Shown: one piece after another, positions 1 to 47,864 of the stretch
Layout of the letters: every line of letters starts with the position of its first letter
How positions within the stretch are numbered: position 1 is the first letter of the stretch
NCBI GenBank assembly: GCA_012516935.1
Contig: JAAYVZ010000243.1
Span: 1-47,864, forward strand
Origin: Holophagae bacterium
GTDB lineage: Bacteria; Acidobacteriota; Thermoanaerobaculia; Thermoanaerobaculales; Thermoanaerobaculaceae
DNA: 47,864 bases
Reading direction: 5' to 3'
Program-made: the position numbers and the translations under genes
The notes under the pieces: generated by a model
Seen by the model: the letters and a program-made list of their open reading frames with translations, nothing else
What the model was told of the DNA's origin: nothing
Database searches by the model: none

Positions 1-448
1 AGTGCGCGAGCGCGGCGGCGAGCTGGCGGCCGAGGGCGACGGTCTGGTCGACGGCGAGGCGGCCTTTCTCGGTGAGCAGGCCGCGCAGGCCGCCGCCCTC
101 CACCAGCTCCATGGACAGGAACAGCAGCCCGTCCGTCTCGTGGAGGTCGTAGATGCCGACCACGTTGGGGTGCGCCTGGCGGGCCGCCTGGACCTCGCGG
201 CGCAGGCGCTGGCGGGTCGACTCCTCCACGAGGTGCGGCAGGACGACCTTGATCGCGACCTTCTGCCCGAGCCGTTCGTCGAGCGCCGAGTACACCATCC
301 CCGAGGCGCCACCGCCGAGCACCTGACCGAGCACGAACCGGCCGGCAAGCACCTGACCCGGCGCCGGTAACGCCACCGGCGCCCGGGCGGGCGCCGCTTC
401 GGCACCCGGTGCCGGCTTCCAGCTCACGGTCGGATGCTCGGGAGCCAT
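1..448 (-). CDS. Serine/threonine protein kinase, N-terminal part (runs off window)
   Basis: Only the first 149 residues are visible; the gene continues past the window edge. A Pro/Ala-rich leader of about 33 residues precedes a eukaryotic-type kinase N-lobe. The glycine loop is GGGASG at residues 45-50, the ATP lysine is K67 in VAIK, and the helix-C glutamate is E85. It should phosphorylate Ser/Thr on unknown cytoplasmic targets; the catalytic loop is outside the window, so activity cannot be judged. The ATG at 448 follows a GGAG. The gene lies 22 bases downstream of coaBC on the same strand, so it may be cotranscribed with it. Confidence 0.85.
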   Translation of the reverse strand, partial: MAPEHPTVSWKPAPGAEAAPARAPVALPAPGQVLAGRFVLGQVLGGGASGMVYSALDERLGQKVAIKVVLPHLVEESTRQRLRREVQAARQAHPNVVGIYDLHETDGLLFLSMELVEGGGLRGLLTEKGRLAVDQTVALGRQLAAALAH

Positions 449-470
449 CTCCGGATCGCTTCCTCCGCGC

Positions 471-1670
471 TCAGCCCCGGAGGTGGCCCGCGATACGCTC
501 GACGAGGCGCAGCGCCACCTCTGCCTTGCCCATCGTCGGCCAGCGCTCGAGCTCATGCGCGGTGACCAGCAGCACCGTGTTGCGCTCGCCACCGAAGGTC
601 CCCGAGCCGGGCGAGACGTCGTTGGCCACCAGCCAGTCGCAGCCCTTGCGGCGAAGCTTGGCGCGCGCGTTGCCCTCGAGATCCTCGGTCTCGGCGGCGA
701 ACCCGATGACCAGCCGCGGGCGCCGTTCTCCCGCCGCGGACAGCGTCGCTAAGATGTCGGGGTTCTCCACGAGGGCAATCGCCCCGACAGGCTGTTCGCA
801 TTTCTTGCGCTTGTGCGCCAGGGCCTCGGCCGGCCGCCAGTCCGCCACCGCGGCCGCACACACGGCGACCTCAACCGGCAGCGCCGCCTCGCACGCGGCC
901 AGCATCTCGCGCGCCGTCTCGACGTGGACGGTGCGCACGCCGGGCGGGTCCAGGAGGGCGACTGGCCCGCTCACGAGGGTGACCTCCGCCCCAACTCCGG
1001 CCAGCGCCGCGGCCACCGCGTGTCCCTGCTTGCCCGAGGAGCGGTTGCCGATGAAGCGGACCGGGTCGATCGGCTCGTGCGTTGGTCCCGAGGTCACGAG
1101 GGCGCGCCGGCCGGCCAGTGGTCCGGCGGGCACGAGGATCGCCTCGATGGCGGCAACGATCTCCGCCACCTCGGCCATCCGCCCGGCCCCGCTCTCCTTG
1201 CACGCCATGGACCCGACGCCGGGCCCTACCTGGCGGACGCCGCGCGCCCGGAGGGTCGCCAGGTTGGACTGGGTGACCGGCTTCTCCCACATGACCACGT
1301 TCATCGCGGGAGCGACGAGCACCGGGCGGTCGGTGGCGAGCAGCAGGGTCGAGGCGAGGTCGTCGGCGATCCCGTGCGCCATCTTGGCGAGCAGGTTGGC
1401 GGTGGCCGGTGCGACCACCACCAGATCCGGCTCGCGCGCCAGGTGAATATGCCCGATCTCGCCTTCCGGCGTGAGCTCCCACATGTCGGTAGCGACGCGA
1501 TTTCCCGCCAGTGCCGCCACCGCCAGCGGCGTGACGAGGTGGGTCGCGCCTTCGGTCATCACCGTGCGCACCCCCACCCCGCGCTCACGCAACCGGCGGA
1601 TGAGATCGAGCGTCTTGTAGGCGGCGATGCCGCCCGAGATGACGAGCAGGACGCGCTTGCCTTCGAGCAC
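471..1670 (-). CDS. coaBC: Bifunctional phosphopantothenoylcysteine decarboxylase/synthase
   Basis: CoaBC performs two steps of coenzyme A synthesis: CoaB ligates cysteine to 4'-phosphopantothenate and CoaC decarboxylates the product using FMN. The CoaC half (about 1-180) has the opening SGGIAAYK, histidines 74/76 in GHIHLA, PAMN at 121-124 and a substrate-clamp cysteine at 157 in MACKESGAGRM. The CoaB half begins near 188 with the SGPTHEPID nucleotide-binding motif and SSGKQG. The length of 399 residues is normal. A GTG start at 1670 was chosen because GGAGG lies just upstream; the frame stays open much further upstream, but that part is antisense-type noise over sdhB. Confidence 0.95.
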   Translation of the reverse strand: MLEGKRVLLVISGGIAAYKTLDLIRRLRERGVGVRTVMTEGATHLVTPLAVAALAGNRVATDMWELTPEGEIGHIHLAREPDLVVVAPATANLLAKMAHGIADDLASTLLLATDRPVLVAPAMNVVMWEKPVTQSNLATLRARGVRQVGPGVGSMACKESGAGRMAEVAEIVAAIEAILVPAGPLAGRRALVTSGPTHEPIDPVRFIGNRSSGKQGHAVAAALAGVGAEVTLVSGPVALLDPPGVRTVHVETAREMLAACEAALPVEVAVCAAAVADWRPAEALAHKRKKCEQPVGAIALVENPDILATLSAAGERRPRLVIGFAAETEDLEGNARAKLRRKGCDWLVANDVSPGSGTFGGERNTVLLVTAHELERWPTMGKAEVALRLVERIAGHLRG

Positions 1671-1773
1671 CTTACCTCCGTGGCCCGTGACCCACCCAAG
1701 GCGAACAGCCGTTTCTCCGGGAGTCGGGTGTAGCTCGGCGCGCCCCTTCAGGCGATCGGCGAGATGAGAGGCG

Positions 1774-1794
1774 CTGTCCCCTGTCCCCCCTACC
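1774..1794. repeat. 7-bp tandem repeat in the sdhB-coaBC gap
   Basis: Two exact copies of CTGTCCC (1774-1780 and 1781-1787) are followed by a C-rich third unit. The repeat sits in the 154-base gap between sdhB and coaBC. It is one of several period-7 arrays seen between genes in this window. Confidence 0.5.
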
Positions 1795-1824
1795 CCGCTC
1801 GCGGTTCGCTTGCACGGCGAGCAC

Positions 1825-2646
1825 CTACACCGTGGGCTTCGGCGCCTCCGGGATACCGTTGCGGCGCTTCGCGTCCTTGGGCTTGCCGACGAGCTTCGAG
1901 GGGCATTTCTTGGCGCGCAGCCCGAAGACGTCGAGAACCATCTGCCGCTTGAGGAGCTGGATCGCCTTGGCCGGGTCCACACCCTTGGGGCACACCCGCG
2001 AGCACTCGCCGGCGTAGTGGCAGCGCCAGGGGCCGCGCTCGCCAGCGATCGCCTCCTTCCGCACCTCGAAGCCGCCGTCGCGGGTGTCGGTGTTGTAGCG
2101 CTGCACCTGCCCCAACGGCATCGGCCCAGCGTACGTCGGGTCGGTGGCCACCGTCGGGCAAGCCGCCATGCAGCACCCACACTTGATGCAGTACGAGAAC
2201 TGCAGGTACTGCTCGAGATCGTGGATCGACTGGTAGTACTCGCCAGTGGGCTCCTCCTGCTCGGCCACATCGTCGCGCACGACGTAGGGGTGCAGGTCCT
2301 GGTGGGTCGAGAGCATCGGCATGAGATCCGGCACCAGATCGCGGATGATGTTGAAGTTGGGCAGCGGGGCCAGCACCAGCTGATCGGTCCCGAGATCCGA
2401 GATCTGGGTGTTGCACGCCAACCGCGCCATGCCGTTGATCAGCATCCCGCACGAGCCGCACACGCCCATTCGACAGGAAGCGCGCCAGACCAAATCCGGG
2501 GCGAGCGTCTCCTTGATGAGCCACAGCCCCTCGAGCACCGTGAGCCCGGGCGTGTAGTCGATCGTATAGGTCTCGTAATGGGGGGCGGTGTCACGGTTGG
2601 GGTCGTAACGCCGGATGCGGTAGGTGACCTTGCTCATCTCGCTCAT
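1825..2646 (-). CDS. sdhB: Succinate dehydrogenase/fumarate reductase iron-sulfur subunit
   Basis: SdhB carries electrons from the flavin subunit to membrane quinone through three Fe-S clusters. The 2Fe-2S ligands are C58, C63, C66 and C78 in CRMGVCGSC and LAC. The 4Fe-4S/3Fe-4S region has CIKCGCCMAACPT and later CSRVCPKGVDP. The product is about 273 residues. ATG 2646 is preferred because GAGGGGG lies five bases upstream; GTG 2652 and ATG 2637 are also in frame. It is the last gene of the sdhA-C-D-B operon, 10 bases after sdhD. Confidence 0.95.
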   Translation of the reverse strand: MSEMSKVTYRIRRYDPNRDTAPHYETYTIDYTPGLTVLEGLWLIKETLAPDLVWRASCRMGVCGSCGMLINGMARLACNTQISDLGTDQLVLAPLPNFNIIRDLVPDLMPMLSTHQDLHPYVVRDDVAEQEEPTGEYYQSIHDLEQYLQFSYCIKCGCCMAACPTVATDPTYAGPMPLGQVQRYNTDTRDGGFEVRKEAIAGERGPWRCHYAGECSRVCPKGVDPAKAIQLLKRQMVLDVFGLRAKKCPSKLVGKPKDAKRRNGIPEAPKPTV

Positions 2647-2656
2647 GTCCACCCCC

Positions 2657-3073
2657 TCACAGCGCCTTCGCGAGCAGGAACGCGGCGATGGCAGCCCAGG
2701 TACCGAAGGCGAACAGCCCCAGCCCGACGACCACCGCCAGCGCGCTCACCGTCTTGTGCAACCAGCGCGGCGGGTTGGCCTCGTGAACGACGTTGGTCGC
2801 ACCGTACAGCCCGTGAAACAGCGCCGCGCCCAGCAGCAGGATGTACGTAACCAGATAGAACACCTTGGCGCTACGCGCCTTGACGTTCGCCCAGTCGATC
2901 GGCTGCAGCTTGCCCCCACCCTGCGCCTCGTTCGCGGCGCTGGCCGGGTTGAGCCCTTCGAGCTTGACCACACCTTCCATGTGCATCGTCAGCATGTGGA
3001 GGCCGAGCAGCACGAGAATCACGGCGCCCGCCAGAATGTGCCAGGTCCAGAGCTTCTGATCGCGGATCATCAT
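2657..3073 (-). CDS. sdhD: Succinate dehydrogenase membrane anchor subunit D
   Basis: A 138-residue integral membrane protein with three hydrophobic segments (about 11-32, 71-92 and 108-135). Histidines in or beside the segments (WH, GLHMLTMH, LFHGLYG) are candidate haem or quinone-site ligands. It lies between sdhC and sdhB, six bases after sdhC. Small anchor subunits are poorly conserved, so the name rests on topology, histidines and operon position. SdhC also carries intramembrane histidines, so a two-haem, two-anchor enzyme is possible; that is inference. Confidence 0.85.
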   Translation of the reverse strand: MMIRDQKLWTWHILAGAVILVLLGLHMLTMHMEGVVKLEGLNPASAANEAQGGGKLQPIDWANVKARSAKVFYLVTYILLLGAALFHGLYGATNVVHEANPPRWLHKTVSALAVVVGLGLFAFGTWAAIAAFLLAKAL

Positions 3074-3079
3074 CGCCTC

Positions 3080-3517
3080 CTAGTCGACCAACCACATGCT
3101 GGCCGTGCCGATGGCGACCAGCACGGCGGCCAGCGCCAGGGCCCCGATCGCCAACGGCCGCTGGACGTGTACCGAGGTGCGGTAGGGGTAGACGGGCTCG
3201 ATCGGCTCGCCAACCGCGAACCCGAGCTCCAGCAGCGCGAGCCGGATGCCGTTGGCGGCGTGGAAGGCGAACGCCACGAACACCAGGTACTCGCCGAACT
3301 TGAACAGCGGCCCGGTGACCGCGTCCATCGCCGTCTTCCACCGGTCGGCGCCGAACGCGCGCGACGACGTCACCACGATGTGGAGCAGGAAGTAGGCCAG
3401 CAACCCGAGACCGGTGACGCGGTGCAGGGCGTAGAGATAGCGCTCCATCCCCCAGCGCCCGCCACCGAGCCAGCCCCACAGGCCCAATCTGTTCGGATGG
3501 TGCTTGGTGTCGCTCAT
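3080..3517 (-). CDS. sdhC: Succinate dehydrogenase cytochrome b subunit C
   Basis: A 145-residue membrane anchor with the family-typical opening LHRVTGLGLLAYFLLH, where a basic residue and histidines precede and lie within the first membrane helix. A second helix has FHAANGIRLALLELG, and a third lies near the C-terminus. It should bind haem b and help form the quinone site. It follows sdhA by 10 bases and precedes sdhD by six, so the four genes are one transcript. Confidence 0.9.
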   Translation of the reverse strand: MSDTKHHPNRLGLWGWLGGGRWGMERYLYALHRVTGLGLLAYFLLHIVVTSSRAFGADRWKTAMDAVTGPLFKFGEYLVFVAFAFHAANGIRLALLELGFAVGEPIEPVYPYRTSVHVQRPLAIGALALAAVLVAIGTASMWLVD

Positions 3518-3527
3518 CGTGCCCCCC

Positions 3528-5246
3528 TCAGTACTTGCGCTCGACCGGTTTCCAGGTCGTGATCGTCACCGGCTTGTAGTCGAGGCGAGGCGAGCCGTCG
3601 GGCTGCCGCCACGCCAGGGAGTGCTTGTGCCACTTTTCGTCGTCACGGTTCGGGTAGTCACGCCGGGCGTGCGCACCGCGCGACTCTTGGCGGGCGATTG
3701 CACCGACGATCGTCACCTCGGCGAGGTCGAGCAGGTTCTCGAGCTCGAGGGCGTGGAAGAGGTTGGAGTTGTAAATCGTCCCCTGATCCGGCACCGGCGC
3801 CTGGTGCGAGCGCTGCCGCAGCTCGCGCACGATGACGAGCGCCTTGGCGAGCTCCTCGCCCTTGCGGAACACCCCCACGTAGTCGTCCATCATCGTCCGC
3901 AGCTCGCGCCGCAGGCCGTAGAGGTTCTCGGTCCCCTTGCGCGCCAGCAGCTCCCGGCGGTGGTCCTCGGAGGCCGCCAGCTGCGCGGCGGGCACCGCCG
4001 GCGGCGCACCCAGCTTGGTGAGCGCCGCCACGATCTCGGCGCCCGTGATCGCGCCCCACACCAGGCACTCGCCGGTGGAGTTGGAGCCCAGCCGGTTGGC
4101 GCCGTGCAGGCTCACGCAGGCCGCCTCGCCGGCGACCCAGATTCCCTCGATCCGCGTCTTGCCGTTGATATCGGTTTCGATCCCGCCCATCGAGTAGTGG
4201 GCGACCGGGCGAATCGGGATCGGTGTCGTGATCGGGTCGAGCCCGAGGAACTTCATGCACACCTCGCGAATGAGCGGTAGCCGCTTGTTGATCCGGTCCG
4301 CTCCGAGGTGCGTGAGGTCGAGCTGGATGTACGGCTTGCCATCCGAGCCCTCGAACCCGCGCCCGGCCAGGATCTCCTCCTGCTCGGCGCGGGACACCAT
4401 GTCGCGCGGCGCGAGCTCCATCTTGGAGGGGGCATACCGCTCCATGAATCGCTCGCCCCGGTTGTTCCTGAGGTACCCGCCCTCGCCGCGGCACGCCTCG
4501 GTCATGAGGATGCCCGAGGGCACCAGCCCGGTCGGGTGGAACTGCAGGAACTCCATGTCCTCGAGCGGCAGCCCGGCGCGCCAGGCCATGGCCATGCCGT
4601 CGCCGGTCACGGTCTGCGAGTAGGTGGTGAACCCGTACAGCGTGCCGCCGCCGCCGCTGGCGATGAGCAACGCCTTGCCGCGGAAGACGATCGTCTCGCC
4701 GGTCGGGGCGAACACCCCGACGAGGCCGGCAAAACGCCCGTCCTCGACCAGGATGTCGGTGGCGAAGAACTCGTCGTAGCGCGCGAAGCAGCGGTAACGA
4801 AGCAGCGTATCGTAGAGCGTCTGCATCTCAAAAAAGCCGGTCTTGTCGGCGGCCAACGTCGCGCGCGGGAACGAGTGCCCGCCGAACGGTCGCTGGGCGA
4901 TGCGTCCTGCCTCGTCACGGGTCCACGGGATCCCCCAGTGGTCGAGCTGATAGATCTCGCCCGGCATGGCGCGCACGAAGCGGTCCACGACGTCCTGGTC
5001 GGCGAGGAAATCAGCGCCCTTGTTGGTATCCCAAGCGTGCAGCTCGAGCGAGTCGCCTTCCTCGGGACGCAGCACCGCCGCGGTGCCGCCCTCGGCACAC
5101 ACCGAGTGCGCGCGCATGAGCTGCACCTTGGAGACGATGCCGATGTCCGCCTTACCGCCGAGCCGCCGGGCGATCTCCACTGCGGCCCGTAGCCCGGCCA
5201 GCCCCGCCCCCAGGATCACGACGTCGTGGTAGATCTCCTTCGCCAT
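3528..5246 (-). CDS. sdhA: Succinate dehydrogenase/fumarate reductase flavoprotein subunit
   Basis: SdhA oxidises succinate to fumarate with covalently bound FAD. The N-terminus has the dinucleotide-binding motif [24 protein letters not shown] contains the histidine that normally carries FAD. The middle has FHPTGL and RGEGGYLRN, and the later [10 protein letters not shown] and [13 protein letters not shown] are classic fumarate reductase/SDH signatures. Its 572 residues are normal for the family. The ATG at 5246 follows AAGGAGGAGCGA. First gene of the sdhA-C-D-B operon, with a 300-base upstream gap for its promoter. Confidence 0.96.
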
Positions 5247-5546
5247 TCGCTCCTCCTTGCCCCCACCCGCCCGGTCAGAAGTTGAGAGTCGAGAGTCGAG
5301 AGCCCACGTTCACCGCCCGGCCCGGCCCAGCCCACCGCCCGTCCTTCTCTGCCCGCCCGGCTCGACGTCGTCGTGGTCGGATTCCCCGCCAACCGACCCG
5401 TACCGCCCGCGCGGTCGCCCGGTCGTGCCACGGCCGACGCGCGCTCCCGCCTCGAGCGGTCATCCACCCCAGGTCTCGTGCGCGCTCCCATGCACGTAGA
5501 GGCTGCCATGGTCCCCGGTGCCGAAGATATCAACTTGTTCCGGCCT
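5247..5546. other. 300-base gap upstream of sdhA
   Basis: This gap separates the end of the symporter gene from the start of sdhA, both on the minus strand. It must hold the sdh promoter and probably the end of the symporter transcript. Apart from the 7-bp repeat at 5284-5304 and the sdhA ribosome site next to 5246, I see no gene, convincing -35/-10 pair or terminator hairpin. Open frames across it look like composition artefacts. Confidence 0.5.
5284..5304. repeat. 7-bp tandem repeat GAGAGTC upstream of sdhA
   Basis: Two exact copies of GAGAGTC (5284-5290 and 5291-5297) are followed by GAGAGCC. They lie about 40-60 bases upstream of the sdhA start codon, so they could be in its 5' leader. 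Same period as the other gap repeats of the window but a different unit. Confidence 0.6.
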
Positions 5547-6998
5547 TCACAACACCCGCTCGGTCGCGTTGGCGCGCCTCGTCAGCGCACTGACCAGCAG
5601 CGTCGCCACGGTCGACAGCGCAAATGCCGGGATCAGCTCGTAGATGATCGCGTCGCTCCAGCCCGCCGATTTCCACACGATGGTGACGACGAAGCCGGTG
5701 ATGACGCCCGCCAGCGCCCCCCAACGGGTCACCCACCCCGTGCGCAGCCCCAACAGCAACGGCGGTCCGAACGCCGCTCCCATCCCGGACCACGCGAAAA
5801 GCACGAACCAGAACACGACCCGCACGTCTTGAAGCGCCACGGCGATCGCGGCCAGCCCCAGGACCAGCACGCTCAGGCGTCCCGCGACCACCGAAGCTTT
5901 GCCCGAGCGCGCCACGCCGAACACCTCCTCGAGCAGATCGCGGCTGATCGCCGACGCCGCGACGAGGAGCTGCGAGGAGACCGTGGACATGATGGCGGAG
6001 AGGATCGCCGCCAGCATCACGCCAGCCACGAGTGGGTGCAGCATCTGCCGGGAGAGGAGTGGGAAGAGCTGCTCGGGGTCGCCGCCGCTGGCGAGCTCGG
6101 GCATGAGCAGGCGGCCCGCGAGGCCGAGGAAGCCCGCGCCGTAGAACACGAGCGCCCCCCACACCATGGCGATGACCTGAGTCTGGCGGATTTTCTCGTC
6201 CGAGGCCGCCGCCATGTACCGCGTCAGCACGTGCGGTTGGCCGGGGTAGCCGAGACCGATCCCGACCATGCCGACGACGAAGCCGAGCAGCGCGAATCCC
6301 GACCTACCTCCGGTCACCAGCACGAGCTGGGGGTCGAGCGCCGCCAAGCGCTCGAGCGTCATGCCGTATCCCCCCGCTCTGAGCAGCGCTATGCCCGGCA
6401 TCACCACGAGCGCGAAAACCATCACCATCCCCTGGAAGAAGTCGGTCCAGCTCACCGCCCGGAACCCACCCATGAGGGTGTAAACGATGATGATCACGCC
6501 GCCGATCCAGATCCCCTGCTGGTACGATAGCCCGACGATGGCCTGCATCGCCTTGCCGGTCGCGGTCATCTGTGCGGCCACGTAGCCCCCCAGCGAGAGG
6601 AAGATCACGACCACACTGGCGACCCGCAGCAGGTGCGCGCGGTCGCCGAATCGGCGCACCAGGAGGTCTGGCAGCGTGAGCGCACCGGTGCGGACGCCCT
6701 CCCGGCGCAGCTGCGGGGCCAGCAGGTAGAGGTTGGCCGCGTACCCCATCAGGCACCCCGGGGCGAACCACAGCGCCGAGACACCCGAGACGTAGACCAT
6801 GCCGACCGCCCCGAGCACGACCCAGCCGCTCTCCGAAGAGGCAGTGGACGACACCGCCGTCACCCACGACCCCAGCGAGCGGCCGGCCAGGTAGTAGTCC
6901 TCGCTCGAGCGCGTCAAGCGCGAGGCCGCCCAGCCAATCCCCAGCAAGGTCACCATGTAGACCGCTACGACCGCCGCGATGCTGCCGTCAGCGCCCAT
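5547..6998 (-). CDS. Sodium:solute symporter (SSS family)
   Basis: A 483-residue membrane protein with about 12-13 hydrophobic helices. Early motifs SSEDYYLAGRSLG and SSTASSESGW are typical of the PutP/PanF-like sodium:solute symporter family. It should use the sodium gradient to import a small organic solute; the substrate (proline, pantothenate or another acid) cannot be read from the sequence. ATG 6998 was chosen because GGAGG lies five bases upstream; the frame is open further upstream without a better site. The start overlaps the end of a tiny membrane ORF by 11 bases, implying coupled translation. Confidence 0.9.
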   Translation of the reverse strand: MGADGSIAAVVAVYMVTLLGIGWAASRLTRSSEDYYLAGRSLGSWVTAVSSTASSESGWVVLGAVGMVYVSGVSALWFAPGCLMGYAANLYLLAPQLRREGVRTGALTLPDLLVRRFGDRAHLLRVASVVVIFLSLGGYVAAQMTATGKAMQAIVGLSYQQGIWIGGVIIIVYTLMGGFRAVSWTDFFQGMVMVFALVVMPGIALLRAGGYGMTLERLAALDPQLVLVTGGRSGFALLGFVVGMVGIGLGYPGQPHVLTRYMAAASDEKIRQTQVIAMVWGALVFYGAGFLGLAGRLLMPELASGGDPEQLFPLLSRQMLHPLVAGVMLAAILSAIMSTVSSQLLVAASAISRDLLEEVFGVARSGKASVVAGRLSVLVLGLAAIAVALQDVRVVFWFVLFAWSGMGAAFGPPLLLGLRTGWVTRWGALAGVITGFVVTIVWKSAGWSDAIIYELIPAFALSTVATLLVSALTRRANATERVL

Positions 6999-7098
6999 AC
7001 TTGCCTCCGAGGAAGTAGGCGACGAGAGCAATGACGATCACCACCAGCGGGACCGCAACCAAGAACAAGTGGGTTGCAAGGGGGATTGGCTGGACCAT
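6988..7098 (-). CDS. Small one-helix membrane protein coupled to the symporter
   Basis: A 36-residue ORF opening with GGAGG six bases before ATG 7098. After a short N-terminus (MVQPIPLATH) it is almost entirely hydrophobic, LFLVAVPLVVIVIALVAYFL, then ends GGKYGR: a single membrane helix with a positive tail. Its last 11 bases overlap the start of the symporter gene, and the symporter's own ribosome site lies inside it. Short one-helix partners are known for some sodium symporters, so a subunit or assembly helper is plausible, but no function is shown. Confidence 0.7.
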   Translation of the reverse strand: MVQPIPLATHLFLVAVPLVVIVIALVAYFLGGKYGR

Positions 7099-7237
7099 CG
7101 AGCGCCTCCGGAAACGGCGCTACCCATGATACCTGGTCTGGCACCACCCAACGGCTCCGAGCATCAGCCCCGAGCTCTCACGTTCTGCGGGCGGCTACGG
7201 CCCGCGAAGGAAGGCAACGATGCGCCGCTCGCGCCAC

Positions 7238-8563
7238 CTACCGGGGGCGCCACTCATCCACGAGCACCGGCGCGCCCCAGGCGCCGTCCTGCACGGGCAC
7301 CACCGCAATATCCCAATCGAGCTGGCCGGGCGTGTACCGGGGGACGCGACAGAACACCCACGAGCCGTCGGCTACCGGTGCGGCCTCGAGCAGTGGCCGG
7401 CGCTGCTTGCCCGGTAGGCGCACCTCGCGGACCACCTGGTTTTCAAACAACAACTGACGCTCACCCCGACAGAAGTAGAGAGCAGCTCGGGGTCCGACGC
7501 GCGGGGCGAACTCCGGACCCAGCGTGTTGACGCGGGGCTCCAGGATTTGGCCTTCCTTCCCCGGCTCGCGCAGCCACAGATCCGAGGACTCCGCCTCGTA
7601 CGCCGTCCAGATCAGGTAGTCGAGGGTGGGACCGAAGCGCTGGGCGTCGCCGACGCTCGCACCGCTCGGCAGCATCACCCGCTGGGGGGCTCCCCAGGGC
7701 AGGCGGGCGTCGTCACGTCGAACCTCCCACAGCTCCCGCGTACCGCTGAGCGTCAGCACCTCGACGAGCCCTTCCGTCTCGTTTTGCCTCACCCAGGTGA
7801 AGCGCGCGCTGGCGTCCTCGGGGATGCCGGAAAGTACCACCGGCTGGGGCGGCGCCCACCCGTCTTTCCCGAGCTGGGTGCGATATGGGCGGTACCCACC
7901 CACCGCCCAAGCAGCCGGCGCCGCCTCGCTGCCCATCCCCACTCTGAAAGCGCCCACCGGTGCGGCCTGTACGTCGGGACGCGGAGAGGCGTTGAGCCCA
8001 GCCGCGAAGTACAGGACCTTGCCGCCCTGCAAAGGGATGGGCGACATCTCCAGCCCACCCGAGTTGATCCGCTTCGGATCGCTGGCTCCGATCACCTCCG
8101 CTCCCAGCGTCTCGAGCGACCCGGCAAGGTACCGAACCTGGTAGTCGGAGAACAGGAACAGCTCGGCCGCCGTGGCGAGGAGCCGTTTCGAACCCACCAT
8201 CGCGCTGGTGCCAGCAAGCGGCACCACCGCAACCTCGTGCCCGACCCTGAAGGCATCGATGTCCGTGGGTACCATGTCCACCACGCACAACGAGTCGGAC
8301 GTCACTTTGACGGTGACTTGGAGGTCCTTGCCGAGCTGGGGCACCGGCTTGCCGTCCGCCTTGAGCACGTTGCTCATCGTCTCCGGTAAGCCGGCCACGA
8401 TCTCGACCTCGACTGATTGCGGATCGTTGGCCGCGAGCGCGATCGCGGCAATGCGCCCGAAGATCACGGTATCCGGCTGCGGCACGGGCGTGTCGACGTC
8501 TTGCATCCCGCATCCCGAGATGATCAGCACCATCAGAAGCCCCAGCGTTCCTGACACCCTCAT
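7238..8563 (-). CDS. Lipoprotein of unknown function
   Basis: The 441-residue product starts with a lipoprotein signal peptide (MRVSGTLGLLMVLIISGC, lipid cysteine at 18), so it should be anchored in the cell envelope. The mature part is rich in beta-strand-like segments; the second half has repeated blocks such as LWEVRRDDARLPWGAP and FGPTLDYLIWTA that resemble WD40-like/TolB-type propeller blades. ATG 8563 follows GGAGGAGCGC; an in-frame upstream methionine at 8602 would bury the signal peptide. A TATGAT on the same strand at 8611-8616 may be its -10 element. I do not recognise a named family. Confidence 0.75.
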   Translation of the reverse strand: MRVSGTLGLLMVLIISGCGMQDVDTPVPQPDTVIFGRIAAIALAANDPQSVEVEIVAGLPETMSNVLKADGKPVPQLGKDLQVTVKVTSDSLCVVDMVPTDIDAFRVGHEVAVVPLAGTSAMVGSKRLLATAAELFLFSDYQVRYLAGSLETLGAEVIGASDPKRINSGGLEMSPIPLQGGKVLYFAAGLNASPRPDVQAAPVGAFRVGMGSEAAPAAWAVGGYRPYRTQLGKDGWAPPQPVVLSGIPEDASARFTWVRQNETEGLVEVLTLSGTRELWEVRRDDARLPWGAPQRVMLPSGASVGDAQRFGPTLDYLIWTAYEAESSDLWLREPGKEGQILEPRVNTLGPEFAPRVGPRAALYFCRGERQLLFENQVVREVRLPGKQRRPLLEAAPVADGSWVFCRVPRYTPGQLDWDIAVVPVQDGAWGAPVLVDEWRPR

Positions 8564-8610
8564 GCGCTCCTCCGTGTGCCCCGTCGGACGACGGACACTC
8601 AACCCCGCGG

Positions 8611-8616
8611 ATCATA
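8611..8616 (-). promoter_or_regulatory. Possible -10 element TATGAT for the lipoprotein gene
   Basis: The minus strand reads TATGAT here, 47 bases before the start codon at 8563. No good -35 hexamer is visible at 16-18 bases. It falls just downstream of the B3/4-domain gene's stop at 8640. Confidence 0.3.
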
Positions 8617-8639
8617 CCGGATCAACCCGGCACGGGTGC

Positions 8640-9290
8640 TCAGGCGGTGAGGCCGGCGGCCGTCAAGGACGCCACTCCGGTGGCGTCGAGCAGCCGATCG
8701 AGCGTGGTGCGGGTTTCGTCGTCGAGCTCGCACACGGTCGGCAGGTACGCCACCAGCAGGACCTCACCGACCCCGCCCCGGATCTTGAAGCGCTCGCTGT
8801 CGGTGATTGGCGTCCCGAACGGACCCTCGGCGTCCGCGAGCAGCGGCTTGCCGTCGAGGTCGAAATCGCCGCGCATCGACAGCATCCGCTCGCCGGGGCG
8901 TCCGGCGCGCAAGACGAACGGCGAGGCAACCCGCGTGGCATCGACCACGCACGCCGGTACACCTAAGGCAATCGACAGCAGGTTGTTGACGTCGACGGCC
9001 GGGTGGATCGCCGGCAGACGCTCGCCCCTGAGCACCCGCCGCAAGAGTGCCTCGGACGAGGGACGGTAGCGCGTGGGGTCGCAGCCGGCGAGGCGGAACA
9101 GCTTCCGCACGGCCGCCACCGTGGCGTGCTGGGCCAGGGTCTCGAGCGACCAGGCACGACGAGCGACGACCTGCCCGGTCGCGAAGGCCTCCGCGAGCGC
9201 CGCTGGGTCGTGCGCCTGCAGGCTCAGGTGCGCCCAGAACAGCGTCCACCCGGGAAGGTCGTGTCGGACCGTGGGAAGCATCTGCTTCAT
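8640..9290 (-). CDS. B3/4 (tRNA-binding-like) domain protein
   Basis: The product of 216 residues resembles stand-alone B3/4 domain proteins, which share the fold of the B3/B4 region of the phenylalanyl-tRNA synthetase beta chain. Supporting stretches are YRPSSEALLRRVLRGERLP, HPAVDVNNLLSIALGVPACV and GDFDLDGKPLLADAEGPFG, followed by GTPITDSERFKI. Such proteins are suspected to act on aminoacyl-tRNA, but the role is not established. ATG 9290 has a weak ribosome site; an in-frame ATG at 9308 is an alternative. It is divergent from the cyclase gene at 9429. Confidence 0.75.
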   Translation of the reverse strand: MKQMLPTVRHDLPGWTLFWAHLSLQAHDPAALAEAFATGQVVARRAWSLETLAQHATVAAVRKLFRLAGCDPTRYRPSSEALLRRVLRGERLPAIHPAVDVNNLLSIALGVPACVVDATRVASPFVLRAGRPGERMLSMRGDFDLDGKPLLADAEGPFGTPITDSERFKIRGGVGEVLLVAYLPTVCELDDETRTTLDRLLDATGVASLTAAGLTA

Positions 9291-9428
9291 AGGCGAATGG
9301 TGCCACATCCCGGCCACGCAATGGGACGCGCGACCCCCGCCCGCTCGCCCCCACCCCCACGACGAACCGTGACGACTCGACCCGGCTCGACGTCGGTCGG
9401 GAGGTATCCTACCGAGCGCGGAGCGTGT

Positions 9429-10073
9429 ATGAGGATCATCGACCTGACCCACCCTCTCGACGCCGATACGCCGGTCTACCCCGGCACGGCGTCGGTTCGC
9501 ATCGAGGCGCTCACCACGGTGCACGAGCACGGGTTCGCCGAGCGCCTCGTCACCATGGCCTCACACGCCGGAACCCACATGGACGCCCCGGCTCACCTGT
9601 TTCCGGACGGCCTCACCCTCGACCGGGTGCCGCCCCAGCACTTCGTGGGCACCGCCTGCGTGCTCGACCTCACCGCCGCCGGGCCCACGGTGCCGTTGGC
9701 AGTTCTCGAGAGGCAGGCCGACCGCCTTGTCGGCAGCTCGATCGTGCTGCTGCGCACGGGTTGGGACCGGCACTGGGGCGACCCGGCATACTACCGCGGC
9801 TTTCCGGTGCTTTCCGCCGAGAGCGCGCGCTGGCTCGGCAGGCGGGGGCTGACGACCGTCGGTGTGGATGCCATTTCCTTCGACCCCCTGGACGAGCCCG
9901 ATCTCCCCGTCCATCGCCTGCTGCTGGGCGCCGGGCTCCTCCTCGTCGAAAACCTCACCGGGCTCCACGACCTGCCGCCCGCAGGCTTCACTCTCTGTTG
10001 CCTCCCACTGCCGCTCGCCGACGCCGACGGCGCTCCTTGCCGCGCCGTCGCGATCATCGACGACCGACCGTAG
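9429..10073 (+). CDS. Cyclase family protein (KynB-type metal-dependent hydrolase)
   Basis: A 214-residue member of the cyclase/kynurenine formamidase family. The diagnostic metal-site motif HAGTHMDAPAHLF is at about residues 46-58, and the family opening IDLTHPLDADTPVYPG is at the N-terminus. Relatives hydrolyse amides or esters such as N-formylkynurenine. No other tryptophan-degradation gene is nearby, so kynB is not assigned. ATG 9429 follows GGAG by five bases. A TATCCT at 9405-9410 could be the -10. Confidence 0.85.
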   Translation: MRIIDLTHPLDADTPVYPGTASVRIEALTTVHEHGFAERLVTMASHAGTHMDAPAHLFPDGLTLDRVPPQHFVGTACVLDLTAAGPTVPLAVLERQADRLVGSSIVLLRTGWDRHWGDPAYYRGFPVLSAESARWLGRRGLTTVGVDAISFDPLDEPDLPVHRLLLGAGLLLVENLTGLHDLPPAGFTLCCLPLPLADADGAPCRAVAIIDDRP

Positions 10074-10209
10074 CCCTCCCCTACCCGGCCTTCCCAGGGT
10101 GGGCCGTCATGCTCCACGGAGCCCATGCCACGCCGGGGCTCAGGCTGCGCGCGCCCGGGCACGCTCGCGGCCGGCTCGGCTGCCCGCCCGGCGAGCGCGA
10201 CAGCCGACG

Positions 10210-11568
10210 CTACCGGCGGCGGACGATGATCTCGATGCCCTGGTCGGAGAAGCGGCGCGCGAGCACCACCTCGGTGGAGAGCGCAACCTGCAGCGCCTGG
10301 CCGCCCTCGAGCGCGAAGCGCAGCACTTCGATCCCCGGCAGATCGAGCACCTGCGTCCGCAAGGCCGCCCGCAGTGCTTCGACGCCGTCGCCACGCCGGG
10401 CCGAGACGCACAGCGCCGGGCGGTCCGGAAGGCGGACGGCGGAGGGCGACTCCAGCCGGTCGACCTTGTTGAGCACGATCATGCTGCGCCCTCGCTCCAC
10501 CCCCAGGGACTCGAGCACCTCCTCCCCTACCCGCAAGTGCTCCGCCCACTCGGGGTGCGAGGCGTCCACGAGGTGCACGCAAATCTCGGCGTCTGCCGCC
10601 TCGGCGAGCGTGGAGCGGAACGAAGCCACGAGGTGGTGGGGAAGCTTGCGGATGAACCCCACGGTGTCGGCGACGGTAGCGACCAACCCGTCCCCGAGGT
10701 CGACCCGCCGTACCCGCGCGTCGAGCGTCGCGAACAGCCGATCCTCCACCACCGTGTCGGTGCCGGTCAACCGCTCGAAGAGCGTGCTCTTCCCGGCGTT
10801 GGTGTAACCGACGAGGGCGATCGACGGGAGCGCCTCCCGCCGGCTGCGCTGGACCGAGCGCTCGCGTTCGATTTCCTCGAGGCGGGCCGCGAGGATCGCC
10901 ATTCGCTTGCGGATGAGGCGGCGGTCCGACTCGAGCTGGGTTTCGCCCACGCCGCGCGTGCCGATCCCTCCGGCCTGCCGCGAAAGATGCGACCAGCGCC
11001 GGGTGAGCCGGGGGAGGTGGTACGCGAGCTGCGCCATCTCGACCTGAGTCTGCGCCTCGCGGGTACGGGCCCGGAGCGCGAAGATGTCGAGGATCACGCC
11101 GGCTCGGTCCATGACCTTGACCTCGTCCGGCAGCGCCTCCTCGAGGTGGCGCACCTGCGCGCCCGAGAGGTCGTCGTCGAACACCACGAGGGCGGCGCAC
11201 TGCGCCCTCACCAGCTCGGCCAGCTCACCGACCTTGCCCCGGCCGATGAACGTCGCCGGGTCGGGCGACACCCGCTCCTGAACCAGACGAGCGACGGCGA
11301 CGCCACCGGCGGTATCCACGAGCTGCGCCAGCTCGTCGAGGTGTGCCTCCACGGCCGCCCGGTTGCCGCCGCCCAGGCGCACGCCGACGAGCACCGCTCG
11401 CTCACGAAGGTCGCTCCAGCCTTCGCCCTGCCGGGAAGCAGGGGAAGGGGACGCGGGAAGGGCGCGGGACTTCCCCTTCCGGCCGCCGTATTCGGTCTCG
11501 TCCGGCTGACGAGGGGCGCCGTCGACGGCGGCGCGAGGCGGAACGGCAGAAAGACGGCGGCGCAGCAC
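10210..11568 (-). CDS. hflX: GTPase HflX
   Basis: HflX is a ribosome-associated GTPase that can split stalled or stressed ribosomes. The HflX domain contains TFIGRGKVGEL and the glycine-rich GGIGTRGVGETQLE linker. The G domain has G1 GYTNAGKST, DTVGFIRKLPH and NKVD. The product is up to 452 residues. Residues 1-55 are a low-complexity extension (QPDETEYGGRKGKSR, PASPSPASRQGEG) before the usual beginning RAVLVGVRLGG; an internal GTG at 11396 is a possible start. With the GTG at 11568, a TAGGAT lies only six bases upstream, so the message might be leaderless. Confidence 0.93.
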   Translation of the reverse strand: MLRRRLSAVPPRAAVDGAPRQPDETEYGGRKGKSRALPASPSPASRQGEGWSDLRERAVLVGVRLGGGNRAAVEAHLDELAQLVDTAGGVAVARLVQERVSPDPATFIGRGKVGELAELVRAQCAALVVFDDDLSGAQVRHLEEALPDEVKVMDRAGVILDIFALRARTREAQTQVEMAQLAYHLPRLTRRWSHLSRQAGGIGTRGVGETQLESDRRLIRKRMAILAARLEEIERERSVQRSRREALPSIALVGYTNAGKSTLFERLTGTDTVVEDRLFATLDARVRRVDLGDGLVATVADTVGFIRKLPHHLVASFRSTLAEAADAEICVHLVDASHPEWAEHLRVGEEVLESLGVERGRSMIVLNKVDRLESPSAVRLPDRPALCVSARRGDGVEALRAALRTQVLDLPGIEVLRFALEGGQALQVALSTEVVLARRFSDQGIEIIVRRR

Positions 11569-11574
11569 CGGCGA

Positions 11575-11600
11575 ATCCTACCAGGGTTGACCGTGGTCAA
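11575..11600. promoter_or_regulatory. Inverted repeat and -10-like site between hflX and the methyltransferase gene
   Basis: In the 72-base divergent gap lies TTGACCGTGGTCAA (11587-11600), a perfect inverted repeat with 6-base arms around GT. On the minus strand TAGGAT at 11575-11580 lies six bases before the hflX GTG. The palindrome is well placed to be a repressor operator for either gene, but this is inference. Confidence 0.35.
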
Positions 11601-11624
11601 GGCCCGGACAGCTCGGATCCGGAG

Positions 11625-11630
11625 TACGAT
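11625..11630 (+). promoter_or_regulatory. Possible -10 element TACGAT for the methyltransferase gene
   Basis: TACGAT ends 10 bases before ATG 11641, leaving a very short leader. No clear -35 hexamer is found at the right distance. Confidence 0.3.
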
Positions 11631-11640
11631 ACGGTCGGAG

Positions 11641-12558
11641 ATGCCGGCGACGATGCGCAGCGCGATGCAGCCCGAGGTCTTGGCCCACTGCCTTTCCAAG
11701 CGAGTGCTTCTCCTCGACGGCGGGATCGGCTCGGAGCTCATCCGGCGCGGTGTCGGTGCGGCCTCGCGGCTGTGGGGCGTCGGGGCGCTACTGGACGCTC
11801 CCGATGAGGTTCGTCGGCTGCATGCCGACTACGCCCGGGCCGACGCGGACCTGCACACGGCCGCGACTTTTCGCATCTCGCCGTACGCCCTGCGTCGCGC
11901 CGGGCTCGAGGAGCGAGCGGCCGATCTGGCCGTGCTCGCCGTGCGCCTGTTGCGCGAGGGTGCGGCCGAGGCGGACCGACGGGTGCTGGCCCTCGCCTCC
12001 ATGACGTCACTCGAGGATTGCTACCGCCCGGATCTCGTACCGCCCGACCATGTGCTCGAGCGCGAACATGAGGCGACGGTCGAGATCCTGGTGGACGCGG
12101 GTGCCGACGGCCTCCTGCTCGAGACGTTCAACACCATCCGCGAAGCGGCGATCGCCGCCAAAGCGGCGGCGCACAGCGGTCTCCCGGTGATCGTCTCCTT
12201 CGCCTGCCAGAGGGACGGGCGGCTGCTCTCTGGCGAGGACCCGTCGCAGGCTGCCCGGGCCGTGTCCCTCCCCGGTGTCGTCGCGGTCGGGACCAACTGC
12301 ACGAGCTGTGAGGCCGTGCCGACGGTGCTGCGACGGCTCGCCAACGGCACCTCGTTGCCTCTCGCAGCCTGGGCAAACAACGCCTGGGCGGGAGAGGACT
12401 CGCCGTGGCTCGCCAGCCCCCGTTTGAGCCCCGAGGGGTTCGCAGATGCGGCGCAACGCTGGCTCGAAGCCGGCGCCCGGCTCGTCGGGGGTTGCTGTGG
12501 CACCGGGCCAGCCGAGATCGCGGCGCTGGCGGCTGCCCTTCCGGACCGACAGCGATAG
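11641..12558 (+). CDS. Homocysteine S-methyltransferase family protein
   Basis: A 305-residue single-domain protein of the zinc-dependent homocysteine methyltransferase family (like MmuM or the N-terminal module of MetH). It has LLLDGGIGSELIRRG near the N-terminus and the three zinc cysteines in VGTNC and GGCCGTGPAEI. It probably transfers a methyl group to homocysteine to give methionine; the donor (S-methylmethionine or another) is unknown. ATGs at 11641, 11653 and 11665 are in frame; 11641 is reported with low certainty because GGAG directly abuts it. nadC follows 9 bases after its stop. Confidence 0.85.
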   Translation: MPATMRSAMQPEVLAHCLSKRVLLLDGGIGSELIRRGVGAASRLWGVGALLDAPDEVRRLHADYARADADLHTAATFRISPYALRRAGLEERAADLAVLAVRLLREGAAEADRRVLALASMTSLEDCYRPDLVPPDHVLEREHEATVEILVDAGADGLLLETFNTIREAAIAAKAAAHSGLPVIVSFACQRDGRLLSGEDPSQAARAVSLPGVVAVGTNCTSCEAVPTVLRRLANGTSLPLAAWANNAWAGEDSPWLASPRLSPEGFADAAQRWLEAGARLVGGCCGTGPAEIAALAAALPDRQR

Positions 12559-12561
12559 AAT
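12556..12561 (+). promoter_or_regulatory. Possible -10 element TAGAAT just before nadC
   Basis: TAGAAT includes the TAG stop codon of the upstream gene and ends six bases before the nadC GTG at 12568. If used, transcription would begin at or next to the start codon and give a leaderless nadC message. No ribosome-binding site precedes that GTG. No convincing -35 is seen. Confidence 0.35.
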
Positions 12562-12567
12562 CCGTTC

Positions 12568-13413
12568 GTGCACCGTTTGCCCGAACCCTACGCGACATCG
12601 CTGCCTCCCCTGCTCGCCGCCGGGCTGGCGGAGGATCTTCCCGACCTCACCGCGCCGGCCGTCTTCCCCCGCGGCACACGCCTGCGGGCACAGTTGCAGG
12701 TGAAAGCCCCGGGCGTGCTCTGCGGCATCCCCGCTTTCGCCGCTACGTTCGAGCTACTCGACGGCAGCGCCGAGGTCACGCTTTGGGCTGGTGACGGCGA
12801 CCGCGTGGAGCCCAGCCAGGTGGTCGCCGAGGTCCAGGCCGATGCCTGCGCCCTGCTGGCCGGCGAGCGTACGGCCCTCAACTGTCTCTGCCACCTCTCC
12901 GGTATTGCCACCCTCACCCGGCGCTTCGTCGACGCCGTCGCCGGTACGCGTTGCCAGGTTCTCGATACCCGCAAAACCACGCCCGGATGGCGCCGCCTCG
13001 AGAAGTGGGCGGTGCGCTGTGGCGGCGGCACCAACCACCGCATGGGCCTGTTCGACACCGCCATGCTCAAGGACAACCACATCGACGCCGCCGGCTCGAT
13101 CGGGCGGGCCGTTGAGCTCGTGCGGGCGAAGCACGGGCCCGACGTCGCTCTCGTCGTCGAGTGTCGTACTCTCGTGCACGTGCGCCAGGCGCTGGCCTCG
13201 AAGGTCGGGCACATCATGTTGGACAACATGGACCTCCCGACCATGCGGGCGGCGGTCGAGGAGGTCGCCGGGCGGGCTCGACTCGAGGCCTCCGGCGGCG
13301 TCACGCTGGACACCGTGCGTGCCATCGCCTCGACCGGCGTCGACTTCGTCTCGGTCGGGGCGCTCACCCACTCCGCTGGCGCCCTCGACCTGTCGTTGAA
13401 GGTGCGACCATGA
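12568..13413 (+). CDS. nadC: Nicotinate-nucleotide pyrophosphorylase (quinolinate phosphoribosyltransferase)
   Basis: NadC converts quinolinate and PRPP to nicotinate mononucleotide in de novo NAD synthesis. The 281-residue product shows the family core: AGERTALNCLCHLSGIAT, VLDTRKTTPGWRRLEKWA, CGGGTNHRMGLFD, LKDNHI, and the C-terminal EASGGVTLDTV and GVDFVSVGALTHS. The start is GTG at 12568, without a visible ribosome site. Its stop overlaps the nadB start (ATGA), so the two are translationally coupled. Confidence 0.96.
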   Translation: MHRLPEPYATSLPPLLAAGLAEDLPDLTAPAVFPRGTRLRAQLQVKAPGVLCGIPAFAATFELLDGSAEVTLWAGDGDRVEPSQVVAEVQADACALLAGERTALNCLCHLSGIATLTRRFVDAVAGTRCQVLDTRKTTPGWRRLEKWAVRCGGGTNHRMGLFDTAMLKDNHIDAAGSIGRAVELVRAKHGPDVALVVECRTLVHVRQALASKVGHIMLDNMDLPTMRAAVEEVAGRARLEASGGVTLDTVRAIASTGVDFVSVGALTHSAGALDLSLKVRP

Positions 13414-15002
13414 GGCTTGCCGAGCGCGAACGATGTCGGGTGCTGGTCCTGGGGACCGGCGTGGCCGGGCTGTCGGCGGCGTTGTCGGCCGCCGAGGCCG
13501 GGAGCGACGTTCTGCTCGTCTGCCGGGATCCCGATCCCTCCACGACCAACACCTGGCGAGCCCAAGGTGGGATCGTCTTCCGTGGCGAGGCGGACTCCCC
13601 GGCGCTGCTGGCCCAGGACATTCTCACTGCGGGGGCCAACTACGGGTTCGAGGTGGGAGCCCACTTCCTCGCCTCCGAGGGGCCGCGGGCGGTGCAGGAG
13701 TGGCTGCTCGACCGGTTGCAGGTACCGTTCGACCGCCGCCCCGACGGATCGCTCGACCTCGCGCTCGAGGGTGCCCACTCGGTACCGCGTGTCCTCCACG
13801 CCGAGGACCATACCGGCGCCGCCATCGAGGACGCCCTGCTCGCCGCCGTCCGCTCCCACCCCAGAATCCGTCTCGAGACCACCTACCAGGCGGTCGACTT
13901 GCTCACGACCCACCACCACTCGCGGCGTGCCAAGGACCGCTATGCCCTCGACAACCGCTGTATCGGTGCCTACCTTCTCGAGGTTGCCACGGGGCGCGTC
14001 TGCACGGTGCTGGCGGCTGCCACGGTGCTCGCCACCGGTGGCGCGGGCGCGCTTTTCATCCACACCTCCAACCACCCCGGCTCCATCGGCTCCGGCCTTG
14101 CGATGGCCTCGCGCGCTGGGGCGCGCTTGCTCAACCTCGAGTTCATCCAATTCCACCCCACCTGTCTGTTCTTGCGGGGCGCGCCACGCTTCCTCATCAC
14201 CGAGGCGTTGCGCGGAGCGGGAGCGAGCCTCGTCAACGCAGCCGGTGAGCGGTTCATGCAACGCCGACACCCGCGGGGTGAGCTGGCCCCGCGCGACGTG
14301 GTGGCGCGCGCGATCATCGACGAGATGCACCGCACCGACACCGAGTGCATGTTTCTCGACCTCGGCGACCGCGGTGTCGAGCTCGCCGAGCGCTTTCCGA
14401 CGGTGGCCACCAACTGTGCGAAGTTCGGCATCGACATCCGCCGCGAGCGCATCCCGGTGGTGCCCGCCTCCCACTACCAGTGCGGCGGGGTGGTCTCCGA
14501 CCTGCGCGGGCGCACGACGATCCCGGGGTTGTACGCGGCGGGCGAGGTGGCGTGCACCGGTGTGCACGGCGCCAACCGGCTCGCCTCCACGTCGTTGCTC
14601 GAGGGCCTCACTTTCGGGCTGGCGGCAGGCCGGGACGCCGCCGAGCGGGCGCTCGCCGACCCCATCTCCGATAACCTCGCCGCGGTGATCGGCGATTGGC
14701 AACCGGTCAGCGGCCCGTCGAACGAGGATCCCGCGCTGATCGCCCAGGATTGGTCGGCGATCCGCCACACGATGTGGAACTACGTCGGGATCGAGCGTAC
14801 GCCCGAGCGGCTCGAGCGGGCAGTGGCGGACCTCCGCCACCAGCTCGTCCGCCTCGAGCAGTTCTACAAGTCGACACCGATCTCGGCAGCACTCGTGAAC
14901 CTCTTCCACGGTTGTACGGCGGCCGGGCTGATCGCCCACGCTGCGCAGCGCAACCCGCTTTCGGTCGGTTGCCACTACGTGGTGGCCGGGCCCAGTGCCT
15001 GA
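13410..15002 (+). CDS. nadB: L-aspartate oxidase
   Basis: NadB oxidises L-aspartate to iminoaspartate with FAD, the first step of bacterial NAD synthesis. The 530-residue product has VLVLGTGVAGLSAA for FAD binding, NTWRAQGGIV, FIQFHPTCL, ELAPRDVVARAI, the fumarate reductase-like SHYQCGGVV and HGANRLASTSLLEG. It starts within the nadC stop (ATGA). nadA, which uses the product together with dihydroxyacetone phosphate to make quinolinate, is not in the window. Confidence 0.96.
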   Translation: MRLAERERCRVLVLGTGVAGLSAALSAAEAGSDVLLVCRDPDPSTTNTWRAQGGIVFRGEADSPALLAQDILTAGANYGFEVGAHFLASEGPRAVQEWLLDRLQVPFDRRPDGSLDLALEGAHSVPRVLHAEDHTGAAIEDALLAAVRSHPRIRLETTYQAVDLLTTHHHSRRAKDRYALDNRCIGAYLLEVATGRVCTVLAAATVLATGGAGALFIHTSNHPGSIGSGLAMASRAGARLLNLEFIQFHPTCLFLRGAPRFLITEALRGAGASLVNAAGERFMQRRHPRGELAPRDVVARAIIDEMHRTDTECMFLDLGDRGVELAERFPTVATNCAKFGIDIRRERIPVVPASHYQCGGVVSDLRGRTTIPGLYAAGEVACTGVHGANRLASTSLLEGLTFGLAAGRDAAERALADPISDNLAAVIGDWQPVSGPSNEDPALIAQDWSAIRHTMWNYVGIERTPERLERAVADLRHQLVRLEQFYKSTPISAALVNLFHGCTAAGLIAHAAQRNPLSVGCHYVVAGPSA

Positions 15003-15357
15003 GGTCGGTGAGGGAGATGGGGCGGCCGCTGTGACCGCCGTTGCTTGCTCTGGCCGACGCCCCTGACGGCGCGGTCGGAGCTCAAGGTACGGCAGCCCCG
15101 GGCCGGAGGTGGCCCGCCGTGCCGCGAGCCGCTCGTCACCCCCCGGCGGACCGCCGCCACGGCGTCCGACGCCAGGTGGTTCCACAGGCTGTCGTCGACC
15201 CCGAGCAGAACCCCAGCGCCGCCACCACCGATCTCGACCGTCGTCGTGACCGCTCGGGACCGCCACCAGCTCGGTCGCTCACACCAGTTTGCTACGATGG
15301 CACCAGGCAGTCTGAGTTGGCGATGGAGCAACGAGGCCGGCGATTGGAGTCATGCCT
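15003..15357. other. 355-base gap between nadB and the HEAT-repeat gene
   Basis: No gene can be supported here. A minus-strand frame (about 15290 to 15100) has strongly GC-biased third positions and a protein-like stretch LLGVDDSLWNHLASDAVAA, but it then runs into low-complexity sequence antisense to nadB, so it may be a decayed gene or chance. TACGAT at 15293-15298 is a possible -10 for the downstream gene. Confidence 0.4.
15293..15298 (+). promoter_or_regulatory. Possible -10 element TACGAT for the HEAT/HD-GYP pair
   Basis: TACGAT lies 59 bases upstream of ATG 15358, in an AT-enriched patch of an otherwise GC-rich gap. A -35 hexamer is not clear. Confidence 0.3.
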
Positions 15358-17139
15358 ATGACCGATCTCACCACGCGTCCAGACCAGGGTACCGGGTTGG
15401 CGGCTGCTGCGGGCGGCGACCAGGCATCGGGAGCTGGCGAGGCCGCTTCGGCCGCCGAACGCGCCGCCTCGACCGCGGTCAAGGCCGCGAGCAAGACCGT
15501 TCGCGCCCTCACTCATGCAGCGTCATCGTTCCTTCTCTACGACGCCAGCAACGAGGCCGTGGCCAGCTTCATCACCGACCTCCAAGAGTCACTCGACCAG
15601 TTCCTCACCTCGTTCGGCCGCTTGGAGCTCGAGATCCGCCCCTGGGACATGACGTTCCAGGGACAGGTCGTCTACCTCGATCGTGACCGCGAGCGCTCGC
15701 TGGCGTTCCGGCTCTACAAGGACGGTGTTCGCAAGCTCGTCATCCACCCCGACGTGACGTGGGAGGAGATCGTCGAGCTGTTGAGCATCCTGGCGGTGCG
15801 TGCCAAGGGCATTCGGCAGCACGAGGACGACGTGGTGACGATGCTGTGGAACGCCGCCTTCAAGCACATCGAGACGGAGGCGGTCGAGGGCCTCGTCGCT
15901 GAGGACGACGAGCGCGTGGCCGACCTCGGGGGGGCGGCGGAAAGCGCCGTCGTTCCCCGCAGCGCCTTGCAGGCAGTGGTCTTCAACGCGCCTTACCTAT
16001 TCGACTACCCGCTGCCGCCGGTGGGCGACCGCGGGCCGGTCGCCTACCGGCCGATCCCCGAGGCGTCGCTCGAACGCTTGCGACGCGAGGATGGTCCCGA
16101 CGGGCTTCCGCTCGAGTGTGCCCAGCTCACGGCCGAGCTCCTCGGCTTGCTGAGCGACGAGTTCGACCCCCTCTCGGCCGACGACGTCATCCCACTGCTG
16201 AGGGAGATCCGCGGCTTTTTGCTCAACCACACCATGCTCCGCCAACTGGCACAAATCCTTCGCGTGGTCAATGAAAAAGCACCGCCAGACCCGGACTTGC
16301 GGGCGAGGTTGCTCGCCGCCCTGGCCGACAACGAGGTGTTTCGTCGGCTGCTCGAAGTAGCCGGGGAGGCTCAGGAGCTGTCGCTCGAGGAGCTCGGCGA
16401 GATCGCCGCCCTCATGCCCGGCGACCACGTGCCGGTCATCCTCGATTTCCTCGCCACCCACCCCGACGGCACCGGGCGCCTGCTCGGGATCCGCCTGCTC
16501 GAGCAAGAGGCACGCACGCGCCCCGAGCGTATCTCGCAGCGGCTGCTGGCCAACCCGGAGGCCGCCGACCTCGAGCTGCTGCGCATGCTGGAACGGGTCA
16601 ACCCGGCAGCAGCCGAGCCGCTGGCGCTCGAGCTGCTGAGCGCCAGGACCGCGGCCGTCCAGGTCGGCGCGCTGGCCATCCTTGCCCATGCCCCCTACTC
16701 GGCCAAGGTGGGGCGCGCCCTGGTCGGGGCGCTGCGGGCCCCCAGCGAGGAGGTGCGGCGAAAGGCGTTGGATGCTCTCGTGGCGCAGAAGGAAAGGCGG
16801 GCCTACGAGACGCTCGTCGAGCAGTTCAAGGTCATGGCCGCCGGAGCCATGTCTCTGGACGAGGCCGGCGCCATCGGCGAGGCCATGGCGCGGCTCGATC
16901 CCGACCGGGCTCGCACGCAGCTCGCTGAGTGGGTGCGGCCACCGGGCCTTCTGGGGCGTCTCACGAGCGTACCGCTGCCACTGCGCTGGGGGGCGGTGGC
17001 CGGCTTCACGGTGCTGGGAGGGGAGCAGGCGCGCGAGCTCGTCGAGTGGCTCGCCGGCAAGTCCACCGGCGAGCTCCAGCGGCTCTGCCACACCGCGCTC
17101 GAGACGATCGCGGTCCAGGAGGGGGGGCGGCAGCGATGA
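15358..17139 (+). CDS. HEAT-repeat protein with an N-terminal domain shared with its neighbour
   Basis: The 593-residue product begins with an Ala-rich, probably disordered tail (1-50). A folded segment at about 50-147 (from LLYDASNEAVASFITDLQE to EEIVELLSILAVRAK) has the same layout as residues 43-139 of the next protein. The rest is mainly alpha-helical; after about 340, regularly spaced Leu/Ala-rich helix pairs such as LLSARTAAVQVGALAILAH and SEEVRRKALDALVAQKERR indicate HEAT-type repeats, a protein-binding scaffold. ATG 15358 is preferred over 15352 because GGAG lies eight bases before it. Its stop overlaps the next start (ATGA). Function unknown; signalling scaffold is inference. Confidence 0.75.
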   Translation: MTDLTTRPDQGTGLAAAAGGDQASGAGEAASAAERAASTAVKAASKTVRALTHAASSFLLYDASNEAVASFITDLQESLDQFLTSFGRLELEIRPWDMTFQGQVVYLDRDRERSLAFRLYKDGVRKLVIHPDVTWEEIVELLSILAVRAKGIRQHEDDVVTMLWNAAFKHIETEAVEGLVAEDDERVADLGGAAESAVVPRSALQAVVFNAPYLFDYPLPPVGDRGPVAYRPIPEASLERLRREDGPDGLPLECAQLTAELLGLLSDEFDPLSADDVIPLLREIRGFLLNHTMLRQLAQILRVVNEKAPPDPDLRARLLAALADNEVFRRLLEVAGEAQELSLEELGEIAALMPGDHVPVILDFLATHPDGTGRLLGIRLLEQEARTRPERISQRLLANPEAADLELLRMLERVNPAAAEPLALELLSARTAAVQVGALAILAHAPYSAKVGRALVGALRAPSEEVRRKALDALVAQKERRAYETLVEQFKVMAAGAMSLDEAGAIGEAMARLDPDRARTQLAEWVRPPGLLGRLTSVPLPLRWGAVAGFTVLGGEQARELVEWLAGKSTGELQRLCHTALETIAVQEGGRQR

Positions 17140-18518
17140 GCGACAACATCCTCCAGGCCCAGGAACAGATCGCGATCACGCTCGCCCGCGCCCGCTCCGA
17201 GGAGGATCGGGAGCTGCTCAACCACGTGCGCGAGGTCGGTGGCCAGGTCGTGCACCTGCTCAACGGGTTGCTCCGAATGGCGCGCATCCACGCCCCAAAC
17301 AACACCGCGTTCGACAACCCCGTACGGGATTTCGAGGCCTCGCTCCGCAAGCTCATCGAGGCGCTAGGACCGGTCTACGTGCTCGGCGCCGAGGATCAGG
17401 TCTTCGTCAACGACGTGCGCATCCGCTTCGAGTTCCAGATCGACGAGAGCATCGCGCTGTCCGCCGAGCTGCTGCGCCACAATTGCGGCGGAATCACCTT
17501 CAACGAGCCGCTGGAAGGGCAACAGATCCGCAGCCTCGTCCAGCTCCTGGCCGGGACCCCGGGAGCACACCGACCGCGCACCACGCTGCAACACCGCCTC
17601 ACCGACGAGGGCCTCTCCTCGGTTCAGGTCCACCCGCCTTTCCGTTTCCGCATGACCGGTGGCGATGACGAGACCGCGCTCTCGGACGAGTTCCGCGAGC
17701 TCTACCTCTCGGCAGCCCGCCCGGTCGCCGACGTGTTCGCAGCCGTGGGCGCCAACCGGCTCCCCAACCCCCTGCCGATCCGCCGTTTGGTCAACCAGAT
17801 GATCGACGCTGGCGTGTCGCAGGACATTGCCACGCTGGCTCACGAGGGCGAGCAACAGCTCCCTCCGTTCTCCCGCCACACCCTGATGGTCACAGCGCTG
17901 TCGCTCATCATTGGCCGCGAGGCCCAGCTCCCCGATGCGTCGCTGGCCGACCTCGGCGTGGCCGCGATGTTCCATGACGTGGGGTATTGCCTGCGCGAGG
18001 AGGGGTTTTCGGTGCCGTTCGCCCGCCACACCCAGGCCGGGCTCAAGGTCCTGCTCCTGCAGCGCGGCTTCCACCGTGCCAAGGTGCGGCGTCTGCTCGC
18101 CGTTCTTCAGCATCACCGAGTGCTCGACGACCCGCGCGGGACACCTGCGCTCTACCCCCGTATCATCCACATCGCCGACGACTACGACATCCTGACCCGC
18201 TATCGCCCGGGCAAGGGACCGGCACTCGCGGCACCCGACGCCATCGCGCGGATGGCGGCCGGAAGCGGCAAGCTCTATGACCCGTTGCTGTTGCAGCTCT
18301 TCATCAACGCGATGGGGCCGCTGCCACCCGGCTCGATTGCCACCCTCGAAGACGGCCGCGTGGTCGTGGTGACCTCGGCAGTGCGCAGCCCGCAGACGTT
18401 CGACAAGCCGCTGGCCCGAGTCGTACGCCTCGCCGACGGTAGCCCTCCGCCGGCCCAGGCGATCATCGACCTCGCGCATGCGCCGCGGGTCGTACGGGTC
18501 CACCGCCCCGCCGGTTAG
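17136..18518 (+). CDS. Divergent HD-GYP-like phosphohydrolase
   Basis: A 460-residue protein with an N-terminal domain (about 43-139) related to that of the preceding HEAT protein and a C-terminal HD-GYP-like domain (about 240-400). Metal-site residues are in place: H248, H280-D281 in MFHDVGY, H298, H326-H327 and D331. However the lysine of the usual HDxGK is tyrosine, HHE is HHR, and the GYP loop is missing (DDPRGTP). Canonical members hydrolyse cyclic di-GMP; this one may have altered specificity or be a sensor. Translation is coupled to the HEAT gene. Confidence 0.75.
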   Translation: MSDNILQAQEQIAITLARARSEEDRELLNHVREVGGQVVHLLNGLLRMARIHAPNNTAFDNPVRDFEASLRKLIEALGPVYVLGAEDQVFVNDVRIRFEFQIDESIALSAELLRHNCGGITFNEPLEGQQIRSLVQLLAGTPGAHRPRTTLQHRLTDEGLSSVQVHPPFRFRMTGGDDETALSDEFRELYLSAARPVADVFAAVGANRLPNPLPIRRLVNQMIDAGVSQDIATLAHEGEQQLPPFSRHTLMVTALSLIIGREAQLPDASLADLGVAAMFHDVGYCLREEGFSVPFARHTQAGLKVLLLQRGFHRAKVRRLLAVLQHHRVLDDPRGTPALYPRIIHIADDYDILTRYRPGKGPALAAPDAIARMAAGSGKLYDPLLLQLFINAMGPLPPGSIATLEDGRVVVVTSAVRSPQTFDKPLARVVRLADGSPPPAQAIIDLAHAPRVVRVHRPAG

Positions 18519-18531
18519 TCCCCCGCCCACT

Positions 18532-18617
18532 CTGTGAGCTGTGACCGCTCGACGATGGCTGGAGGGGTGGGGGCTGTGGTTTTCCGTTCGAGCATCGATC
18601 ACCGACCACCAATCACT
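18532..18617. repeat. Two 7-bp tandem repeat arrays in the gap before the FmdB gene
   Basis: CTGTGAG-CTGTGAC occupies 18532-18545. GATCACC-GACCACC-AATCACT occupies 18597-18617. Each keeps a strict 7-base step while the unit sequence drifts. Both lie in the 153-base gap between the HD-GYP-like gene and the zinc ribbon gene. Confidence 0.5.
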
Positions 18618-18633
18618 GCTGCTTCCGGTCGGG

Positions 18634-18639
18634 TAGAAT
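18634..18639 (+). promoter_or_regulatory. Possible -10 element TAGAAT for the FmdB-like gene
   Basis: TAGAAT lies 32 bases upstream of ATG 18672, which has its own GGGGGAG ribosome site. The same hexamer recurs before nadC and ribH. No standard -35 is evident. Confidence 0.35.
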
Positions 18640-18671
18640 TCCACCGCCCGCATCGATCTGTGGGGGAGCGT

Positions 18672-19175
18672 ATGCCGATCTTCGAGTACCTGTGCCGGAC
18701 CTGCAACCGCATCTTCAGTTTCCTGTCGTTGTCGCCGCGGCCTGAGACGGCGCCTCACTGCCCCAAATGCGGTGCTTCGGACCTGACGCGTGTGCCGTCG
18801 AGCTTCGCCGTGCCGAGCTCCGGTAAAAGCAAGATCGACTCTGCCCCTGGCGCTTCCGAGCCCGGCCCCGACGACGACGCCATGTCGCGCATGGAGCAGG
18901 AGATCATGCAGATGGCCGACTCCCTGGACGAGAAAGACGCCGAGGACCCCCGGGTCATGGCCCGCATGATGCGCCGCCTCGCCGAGGTCTCGGGCGAGAC
19001 GTTCACCCCGGCGATGAGCGAGATGTGCCGCCGCATGGAAGCCGGCGAGGACCCCGAGGCGCTCGAGGAGGAGCTCGGCCCCCAGCTCGAGGCCGAGATG
19101 GGCGGCGGCGAGGGCGACGACGAGGGCGGCCTCGGCGGCGCTCCCAGCCGCGACGACGGTCTGTACTCGCTATAG
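18672..19175 (+). CDS. FmdB-family zinc ribbon protein
   Basis: A 167-residue protein. The N-terminus, MPIFEYLCRTC, and the CPKC motif give four zinc cysteines at 8, 11, 30 and 33, the signature of the FmdB putative regulatory family. The middle (about 65-130) is helical with many Met and acidic residues; the C-terminus is an acidic Gly-rich tail (EMGGGEGDDEGG). ATG 18672 was chosen over upstream in-frame codons because of the GGGGGAG site and the family start. Its function is not established. Confidence 0.85.
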   Translation: MPIFEYLCRTCNRIFSFLSLSPRPETAPHCPKCGASDLTRVPSSFAVPSSGKSKIDSAPGASEPGPDDDAMSRMEQEIMQMADSLDEKDAEDPRVMARMMRRLAEVSGETFTPAMSEMCRRMEAGEDPEALEEELGPQLEAEMGGGEGDDEGGLGGAPSRDDGLYSL

Positions 19176-19192
19176 CCCCCCACCGCCCAGTC

Positions 19193-19213
19193 GGGAGCTG
19201 CCAGCTGGGAGCT
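19193..19213. repeat. 7-bp tandem repeat GGGAGCT
   Basis: GGGAGCT-GCCAGCT-GGGAGCT in strict 7-base register, just after the FmdB-family gene. The same 203-base gap has a weaker pair, GTCCACC-GATCACC, at 19325-19338, just before the exonuclease promoter region. Confidence 0.55.
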
Positions 19214-19351
19214 TCCCTCCGCTCCCCCCACCCGAGGCTGCCGTCCACGCTCCCCCGCCGGTGCCAGCAACCAGGACATGGTCGCGGACGTCGTCTGGCC
19301 GCAACCCTCCGGCCGCCGACCGCGGTCCACCGATCACCGCCCTCGCCGTGC

Positions 19352-19357
19352 TAGACT
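19352..19357 (+). promoter_or_regulatory. Possible -10 element TAGACT for the exonuclease gene
   Basis: TAGACT lies 21 bases upstream of GTG 19379, with the GGGGAGG ribosome site in between. No clear -35 hexamer. Confidence 0.3.
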
Positions 19358-19378
19358 CCCGGCCCCGGGGAGGGCACC

Positions 19379-19993
19379 GTGCGGCGGCGCAAAGGCGACC
19401 AGTGGGACGGCCAGCTCAGCCTGTTCGAGGACAACGGGAGCCGCGAGGCACCGCGAGGCCGCGACGTGCTCGTCTTCGACCTCGAGACCCAGCGCTCTTT
19501 CCAGGACGTCGGCGGCCGCACCGCGATGCGTGAGCTGGGGATGTCGATCGGGGTGGTTTTCTCATTCGGCGACGATCGCTTCACGAGTTACCCCGAGGCC
19601 GAGGTCGACGAGCTCATCGCGGTGCTGCGCGGCGCCGAGCTCGTGGTCGGCTACAACTTGCTCGGGTTCGACTACGAGGTGCTCAACGGCTACCAGCAAA
19701 CCGACTGGACGCAGGTCAAGACCCTCGACCTCATGGTCGACCTCCACGACAAGCTCGGCTTCCGTCCCAAGCTCGATTCGGTCGTCCAGGCGACGTTGGG
19801 CGTCTCCAAGACCGCTGATGGGCTGCAGGCACTCGCCTGGTGGAAGGAAGGCCGGCTCGACCTCATCGAGCGGTACTGCACGGACGACGTCCGCCTCACC
19901 CGCGACCTGTATCTGTACGGCAAGCGCAACCGGCACGTGCGGGTCACCTCCCGCTTCGGCGCCAAGCCGCTCGAGGTCGACGTCAGCTGGTAG
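19379..19993 (+). CDS. DEDDy-type 3'-5' exonuclease (RNase H fold)
   Basis: A 204-residue protein with the exonuclease motifs of the DEDDy group: Exo I VFDLET, Exo II VVGYNLLGFDYEVL, and Exo III YCTDDVRLTRDL (Y-x3-D). It should remove nucleotides from 3' ends of RNA or DNA with two metal ions; the substrate is unknown. The N-terminal 25 residues (QWDGQLSLFED) look like an unstructured or partner-binding tail. The start is GTG, five bases after GGGGAGG. Confidence 0.8.
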   Translation: MRRRKGDQWDGQLSLFEDNGSREAPRGRDVLVFDLETQRSFQDVGGRTAMRELGMSIGVVFSFGDDRFTSYPEAEVDELIAVLRGAELVVGYNLLGFDYEVLNGYQQTDWTQVKTLDLMVDLHDKLGFRPKLDSVVQATLGVSKTADGLQALAWWKEGRLDLIERYCTDDVRLTRDLYLYGKRNRHVRVTSRFGAKPLEVDVSW

Positions 19994-20026
19994 GTGGGAA
20001 GCCAGACCGTCGGCCCGTGGGTTGCA

Positions 20027-20071
20027 GTGCCCGTCAGCCGGTGCCCCGCAGTTGCGGTGCGGCACGGGCAC
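20027..20071. promoter_or_regulatory. Strong hairpin upstream of dsbD
   Basis: GTGCCCGT (20027-20034) pairs perfectly with ACGGGCAC (20064-20071). Inside, GCCG pairs with CGGC and CCGC with GCGG around an AGTT loop. No T-run follows, so it is not a standard intrinsic terminator. It sits 34 bases after the exonuclease stop and 36 before the dsbD start, so it could act in the dsbD leader or end the upstream transcript. Confidence 0.45.
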
Positions 20072-20106
20072 GGATGACGATGTGGTGTGACGCCAAAGGA
20101 GGCAGG

Positions 20107-21840
20107 ATGAAGCGCCCGCTACTGGCAGCGCTCGCTCTGGGGTTGACGGCAACGTGGACGGCTGCCGTCGAGGTGGTGTTCTCGACCACGGCGCGGTGGG
20201 AGCGCGACCCGACCGCTGCACCTTCGACCTACACGCTCGCCGTCGCGGTCACCGTCGACGAGGGATGGCACGTCAACTCGCACACGCCGTTGTCCGAGGA
20301 CCTCATCCCGACGACGCTGCGGCTCGAGCTGCCGGCCGGCTGGAGTGCCGGCGATCCGGTCTACCCGAAACACCGCACGGCGCGCTTCGAGTTTTCCGAC
20401 GAGCCGCTGGCCGTGTACGAAGACACCTTCGTCGTGCGCGTACCGGTGACGATCCCGGCCGGTGCCGACGTGGCGCTCGTGGCCGAAGCTGTGGTCAACG
20501 CCCAGGCGTGCAACGACCGCGAGTGCCTGCCGCCAGCCGACGTCGCGGTGACGATCGCGCACCCGGCGGCCGCAGGTGTGGCGATCGAGGCCGCTGCCTC
20601 AGCGGAACCGGCTGCTGGGGTGACACCCGAGGGCCTGAGTGGCCGGTTCGCCGGCGCTGGGCTGTGGCTGCAGCTCCTCCTGACCTTCGTGGCCGGTCTG
20701 GCGCTCAACCTCACGCCCTGCGTCTACCCGCTCATCCCCATCACCATCAGCTTCTTCCTCTCGCAGAAGCAGCAAGGCGGCACGGCGGCGTGGCCACTCG
20801 CGCTCATGTACATCCTCGGTATGTCGGTGACCTACTCGGCGCTCGGCGTAGCGGCGGCGCTCGGCGGGGCACTGTTCGGTGCCGCGCTGCAGTCACCGTG
20901 GGTCGTGGGGCTCATCGTCGCCGTCATGCTGGCGCTCGCCGCGTCGATGTTCGGCCTGTGGGAGCTCCGGGTTCCGACGTTCATCATGAACCTCTCCGGC
21001 GGCCGGGCGGGCCTCGGCGGCTCGCTCGTCATGGGCCTCGTGGTGGGCCTCGTGGCGGCGCCGTGCATCGGCCCGTTCGTGCTCGGGCTTCTCACCTACG
21101 TCGGGCAGAAGCAGGACGCCTTCCTCGGGTTCCTGCTGTTCTTCGTCCTCTCGCTGGGACTCGGCGTTCCGTACCTGCTGCTCGCCCTTTCCACCGGCGC
21201 GCTCGACAAGCTCCCCAACTCCGGGGCCTGGATGCTCGGCGTGCGCAAGCTCTTCGGCGTGCTCCTGGTCGGCCTGGCAGCGTACTTCCTCCAGCCGCTG
21301 CTCCCGACCCCCTGGGGCGGCTGGCTTCTGGCCCTGTCGCTCGGCCTCGGCGGGCTCTACCTGCTGGTCATCGCACGCCCCGGCCACGAGATGCCGGCGA
21401 TCGATCGCTTCATGCGCTTGGCGAGCGCCGGCCTGGTCGCGGCCGGGATCCTGCTCGTACCGGCTTCCAGGTCGAACGAAACGGCCGAGCTCGGATGGCA
21501 ACCGTTCGACGAGGCCACCGTGACCACGGCGATCGCCTCCGGACGGCCGCTCGTGCTCGACTTCTACGCCGACTGGTGTCTGCCGTGCAAAGAGCTGGAC
21601 AAGCTCACCTTCTCCGACCGACGGGTGGCGGCGCGACTGAGCCCGATGGTGCTCTACAAGGTGGACATGACCCGGAGCACCCCGGAAACCGACGCGTTGC
21701 GGGCGAGGTACGCCGTAGCCGGCGTGCCGACGATCGTCTTCTACCGGGGCGGGCAGGAGGTCGCCGGGACGCGCCTCACCGGCTTCGAGAACGCCGAGGC
21801 GTTCCTGGCCCGCCTAGACCGCGCCGAGGGCGTCAAGTAA
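20107..21840 (+). CDS. dsbD: Thiol:disulfide interchange protein DsbD
   Basis: DsbD moves reducing power from cytoplasmic thioredoxin to periplasmic proteins. The 577-residue product has all three modules. A signal peptide (1-20) leads a periplasmic alpha domain with the cysteine pair C135/C140. A membrane domain of about eight helices carries the two conserved cysteines in LTPCVYPLIP and APCIGPF. A C-terminal thioredoxin-like gamma domain has ADWCLPCKELD. AAAGGAGG precedes ATG 20107. The gene ends 8 bases inside the convergent glycosyltransferase gene. Confidence 0.95.
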   Translation: MKRPLLAALALGLTATWTAAVEVVFSTTARWERDPTAAPSTYTLAVAVTVDEGWHVNSHTPLSEDLIPTTLRLELPAGWSAGDPVYPKHRTARFEFSDEPLAVYEDTFVVRVPVTIPAGADVALVAEAVVNAQACNDRECLPPADVAVTIAHPAAAGVAIEAAASAEPAAGVTPEGLSGRFAGAGLWLQLLLTFVAGLALNLTPCVYPLIPITISFFLSQKQQGGTAAWPLALMYILGMSVTYSALGVAAALGGALFGAALQSPWVVGLIVAVMLALAASMFGLWELRVPTFIMNLSGGRAGLGGSLVMGLVVGLVAAPCIGPFVLGLLTYVGQKQDAFLGFLLFFVLSLGLGVPYLLLALSTGALDKLPNSGAWMLGVRKLFGVLLVGLAAYFLQPLLPTPWGGWLLALSLGLGGLYLLVIARPGHEMPAIDRFMRLASAGLVAAGILLVPASRSNETAELGWQPFDEATVTTAIASGRPLVLDFYADWCLPCKELDKLTFSDRRVAARLSPMVLYKVDMTRSTPETDALRARYAVAGVPTIVFYRGGQEVAGTRLTGFENAEAFLARLDRAEGVK

Positions 21841-22714
21841 TCGAAGCCGTCGGCGCGCCGGGCTCGCCCGGCTCCCAGGCCCACGTCTCCTCTTCCTCGT
21901 CGAACTCGGGGAGGGCGGGCTGGCGGCCACGCGCGGCGTTCTGCCTCCATTCCCAAAGGATCGCCCACTTGAGGTAGGTCCCGAACGCCTGCAGCATGCA
22001 GAACACCAGCCCCGGCATTCCGTCGAGGATGCCGAGCTGGAAGACGTACATACGAAGGAAACGCCAGAGCGTACGGCCAAAAACCTGGAAGAACCCTGAC
22101 CTCTTGCCGGTCTTCCACCCCTGGCCGGCGCCCCAGAACCCATACTTGACGATCCGTGGCAAGTACTGGTCGAAGCTCTCGATCATGTAGTGCAGCATGT
22201 AGTTCCGCAGCAGCCGTGGCCGGGTCCTGGTCTTCATATCGGTGTGGACGCGCTTGTTGGGGTAGCGCCCGGCACCCTTGAGGACCAGCCGGACGACCCG
22301 GTCGTGCTGCCACCCCGAGAAGCGGATCACCCGGTCCATGAAGTAGACGCGGCGCTTGATGATGAACGCCTCGCCGCCCTTCGGGTCGCGGATCGTCGCC
22401 TCGATCTCTCGTTGCAGCTCGGGGGTGCACCGCTCGTCGGCATCGAAGATGAGGATCCACTCGTGGAGTGTCTGGTCCATTCCCCAGTTCTTCTGCGACG
22501 CCGAGCCCAGGTAGCGGCGCTGGAAGAAACGGACCTTCTCGTAGCTCTGGGCGAGCTCGGGGGTGCGGTCGGTCGAGAACGAGTCGACGACGATCACCTC
22601 GTCGCACCACAGCAGCGACTCGATGCAGCCCTTGACGTTGTGCTCCTCGTTGAACGTGGTGATGACAGCCGAGATCCTCGGCCTGTCGCTACCGGCGCGC
22701 TGCTCCGACACCAT
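21833..22714 (-). CDS. Family 2 glycosyltransferase (WaaE/KdtX-like)
   Basis: A 293-residue GT-A glycosyltransferase: SAVITTFNEEHNVKGCIESL at the N-terminus, VIVVDSFSTDRT, and the metal-binding FDADER. The arrangement and short WQHDRVVRL motif resemble lipopolysaccharide core glucosyltransferases of the WaaE type, so a surface polysaccharide role is likely. C-terminal hydrophobic stretches (about 225-260) suggest membrane association. ATG 22714 follows GGGAGGCG. The last 8 bases overlap the end of dsbD on the other strand. Confidence 0.85.
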   Translation of the reverse strand: MVSEQRAGSDRPRISAVITTFNEEHNVKGCIESLLWCDEVIVVDSFSTDRTPELAQSYEKVRFFQRRYLGSASQKNWGMDQTLHEWILIFDADERCTPELQREIEATIRDPKGGEAFIIKRRVYFMDRVIRFSGWQHDRVVRLVLKGAGRYPNKRVHTDMKTRTRPRLLRNYMLHYMIESFDQYLPRIVKYGFWGAGQGWKTGKRSGFFQVFGRTLWRFLRMYVFQLGILDGMPGLVFCMLQAFGTYLKWAILWEWRQNAARGRQPALPEFDEEEETWAWEPGEPGAPTASIT

Positions 22715-22779
22715 CGCCTCCCGTGCAACCTCGCCACCCGCCCCCGAGCGTGTTCCCGGGAGCCCTGGCGAAGCTTCTG

Positions 22780-22785
22780 TATAAT
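22780..22785 (+). promoter_or_regulatory. -10 element TATAAT upstream of cdd
   Basis: A perfect TATAAT stands out in very GC-rich sequence, 97 bases before ATG 22883. The -35 region at 16-18 bases is not recognisable. It lies in the divergent gap between the glycosyltransferase gene and cdd. Confidence 0.45.
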
Positions 22786-22882
22786 CGGGGCTTACTTCTC
22801 CCGGCCGAGGCCGCGACGGCGGCGAGGGTACACGGGAGGTTGTAGGGTGGTCAAGCTGCCACGACCATCTGGAGAGGACGAC

Positions 22883-23293
22883 ATGGAGCTCGCACAGGTG
22901 ACCATCGACAGGTTGTTCGCCGCCGCCAGGCAGGCGCAGGCCAACGCCTGGGCACCGTACTCGCGTTTTCGAGTGGGCGCTGCGGTGCTGGCGGAGGATG
23001 GCAGGGTGTTCGTTGGCTGCAACCTGGAGAACGCCTCGTTCGGGCTCACGGTGTGCGCCGAGCGCAACGCGTTGGCCGCGACGGTGGTCGCGGGCGCGAA
23101 GCCGATCGCCGTGGCCGTGGTGGGGCCGCAGGTGGGCCTCCCGCCGTGCGGTGCCTGCCGGCAGGTCCTGGCTGAGTTCGGGCTCGACCTCCACGTGCTG
23201 CTCACGGCCCAGGAGCCTCCCGGATACCAGGTCTTCACGGTTGGCGACCTGCTCCCCTCCTCCTTCGCCTTCGAGCAGCCTTCACTTCGGTAA
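22883..23293 (+). CDS. cdd: Cytidine deaminase
   Basis: A 136-residue zinc enzyme converting cytidine and deoxycytidine to the uridine forms in pyrimidine salvage. The zinc cysteine and proton-shuttling glutamate are in TVCAERNA (C58, E60), and the second zinc pair is PCGACRQVL (C89, C92). GCNLENASFG is the nucleoside-binding motif. Length and order match the short tetrameric family. GGAGAGG precedes ATG 22883. Its 3' end overlaps a convergent gene remnant by 12 bases. Confidence 0.95.
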   Translation: MELAQVTIDRLFAAARQAQANAWAPYSRFRVGAAVLAEDGRVFVGCNLENASFGLTVCAERNALAATVVAGAKPIAVAVVGPQVGLPPCGACRQVLAEFGLDLHVLLTAQEPPGYQVFTVGDLLPSSFAFEQPSLR

Positions 23294-23596
23294 CACGAAC
23301 GACGCTTCCTCCCACACGCTGTGACCGCTGTCGATGCCGTTGCCGCCGTCATCGAGCTCGAGCGTCACCGGCGTCGCTCCCGCCAGGGGCAGGCGGATCA
23401 CCCGCTCGCGGTCGGCCGCCCGGACGACGCCGAAGTCGAAGAGCACGGCACCGTTCTGGTCAAGGACGAGGCACGGGACGGCGGCGGCCGTGCGGGCGAC
23501 GCAGCCGGACCGACCGATCACCACCTCGAACCAACTGGCCCACCGTGGCGACCACGTTAGCGCCGTCCCAACCGCATGGCAAACGGTGATCGGACC
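23282..23596 (-). pseudogene. Truncated NPCBM/NEW2-like domain remnant
   Basis: This minus-strand frame encodes about 90 residues resembling the second half of an NPCBM/NEW2 carbohydrate-binding-type domain: WFEVVIGRSGCVA, then VLDQNGAVLFDFGVVRAADRE, and GATPVTLELDDGGNGIDSGH. The first half of the domain is missing, no ATG or GTG start precedes the conserved part in frame, and its 5' end overlaps the end of the outer-membrane protein gene. It is best read as a 5'-truncated gene; the upstream boundary is approximate. A frameshifted fusion to the preceding gene is the alternative. Confidence 0.45.
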
Positions 23597-24594
23597 AGGA
23601 TGCGGTACGAGTAGTCGAACGCACCGTCCACACGGTGAAGACGCGCCTCGAACGAGACGTCGACCCGGTCGGCCACTCGGCGCCGATGCACGAGCCCCAG
23701 CTCCTCGTACCGCCGGTCGGAGGAGCGGAACGTGCCGTCGCTGCCGATCGAGCCGTAATGGTGGTCGCCCTCGTGCGAGATGAAGTCCCGCCCACGCCAG
23801 ACGATCACGAACGCCTCTCCGACCCGGTCGAGAGCAGCTTCGGCGCGGAGGTACGTACCTTGCCCCGTGATCGTCGGCCCCTCGGTGAACGGGTCGACCT
23901 TGCCGGAGCTCGCGAGGTGATAGCCGGCAGCCGAAGCGGTCAAGCGCTCCGAGAGCCGCTGATGCACACGGACGCCGGCCGCCCACACGGTGTTGTTGGA
24001 CACCGCGCCCACGGCGTAGAGCTGGCCACCGTGGTGGAGCCCGTGGAGCTGCCCGCCGACCGTGAGCCAGGCCCGCGGCTGGGCCTGGACCACCAAGCCG
24101 TAGTCGAAGATCTCACGGCTGTCGGGCGTGTTGAGGTGCTGCCAATTGACGTAGGCTTCGCCCTGCCACCGCTGCCGGCGCTCGATCCATTGCAGGCCCT
24201 GCTCGACCTGGCGGGTGATCTCGAGGGTGGTGGACTGCAGCGGCTCCAGGTAGCCGTGGCGGTTCTCGGTGATCAACGTGCCCATCACGGCGGTGGATGT
24301 GGCCGTCCGCCAGCGGAACGAGAGCACCGGCTCGACCGCCTCAGCGCTCTCCTCGTTGCAGCTACGGAAGTCGCCGAACACACCCGCCAGGGCCTCGGCG
24401 CGCGGTCCGAGCGGAAAGACGAGCGCCGTCCGCACGGACGCTCCCAACAGTGTCTCCCCTTTCCGGTAGGGGTTGAAGAACTCCGTGTTGTCACCGTAAA
24501 ACGTGAAGTCGCTTTTCCATTCGAGGTGTTGAGCCAAAGATGAACTGAAAACAAGTAGTGTTGCAGCAACCAACACCCCGGCCCGCCATCGCAT
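23557..24594 (-). CDS. Predicted outer-membrane beta-barrel protein (345 aa)
   Basis: A signal peptide (MRWRAGVLVAATLLVFSSSLA) precedes a mature part with alternating polar/hydrophobic strands, many aromatics and regular turns (FTFYGDNTEFFNPYRKGE, RQRWQGEAYVNWQHLNT), typical of an outer-membrane barrel. I do not recognise a named family. The start overlaps the stop of the upstream barrel gene by one base (TGATG). It is the last intact gene of the run beginning with leuS. Confidence 0.7.
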   Translation of the reverse strand: MRWRAGVLVAATLLVFSSSLAQHLEWKSDFTFYGDNTEFFNPYRKGETLLGASVRTALVFPLGPRAEALAGVFGDFRSCNEESAEAVEPVLSFRWRTATSTAVMGTLITENRHGYLEPLQSTTLEITRQVEQGLQWIERRQRWQGEAYVNWQHLNTPDSREIFDYGLVVQAQPRAWLTVGGQLHGLHHGGQLYAVGAVSNNTVWAAGVRVHQRLSERLTASAAGYHLASSGKVDPFTEGPTITGQGTYLRAEAALDRVGEAFVIVWRGRDFISHEGDHHYGSIGSDGTFRSSDRRYEELGLVHRRRVADRVDVSFEARLHRVDGAFDYSYRILVRSPFAMRLGRR

Positions 24595-25226
24595 CACCTG
24601 CCCCCGAAGGCGAAGAACACCCCGATCTGGGTCTCGCCGTTCCACAACCAGCGCCCGTGGTCGCGCCACCCTTCGTCACCGCTCCAGCGGCTTCCGAGAT
24701 ACACCCCTCGCGCCCGCACGTCGAACCGCGCCCCCACCCAGCGCGTGGCAAAAAAACGCGCCCCCACGGCAGCCGAAAGACAAAATCGATCGTCGTCCCG
24801 CAGGCTCGGGTCCGGCACATCGATGTCAAGGTTGGCGATCCCCACGCCACCCCCGAAATAGGGCACGAAGTGACCGTGCGGATACGACCACAGCGCCAAC
24901 GCCTCGAGCGTCGCCAGGTCGAAGCCGGCAAGCCGCCTCTGCGAGGCGAAGATACCGGCATTCGACTCGACGAGCACCGTGCTCGAGCGCCGCAGGGCGA
25001 GCTCCAGCCCGAGGCGCCGGCCGAGCTGGGCGCCGAGCCAGGCACCTTTGAGGATCTGGTCGTCCACCTCTGTCCGGCCGGCGAACGCCCGGGTGGCGCC
25101 AGCCGCGAAGCTGCCGCCGTAAAGGCGCCCGGTCGAGATCCCGATCTCGACCGTTCCTGGCAGTTCTTGGGCGCTGGCAACTGCAACGGCGAGCAGCGCT
25201 GCCAGCGCGACGAGCGCTCTAGACAT
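24594..25226 (-). CDS. Predicted small outer-membrane beta-barrel protein (210 aa)
   Basis: A signal peptide (MSRALVALAALLAVAVASAQ) is followed by strand-like segments such as YFGGGVGIANLDIDV and LSAAVGARFFATRWVGARF and a C-terminal GETQIGVFFAFGGR, the pattern of a small OmpA/OmpW-like barrel. Function unknown. Its start lies 8 bases inside the mscS-like gene and its stop overlaps the next gene by one base, so the channel and the two barrels are translated as a coupled set. Confidence 0.7.
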   Translation of the reverse strand: MSRALVALAALLAVAVASAQELPGTVEIGISTGRLYGGSFAAGATRAFAGRTEVDDQILKGAWLGAQLGRRLGLELALRRSSTVLVESNAGIFASQRRLAGFDLATLEALALWSYPHGHFVPYFGGGVGIANLDIDVPDPSLRDDDRFCLSAAVGARFFATRWVGARFDVRARGVYLGSRWSGDEGWRDHGRWLWNGETQIGVFFAFGGR

Positions 25227-27288
25227 GCGAGGTTGCCCCTTGCAGCACCACCGTGCGGGTCGGGAACGCGAACGAGCTCCCCTCCCGCTCCACCAGCTCG
25301 GCGATCGCGAAGTTGAGCTCTTCCGCCACCTCGAGGTACTTTTCGAAGTCCTTCGTGGCCACCCAGCACAGCACCTCGAGGTTGAGCGCCGAGTCGCCGA
25401 ACGACCGGAAGCGGACGCGGTGGTCGGGCTGGTGCACCCGTGGGTGGGTCGCGAGCAACCGCTTGATGCCGTCGCGTATGGCGCGAACTTGTGCCGCCCG
25501 TGTCTCGTAGACCAGACCAATGGTCGGGTTGAAAAGGATCCGGTCGCGGGCCGAGAAGCTCTCGACCCGTCCGGCCGCCACGATGCCGTTGGGGATCGTC
25601 ACGACCGTGCGTGCCAGCGTGCGTAAGCGCGTCGAGCGGAACCCAACGTCCTCTACCGTGCCCAGGTCGCTCCCGATGGCCACGAAGTCTCCTACCTGGA
25701 ACGGGCGATCGCCGGCGATCGAAGCAGCGCCGAACATGTTCTCGATCGTCTTCTGCGCCGCAAAAGCGACGGCGACACCGCCCAGTCCGAGACCGGCCAG
25801 CACGCCCACCACATTGATCCCTACGACGTCCAATCCGACAAGGACCAAGATGGCAACCACCAAGACCTTGAAGAAGCGGACGAAAACGGGCAGAAAGCCG
25901 ACTCCGACCCGGTTTTCAGGGCTGGCTGAGCGCAGATGCTCGGCCGTCGAGTCGACCAGACGCAAAAGCAGCCAGCCGACCCCAGCCGCCATCAGCAGCT
26001 TGAAGAGGGTGAACGCAACCTTGCGCACCTCGGGTGCCAGGCCGATCACCGGCGACACCGCAAACACAACCACGGCCCAAATGACGAGCCTGACCGGCCC
26101 GTCGAGGGCACGCACCAGAGCGTCGTCCCAGGTGGCTGCGGTGCGCGCCGCCAGCCGGCATACCAGCGTGACCGACCAGCGCCCCAACCACCGGCTCGCG
26201 AGCCAGCCCAGCCCGAGTGCCACCAGGATGGCCAGCCACTGCCAAAGCTGCAGCCCAGCGAAGCTGAGCGAAAAAAAGACGAGAGGGGCATGGTCACCCA
26301 TCCACCCCAGGCCGTAGCGTCTATACAGCCGGTCGATCCCAGCCACGGTCTGACGGGAAATGAGCCATACGTGGCCTTGGTCCGGATCCCAGCGATGGCT
26401 CAGACGAAGATCGAGGTACCGACCATGCGCCGTCATCGAAAGAAAGCGCTCCTCGTCGTCAGGGACCCCGGCCTCCGGGGTGCCGAGTGCCTCGTTCGAA
26501 ACGGCATCCACATCGATCCATTCGAGGCGCAGCAGGGCGAGGTTGAGCCGCCTCGCCAAACGGGCGCCCTGAACCGCCTGCTCGGAAGCCGGATAGGCGC
26601 CGAGATCGAGGTAATGGGCGGCGAGATCGAACCTCCCGGCGTGCCACGCCTCGAAATACCCAGCCAGCGCTTCCCTCGGCGTGCCACGCCGCACCTCGGC
26701 CGGGACCTGGCCGAGCCCCGGGTTGATCGGCTCGCTACCACGCACGACTTCCCGTTTGACCAGCACCCGATACCAGAACGGTACGCGGGCGACGGTTTGA
26801 GGCGTGAACAGCCACACCCGCTCACCGCGCGAGGGATCCTCGACCCGGTGCAGCGCCACCTCTCCTCTGATCCCGTCCCGTTCGAAGCGCAGCGCCGACA
26901 CGAACTCCACGGCTTTCCCGTCGACCAGCGGTCCCTCTGGGCTCTCCTCGACGACCGTGCTGCGTCGGGCCCGCAGGCGGTCGAGAACGGCGTCGAGCTG
27001 CTCGGCTATCTGCTCGCCCACCTCGCGCTGCCCGGAAGAGCTCACCTCCGAGAGATCGAGCAGGTGCGCTGCCTTTCCCCAGCTCCGCTGACTGGCGAGG
27101 GTCAGGAACGATTCCCATGCCGCCGCCGGCGAGACACGGGAGACGTCGGGGGGAACGGCTCCGAGGCCGGCGTTCACACCCGCTCGCGGTGGTGGGGTTG
27201 GGACCGCGTGCGCCAAACGCGCCGCCGGCACGGCACCCACCAGCACCGTCGCACAGGTCCACAGCAAGACAGTCGGCGTCTTCGTCAC
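25219..27288 (-). CDS. MscS-family mechanosensitive channel with duplicated periplasmic domain
   Basis: The 689-residue protein has a signal peptide (1-28), then two homologous periplasmic units at about 38-165 and 190-330. Each opens with a NxGLGxVP motif, has a helical KAAHLLDL / LAAHYLDL segment, and ends with WLFTPQTVARV / WLISRQTVAGI. Several membrane helices follow from about 340. The pore helix (LAGLGLGGVAVAFAAQKTI) and MscS beta domain (DRPFQVGDFV) lie near 500-550, and the C-terminal alpha-beta domain completes it. It should open under membrane tension; the doubled domain is not part of the basic MscS. queE is 13 bases upstream. Confidence 0.88.
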   Translation of the reverse strand: MTKTPTVLLWTCATVLVGAVPAARLAHAVPTPPPRAGVNAGLGAVPPDVSRVSPAAAWESFLTLASQRSWGKAAHLLDLSEVSSSGQREVGEQIAEQLDAVLDRLRARRSTVVEESPEGPLVDGKAVEFVSALRFERDGIRGEVALHRVEDPSRGERVWLFTPQTVARVPFWYRVLVKREVVRGSEPINPGLGQVPAEVRRGTPREALAGYFEAWHAGRFDLAAHYLDLGAYPASEQAVQGARLARRLNLALLRLEWIDVDAVSNEALGTPEAGVPDDEERFLSMTAHGRYLDLRLSHRWDPDQGHVWLISRQTVAGIDRLYRRYGLGWMGDHAPLVFFSLSFAGLQLWQWLAILVALGLGWLASRWLGRWSVTLVCRLAARTAATWDDALVRALDGPVRLVIWAVVVFAVSPVIGLAPEVRKVAFTLFKLLMAAGVGWLLLRLVDSTAEHLRSASPENRVGVGFLPVFVRFFKVLVVAILVLVGLDVVGINVVGVLAGLGLGGVAVAFAAQKTIENMFGAASIAGDRPFQVGDFVAIGSDLGTVEDVGFRSTRLRTLARTVVTIPNGIVAAGRVESFSARDRILFNPTIGLVYETRAAQVRAIRDGIKRLLATHPRVHQPDHRVRFRSFGDSALNLEVLCWVATKDFEKYLEVAEELNFAIAELVEREGSSFAFPTRTVVLQGATSHV

Positions 27289-27301
27289 TCGGCCCTCCCG
27301 A

Positions 27302-27976
27302 TCACACGCCCCGGCCTCCCCCGAGCAGCTCGACCTGCAGTCGCGGGGAGTACCGGAACCCCAAGCGTAAACACATCTCGGCCACCATCGGTGCCCTCGC
27401 GGCCACGGCCTCGGCCGTAGCTCCTTCCGGCATCAGTAGCACCCGAGCTGGCTCCACCCCGAGCGCCTTCACCAGGGCGCAGATCTCTTCGGACTCGAGC
27501 TCATCCTGTACCACGAGCTTGACCTGGTGCTCCGGATGACAGCGGAGCAGCCGCCGGGCCGGCACGAGATTCTCTCGCCGCCGCCGGTGGCGTTCCGACC
27601 ACGGCCCCTGCGGGTCGGAGCTCGAGGTCTTCGGTGAGAGCGACAGCAGGTTGCATTCGACCTCCCGAAAGACCGTACCCGCGGTCTCCACCGTGAGGTG
27701 CAAACCGAGCCGTACGATCCCCGCGGTCAGCACGCTCACATCCCGCTGCACCAACGGCTCACCGCCGGTGAGCACCACGTGACGGCGGCCGCTTTCGGCG
27801 ACGAGGTTGACCAGCTCTTCCACGCCGACCTGCGTTCCCTCGGGGAGGTGGGAGGCGTACGGTGTGTCACACCACCGGCAGCGGAGGTTGCACCCTGCTA
27901 GACGGATGAAAAACGACGGCGTGCCCGCCAACCCGCCTTCGCCCTGGAGTGACGAGAAGCACTCCGCCACGAGCAC
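27302..27976 (-). CDS. queE: 7-carboxy-7-deazaguanine synthase (radical SAM)
   Basis: QueE rearranges 6-carboxytetrahydropterin to 7-carboxy-7-deazaguanine in the queuosine/preQ0 pathway. The 224-residue product has CFSSLQGEG at the N-terminus, the cluster motif CNLRCRWC (C29, C33, C36), and VVLTGGEPLVQ for SAM binding. GTG 27976 was chosen because AAGGG lies eight bases upstream; GTG 27970 is possible. It starts two bases after lptE. queC and queF are not in the window; a PTPS-type protein lies at 45333-46559. Confidence 0.88.
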   Translation of the reverse strand: MLVAECFSSLQGEGGLAGTPSFFIRLAGCNLRCRWCDTPYASHLPEGTQVGVEELVNLVAESGRRHVVLTGGEPLVQRDVSVLTAGIVRLGLHLTVETAGTVFREVECNLLSLSPKTSSSDPQGPWSERHRRRRENLVPARRLLRCHPEHQVKLVVQDELESEEICALVKALGVEPARVLLMPEGATAEAVAARAPMVAEMCLRLGFRYSPRLQVELLGGGRGV

Positions 27977-27978
27977 GA

Positions 27979-28611
27979 TCAGAACCCTTCGAGGATGGTC
28001 ACCACGAGGCTGCGGGCGAAGTCGCGTGCGAGCCGCTCGATCGCCTCCGTCTCGCGGTCGAAGTAGTCGGTGGCGTCGGCGTCGACCGTGTACGAGGTGT
28101 TGCGGGAAAAGCGTTTGTCCTGCCACAGCGTGACCGGTTTCTCGCCTGACCGGTCCACGAGCTGTACGTTCACGACCAGCATGAGCTGGTACTCGGTGGC
28201 ACGCCCCTGCTGGTCGAACTGCACCGGTATCGCCGTTGCCTGAACGATCGTGCCGGAGAGCACCGCGTCGGCGTGCTCGGGGCTCGAGACGAGCTGAAAC
28301 CGCCCTCGCTTGACCCACTCCTGGGTAAGCGCTTCGGCCAGACGCTGATCCAGCTCGTTACGCTCCGTCTGGTTGACGAACGGCGTCACGCACAGGCTCT
28401 CGATCGTCGCCGGCAGGCTCGACGACGTCCCCACCAAGTGGTACCCGCAGGCAGCCGGCAGGGCGCAGCAGGCCACGGCCAGGAGGCGGACGAGCCACGG
28501 GCCACGGGTCGCGCGCCACCGGGCGACGAGGTGGCATCTCCTCCGTCCGGCCGGGCCGCACGCCCACGACCTTCGACCTTCGACCTTCGACCGGTCGGCA
28601 GAGGGCGTCAT
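27979..28611 (-). CDS. lptE: LPS-assembly lipoprotein LptE
   Basis: LptE plugs the LptD barrel that inserts lipopolysaccharide in the outer membrane. The mature part fits: lipobox LPAAC followed by GYHLVGTSSSLPATI and VTPFVNQTERNELDQRL. The lipid cysteine would be residue 55 because the only plausible in-frame start, ATG 28611, adds an odd basic N-terminus of about 36 residues before the hydrophobic core. That stretch is encoded by two 7-bp repeat arrays (28567-28592, 28490-28510). The start overlaps the leuS stop (ATGA). leuS-lptE adjacency is widespread. Confidence 0.85.
   Translation of the reverse strand: MTPSADRSKVEGRRSWACGPAGRRRCHLVARWRATRGPWLVRLLAVACCALPAACGYHLVGTSSSLPATIESLCVTPFVNQTERNELDQRLAEALTQEWVKRGRFQLVSSPEHADAVLSGTIVQATAIPVQFDQQGRATEYQLMLVVNVQLVDRSGEKPVTLWQDKRFSRNTSYTVDADATDYFDRETEAIERLARDFARSLVVTILEGF
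28490..28510. repeat. 7-bp tandem repeat ACGGGCC inside the lptE 5' region
   Basis: ACGAGCC-ACGGGCC-ACGGGTC in strict register. It lies within the part of lptE coding for the unusual N-terminal extension. Confidence 0.55.
28567..28592. repeat. 7-bp tandem repeat CGACCTT, 3.7 perfect copies
   Basis: Three perfect copies of CGACCTT plus CGACC, the cleanest 7-bp array of the window. It falls 20 bases into the lptE reading frame, coding for part of its N-terminal extension. Confidence 0.75.
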
Positions 28612-31061
28612 CCCTTCACCACGAACGAGACCATCCGGTCGGGCACGTGAATCACCTTGACGACCTCCTTGTCGCCCAGCCACTTCGCTGCCGCCTCGCG
28701 GGCCGCAGCGGTGGCCACAGCGGCCGAGGCACCGGGCTCGAGGTCCACGGTCGTGCGCATCTTGCCGTTGACCTGGACCGCGACCGTGACCGTCTGGCGG
28801 GCCAGCAGCTCGGCGTCGTACGTCGGCCAACCGGAGCGGAGCAGCGACTGGGGATGCCCCAAAAGCTGCCAGAGCTCCTCGGAGGTGTGTGGGGCCATCG
28901 GGTGCATGAGCTTGAGCAGCGCCTCGTACGCCTCCCGCACGACCTCGCCCGACGCCTTGCTCTGCCAGTCCGAGATCGAGTTGCAGAGCTCCATGAGAGC
29001 GGCGATGGCGGTGTTGGGGTGGTAGCGCGACAGGTCGTCGGTCACCTTGCGGATTGCCCGGTGCGTCGCCACCCGGAGCTTCTCGTCCGCCTCGGGCCCA
29101 CCCGGTTGGTTGGCGGCCGCGGCGACGACGTCCTGCAGCCCCCAAACGCGCTGCAGGAACCGGTACGCCCCCGCCACGCCCTCGTCGCTCCACTCGACCT
29201 CCTTCTCGGGAGGCCCCATGAACAGCGTGTAGACGCGTTCGGTATCGGCCCCGAAGCGGGCGATCAGCGCGTCGGGCGACACCACGTTGCCGCGCGACTT
29301 CGACATCTTCTCGATCTTGCCGGTGCGCTCCGAGAACGCGGTGATCATCCCTTGGTTGAACAGCACCTGGAACGGCTCGTCGTTGGGCACCATCCCGAAG
29401 TCGTGCATCACCTTGTAGAAGAAGCGGGCATACATGAGGTGGAGGATGGCGTGCTCGATCCCGCCGATGTAGAGGTCCACCGGCATCCACCCCTTGACCC
29501 GCTCGGCGTCGAGCATGCGGTCGTGCACGTGGGGGTTGACGAACCGCAGGTAGTACCAGGACGAGTCGACGAAAGTGTCCATGGTGTCGGTCTCGCGCCG
29601 CGCCGGGCCACCGCACCGGGGACAGGTTGCAGCCAGAAACGACGGGCTGTGGGCAAGCGGGTTGCCTTCCACCTCGCCGAAGCGGATGTCGGTAGGGAGC
29701 ACGACCGGAAGCTGCGCGTCGGGGATGGGCACGATCCCGTCGCGGTCGCAGTACACGACCGGGATCGGCGTCCCCCAGTAGCGCTGCCGCGAGATGAGCC
29801 AGTCGCGCAAGCGGTAGCGCACGATGCGCTTACCAAAACCGCGCTGCTCGGCATAGATCCCCATCTCGGTCTTGCTGACCTCGGAGGCCAGCCCGTCGAA
29901 CGGCCCGGAGTTGACGACCGTGCCAGGGCCCGTGTACGCCTCGGCCAGCACCGTGTCGGCACCCATCCCGGCACCGGCGATGACGACCCGGATCGGGATC
30001 GCGTACCGGGTGGCGAAGGCAAAGTCGCGCTCGTCGTGCGCCGGCACCGCCATGATGGCGCCCGTGCCGTACTCCATCAGCACGAAGTTGGCGACCCAGA
30101 TCGGCAGCCGCTCGCCGTTGAACGGGTTGACGGCGTACGCCCCGGTGAAGCGCCCCTCCTTCTCGCCGCCTTCCGCTTCCCGCTGCAAGCGCGTCTGGTT
30201 GCGCAGCCGGTCGAGGAAAGCGCCATAGTCGGCGTCGGGGGCGGTGGCGCGGCAGCGCTCGGCGAGCGGATGCTCCGGCGCGATCGCCATGAACGTCGCG
30301 CCGTAGATCGTGTCGACGCGGGTGGTGAAGATCGTGATCGGCTCGTCCGTACCCTCGAGCCGGAACCTCACGTCGCACCCCTCCGAGCGTCCGATCCAGT
30401 TGCGTTGCATCGTCTTGACCTTGTCCGACCAGTTCGGCAGACGGTCCAGGCCCTCGAGCAGCCGCTCGGCGTACTCGGTGATGCGGAAGAACCACTGCTC
30501 GAGCTCACGCTGGTGGACGGGCGTTCGGCAACGCTCGCAGCCACCGTCTTTCACCTGCTCGTTGGCAAGCACCGTCTGGCAAGACGGGCACCAGTTCACC
30601 GGCGAGCTGCCGCGGTAGGCCAGGCCCTTGTCGAGCAGCCGGTTGAAGAACCACTGGTTCCACCGGTAGTACTCGGGCTCGCAGGAGGCTAGCTCCTTGT
30701 CCCAGTCGTAGAGGATCCCCCACCGGCGGAACTGGTCCTTCATCCGCCCGATGTTGCGCACCGTCCACTCGCGCGGGTGGGTGTTGTTCTTGATCGCCGC
30801 ATTTTCGGCCGGGAGCCCGAAGGCATCCCAGCCCATCGGGTTCAGCACCCGGCGGCCCTGCTGTAGGAACAGGCGGAACATGCAGTCGCCCAGGATGTAG
30901 TTGCGGCCGTGCCCGACGTGCAGGTCGCCCGACGGGTACGGGAACATCATGAGCATGTACAGGTCCTTCTCTCCGGCGGTGTCCACCGAGGCGAACCCCT
31001 CACGGGCCCAGATCTCCTGCCACTTGGCCTCGAAGTGCTGCGGATCGTACGGCAACGCCAT
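28608..31061 (-). CDS. leuS: Leucyl-tRNA synthetase
   Basis: LeuS charges tRNA(Leu). The 817-residue product has the class I HIGH motif as HVGH (48-51), FGLPAENAA, zinc-type cysteine pairs (CPSC, CERC), an editing domain with TTRVDTIYGATF and MAVPAHDERD, and the KMSKS loop in EKMSKSRGN. The C-terminal anticodon and extension domains are complete. ATG 31061 follows GGAGG by five bases; an in-frame ATG at 31091 is rejected because a -10 element overlaps it. First gene of the long operon down to 23557. Confidence 0.97.
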   Translation of the reverse strand: MALPYDPQHFEAKWQEIWAREGFASVDTAGEKDLYMLMMFPYPSGDLHVGHGRNYILGDCMFRLFLQQGRRVLNPMGWDAFGLPAENAAIKNNTHPREWTVRNIGRMKDQFRRWGILYDWDKELASCEPEYYRWNQWFFNRLLDKGLAYRGSSPVNWCPSCQTVLANEQVKDGGCERCRTPVHQRELEQWFFRITEYAERLLEGLDRLPNWSDKVKTMQRNWIGRSEGCDVRFRLEGTDEPITIFTTRVDTIYGATFMAIAPEHPLAERCRATAPDADYGAFLDRLRNQTRLQREAEGGEKEGRFTGAYAVNPFNGERLPIWVANFVLMEYGTGAIMAVPAHDERDFAFATRYAIPIRVVIAGAGMGADTVLAEAYTGPGTVVNSGPFDGLASEVSKTEMGIYAEQRGFGKRIVRYRLRDWLISRQRYWGTPIPVVYCDRDGIVPIPDAQLPVVLPTDIRFGEVEGNPLAHSPSFLAATCPRCGGPARRETDTMDTFVDSSWYYLRFVNPHVHDRMLDAERVKGWMPVDLYIGGIEHAILHLMYARFFYKVMHDFGMVPNDEPFQVLFNQGMITAFSERTGKIEKMSKSRGNVVSPDALIARFGADTERVYTLFMGPPEKEVEWSDEGVAGAYRFLQRVWGLQDVVAAAANQPGGPEADEKLRVATHRAIRKVTDDLSRYHPNTAIAALMELCNSISDWQSKASGEVVREAYEALLKLMHPMAPHTSEELWQLLGHPQSLLRSGWPTYDAELLARQTVTVAVQVNGKMRTTVDLEPGASAAVATAAAREAAAKWLGDKEVVKVIHVPDRMVSFVVKG

Positions 31062-31079
31062 GACGGCCTCCGGCGGCGG

Positions 31080-31085
31080 ATTGTA
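31080..31085 (-). promoter_or_regulatory. -10 element TACAAT for leuS
   Basis: The minus strand reads GGGATACAATCC, with TACAAT 18 bases before ATG 31061. This gives a short leader with GGAGG inside it. No strong -35 was identified. Confidence 0.45.
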
Positions 31086-31150
31086 TCCCATCCCCTCAGC
31101 CCGCCAGGGTACCGAGATGGGGGACAGCCCGGGCCGACCAAACCCGACCG

Positions 31151-31192
31151 GCCTCCTCTCCTCCCTGTCCCCTCGCCCCGTTCCCTATCCCC
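31151..31192. repeat. Degenerate 7-bp tandem repeat, six units, upstream of leuS
   Basis: GCCTCCT-CTCCTCC-CTGTCCC-CTCGCCC-CGTTCCC-TATCCCC read as consecutive 7-base units with pyrimidine-rich ends. The CTGTCCCC at 31165 also complements GGGGACAG near 31122, so a stem of eight pairs is possible. Confidence 0.45.
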
Positions 31193-31206
31193 AGGGTGCG
31201 CGGGGG

Positions 31207-32451
31207 TCAGAGGGCGAGGAGCTCCGAACCGCTGCGGGCGAGCAACGCCGCCAGGCCACCGGTGGAGCCCTCCGGCACCAGCCGCCCGTCACCGAAAAAC
31301 AGCGCCACGCACTCGCCGGAAGCCAGGACCGGGAAGACTCCGGCGCGTTCCAACGAGCTCGTGCCCAGCGCCGGGAGCAACAACGCGATCTCGGCCGCGG
31401 GAAGCGCGTCGAGCTCGACCGGGCGGCGACCGATGACCGCTTCCTCGAACGCCGAGATGCCGCGAGAGATGCGAACCTCCGCACCCATCGCGAAGCCGAA
31501 CCCGCCGAGCGACTCGAAGCCGCCGTCACGAACCCGGAAAAGCACCCCCCGAGCGTAGAAGCTGCCCGCGAAGCGCAGCAACGAGGCGTGGGTCTCCGCC
31601 AGCGTGGAGTCGGCGTGCAGCGCCACGAAGAACTCGCGAAACGCCTCGCCTTCACTGGGGCCGGCGCTTCGCCGGCGAGCCAGCAGCCGTTCGACCAGCA
31701 CGGTCGCCTCTTCACGGAACCAGCGCGCGGTCTCGCCCACCTCGCCTACCGGCGCCGGCAGCATGAAATCCACCCCATTCATCACCGCGGCGTGCCGCAG
31801 GTGCGGGTCTGACAGCCCCCCAACCCACAGCACCGGCACCGGCGGGCGCTGCCCCGCCGCCCGCGGCAGCAGCGCCAACCAGGGCTCAGCGCGTCCGGCG
31901 AGCGTGGTCGAGGAGGGCAGGTGCACGATCAGCACATCGATCAGCACCCCCTCCGGCCACCCAGGCTGATCGTGCAGGTCCACCTCCCAACCCCGCTGAT
32001 GCCACTCGGCAGCCAGCGCCCGGTACGGCCTCGGGTCCGCCGCCACCACGCCGACGCGAGCCGCGGCTAGGGGCATCGGCACCTCGAGCAGGGAGTCGCG
32101 CAGCTCCGAAAGAAGGTCGGTGCCCGAAACCTCGCTCGCCGACTGGGGAGCCCGGCGCCGCGCTGCAGCCTCGGCGGCCGCGGCGAGCCGGTTCATGAAC
32201 TCCTCCCCAGACACCCACACCCGGTCGGCGGTGGCGGCCTCCGGCCGAAAATAGAACGTCCCCGCCCGGCCGAGAGCGGACAGCGCCACCGGCACCTCGA
32301 GCAGGCCTGCGACCTCCTCCCGCCGTACCCACAACCGGCCCCGTCCAGCCGGTGTATCGAGGTCGACCGCACCCTCGGCACCGGCCGAGGACAGCAGCCT
32401 CAGGAGCTCGCGCAGCCCAAGGTCGGACAGCCTCCCGACGATCGCCTTCAT
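31207..32451 (-). CDS. DUF4388/PATAN-like and GAF-like signalling protein
   Basis: A 414-residue soluble protein in three parts. The N-terminus (about 1-105; LSDLGLRELLRLLSSAGAEG, GRLWVRREEV, GTFYFRPE) looks like DUF4388/PATAN, found with response-regulator systems. The middle (about 140-235; RVGVVAADPRPYRALAAEW, VLIDVLIVHLPSS, HAAVMNGVDFMLPAP) resembles a receiver domain without a convincing phospho-acceptor site. The C-terminus (about 265-410) resembles a GAF domain. It probably senses or relays a signal; no output domain is visible. Its start overlaps the transglutaminase-like gene stop (ATGA) and follows TTGGAGGG. Confidence 0.65.
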   Translation of the reverse strand: MKAIVGRLSDLGLRELLRLLSSAGAEGAVDLDTPAGRGRLWVRREEVAGLLEVPVALSALGRAGTFYFRPEAATADRVWVSGEEFMNRLAAAAEAAARRRAPQSASEVSGTDLLSELRDSLLEVPMPLAAARVGVVAADPRPYRALAAEWHQRGWEVDLHDQPGWPEGVLIDVLIVHLPSSTTLAGRAEPWLALLPRAAGQRPPVPVLWVGGLSDPHLRHAAVMNGVDFMLPAPVGEVGETARWFREEATVLVERLLARRRSAGPSEGEAFREFFVALHADSTLAETHASLLRFAGSFYARGVLFRVRDGGFESLGGFGFAMGAEVRISRGISAFEEAVIGRRPVELDALPAAEIALLLPALGTSSLERAGVFPVLASGECVALFFGDGRLVPEGSTGGLAALLARSGSELLAL

Positions 32452-33428
32452 GAGCCCTCCAATCGCCCGAGGTCGAGGCGCACCAGCTCCTCCCCGCCCA
32501 CCACGACCTCGGTCTCCCGCACGTTCCCTCCACCCGACCATAGCAGCCGATAGCTGCCAGCGAGCAACCCGGAGAAAACCACCTCGCTGGTGCCGCGAAG
32601 GATCCGGCGCGAGCCATCGGGGCCGTACAGCGCCGCCCAGAACTGCTGTGCCGGCCGCGCCGATGCCACCCGCACCGTCGCGCCCCGTATCGGTATCAGG
32701 CGGAGGCGGTTGCGCACAGGCAACGCTGCGTACCCGCGCTCATCGATTCCGAGACAGCGAACGCCGTCCAGGCTCGTGCCCTCCCCCGCCCCGCGCATCG
32801 GGATGTAGCGCACCGACAACGCCCCGACCGCGATGCCCGGATCGAACGGGATCCAGCCGAGCCTCCCCAGCCACGCTTCGCCCCACCGGTGCCACCGCAC
32901 CGCCCGCTCTCCCACCACCACACCGTGTACGACGCGCGCCGGTACGCCGACCGCCCGTAGCAGCCCCACAGCAGCGTTGGCCCGCCCCGAGCACCGCGCT
33001 CGCCCCCTCGCCAACACACTCGCGACGTCCTGAGCGCCACGGTCCGCTTCGTCGAGGGCGATGCGGGCGGATACGTACTCCACCACCCGCAGCGTCGTCT
33101 CCCAAACATCGAGCCCGGCGCGGCCGATCTCGGCCACCTCTTTAGGGGGCACGAAATCCGTGGGAAGCGCCAGGCTCGTGAGATCGCCGGTGGCCTCGGG
33201 GTGTCCCGGCGCCAGGCGCGGTGCCCGACCGAGCGGCCTGATCTCGCTGCTCACGGTTACCAGCGCCCCGGTGCCGTCGCGTTCGATCCCGATCACCAGC
33301 CCGCTGCGCACGCCGCTTTCGACCTGAGCCGCGAGCTGCGTGGGAAACCAGAAATGCGCTTCGTCCGCCAGCGCTGGCCGGGGCAGCCAGCCACTCGCCA
33401 CCGCGAGGAGGACGGCAACCGAACGCAC
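32448..33428 (-). CDS. Exported transglutaminase-like protein
   Basis: A signal peptide (1-21, ending PALA) leads a 326-residue protein with a papain-like transglutaminase core. The candidate catalytic triad is C146 in RARCSGRANAA, H180 in WHRWGEAWL and D196 in WIPFDPG. The final 70 residues look like a beta-rich carboxypeptidase-regulatory-like module (VVFSGLLAGSYRLLW). It could cut or cross-link proteins in the periplasm. The start is GTG 33428 with GAGG upstream, two bases after nusB. Confidence 0.8.
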   Translation of the reverse strand: MRSVAVLLAVASGWLPRPALADEAHFWFPTQLAAQVESGVRSGLVIGIERDGTGALVTVSSEIRPLGRAPRLAPGHPEATGDLTSLALPTDFVPPKEVAEIGRAGLDVWETTLRVVEYVSARIALDEADRGAQDVASVLARGRARCSGRANAAVGLLRAVGVPARVVHGVVVGERAVRWHRWGEAWLGRLGWIPFDPGIAVGALSVRYIPMRGAGEGTSLDGVRCLGIDERGYAALPVRNRLRLIPIRGATVRVASARPAQQFWAALYGPDGSRRILRGTSEVVFSGLLAGSYRLLWSGGGNVRETEVVVGGEELVRLDLGRLEGS

Positions 33429-33430
33429 CG

Positions 33431-33844
33431 CTACCTCGCCGGCTGCCCCCGGTGCAGAAACCCATCCAGAACGCCGTTGACGAACTGGCTCGAGCGCTCG
33501 CTACCGAACCGCTTGGCGATCTCCACTGCCTCATCGATCACCACCGCGGGTGGGGTGTCGGGTGCGAACAGCAGCTCGTACATTGCCAGCCGCAAGATGT
33601 TGCGGTCCACGGCCGCCATCCGGTCGAGCCGCCAGTTGTCGGCTTGCTCCGCCAGCCGAGCGTCGATCTCGTCGCGCCGACCGATGGTGCCGCGCACCAG
33701 CACCGCCGCGAACTCGCGCGTCGCCGCGGGTGCCTGCTGTAGCTCCTCGAACGAGGTGACGATGGTCTCGACATTGTTGCCCGCCAGCTCGTGCTGGTAG
33801 AGCATCTGGAGCGCCAGCTCGCGGCCGCGTCGCCGCATCCCCAT
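33431..33844 (-). CDS. nusB: Transcription antitermination factor NusB
   Basis: A 137-residue all-helical protein. RGRELALQMLYQHEL at the N-terminus, WRLDRMAAVDRNILRLAMYELL, and PPAVVIDEAVEIAKRFG with SSQFVNGVLDG are the NusB signatures. With NusE it binds boxA RNA in rRNA leader transcripts. It starts 3 bases after ribH, the common ribH-nusB arrangement. Confidence 0.95.
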   Translation of the reverse strand: MGMRRRGRELALQMLYQHELAGNNVETIVTSFEELQQAPAATREFAAVLVRGTIGRRDEIDARLAEQADNWRLDRMAAVDRNILRLAMYELLFAPDTPPAVVIDEAVEIAKRFGSERSSQFVNGVLDGFLHRGQPAR

Positions 33845-33847
33845 GCC

Positions 33848-34318
33848 CTACTCCCCGAGCCGGCGGTACAGCTGTGCCATCTCGATCGCTGCCAGCGCCG
33901 CTTGCCACCCTTTGTTGCCGGCCTTGGTGCCCGAGCGCTCGATCGCCTGCTCGAGGTTCTCGGTGGTGAGCACGCCGAACGAGACCGGAATACCGGAACC
34001 GAGCGAGGCCTGTGCCAGCCCCTTGGTGGTCTCGGCGGCGATGTACTCGAAGTGCGGTGTATCGCCGCGGATCAACACCCCCAGGGCGACGACGGCGTCC
34101 ACCTTGCCCGAGCGGGCCAGGCGATCGGCCACCATCGGCAGCTCCCACGAGCCCGGTACCTTCACCAAGACGACATCCTCGTCCCTCACCCCGTGGCGGG
34201 CCAGGCAGTCCATGGCCCCGTCGAGCAGCCGCCCGGTGAGCAAATCGTTGAACCGGCTCACCACGATGCCGAAACGGAGGCCCACCCCATCCAAGACACC
34301 CTCGAACGTGCGTGGCAT
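33848..34318 (-). CDS. ribH: 6,7-dimethyl-8-ribityllumazine synthase
   Basis: RibH joins the pyrimidine and butanone-phosphate precursors in riboflavin synthesis. The 156-residue product has [29 protein letters not shown], the active-site [15 protein letters not shown] with its histidine, and [19 protein letters not shown] 34318 follows GGGAGAG; an in-frame upstream start would add 26 unrelated residues and lies above the -10-like TAGAAT at 34336-34341. It leads the ribH-nusB-transglutaminase-DUF4388 operon. Confidence 0.96.
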
Positions 34319-34335
34319 GTGACTCTCCCGGCGGT

Positions 34336-34341
34336 ATTCTA
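34336..34341 (-). promoter_or_regulatory. Possible -10 element TAGAAT for ribH
   Basis: The minus strand reads GGTAGAATACC, ending 17 bases before ATG 34318. The 161-base gap upstream of ribH has no competing gene. Confidence 0.4.
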
Positions 34342-34361
34342 CCGCTTCCCACCACTCTCCC

Positions 34362-34382
34362 GTCGAGCGTCGAGAGCTGAGA
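34362..34382. repeat. Degenerate 7-bp tandem repeat upstream of ribH
   Basis: GTCGAGC-GTCGAGA-GCTGAGA in 7-base register, just upstream of the TAGAAT promoter-like site. Confidence 0.45.
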
Positions 34383-34479
34383 GGTAGTACCAGCACCTGG
34401 GACGAGCCCCCCGGAAGCTGGACGTGGAGCTGGTCCCGAATCTGGACCGGGATGGGCAGGCCCCTTCCCTACGAGTCCG

Positions 34480-35781
34480 TCAGGCGGTGCGTACGAGCTG
34501 GGTGCGGAACTGGCACTCCACCTGGCCGGCCATGATCGTATCGCCGTTGTGGAGCCTGTGCACGCGCACCCGCTCGCCGTTGACGAACGTACCGTTCGAG
34601 GATTCCAAGTCGACGACGTAGAAGTCCTCGCCCTTGGGGACGATCTTGAAGTGCTGGGCCGAGGCTGAGGGGTCGTCGAGCGTGATGCTGTTGACCTTGG
34701 CGGCGCGCCCGACGGCCACGACGTGCTCCGGGTTGATGGCGTAGCTGCGCTGCGGTCCGCGCGGCGAGCGCACGACCAAGATGATCTGCTCGGTAAGCGC
34801 CAGGGTCTTCTCGAGCCGATCTTCGAGCGGCGCCTTGTCGAAGACCGAGGGATCGAGCGTCAGCTCCTCGTCCGCGATGGGCTTGGCCGGTGGCGCCGCG
34901 ATCGCCTGCTGCTCGGCCCGGCGCAGATCCAGGCGGTCGAGCTTGCACGTCGCGCACTCCGTCTCCCAGGATGCCATCGGCCGTCCACAGTCGGGGCACA
35001 GGTTGCCGGTCGCGGCTGCCCGTCGCCGCCACGCCAGCATCCCCAGCCCGAGCGCCGCCACCGCCACCACGCCGAGCCCGAGAGCGAGCCAGTCAGGGCC
35101 TGCCGTCTGCCTCACCGGGGGCGTGAGGGTCGACGTGCTCTCCGGCACCGGGGTCGGTGGTGGCGCCGGCGTCGGCGGGAGCGACCGCTCCACCGCCGTC
35201 CGGGCTTGCCCGACCGCTCCCTCCAGCGTGCCGGCCGACGTCGCTCCCACCAAACCGAGGTACTGCCCGCCCGAGAGCACGGCGAGCCGCCGCAGCGACC
35301 GGCTATCCACGGTATGCCCGGTGCCCGCGGCGAGGATCCGCACCTGGCGAGCGGCGAGCAGCGCGGTGAGGTCGCTCATGGTCGCCGCCGAGCCCTCGTC
35401 CCGCCCGTCGGTGATGACGAGGATCACGCCGCCTGCTGGCAGCTCCCGGGCGGCAGTCACGAGTGCGTCGAGGAGTACCGTCGAGGTGCCCGCAGGAACG
35501 ATGCGGCCGAGCACCTCCGAGGCTGCAGCGGCTGATCCGGGGAGCGGCACCACCCACCGCGGTGCATCGTTGAACTCCATCACCCCGACCGGCGTTCCCG
35601 CCGGCAGCGAGGCGAGCACCGGACGCACCAGGCTCGCCGCTGCCGCCAGCTCACCCGGCTTGAGCGAGCGGCTGCTGTCGAGCGCCACGACGAGAGGGAT
35701 ACTTTCCTCAGCAACCGCCCCCCTCACAGCAAGGACCGCGGCAACCACGAGGGCCAGACCGAGCAACCGTCGACGTCTCAT
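34480..35781 (-). CDS. VWA - membrane helix - zinc ribbon - FHA protein
   Basis: A 433-residue envelope protein. A signal peptide (1-24) is followed by a von Willebrand A domain with the metal-binding DSSRS at 35-39 and ITDGRDEG later. A Pro-rich linker leads to one membrane helix (about 230-250, WLALGLGVVAVAALGLGML). The cytoplasmic part has a zinc ribbon (CPDCGRP and CATC) and a C-terminal FHA domain (VGRAAKVNSITLDDPSASAQH, DLESSNGTFVNGERV) that should bind phosphothreonine. It could link outside binding events to Ser/Thr kinase signalling, e.g. kinases like the one at 1-448. Partner unknown. Confidence 0.85.
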   Translation of the reverse strand: MRRRRLLGLALVVAAVLAVRGAVAEESIPLVVALDSSRSLKPGELAAAASLVRPVLASLPAGTPVGVMEFNDAPRWVVPLPGSAAAASEVLGRIVPAGTSTVLLDALVTAARELPAGGVILVITDGRDEGSAATMSDLTALLAARQVRILAAGTGHTVDSRSLRRLAVLSGGQYLGLVGATSAGTLEGAVGQARTAVERSLPPTPAPPPTPVPESTSTLTPPVRQTAGPDWLALGLGVVAVAALGLGMLAWRRRAAATGNLCPDCGRPMASWETECATCKLDRLDLRRAEQQAIAAPPAKPIADEELTLDPSVFDKAPLEDRLEKTLALTEQIILVVRSPRGPQRSYAINPEHVVAVGRAAKVNSITLDDPSASAQHFKIVPKGEDFYVVDLESSNGTFVNGERVRVHRLHNGDTIMAGQVECQFRTQLVRTA

Positions 35782-35956
35782 CGGACACTCCCAACCAAGC
35801 CTACCATCGTTGCCGACGCAGCCATAACCCGCCCCCTGGGCCTCGTGCAGCGCGCCGTTTTCGCGTGTCGACCCAGCGCAAGGCGTGGTCGTGGGCCAGC
35901 GGAGACAGCCAGTGGTGACCGTCTTACGGGTTGAGCGGAGACCGCAACTTGGCGCC

Positions 35957-35970
35957 GACCACCGGTCACC
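35957..35970. repeat. 7-bp tandem repeat GACCACC-GGTCACC
   Basis: Two related 7-base units spanning the last codon of mogA and the start of the gap before it. The units resemble those at 18597-18617 and 19325-19338. Confidence 0.35.
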
Positions 35971-36457
35971 GGGCGGGGGCGTCGGAGTGGTCGCCGCCGG
36001 CGATCATGCGCACGGCGTGGGGGAGGATGGGGAGCAGCGCGTCCATCCCATCCTGAACGGCCTTGAGGCTGCCGGGGAGGTTGACGATCAGCGTCGTCCC
36101 GCGCAGCCCGGCCTCGCCGCGCGACAGGCAGGCGTGCGGGGTCTTCCGCAGCCCCTCGAGGCGGATCAGCTCGGCGATACCCGGCGCCCGCCGATCGACC
36201 ACCGCCAGCGTCACCTCGGGCGTCACGTCTCGAGGCGAAAACCCCGTGCCTCCCGTGGTGATGATCACGTCCACGCCGGCCTCGTCAGCCCACCGGCGCA
36301 GCACCGCCCCCAGCGCGGCGGCATCGTCGGGGACCACACCGAGCTCCACCACCTCGAAGCCGGCCTGGCGGAGCCGCTCGACGACGTGCGGCCCACTCGT
36401 GTCGACTGCCTCGCCGCGCGCGCACCGATCGGAGCAGGTCAGCACCGCAGCCCTCAT
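35966..36457 (-). CDS. mogA: Molybdopterin adenylyltransferase-type protein
   Basis: The 163-residue MoaB/Mog-fold protein activates molybdopterin by adenylation before metal insertion. VLTCSDRCARGEAVDTSG, VIITTGGTGFSPRDVTPE and NLPGSLKAVQDG are the family motifs. MogA and MoaB are hard to tell apart by eye; mogA is chosen from cluster context. Its start overlaps the stop of the MOSC gene (ATGA). Confidence 0.85.
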   Translation of the reverse strand: MRAAVLTCSDRCARGEAVDTSGPHVVERLRQAGFEVVELGVVPDDAAALGAVLRRWADEAGVDVIITTGGTGFSPRDVTPEVTLAVVDRRAPGIAELIRLEGLRKTPHACLSRGEAGLRGTTLIVNLPGSLKAVQDGMDALLPILPHAVRMIAGGDHSDAPAR

Positions 36458-36912
36458 GCGAGCAACCCTTCCTCTACCCGCACGGCGTCCCCGGAAACCA
36501 CCAGCCCACCGACCACGACGCGCGCGAAGATCCCCTCCCTGGGCATCACGCAGTCGCCCACCTGGCGCCGGATGTCGCACCCGAGGTGGCACTGCTTGCC
36601 GATCTGCGTCACCTCGAGCACCGCTGCGTCGCCCACGGAAAGCCGCGTCCCAACCGGCAGCGCCCAGACCTCCAAACCATCCACCGTGAGGTTCTCGCCG
36701 AAGTCGCCCGGCGCCAGCTCGAGCCCGGCGTGCCGCATCTTCTCGATGCTCGACACCGACAACAGGCTCACCTGGCGGTGCCACTCCCCCGCGTGCGCGT
36801 CGCCCGCAAGGCCGTGCCCCACCCGGAGCTCCGCCTGCCGAACCGGGGTCTTGCGGGTGCCCGTCGTCACGGAAACGTTGACAGAGACCACGATGCCGAC
36901 ACCGTTTCTCAT
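36454..36912 (-). CDS. MOSC domain protein
   Basis: A 152-residue stand-alone MOSC domain. HGLAGDAHAGEWHRQVSLL, GDFGENLTVDGL and the cysteine-containing GKQCHLGCDI are typical. MOSC domains are thought to carry sulfur for or bind the molybdenum cofactor. ATG 36912 has GGAGG 11 bases upstream, a long spacing. It overlaps mogA; small MOSC proteins fused or next to MogA are common, which supports a cofactor role. Confidence 0.85.
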   Translation of the reverse strand: MRNGVGIVVSVNVSVTTGTRKTPVRQAELRVGHGLAGDAHAGEWHRQVSLLSVSSIEKMRHAGLELAPGDFGENLTVDGLEVWALPVGTRLSVGDAAVLEVTQIGKQCHLGCDIRRQVGDCVMPREGIFARVVVGGLVVSGDAVRVEEGLLA

Positions 36913-37065
36913 GCTCGTGCTTTCCTCCGATCCTCGACCATCCCCGAAGTCCACAACCCGGACCTGGCCGAGGCCCCACAGGATCGAAGCACGGGAGCTG
37001 TGCCCCGCAACCCCCGCCACGGCAGGCCATCGACGCAACCGCCCGGGACGGGTTCCCGCCGCGGC

Positions 37066-37545
37066 TCACTCACCGGTCCAGTCTCCGCTGCGGCCGCCGG
37101 ACTTGTGGACCAGCCGCAGGTCGGTGATGCGGATCCCCCGCTCGACCGCCTTGCACATGTCGTAAACCGTCAGCGCCGCCACTGCAGCCGCGGTGAGTGC
37201 TTCCATCTCCACCCCGGTCTCGCCGCGGGTTCGGCACGTCGCCTCGATCTCGACGCTCGAGGCCGCTTCGTCGAGATGGAGCGCCACCTCGGCGTACGAC
37301 AGCGCGAGTGGGTGGCAGAGCGGAACGAGCTCGGCGGTCCGCTTGGCGGCCTGGATCCCTGCGAGCTGCGCGACCGTCAAGACGTCACCCTTTTTCAACG
37401 CCCGGTCGCGAACCAGTGCGAGCGTCCCCGGGGCCAGCAGCACGCGGGCCCGAGCCGTCGCCTCGCGCCCGCTCACCTCCTTGTTCGAGACGTCGACCAT
37501 ACCCACTCGGCCCTGCTCATCGAGGTGGGTCAGTCGGTTGCTCAC
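37066..37545 (-). CDS. moaC: Cyclic pyranopterin monophosphate synthase
   Basis: MoaC makes cyclic pyranopterin monophosphate from the product of MoaA. The 159-residue protein has MVDVSNKEVSGREA, KKGDVLTVAQLAGIQAAKRT, LVPLCHPL, GVEMEALTA and VYDMCKAVERG. It starts one base after moaA ends. A 153-base gap separates it from the MOSC gene, with no gene visible. Confidence 0.96.
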   Translation of the reverse strand: MSNRLTHLDEQGRVGMVDVSNKEVSGREATARARVLLAPGTLALVRDRALKKGDVLTVAQLAGIQAAKRTAELVPLCHPLALSYAEVALHLDEAASSVEIEATCRTRGETGVEMEALTAAAVAALTVYDMCKAVERGIRITDLRLVHKSGGRSGDWTGE

Positions 37546-37546
37546 C

Positions 37547-38515
37547 TCACCCTCCGATCTGCGACATCCGGCGCCCCAGCTCCACCGTCGTGTCTGCCAT
37601 GCGCCACGGCTTCTCGCGCATCGCCCGTCCGAGCAGCATCCGCAGCGCCTCGGGGTCGGGCTGTGGGCGCAGCGCCGGCTTGAGGTCGATCTCCTGCGGC
37701 GCCAGCAGGCACAGCCGGAGTCGACCGTCGGCGGTGAGCCGCAGACGATTGCACCAGTGGCAGAAGTGATCGCTCACCGGCGTGATGCAGGCGATCCGCC
37801 CGGGAGCGCCAGGGCGCCGGAACGCCCGCCCAGCCGGCCCAGCCCCCGGCAGGGGATCGACCTCTTCCCACGGCCCGAACGCTTGGAGCCTCGCCACCAC
37901 GGTGTCTGCCGGCACAAAGTAGCGATGCGGCGCGACCGGCCCAATCGGCATGTACTCGATGAAACGCACCTCGACCGGAAGCTGCTCCGACAGCGCCACG
38001 AACGGCGCTGGGTCATCGTTGACTCCCCGCAGCAACACGACGTTCACCTTCACCGGCGAGAAGCCGTGCGCGAACGCCGCTGCAAGCCCAGCCAAGGCGT
38101 CCTCGAGCGCACCGCCGCGCGTGAGGTGGCGGTACGTCGCCGGATCGAGGCTCGGCAGCCCGATGTTGACCCGCGCCAGGCCGGCCTCGCGCAGTGCCGG
38201 CGCGTACCGCGGGAGCAGCGTGCCGTTCGTGGTGAGCGTGACCTCGCGCACCCCGTCGACCGCTCGTAGCTGGCGCACGAGCTCGGGGCAGCCGAGCCGG
38301 GCCAGCGGCTCACCCCCGGTGAGCCGCACGGTACCGATCCCCTCGCCCGCTGCCACAGCCACGAACGCGGCGATCTCCTCGAAGCGCAGCACATCGTGGT
38401 GCGAGACCTCCGGCACACCGGCCGCCGGCATGCAGTAGCGGCAGCGTAGGTTGCACCGGTCGGTCACCGAGACGCGCAGGTAATCGATGCGGCGGGCGGG
38501 TGGGTCGTGCAACAT
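37547..38515 (-). CDS. moaA: GTP 3',8-cyclase (radical SAM)
   Basis: MoaA starts molybdenum cofactor synthesis by cyclising GTP. The 322-residue protein has the N-terminal cluster motif CNLRCRYC (C21, C25, C28), TVRLTGGEPL, the C-terminal second cluster (FCHWCNRLRLTADG with a later cysteine) and the conserved final GG of the chain. ATG 38515 overlaps the moeA stop by one base, so the two are coupled. Confidence 0.96.
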   Translation of the reverse strand: MLHDPPARRIDYLRVSVTDRCNLRCRYCMPAAGVPEVSHHDVLRFEEIAAFVAVAAGEGIGTVRLTGGEPLARLGCPELVRQLRAVDGVREVTLTTNGTLLPRYAPALREAGLARVNIGLPSLDPATYRHLTRGGALEDALAGLAAAFAHGFSPVKVNVVLLRGVNDDPAPFVALSEQLPVEVRFIEYMPIGPVAPHRYFVPADTVVARLQAFGPWEEVDPLPGAGPAGRAFRRPGAPGRIACITPVSDHFCHWCNRLRLTADGRLRLCLLAPQEIDLKPALRPQPDPEALRMLLGRAMREKPWRMADTTVELGRRMSQIGG

Positions 38516-39744
38516 CAGCGATCCTCGGGCAGCTCCGTCAGGTGCACGAGCACGTCCCCACCCGGCAGCACTCCCTGGCTCTCGCCGGTGACAACGGCCA
38601 GTGCGTTCGCCCTCACCATCGACGAGAGGACTCCTGATCCCTGCGGCCCGGTTGAGGTTACGACCAGCCGGCTGCCCTCCTCGCGTGCCACCACCCGCAG
38701 GAAATGGGTCCGCAGATCACCGCTTTCTTTCGCAAACCCGTCGACCAGCGCGGCGGTTCGTACGGGCCGGTGCAACAGCCTGTGGCCCATCATCTTCCGC
38801 AGCGCGGGCCGGACGTACTCCTCGAAGCACACCATACACGACACCGGGTTGCCCGGCAGCCCCAACACCAGCCTGCCGTTCCACTCCCAAAACGCCATCG
38901 GCCGACCGGGTTTCTGCCGTACGCCCCAGAAAACCTGTCGCGCACCCAGCTCCTCCAGCACCGCCCTGACGTGGTCCCACTCCCCCACCGAGACCCCGCC
39001 GTTGGTGACGATCACGTCGGCTGCATCCCACGCCTGCCCGAGCGCGACCCGCACCGCCTCGTGGGTGTCACGGACCCGAGGCAACGGCACCGGCGTCGCA
39101 CCCACCGCCCTCACCTGCGCACACAGTGAGTGGATGTTGGCGTCGCGGATCTGGCCTGGGCCGGGCATGTGTCCGGCCTCCACCAGCTCGTCACCGGTCG
39201 TGACCACCGCAACTACCGGCGCCCGGACCACCCGCACCCGGACGCTGCCGATCGCCGCCAGCAACCCGAGCTCGGCCGGCCGCAGCACCTGGCCGCGCGC
39301 CGCCACCCGTTCGCCCGCGCGTACGTCTTCGCCGGCCTCGCGAACGTGGCTGCCCGGTCGCACCGGACGAAGCACCTGCACGGCGCTGCCGGAGCCGGCG
39401 GTGTGCTCGACCGGTACCACCGCGTCCGCACCTGCCGGCATCTGCGCCCCGGTCATGATCCGGACGCCGGTCCCCGGCCTCACGCGGACAGACACCGGTG
39501 AGCCGGCCGGCTGGTCAGCGAGCACCCGTATCTCGACCGGGTCGTGTGCGCTGGCCCCGGCCACGTCGCTCGCGCGCATGGCAAACCCATCCATCGCCGA
39601 GTTGGAGAACGGTGGTAGGTTTTCGCGGGCAACCGCGTCCTCGGCCAGCACCCGCCCCAACGCCTCGTCCAGATCGCGCTCCTCCGCCGGGAGCGGGTTG
39701 GCGCGCTCCAGGATGGCTGCCAACGCTTCGTTCACGCTCAGCAT
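38515..39744 (-). CDS. moeA: Molybdopterin molybdenumtransferase
   Basis: MoeA inserts molybdate (or tungstate) into adenylated molybdopterin. The 409-residue protein shows PPFSNSAMDGFAM, GTGVRIMTGAQMPAGADAVV, VAVVTTGDELV, VIVTNGGVSVGEWD and LGLPGNPVSCMV. Domains run in the usual order with a C-terminal beta barrel. Its start overlaps the stop of the ATPase gene by one base (TGATG). Confidence 0.96.
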   Translation of the reverse strand: MLSVNEALAAILERANPLPAEERDLDEALGRVLAEDAVARENLPPFSNSAMDGFAMRASDVAGASAHDPVEIRVLADQPAGSPVSVRVRPGTGVRIMTGAQMPAGADAVVPVEHTAGSGSAVQVLRPVRPGSHVREAGEDVRAGERVAARGQVLRPAELGLLAAIGSVRVRVVRAPVVAVVTTGDELVEAGHMPGPGQIRDANIHSLCAQVRAVGATPVPLPRVRDTHEAVRVALGQAWDAADVIVTNGGVSVGEWDHVRAVLEELGARQVFWGVRQKPGRPMAFWEWNGRLVLGLPGNPVSCMVCFEEYVRPALRKMMGHRLLHRPVRTAALVDGFAKESGDLRTHFLRVVAREEGSRLVVTSTGPQGSGVLSSMVRANALAVVTGESQGVLPGGDVLVHLTELPEDR

Positions 39745-40826
39745 CAGCCTGCCTCCGCAATGAGGTGCACCGCAGTGGCCTTGACTGCGAGCCACACATC
39801 GAGGTCCGGGACCAGCCCCAGATCCTCGGCCGAGCGCCGCGTCACCAGCGCCTCGAGCCTCACCCCGCAGGCCACGGTCACCCTCGTTGTCGCCCCCTGT
39901 GGGAGAACCGCCAGCACCTTTCCGGTCATCCGGTTGCGCGCCGAGTGGTGGGTGGCGCCGCCGCTTCGACCGAGCACCACGTCCTCGGGGCGGATGCACG
40001 CCAGCACCGAGGCCCCGACCGGAAGGTCAGCGACCGCTTCCACCTCGACGCCGCCCAAGTCCACCGACACGATGCCTTCCCGCACCGCGGTGACGCGACC
40101 CCGCAGCGTGTTGCCGGTCCCCACAAACCCCGCCACGAACGGTGTAGCCGGCTGGTAGAAGACCTCCGATGGCCGTCCCACCTGCGCGAGACGTCCACCC
40201 TCGAGCACCGCCACTCGGTCCGCTACCGCCAGCGCCTCGGCCTGGTCGTGCGTGACCCACAGGCAACCCACCCCGTGCCGCCGCAAAATCGTGGTCAGGT
40301 CGCTGCGGAGCCGCTGGCGGATCGGCTCGTCGAGCGACGCGAGCGGCTCGTCGAGCAGCAGCAGCTCAGGCGCCGGCGCCAGCGCTCGAGCCAGCGCCGT
40401 GCGCTGCGCCTCGCCGCCCGAAAGCGAAGCCGGCCGCCGTGCTGCCAGGGAGGCGATGCCGAACAGCTCCAGCAACGCACTCACCCGCCGCTTGCGCTCG
40501 GCTCCATCCACGCGCCGTACCTCGAGGCCATACCCGACGTTTTCGGCCACCGTCCCGGCGAACAGCAGTGGGTCTTGGAAAGCCATGGCGATCTGCCGCC
40601 GCAGCTCGAGCGGCGCTGGCCAGCCCACCGCCTCGCCACGCCAGCGCACCGTCCCCCTCAGCGGGCGCTCGAGCAGGTGAGCCACCCGCAGCAGCGTGCT
40701 CTTGCCCGCCCCGGTGGGACCCAGCACCGCGACGATCTCGCCGGGCTCGACCTCCAGCCACTCGAGATCGAGGATCCTCCGCCCACCCACCTCGACCGCC
40801 ACCCCCTCGAGGGCCAACAGGCTCAT
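39744..40826 (-). CDS. tupC: Molybdate/tungstate ABC transporter ATP-binding protein
   Basis: The 360-residue ATPase has Walker A GPTGAGKST (36-44), signature LSGGEAQ, Walker B LLLLDEP and switch histidine VTHDQAEA. A C-terminal region (from about 230) resembles a TOBE-type oxyanion-sensing domain. It should drive import through the overlapping permease. Tungstate is favoured by the permease type; molybdate cannot be excluded. Next to moeA-moaA-moaC, so it supplies metal for the cofactor made there. Confidence 0.85.
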   Translation of the reverse strand: MSLLALEGVAVEVGGRRILDLEWLEVEPGEIVAVLGPTGAGKSTLLRVAHLLERPLRGTVRWRGEAVGWPAPLELRRQIAMAFQDPLLFAGTVAENVGYGLEVRRVDGAERKRRVSALLELFGIASLAARRPASLSGGEAQRTALARALAPAPELLLLDEPLASLDEPIRQRLRSDLTTILRRHGVGCLWVTHDQAEALAVADRVAVLEGGRLAQVGRPSEVFYQPATPFVAGFVGTGNTLRGRVTAVREGIVSVDLGGVEVEAVADLPVGASVLACIRPEDVVLGRSGGATHHSARNRMTGKVLAVLPQGATTRVTVACGVRLEALVTRRSAEDLGLVPDLDVWLAVKATAVHLIAEAG

Positions 40827-41467
40827 ACCCGCCCCCGCTGTTGCACCCAGGTGAACAGCCAGTTCACCCCGAGGGCAATCAGCAGCAGCACCACGCTGAG
40901 CGCGATCGCCAAGCCGAAGTTGCCTTGGCGGGTCTCGAGCACGATGGCGGTGGTCATGACCCGCGTCTCACCACGGATGTTGCCGCCAACCATCATCACC
41001 GCCCCGACCTCGGAGATGATGCTCCCGAAGCCAGCCGCGAGCGCCGCCACCAACGACAGCCGCGCCTCCCGCACGAGCTTCCAGTAAAGCTGGCTCGGGG
41101 AGGCGCCGAGTGAGAGGATCTGCAGCCGCAGCCGCGCATCGAGCCCTTGGATCGCCGCCAGCGTGACGCCGACCACCAACGGCCAGGCGATCACCACCTG
41201 GGCGAGGATCATCGCCGTCGGGGTGTACAGCAGCTCGAGCGACCCGAGCGGACCAGCGCGGGCCAGCAGCAGGAAGACGACGAGCCCGACCACCACCGGG
41301 GGCAGCCCCATGCCGGTATTGACGAGCGTCACCAGCAGCTGCCGCCCCGGGAACCGGTGCAGCCCGAGGAAAATCCCAACCGGCACGCCGAGCACCATCG
41401 AGACGACGATGGCGACGCCCGAGACGACGAGCGACAGGGCGATAACCTGCCAGAGCTCCGGTCCCAT
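40823..41467 (-). CDS. tupB: Tungstate-type ABC transporter permease
   Basis: A 214-residue protein with five to six membrane helices. MGLPPVVVGLVVFLLL and LLYTPTAMILAQVVIAWPL match what I know of TupB-type permeases, and the coupling-helix motif is EVGAVMMVGGNIRGETRVM. It overlaps the ATPase gene by 4 bases. The binding protein TupA is not visible in the 137 bases upstream nor elsewhere in the window. Confidence 0.85.
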   Translation of the reverse strand: MGPELWQVIALSLVVSGVAIVVSMVLGVPVGIFLGLHRFPGRQLLVTLVNTGMGLPPVVVGLVVFLLLARAGPLGSLELLYTPTAMILAQVVIAWPLVVGVTLAAIQGLDARLRLQILSLGASPSQLYWKLVREARLSLVAALAAGFGSIISEVGAVMMVGGNIRGETRVMTTAIVLETRQGNFGLAIALSVVLLLIALGVNWLFTWVQQRGRV

Positions 41468-41604
41468 CGGACGAAACCTAGCACGCCGCCCACGCTGCCA
41501 ACAAGAAACCGAGCGGGGATCGGCTCACCGATCGCCCCACCCGGCGCTCACCCTCGACGCCGCAGCCACGATCCCGCGAGCGGCTGCCGACCAGGGGCCC
41601 CCCA

Positions 41605-42660
41605 TCACCTTCTCTTTGGCGACAGGTACTCGCCGGCAGTGCGACGGAGACCCTCGTCGAGGCCGACGCGTGGCGCGTAGCCGAGCGCCTCGCGCACGCG
41701 TGTGAGATCGGCGAGCGAGTCACGCACGTCGCCGGGACGTGGCGGCGCGTAAACCGGCGTCGGTGCCCCCCCACACACCGCAGCGATGCGCGCTGCCAGC
41801 TCGTTGACCGACGTGCGAACGCCCGCCGCCACGTTATAGGACCGGCCGCACGCCGCCCTTGGAGCCCCGGCCGCGAGCAGGTTCGCCTCGACCACGTTCT
41901 CCACGAAGGTGAAGTCACGGCTCTGCCCGCCGTCACCGTAGATCACCGGTGCCCGACCGCGCGTCGCCGCGGCAAAAAAGCGCGGGATCACCGCCGCGTA
42001 CGGCCCCGCGGGATCCTGCCGCGGGCCAAAGACGTTGAAGTAGCGCAAACCGACGATCTGCATCCCGAAACAGCGGGTGAAGATGTCGGCGAGCTCCTCG
42101 GCCATGGTTTTGGAGAGCGCGTACGGCGAGAGCGGACGCCCCTCCTCGCCCTCACGCTTGGGCAGCCGGAGCGAGTCGCCGTACACGCTCGACGACGATG
42201 CGAATACGACCCGCCCGACGCCAGCGTCGCGCGCCGCAGCGAAGACGTTGGCGGTGCCCGAAACGTTCACCGCCAGGCTGGTTGCCGGGTCCTCCATCGA
42301 CCGTGGCACCGACCCCAGCGCTGCCTGGTGATACACGACCGCCGGCCTCGGGAGCTCGATCCCGGCGATCGGCTCGAGCCCGCACGCCGCCCGGCAAGTC
42401 GTCGCCGCACGGATGTCGCCCACCAGAACGGTCACCCGTTCGCCAGCGATGACCTGCGGCTGCGACACACCCGACTCGGTGCGCGCCGTGGCTACCTCGC
42501 CCAGCAGGTGGCGCAGGTTGTCGAGCCGCCCCGTCGCCAGGTTGTCGAGCACCACCACCCGCGCTCCCGCCTCGACCAGCGCATCCACCAGGTGCGACCC
42601 GATGAACCCGGCCCCACCCGTCACCAGTGCTGTCACGCGCTCGCTATCCGCCATCGGCAC
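41605..42660 (-). CDS. NAD-dependent sugar-nucleotide epimerase/dehydratase
   Basis: A 351-residue extended short-chain dehydrogenase: TGGAGFIGSHLVDALVEAG for NAD binding, VVFASSSSVYGD, and the catalytic SPYALSK. YFNVFGPRQDPAG and YGDGGQSRDFTFVENVV are typical of WbpP/GalE-like UDP-sugar C4-epimerases. It likely makes a sugar nucleotide for surface polysaccharide. GTG 42660 is chosen because GGGAGGAG lies seven bases upstream; ATG 42654 is the alternative. It follows the ThiF-like gene by 14 bases. Confidence 0.87.
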   Translation of the reverse strand: MPMADSERVTALVTGGAGFIGSHLVDALVEAGARVVVLDNLATGRLDNLRHLLGEVATARTESGVSQPQVIAGERVTVLVGDIRAATTCRAACGLEPIAGIELPRPAVVYHQAALGSVPRSMEDPATSLAVNVSGTANVFAAARDAGVGRVVFASSSSVYGDSLRLPKREGEEGRPLSPYALSKTMAEELADIFTRCFGMQIVGLRYFNVFGPRQDPAGPYAAVIPRFFAAATRGRAPVIYGDGGQSRDFTFVENVVEANLLAAGAPRAACGRSYNVAAGVRTSVNELAARIAAVCGGAPTPVYAPPRPGDVRDSLADLTRVREALGYAPRVGLDEGLRRTAGEYLSPKRR

Positions 42661-42674
42661 CCATGCTCCTCCCG

Positions 42675-43709
42675 TCAAACACCCAGCAGCCGGGCGGCGG
42701 CGGCGCGCGCCGTGGCGATGTCCCCGGTGCCTTTGACAACGATCCGACCGTCGGCGAACAGCGTCAGCTCGTGCTCGCCGGTGCGAAGCCGCACCAGGTG
42801 CTCGCCGTGCACCACCTCGCCATGGCGACGGATACGGGCCGCGATCGCCTGCAGGTCCGGTCGTTCCCGGCCTTCCGATCGCAGCATCACGGCGTTCCGA
42901 CCGCACAGCACCGCCGCCGGCGGCAGCGCTGTGTCCAGAAACTCGAACCGCCGCTTCACACAGCAGAGGCAGTGATTGGCCGCCGGATCGTAGGCGAGCT
43001 CGACCCGGTCACACCGACCGTTCCAGACATCCGCGACCATCATCACCGCCGGTCGCGGCGCCTCGCGCGTCACGAGCCAGCGCAGCGCCATCCCGACCTG
43101 AAGCGCGGCCGTGAGGTGAGTGGCCGACCCCAGCACCCCAACGGCATCACAGGTGGGCGCTGCCCCGGGCTCGGGCCGCTGGGGGTACAGGCACCGCAGG
43201 CACGGCGTTTGTCCTGGCACGACGAGCATCGCCATCCCCGAGGCGGCGACGCACGCTCCGTACACCCAAGGCAGCCCGCGCTCGACGCACGCATCGTTGA
43301 GCAAGTACCGCCCCTCGAAGGAATCGAACCCGTCGACCACCAGGTCCACGTCCGCCGTGAGCGCACGTATGTTGGCCGGCGTGATGTCGGCCACGATCGG
43401 CTCCACCGCGACCTCGTGATTGACATCGGCGAGGCGTTCCGCTGCTGCCACCGCCTTGGGCCGCGCCAGCCGCACGTCGGCCTCCGAAAACAGCGCCTGC
43501 CGCTGCAGGTTGGACAGCTCCACCACGTCGCGGTCGACGATGCGCAAAAAACCCGCGCCGGCCCGTGCGAGCAGCGATGCCGACACCGTCCCGAGCCCCC
43601 CGCACCCCACCATCAACACCCGCGCTGCAGCGATGCGTGCCTGGCCGTCGACCCCGATCGGGGCGAACAGCGCCTGCCGCGAGTACCTGCCGTCCAGCAT
43701 GCGCGCCAT
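42675..43709 (-). CDS. MoeB/ThiF-family adenylyltransferase
   Basis: An E1-like enzyme that adenylates the C-terminal glycine of a small sulfur-carrier protein (MoaD or ThiS). The 344-residue product has SRQALFAPIGVDGQ, VLMVGCGGLG for ATP, VELSNLQRQALF, VDGFDSFEGRYLLND, and two zinc cysteine pairs (PCLRC, CLCC). The C-terminal extension with LFADGRIVVKGTGD is found in longer family members. No carrier gene is in the window. The nearby moa/moe cluster makes a MoaD partner likely. The start, ATG 43709 or 43700, is uncertain. Confidence 0.87.
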   Translation of the reverse strand: MARMLDGRYSRQALFAPIGVDGQARIAAARVLMVGCGGLGTVSASLLARAGAGFLRIVDRDVVELSNLQRQALFSEADVRLARPKAVAAAERLADVNHEVAVEPIVADITPANIRALTADVDLVVDGFDSFEGRYLLNDACVERGLPWVYGACVAASGMAMLVVPGQTPCLRCLYPQRPEPGAAPTCDAVGVLGSATHLTAALQVGMALRWLVTREAPRPAVMMVADVWNGRCDRVELAYDPAANHCLCCVKRRFEFLDTALPPAAVLCGRNAVMLRSEGRERPDLQAIAARIRRHGEVVHGEHLVRLRTGEHELTLFADGRIVVKGTGDIATARAAAARLLGV

Positions 43710-43885
43710 TGTGACCCGCAATCGCCCCGCGGTCCATATCACGTGACCTCGTCTTGGGCCTTCGTGGCGGCCGGTGGCCGACCCCCAGAGCCGCAGCCGT
43801 CATCGCTGCGGAAAGCAGCCTCTGCCTGCCGTCGTCACCGTCGTCGGCGACCCTCACCCGGTCCGCGACCACGGCAGGGCGCGGG

Positions 43886-44644
43886 TCAAGGCCCGAGCCC
43901 AGACCCGGTGCGGGGCCTGGACGGCGAGAGCAGGGCGGAGCGGGTGACAGCCACGTCGTCGGTGAGGAGGGCGTCGACGCCGAGCTGGCGGTACCAGTCC
44001 AGACGCGGCTCCGGCTCGGGGTCGAGCGGACAGACCCACAGGCCTTGGGCGCGTGCTGCAGCCATGTAGTCGGGGTTGGCCGCCATCGCCTGCGGAACCG
44101 TACCGATGCCGTTGCCAGCGAAGCGCGGCTGGGGACCGTACTCCTCGATCTTGGCGATCCACACCCGTGAGTCGGAGCGGCGCGCAGCCCACAGCAGCGC
44201 CTCCTCGAAGCCGAGGAGCATCACGGTACCGGCCGCGACCCTGTCCTCGATCGCGGCCAGCAGCAGTCGCGCCGCCTCGGGAGCCCCGAAATGCGGGTCC
44301 TTGAGCTCGAGCGCCAGCCCGACGCTCGCCGGCACCGCAGCGAGCAGTTGGGCGAGCGTGGGAATTGGGTCGGAGACACCGAACGACCCGTGATCGGAGC
44401 GCCACACGCGCGCCTGCCTGACCTCGGCGAGTAGGAGCTCCGGGATCGCGCCAGCGCGGTCGGTTACCCGCTCGAGGGTGCGATCATGGTGGCAGACGAT
44501 GGCACCGTCGGCGGTCAACCACAAATCGGTCTCGAGGACGTCGGCACCCTCCTCGACGGCCTGCCGGAAACCGACCAGCGTGTTCTCGGGCAAGCGCTTC
44601 GGGACGCCGCGGTGGGCGATGAGGCGGGGGCTCCAGAGACTCAT
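43886..44644 (-). CDS. Glycerophosphodiester phosphodiesterase
   Basis: GDPD enzymes release glycerol-3-phosphate from deacylated phospholipids. The 252-residue TIM-barrel protein has IAHRG (H11) and ENT (E20), ETDLWLTADG (E38, D40), the general acid HHDRTL (H52/H53), and ALELKDPH. It has no signal peptide, so it should be cytoplasmic. Its start overlaps the stop of the SDR gene (ATGA). Overlap with pterin-type genes is likely only transcriptional convenience. Confidence 0.9.
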   Translation of the reverse strand: MSLWSPRLIAHRGVPKRLPENTLVGFRQAVEEGADVLETDLWLTADGAIVCHHDRTLERVTDRAGAIPELLLAEVRQARVWRSDHGSFGVSDPIPTLAQLLAAVPASVGLALELKDPHFGAPEAARLLLAAIEDRVAAGTVMLLGFEEALLWAARRSDSRVWIAKIEEYGPQPRFAGNGIGTVPQAMAANPDYMAAARAQGLWVCPLDPEPEPRLDWYRQLGVDALLTDDVAVTRSALLSPSRPRTGSGLGP

Positions 44645-45333
44645 AGCGTCCCCGACACGTGGCCCACGGTGAGCCCCTCGACCAGCACCGCGGGCGGCCG
44701 CCCGAGTGCGTAGGCAACCGCTTCAGCCACCTCGGCCGGGGCCAGCATTCGCTCGCGCGGCCAATCGCCCGGCACCGAGCTCCACAGCGCGCTGGCGGTG
44801 GCCGCGGGGTAGACGTTGACCACCCGCACGCCGCGCCCGCGCAGCTCAGCGCGCAGGCACTGCGAGAGCCCCTCGAGGGCGAACTTGGCGGCGCAGTACG
44901 CACCCCAGCCTGGGAACCCCTGGCGTGCCGCCACCGACAGCACGTGCACGATCACGGCACCCGCTTCGAGCCGCGGCAGCAGCGCCTGGGTGAGAAGGAA
45001 CGGGGCCGTGACTCCCAGCTCGAGGCTTTGCCGCCACTCCGCAATCGAGATCTGCTCGAACGGCTTGACCACCGCGCTGCCAGCGTTGTGCACGAGGGCG
45101 AAAAGCGGCCCTTCGCCCCCAACCTCGGCAGTCTGGCGCACGCCTTCCGGGGTGCAAAGGTCGCCGGTGACGGTGCGGACCGCCGCTCCCCGGCGGACGG
45201 CCTCGCTCGCCGCAGCCGTGAGCGCCGCCTCGTCCCGCCCGTGGAGGATCAGCTCGCGGCCGGGCTCGGCCAGCCGCACCGCGATCGCCCGTCCGATGCC
45301 ACGGCTGGCGCCGGTGACGAGAAGGCGTTCCAT
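44641..45333 (-). CDS. Short-chain dehydrogenase/reductase
   Basis: A 230-residue classical SDR: TGASRGIG (7-14) for NAD(P), NAG in VHNAGSA, catalytic S133, Y146 and K150 (YCAAK). It has no diagnostic substrate motif. It is translationally coupled to the upstream PTPS-type gene (one-base TGATG overlap), which makes a sepiapterin-reductase-like role in reduced pterin synthesis plausible; this is inference from context only. Confidence 0.88.
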   Translation of the reverse strand: MERLLVTGASRGIGRAIAVRLAEPGRELILHGRDEAALTAAASEAVRRGAAVRTVTGDLCTPEGVRQTAEVGGEGPLFALVHNAGSAVVKPFEQISIAEWRQSLELGVTAPFLLTQALLPRLEAGAVIVHVLSVAARQGFPGWGAYCAAKFALEGLSQCLRAELRGRGVRVVNVYPAATASALWSSVPGDWPRERMLAPAEVAEAVAYALGRPPAVLVEGLTVGHVSGTL

Positions 45334-46559
45334 CAGCGTGCCCCCGCCTCGCCCCGCAACGTGAACCGGTTGTTCGGCGTCTCGAAGATGCGGAGCCGCA
45401 CCAGCCGCTCCTCGAGCCTCTCGTATAGCTGCGGCCACAGCGTCAAGGCGATGTTCTCGCCGGTCGAGGGCCGGGCACGGAACGCCTCCACCTCGCGGTC
45501 GAGGTGGCGTCCATCGAGCCTCGCCAGGACCTCCTCGAGCCCCTCGGTGAAGCGGTCGAGTGGGAAAACGATGCCGGTCCGGTCATTGATCGGGTTGGCG
45601 ACCGTCGCCTGGACGGTGTAGCGGTGGCCGTGCCCGTTGGGGTTGGCGCACTTTCCGAACACCTGACGGTTCCGTTCCTCGGAGAACGACGCCACCCGCA
45701 GACAGTGGGCGGCCGAGAACGTCCGCTCGAGCCCGAGGTACCCCCGCTCGCCGTCGTACTCGGCAAAGAAGTGCGGCATCTCGTGCAGCCGCACGCGGGC
45801 GATCGGCAGGTGTGGCCAGAGGTAGACGAAGATGAACCGGGCCAGGCACTCGCTGGTGATCGGCTGGCGGGCCAGCATCGGCACCTCGAGGTTGAGGTTG
45901 CGGTGGTCGAGCATCTCGTGCAGCTCGCCCAGCAGCCGGCCGACCAGGCCGTAGCTCGCGACCAGCCCGGACTCGCGGTCGAGCGGACCGGCGAGCGTCA
46001 CCCGCAGCCGGTAGCCGTGCCCGTGCCCGAGCGGCGACGCGGCGCGGCCGAACAGTGCCTCGTTTTCGGCCTCGCTGAGGTACGGCGAGCGGGTCACGCG
46101 AGCGGCGGAGAACTCCAGCCACCAGTCGCGCTCGACCCGCCCGTCCGCGTAGGCCGTCGCGGCCGTCGCGGCCGACTCCGCGAGGTGGCAGGCCACCACC
46201 GAGACACCGAGCTCGGCGCATGCAGCTTGCCCCCGGCTCAGGAGCTCGCGCGCCACCAGCTCCGGGGTCGGAGGTAGATGGTCGAACGGCGGCGTGTCGA
46301 GGTTCAGAAAAGCATGGTCGAACGAGGACTCCACCACCGGCTCGAAAGCGGCTTTGACCGCCGTGAGGTTCACGAGCATGCCGGTGACCGGGTCGGGCTC
46401 GCCGGCGAGCACCAGGTGCGCGGTGTAGTTCTCGCCGCTCCCCCACTGGCGCTCGAATCCGGTACCGTACGTCTCGTGGTTGCGGGAGGCGCTCCAGTCG
46501 GCCCGTGCGAGACGCCGGGAGGCCGAGAAGGCAAACCGACGGTTGGCGGTCATCAGCAT
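45333..46559 (-). CDS. Triplicated 6-pyruvoyltetrahydropterin synthase-like protein
   Basis: A 408-residue protein of three tandem PTPS/QueD-type domains (about 4-138, 146-268, 275-402); ordinary enzymes have one domain of 120-150 residues. Domain 3 keeps the zinc histidines (FSAAH, H285; NGHGH, H310 and H312) and the catalytic cysteine C304, but its Asp-His dyad is changed to LDGRH. Domain 2 keeps HGH (179-181) and LDH (218-219) but has SAAR for SAAH and no cysteine. Domain 1 has lost the zinc ligands (R15, GSGENY) but keeps DH at 81-82. ATG 46559 follows GGAGG by seven bases. Confidence 0.87.
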   Translation of the reverse strand: MLMTANRRFAFSASRRLARADWSASRNHETYGTGFERQWGSGENYTAHLVLAGEPDPVTGMLVNLTAVKAAFEPVVESSFDHAFLNLDTPPFDHLPPTPELVARELLSRGQAACAELGVSVVACHLAESAATAATAYADGRVERDWWLEFSAARVTRSPYLSEAENEALFGRAASPLGHGHGYRLRVTLAGPLDRESGLVASYGLVGRLLGELHEMLDHRNLNLEVPMLARQPITSECLARFIFVYLWPHLPIARVRLHEMPHFFAEYDGERGYLGLERTFSAAHCLRVASFSEERNRQVFGKCANPNGHGHRYTVQATVANPINDRTGIVFPLDRFTEGLEEVLARLDGRHLDREVEAFRARPSTGENIALTLWPQLYERLEERLVRLRIFETPNNRFTLRGEAGAR

Positions 46560-46628
46560 CCGGCACCCTCCCTGGGGATGAGCCTTCCCGTACGCCCGAC
46601 CCGCGGTCGCAGGGTGCTCACCCTCGAG

Positions 46629-47864
46629 CTAGGGTACCAGCACCGGCACCGTGGTCGGGTCGCCCGTCTCGTTGTCCACCACCGAGCCGTACGCCCAGGC
46701 GCGGCAACCGGCCGTGAGCACCTCGACGACGGCGTACCCGAGATCGCCAGGACCCGCACCCAGCTCAACGAGCACGCGGTCGATCTGCTGCCAGCGGCCG
46801 CCGGCGATGTCGAGCTCGCGGGCCGAGCCGACCGGCTCGCCATCGCCGTTCCGTAGCCCCACCCGCACCCGGCAGCTCCCGGCGGTGAGCACGACCACGC
46901 CAAGGTTCGACCGGAACCTCTCGTTCTCCCTCAGCATCGGCACGATGCCGCGCTGTCCCGCGGTTAGGCCGTCTCCGGCACCGAGAGCCGGATAGCTCTG
47001 GCCAAAGGTGCGGTCCGGAGACGGCGCGTTGTAGGTCCGGGAGGTGACCGCGAGCGGACCGCTCGCCGCCAGGTGCAGCACGCCCTTGCTGCTCGCGCCG
47101 GCCGGGGCGCCCAGCCACGACACGAGCAGGTCATGCCACTCCCGCGTCTCGCCGCCACCGAGCGTGGCCACGCCGGAGCGCGAGGCGCCGGAGACCGCGT
47201 CGTAGAACGTCGCCGCCACGTCGACCTGGGCGGAGCCCGGGTTGACCGCCGCCAGGTCGGTACGCCAGTTGGTGCCGGCCGCGCCCCCTGCGTGTGCGAC
47301 CGACGGCACGACGTACTGGTGCGACTCACCGGGTCCGGTCCCACCGTCCCAGCCGGCCAGGCGCGCCAGCAGCCACCACAGGGCACCGCCCTTGAGCACG
47401 CAGTTGAGCCGCTCGGAGTGCGCGCAGTCGCCGCACAGCCCCGCGGCCTGAGCCTGCCAGGCCTGGGGATGCGCGTCCATCCACTCAGAGGCCCAGTTGC
47501 CGTCGTTCCAGGGGTTGCCGTCGCCGTTGGCGTCGTACTCGCAGCCATCGGTGGCGAACCGCGCCAGGTAGTCGACGGCGCCGTCGGGGTCGTAGCTCTC
47601 GATGTCGGCGAAGTCGAACAGCACCCTGTCGTGGCTCGCACACCACGCCCGGATCTGCTGGTTGCGCTGGTGGAGGTTGCCGGCCGTGCCGGAGCCGTCG
47701 AGGTGCCCGGTGATGTACACGAAGCGCACCCCCGGGTACTTTCGCTCCAGCCCCGCCATCGCACCGAGATACGCGTCGATGCCCGCGACCGTGTTGTCGC
47801 TCACGCCGCCGCACCACGACCACATCACCAAGTTGCGGTCGTTGCCGGCGCGCGCCCGCGCCCC
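46629..47864 (-). CDS. Secreted protein, C-terminal part (runs off window)
   Basis: The frame is open to the window edge, so the N-terminus is missing; 411 residues are visible. The first part (WSWCGG, FVYITGHLDGSG, VLFDFADIESYDPDG) resembles an SGNH-hydrolase-like or related alpha/beta domain with several cysteines, suggesting export. The rest, from about 195, is a beta-rich module (TNWRTDLAAVNPGSAQVDV, GGGETREWHDLLVSWLG, WAYGSVVDNETGDPTTVPV) of a kind I associate with secreted proteins of Thermoanaerobaculia-like Acidobacteriota. An enzymatic role is not established. Confidence 0.7.
   Translation of the reverse strand, partial: GARARAGNDRNLVMWSWCGGVSDNTVAGIDAYLGAMAGLERKYPGVRFVYITGHLDGSGTAGNLHQRNQQIRAWCASHDRVLFDFADIESYDPDGAVDYLARFATDGCEYDANGDGNPWNDGNWASEWMDAHPQAWQAQAAGLCGDCAHSERLNCVLKGGALWWLLARLAGWDGGTGPGESHQYVVPSVAHAGGAAGTNWRTDLAAVNPGSAQVDVAATFYDAVSGASRSGVATLGGGETREWHDLLVSWLGAPAGASSKGVLHLAASGPLAVTSRTYNAPSPDRTFGQSYPALGAGDGLTAGQRGIVPMLRENERFRSNLGVVVLTAGSCRVRVGLRNGDGEPVGSARELDIAGGRWQQIDRVLVELGAGPGDLGYAVVEVLTAGCRAWAYGSVVDNETGDPTTVPVLVP

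Follow-up and report, generated by a model that had tools for sequence, protein, structure and literature searches.

How, if at all, can a PTPS work when its catalytic residues are dealt out among three domains of one chain? The question is raised by a triple-domain PTPS gene at 45333..46559 on the minus strand of the window (the whole 47,864-nucleotide stretch of Holophagae bacterium DNA analysed here). The gene runs from an ATG start to a TGA stop and encodes 408 aa, in which Pfam finds three matches to PF01242 (PTPS; E = 9.6e-61 for the whole protein), bearing out the three tandem PTPS-like domains read by a first-pass annotation; taken singly, the domains match solved PTPS structures in Foldseek (TM about 0.9 to 2g64, 3i2b, and 1gtq), which places them in the PTPS fold family. 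Specifically, i) domain 1 (46140..46559, minus strand; residues 1-140), a putative helper, lacks the Zn ligands and the Cys, reading R/G/S/E at the aligned Zn/Cys positions, and keeps Asp81-His82; ii) domain 2 (45747..46139, minus strand; residues 141-271), likewise a putative helper, reads R/A/H/H, with the first His replaced by Arg and the Cys by Ala, and keeps HGH, Asp218-His219, and Glu260; and iii) domain 3 (45336..45746, minus strand; residues 272-408), the putative catalytic part, reads H/C/H/H and carries His285, His310, His312, Cys304, and Glu393, its dyad being Asp349-Gly350. Every residue number behind the first-pass annotation was checked and found correct: the Zn histidines and Cys304 occur in domain 3 only, the domain 3 dyad is altered, and domains 1 and 2 have lost the Cys and at least one Zn ligand but keep Asp-His. 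A pterin-anchoring Glu is present in domain 2 (E260) and domain 3 (E393), and the alignment leaves ambiguous whether E128 of domain 1 corresponds to it. The spacing from C304 to H310 in domain 3 is CX5HGH, as in rat and other mammalian PTPS.

We searched for further triples in a 297-genome sample of the phylum and in 149 genomes of the class, many of the assemblies being incomplete. In the 149 class genomes there are five triples of full length, every one from the window's family: that of the window (G000) and those of G384, G386, G391, and G383, which are respectively 82%, 61%, 59%, and 48% identical to the window's protein. No triple could be found outside this family in either the phylum sample or the class genomes, and a contig scan returned Bacteroidota and Acidobacteriaceae gene pairs and zero triples. 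All five proteins confine the Cys and the complete Zn site to domain 3, as is expected of a single domain of biopterin-type PTPS (PTPS-II), keep the domain 3 Glu, and retain Asp-His in both domain 1 and domain 2; the dyad of PTPS-II is therefore present at residue level in the putative assembly (D81-H82 and D218-H219 in the window's protein), although in the window's protein the domain that holds the Cys has Asp-Gly in its place. Aligning the homologues, a check proposed by the first-pass annotation, reveals a split that is conserved and residues that are not lost at random.

The domain 3 dyad itself is less uniform, reading DG in G000, DH in G384 and G386, DR in G391, and QM in G383, so that its alteration, though true of the window's protein, varies within the subfamily: the dyad is intact in two of the triples. 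Since these two still have Asp-His there, the loss would be recent and was possibly tolerated for another reason, a point against a divided triad; the domain 3 dyad appears to have been released from constraint, with the dyads of domains 1 and 2 held. Between G000 and G384, dN/dS is about 0.17-0.31, and purifying selection is of similar strength in the three domains. Because the split is conserved in all five proteins and dN is well below dS in each domain, the losses reflect neither chance nor decay. Thus a decaying duplicate heading for loss, which several missing catalytic residues and the absence of the gene from most family members might suggest, is very improbable and largely refuted by conservation: the frame is intact in all five genomes, which span four genera, with 48-82% identity to the window's protein, and residue loss is non-random.

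The same partition recurs in other architectures, and this recurrence, together with the similar purifying selection on all domains, argues that the split exceeds chance. In the fused doubles of family f25 (5/5 genomes), domain 1 has H-x-H-H and DH without Cys or Glu, and domain 2 has HCHH and Glu, with QG or SG replacing DH; a separate fused double in G005 has K in place of the Cys in domain 1 and DC as the dyad of domain 2. Families f5, f8, and f12 have a separate gene for each half (types A and B), the two lying on different contigs. Type B keeps the Cys, three His, and Glu in 16/16 and has lost Asp-His in 15/16 (altered dyads read DC, DR, ER, NR, or DF; the dyad is intact in G410 only). 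Type A has the motif H/R-x-Y-H together with DH (15/15), GHGH having become GYGH in 15/15 and a Zn ligand having been lost, with Cys in 0/15 and Glu in none of the 14 that are readable. Type A genes (cut-off E <= 1e-48) occur in 16 genomes, all within f5, f8, and f12, and are found in 13 of 15 genomes with a broken B dyad versus 1 of 11 compared genomes whose PTPS keeps the dyad (Fisher p = 1.7e-4, relatedness ignored); G407 (96% complete) and G412 (75% complete) have B without DH, yet no A was found in either.

Adjacent gene pairs differ in degree. In Acidobacteriaceae-like pairs Zn and Cys are present in each gene, and the dyad is lost from the second gene in 7/22 and from the first in 0/22, which may represent an earlier stage of the partition. 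The assignment of the sampled phylum to Acidobacteriota is inferred from the way its gene pairs group with named Acidobacteriaceae loci. Both genes are complete in the Bacteroidota pairs; we considered and rejected these as fused proteins, because they are two adjacent genes, each complete. Adjacent complete PTPS pairs are also found in Chitinophagaceae and relatives (L035-L079), several of them in-frame with a single stop between, and such in-frame pairs are a possible precursor of the fused forms. Among 116 domains compared, 57 keep both Cys and DH, 31 are Cys-less, 28 are DH-less, and none lacks both; DH changes about 10 times on the domain tree (118 columns), where domains 1 and 2 lie on long branches and their placement is not firm. 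Family f2 has a further PTPS-like paralogue (L229-L236) without the catalytic Cys and without the Asp-His dyad, with an H-x-H pair (HSH, HNH, HLH, or HRH) and a C-terminal end reading VWEGPxNxVD. Since Asp-His is readily lost from type B and from a third PTPS-like paralogue, its retention by the helpers points to use rather than structural need. We conclude that, as far as residues can tell, the triple is one case of a broader helper/catalytic division, other cases being fused doubles and unlinked genes.

In the rat PTPS structure of Nar et al. 1994, a single subunit reportedly provides the Zn ligands, Cys42, and Glu133, and a different one provides His89, which is said to lie near the trimer-trimer interface and to come from across it; the barrel is reportedly held by pairing of the N- and C-terminal strands of neighbouring subunits. 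Types A and B would divide these residues in exactly this way. PTPS is a head-to-head dimer of trimers in which three monomers contribute to each site (PMC7546909; PMC4790348), and the title of Burgisser 1995, as cited in PMC2229834 and PMC7546909, speaks of an "intersubunit catalytic triad". We think it probable that the triple is a biopterin-type PTPS whose triad is divided between catalytic and helper parts, in the covalent order helper-helper-catalytic, to give a composite site. Domain 3 would be the catalytic part, binding Zn, holding the pterin through Glu393, and providing the catalytic Cys304; domains 1 and 2 would be helpers without chemistry of their own, donating Asp-His to the domain 3 site and occupying the remaining positions of a three-domain T-fold ring in which beta4 of each domain would pair with beta1 of the next.

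A structural model is consistent with the strand pairing of such a ring. As an alignment of all single-domain relatives with the window's protein (P0001) piled onto domain 3, we chose a small alignment of in-frame gene pairs, giving AlphaFold2 P0001 and seven in-frame Bacteroidota gene pairs (8 sequences), with domain 1 covered by P0001 alone. The prediction, which the first-pass annotation had called for, places three T-folds in one chain (mean pLDDT 85.5, pTM 0.85), with a confident domain arrangement. Strands at 132-137 and 142-154 are separated by a four-residue turn, and likewise those at 264-268 and 273-285, so that in the model a turn of about 4 residues links beta4 of one domain to beta1 of its successor; this agrees with neighbour-to-neighbour strand pairing in the PTPS barrel, the predicted turn replacing the intersubunit gap.

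Whether the composite site would close within one chain or between two is a separate question. The proposal of a covalent pseudo-trimer with a divided site is well supported by the split in 5/5 triples and by the pTM of 0.85, but the site need not close in one chain. In a single-chain arrangement the Asp-His of a neighbouring domain would face Cys304 within the same pseudo-trimer ring. Such an arrangement has a parallel in another T-fold enzyme, bimodular QueF, whose two domains complete a split site inside a single chain (PMC5372742), and the confident packing predicted for one chain would suit such closure. Against single-chain closure stand the head-to-head dimer of trimers with its three-monomer sites, the reported position of the dyad His across the trimer-trimer interface in rat, and the difficulty that two domain types cannot alternate evenly around a three-membered ring, although A-B doubles and unlinked A and B genes share the partition; we regard it as an unlikely though serious alternative. 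We favour instead an Asp-His that reaches the domain 3 site from the opposing chain, and the helper Asp-His would probably come from a second chain because the rat structure is said to put the dyad His across the interface between trimers. Two chains would then stack head to head into a pseudo-hexamer in which two sites, not six, are live; each of these would combine the Zn, Cys, and Glu of domain 3 with a helper Asp-His, most likely one donated by the other chain. Were the His to come from the opposite trimer, sites would form reciprocal pairs, and B facing A would give one live and one dead site, leaving the B dyad free to decay; in the two-chain pseudo-hexamer, domain 3 would then lie opposite a helper domain (1 or 2) of the second chain, not another domain 3. 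To our knowledge, an architecture with two live sites and a 2:1 pseudo-hexamer is undescribed for any PTPS.

Alternatively, domains 1 and 2 could be structural filler around a self-sufficient domain 3, with Asp349 and, for example, His352 replacing the dyad. H352, three residues past Asp349, is kept in 5/5 triples and Asp349 in 4/5, and H352 might substitute for the domain 3 dyad His. It is without equivalent, however, in the f5 B genes and in f25 domain 2, and DH is held in both helpers of 5/5 triples though it decays where unneeded (type B, the third paralogue); we consider filler improbable.

The genomic context bears on the reaction that the composite enzyme may catalyse. Directly downstream of the PTPS gene lies an SDR gene (44641..45333, minus strand) encoding a candidate sepiapterin-reductase-like partner, its ATG overlapping the PTPS stop as TGATG, and an SDR homologue follows the triple at 5/5 loci, overlapping or within about 10 bases. 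The nearest solved structures of the SDR are not sepiapterin reductases, the Chlorobium sepiapterin reductase ranking ninth and being distantly similar. FolE was found in 5/5 triple genomes, and an aromatic amino acid hydroxylase (PF00351) in 4/5 versus 0/12 family members without the triple, the sole triple genome lacking it being G384 (assembly 81% complete); in G386, G391, and G383 the hydroxylase lies within 4 kb of the triple. The linkage to SDR and hydroxylase that marks PTPS-II is therefore seen here, with the SDR a candidate as regards its substrate. In the PTPS-II pathway GTP is converted to dihydroneopterin triphosphate, then to pyruvoyl-tetrahydropterin, and then to a reduced pterin (PMC5041015). 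The combination of SDR, FolE, and hydroxylase supports a tetrahydrobiopterin-like pathway, in which the PTPS product would be handed on to the coupled SDR, giving the hydroxylase a cofactor that resembles tetrahydrobiopterin.

Some of these hydroxylases differ in length: L141 (about 6609-7412) and L142 (6052-7815; 587 aa) are long, with an extra C-terminal half, and convergent to the PTPS-SDR unit, and the window's genome has a short hydroxylase of 274 aa (L219) away from the triple. Family f7 (e.g., G108 and G184) has one weakly scoring PTPS domain per genome, despite an aromatic amino acid hydroxylase.

Other neighbours are less constant. A GDPD-family phosphodiesterase gene (43886..44644, minus strand), which overlaps the SDR stop by 4 bases, is conserved at the triple locus in G384 only. 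At 37547-43742 (minus strand) the window has a Mo/W cofactor cluster of MoaA, MoeA, an ABC ATPase and permease related to tungstate/molybdate uptake, and a ThiF/MoeB-like gene, with a sugar epimerase gene inside it; we rejected Mo-cofactor genes as context of the triple, as none turned up beside the other triples in the regions compared. A 411-aa open frame without a Pfam or NCBIfam match (46629-47864, minus strand) runs past the window end, and its counterpart in G384, 78% identical, lies directly upstream of the triple.

That the triple is instead a non-catalytic pterin-binding or regulatory protein, much as the first-pass annotation's other suggestion of a new pterin-binding protein would have it, might be argued from its two dead sites out of three and from the Thr/Glu pterin-anchor regions partly retained in domains 1 and 2. 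Retention of Zn, Cys, and Glu by domain 3 in 5/5, purifying selection, an adjacent SDR gene in 5/5, and hydroxylase co-occurrence argue otherwise, as does the finding of just one further PTPS-family gene (L001) in the window's genome, a separate single-domain member of another clade; we regard this as quite unlikely.

It is conceivable, though here we lean slightly against our own generalization, that PTPS repeatedly became an obligate hetero-assembly of a catalytic subunit and a pseudoenzyme helper giving only Asp-His across the trimer-trimer interface, the triple fixing a 2:1 ratio of helper to catalytic parts and two live sites. If true, this would show how symmetry can break in a homohexameric enzyme: as its triad bridges subunits from the outset, each paralogue is free to drop the half it does not need, and the pattern of sequence loss then tells to which half of the site a residue belongs. 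Complete pairs, diverged adjacent pairs, unlinked helper and catalytic genes, fused doubles, and fused triples would form a testable series of steps. We wish to stress that annotation would label both halves "PTPS" or "QueD", and that a helper alone is, by its residues, unlikely to be an active enzyme.

QueD (6-carboxytetrahydropterin synthase, PTPS-I), which shares the Pfam family and the fold, has the shorter spacing CX3HGH, unlike the CX5HGH of domain 3. We rejected a QueD identity on this spacing and on the absence of queuosine genes among the scanned neighbours of the triple; the chain does pass the NCBIfam QueD cut-off, with a score added up over its three domains. A literature search that covered few PTPS structural papers turned up no heteromeric or tandem PTPS. 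Two other T-fold enzymes resemble the triple in layout. Uricase (urate oxidase), with which the chain aligns in part, over 285 Foldseek columns, also has tandem T-folds in one chain, but has two domains per chain and a different reaction. Bimodular QueF, a nitrile reductase, arose by a T-fold duplication that split the Cys, Glu, and motif between two domains (PMC5372742), and so shares duplicated tandem T-folds and divided catalytic residues with the triple; with two domains, another chemistry, and no ring tunnel, it is a precedent for the principle and not for the family. The closest likeness is to rat and human PTPS-II, in fold, Zn-His3, Cys, Glu anchor, and CX5HGH (all in domain 3), and in SDR and hydroxylase context. 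The known enzymes, however, are homohexamers of identical single-domain subunits with six complete sites, whereas the triple has three fused non-identical domains, one putatively live Zn/Cys set per chain, and the dyad elsewhere. By its sequence, then, the triple belongs to the PTPS fold family and is PTPS-II-like, departing from it in the residue set of each domain and in subunit identity.
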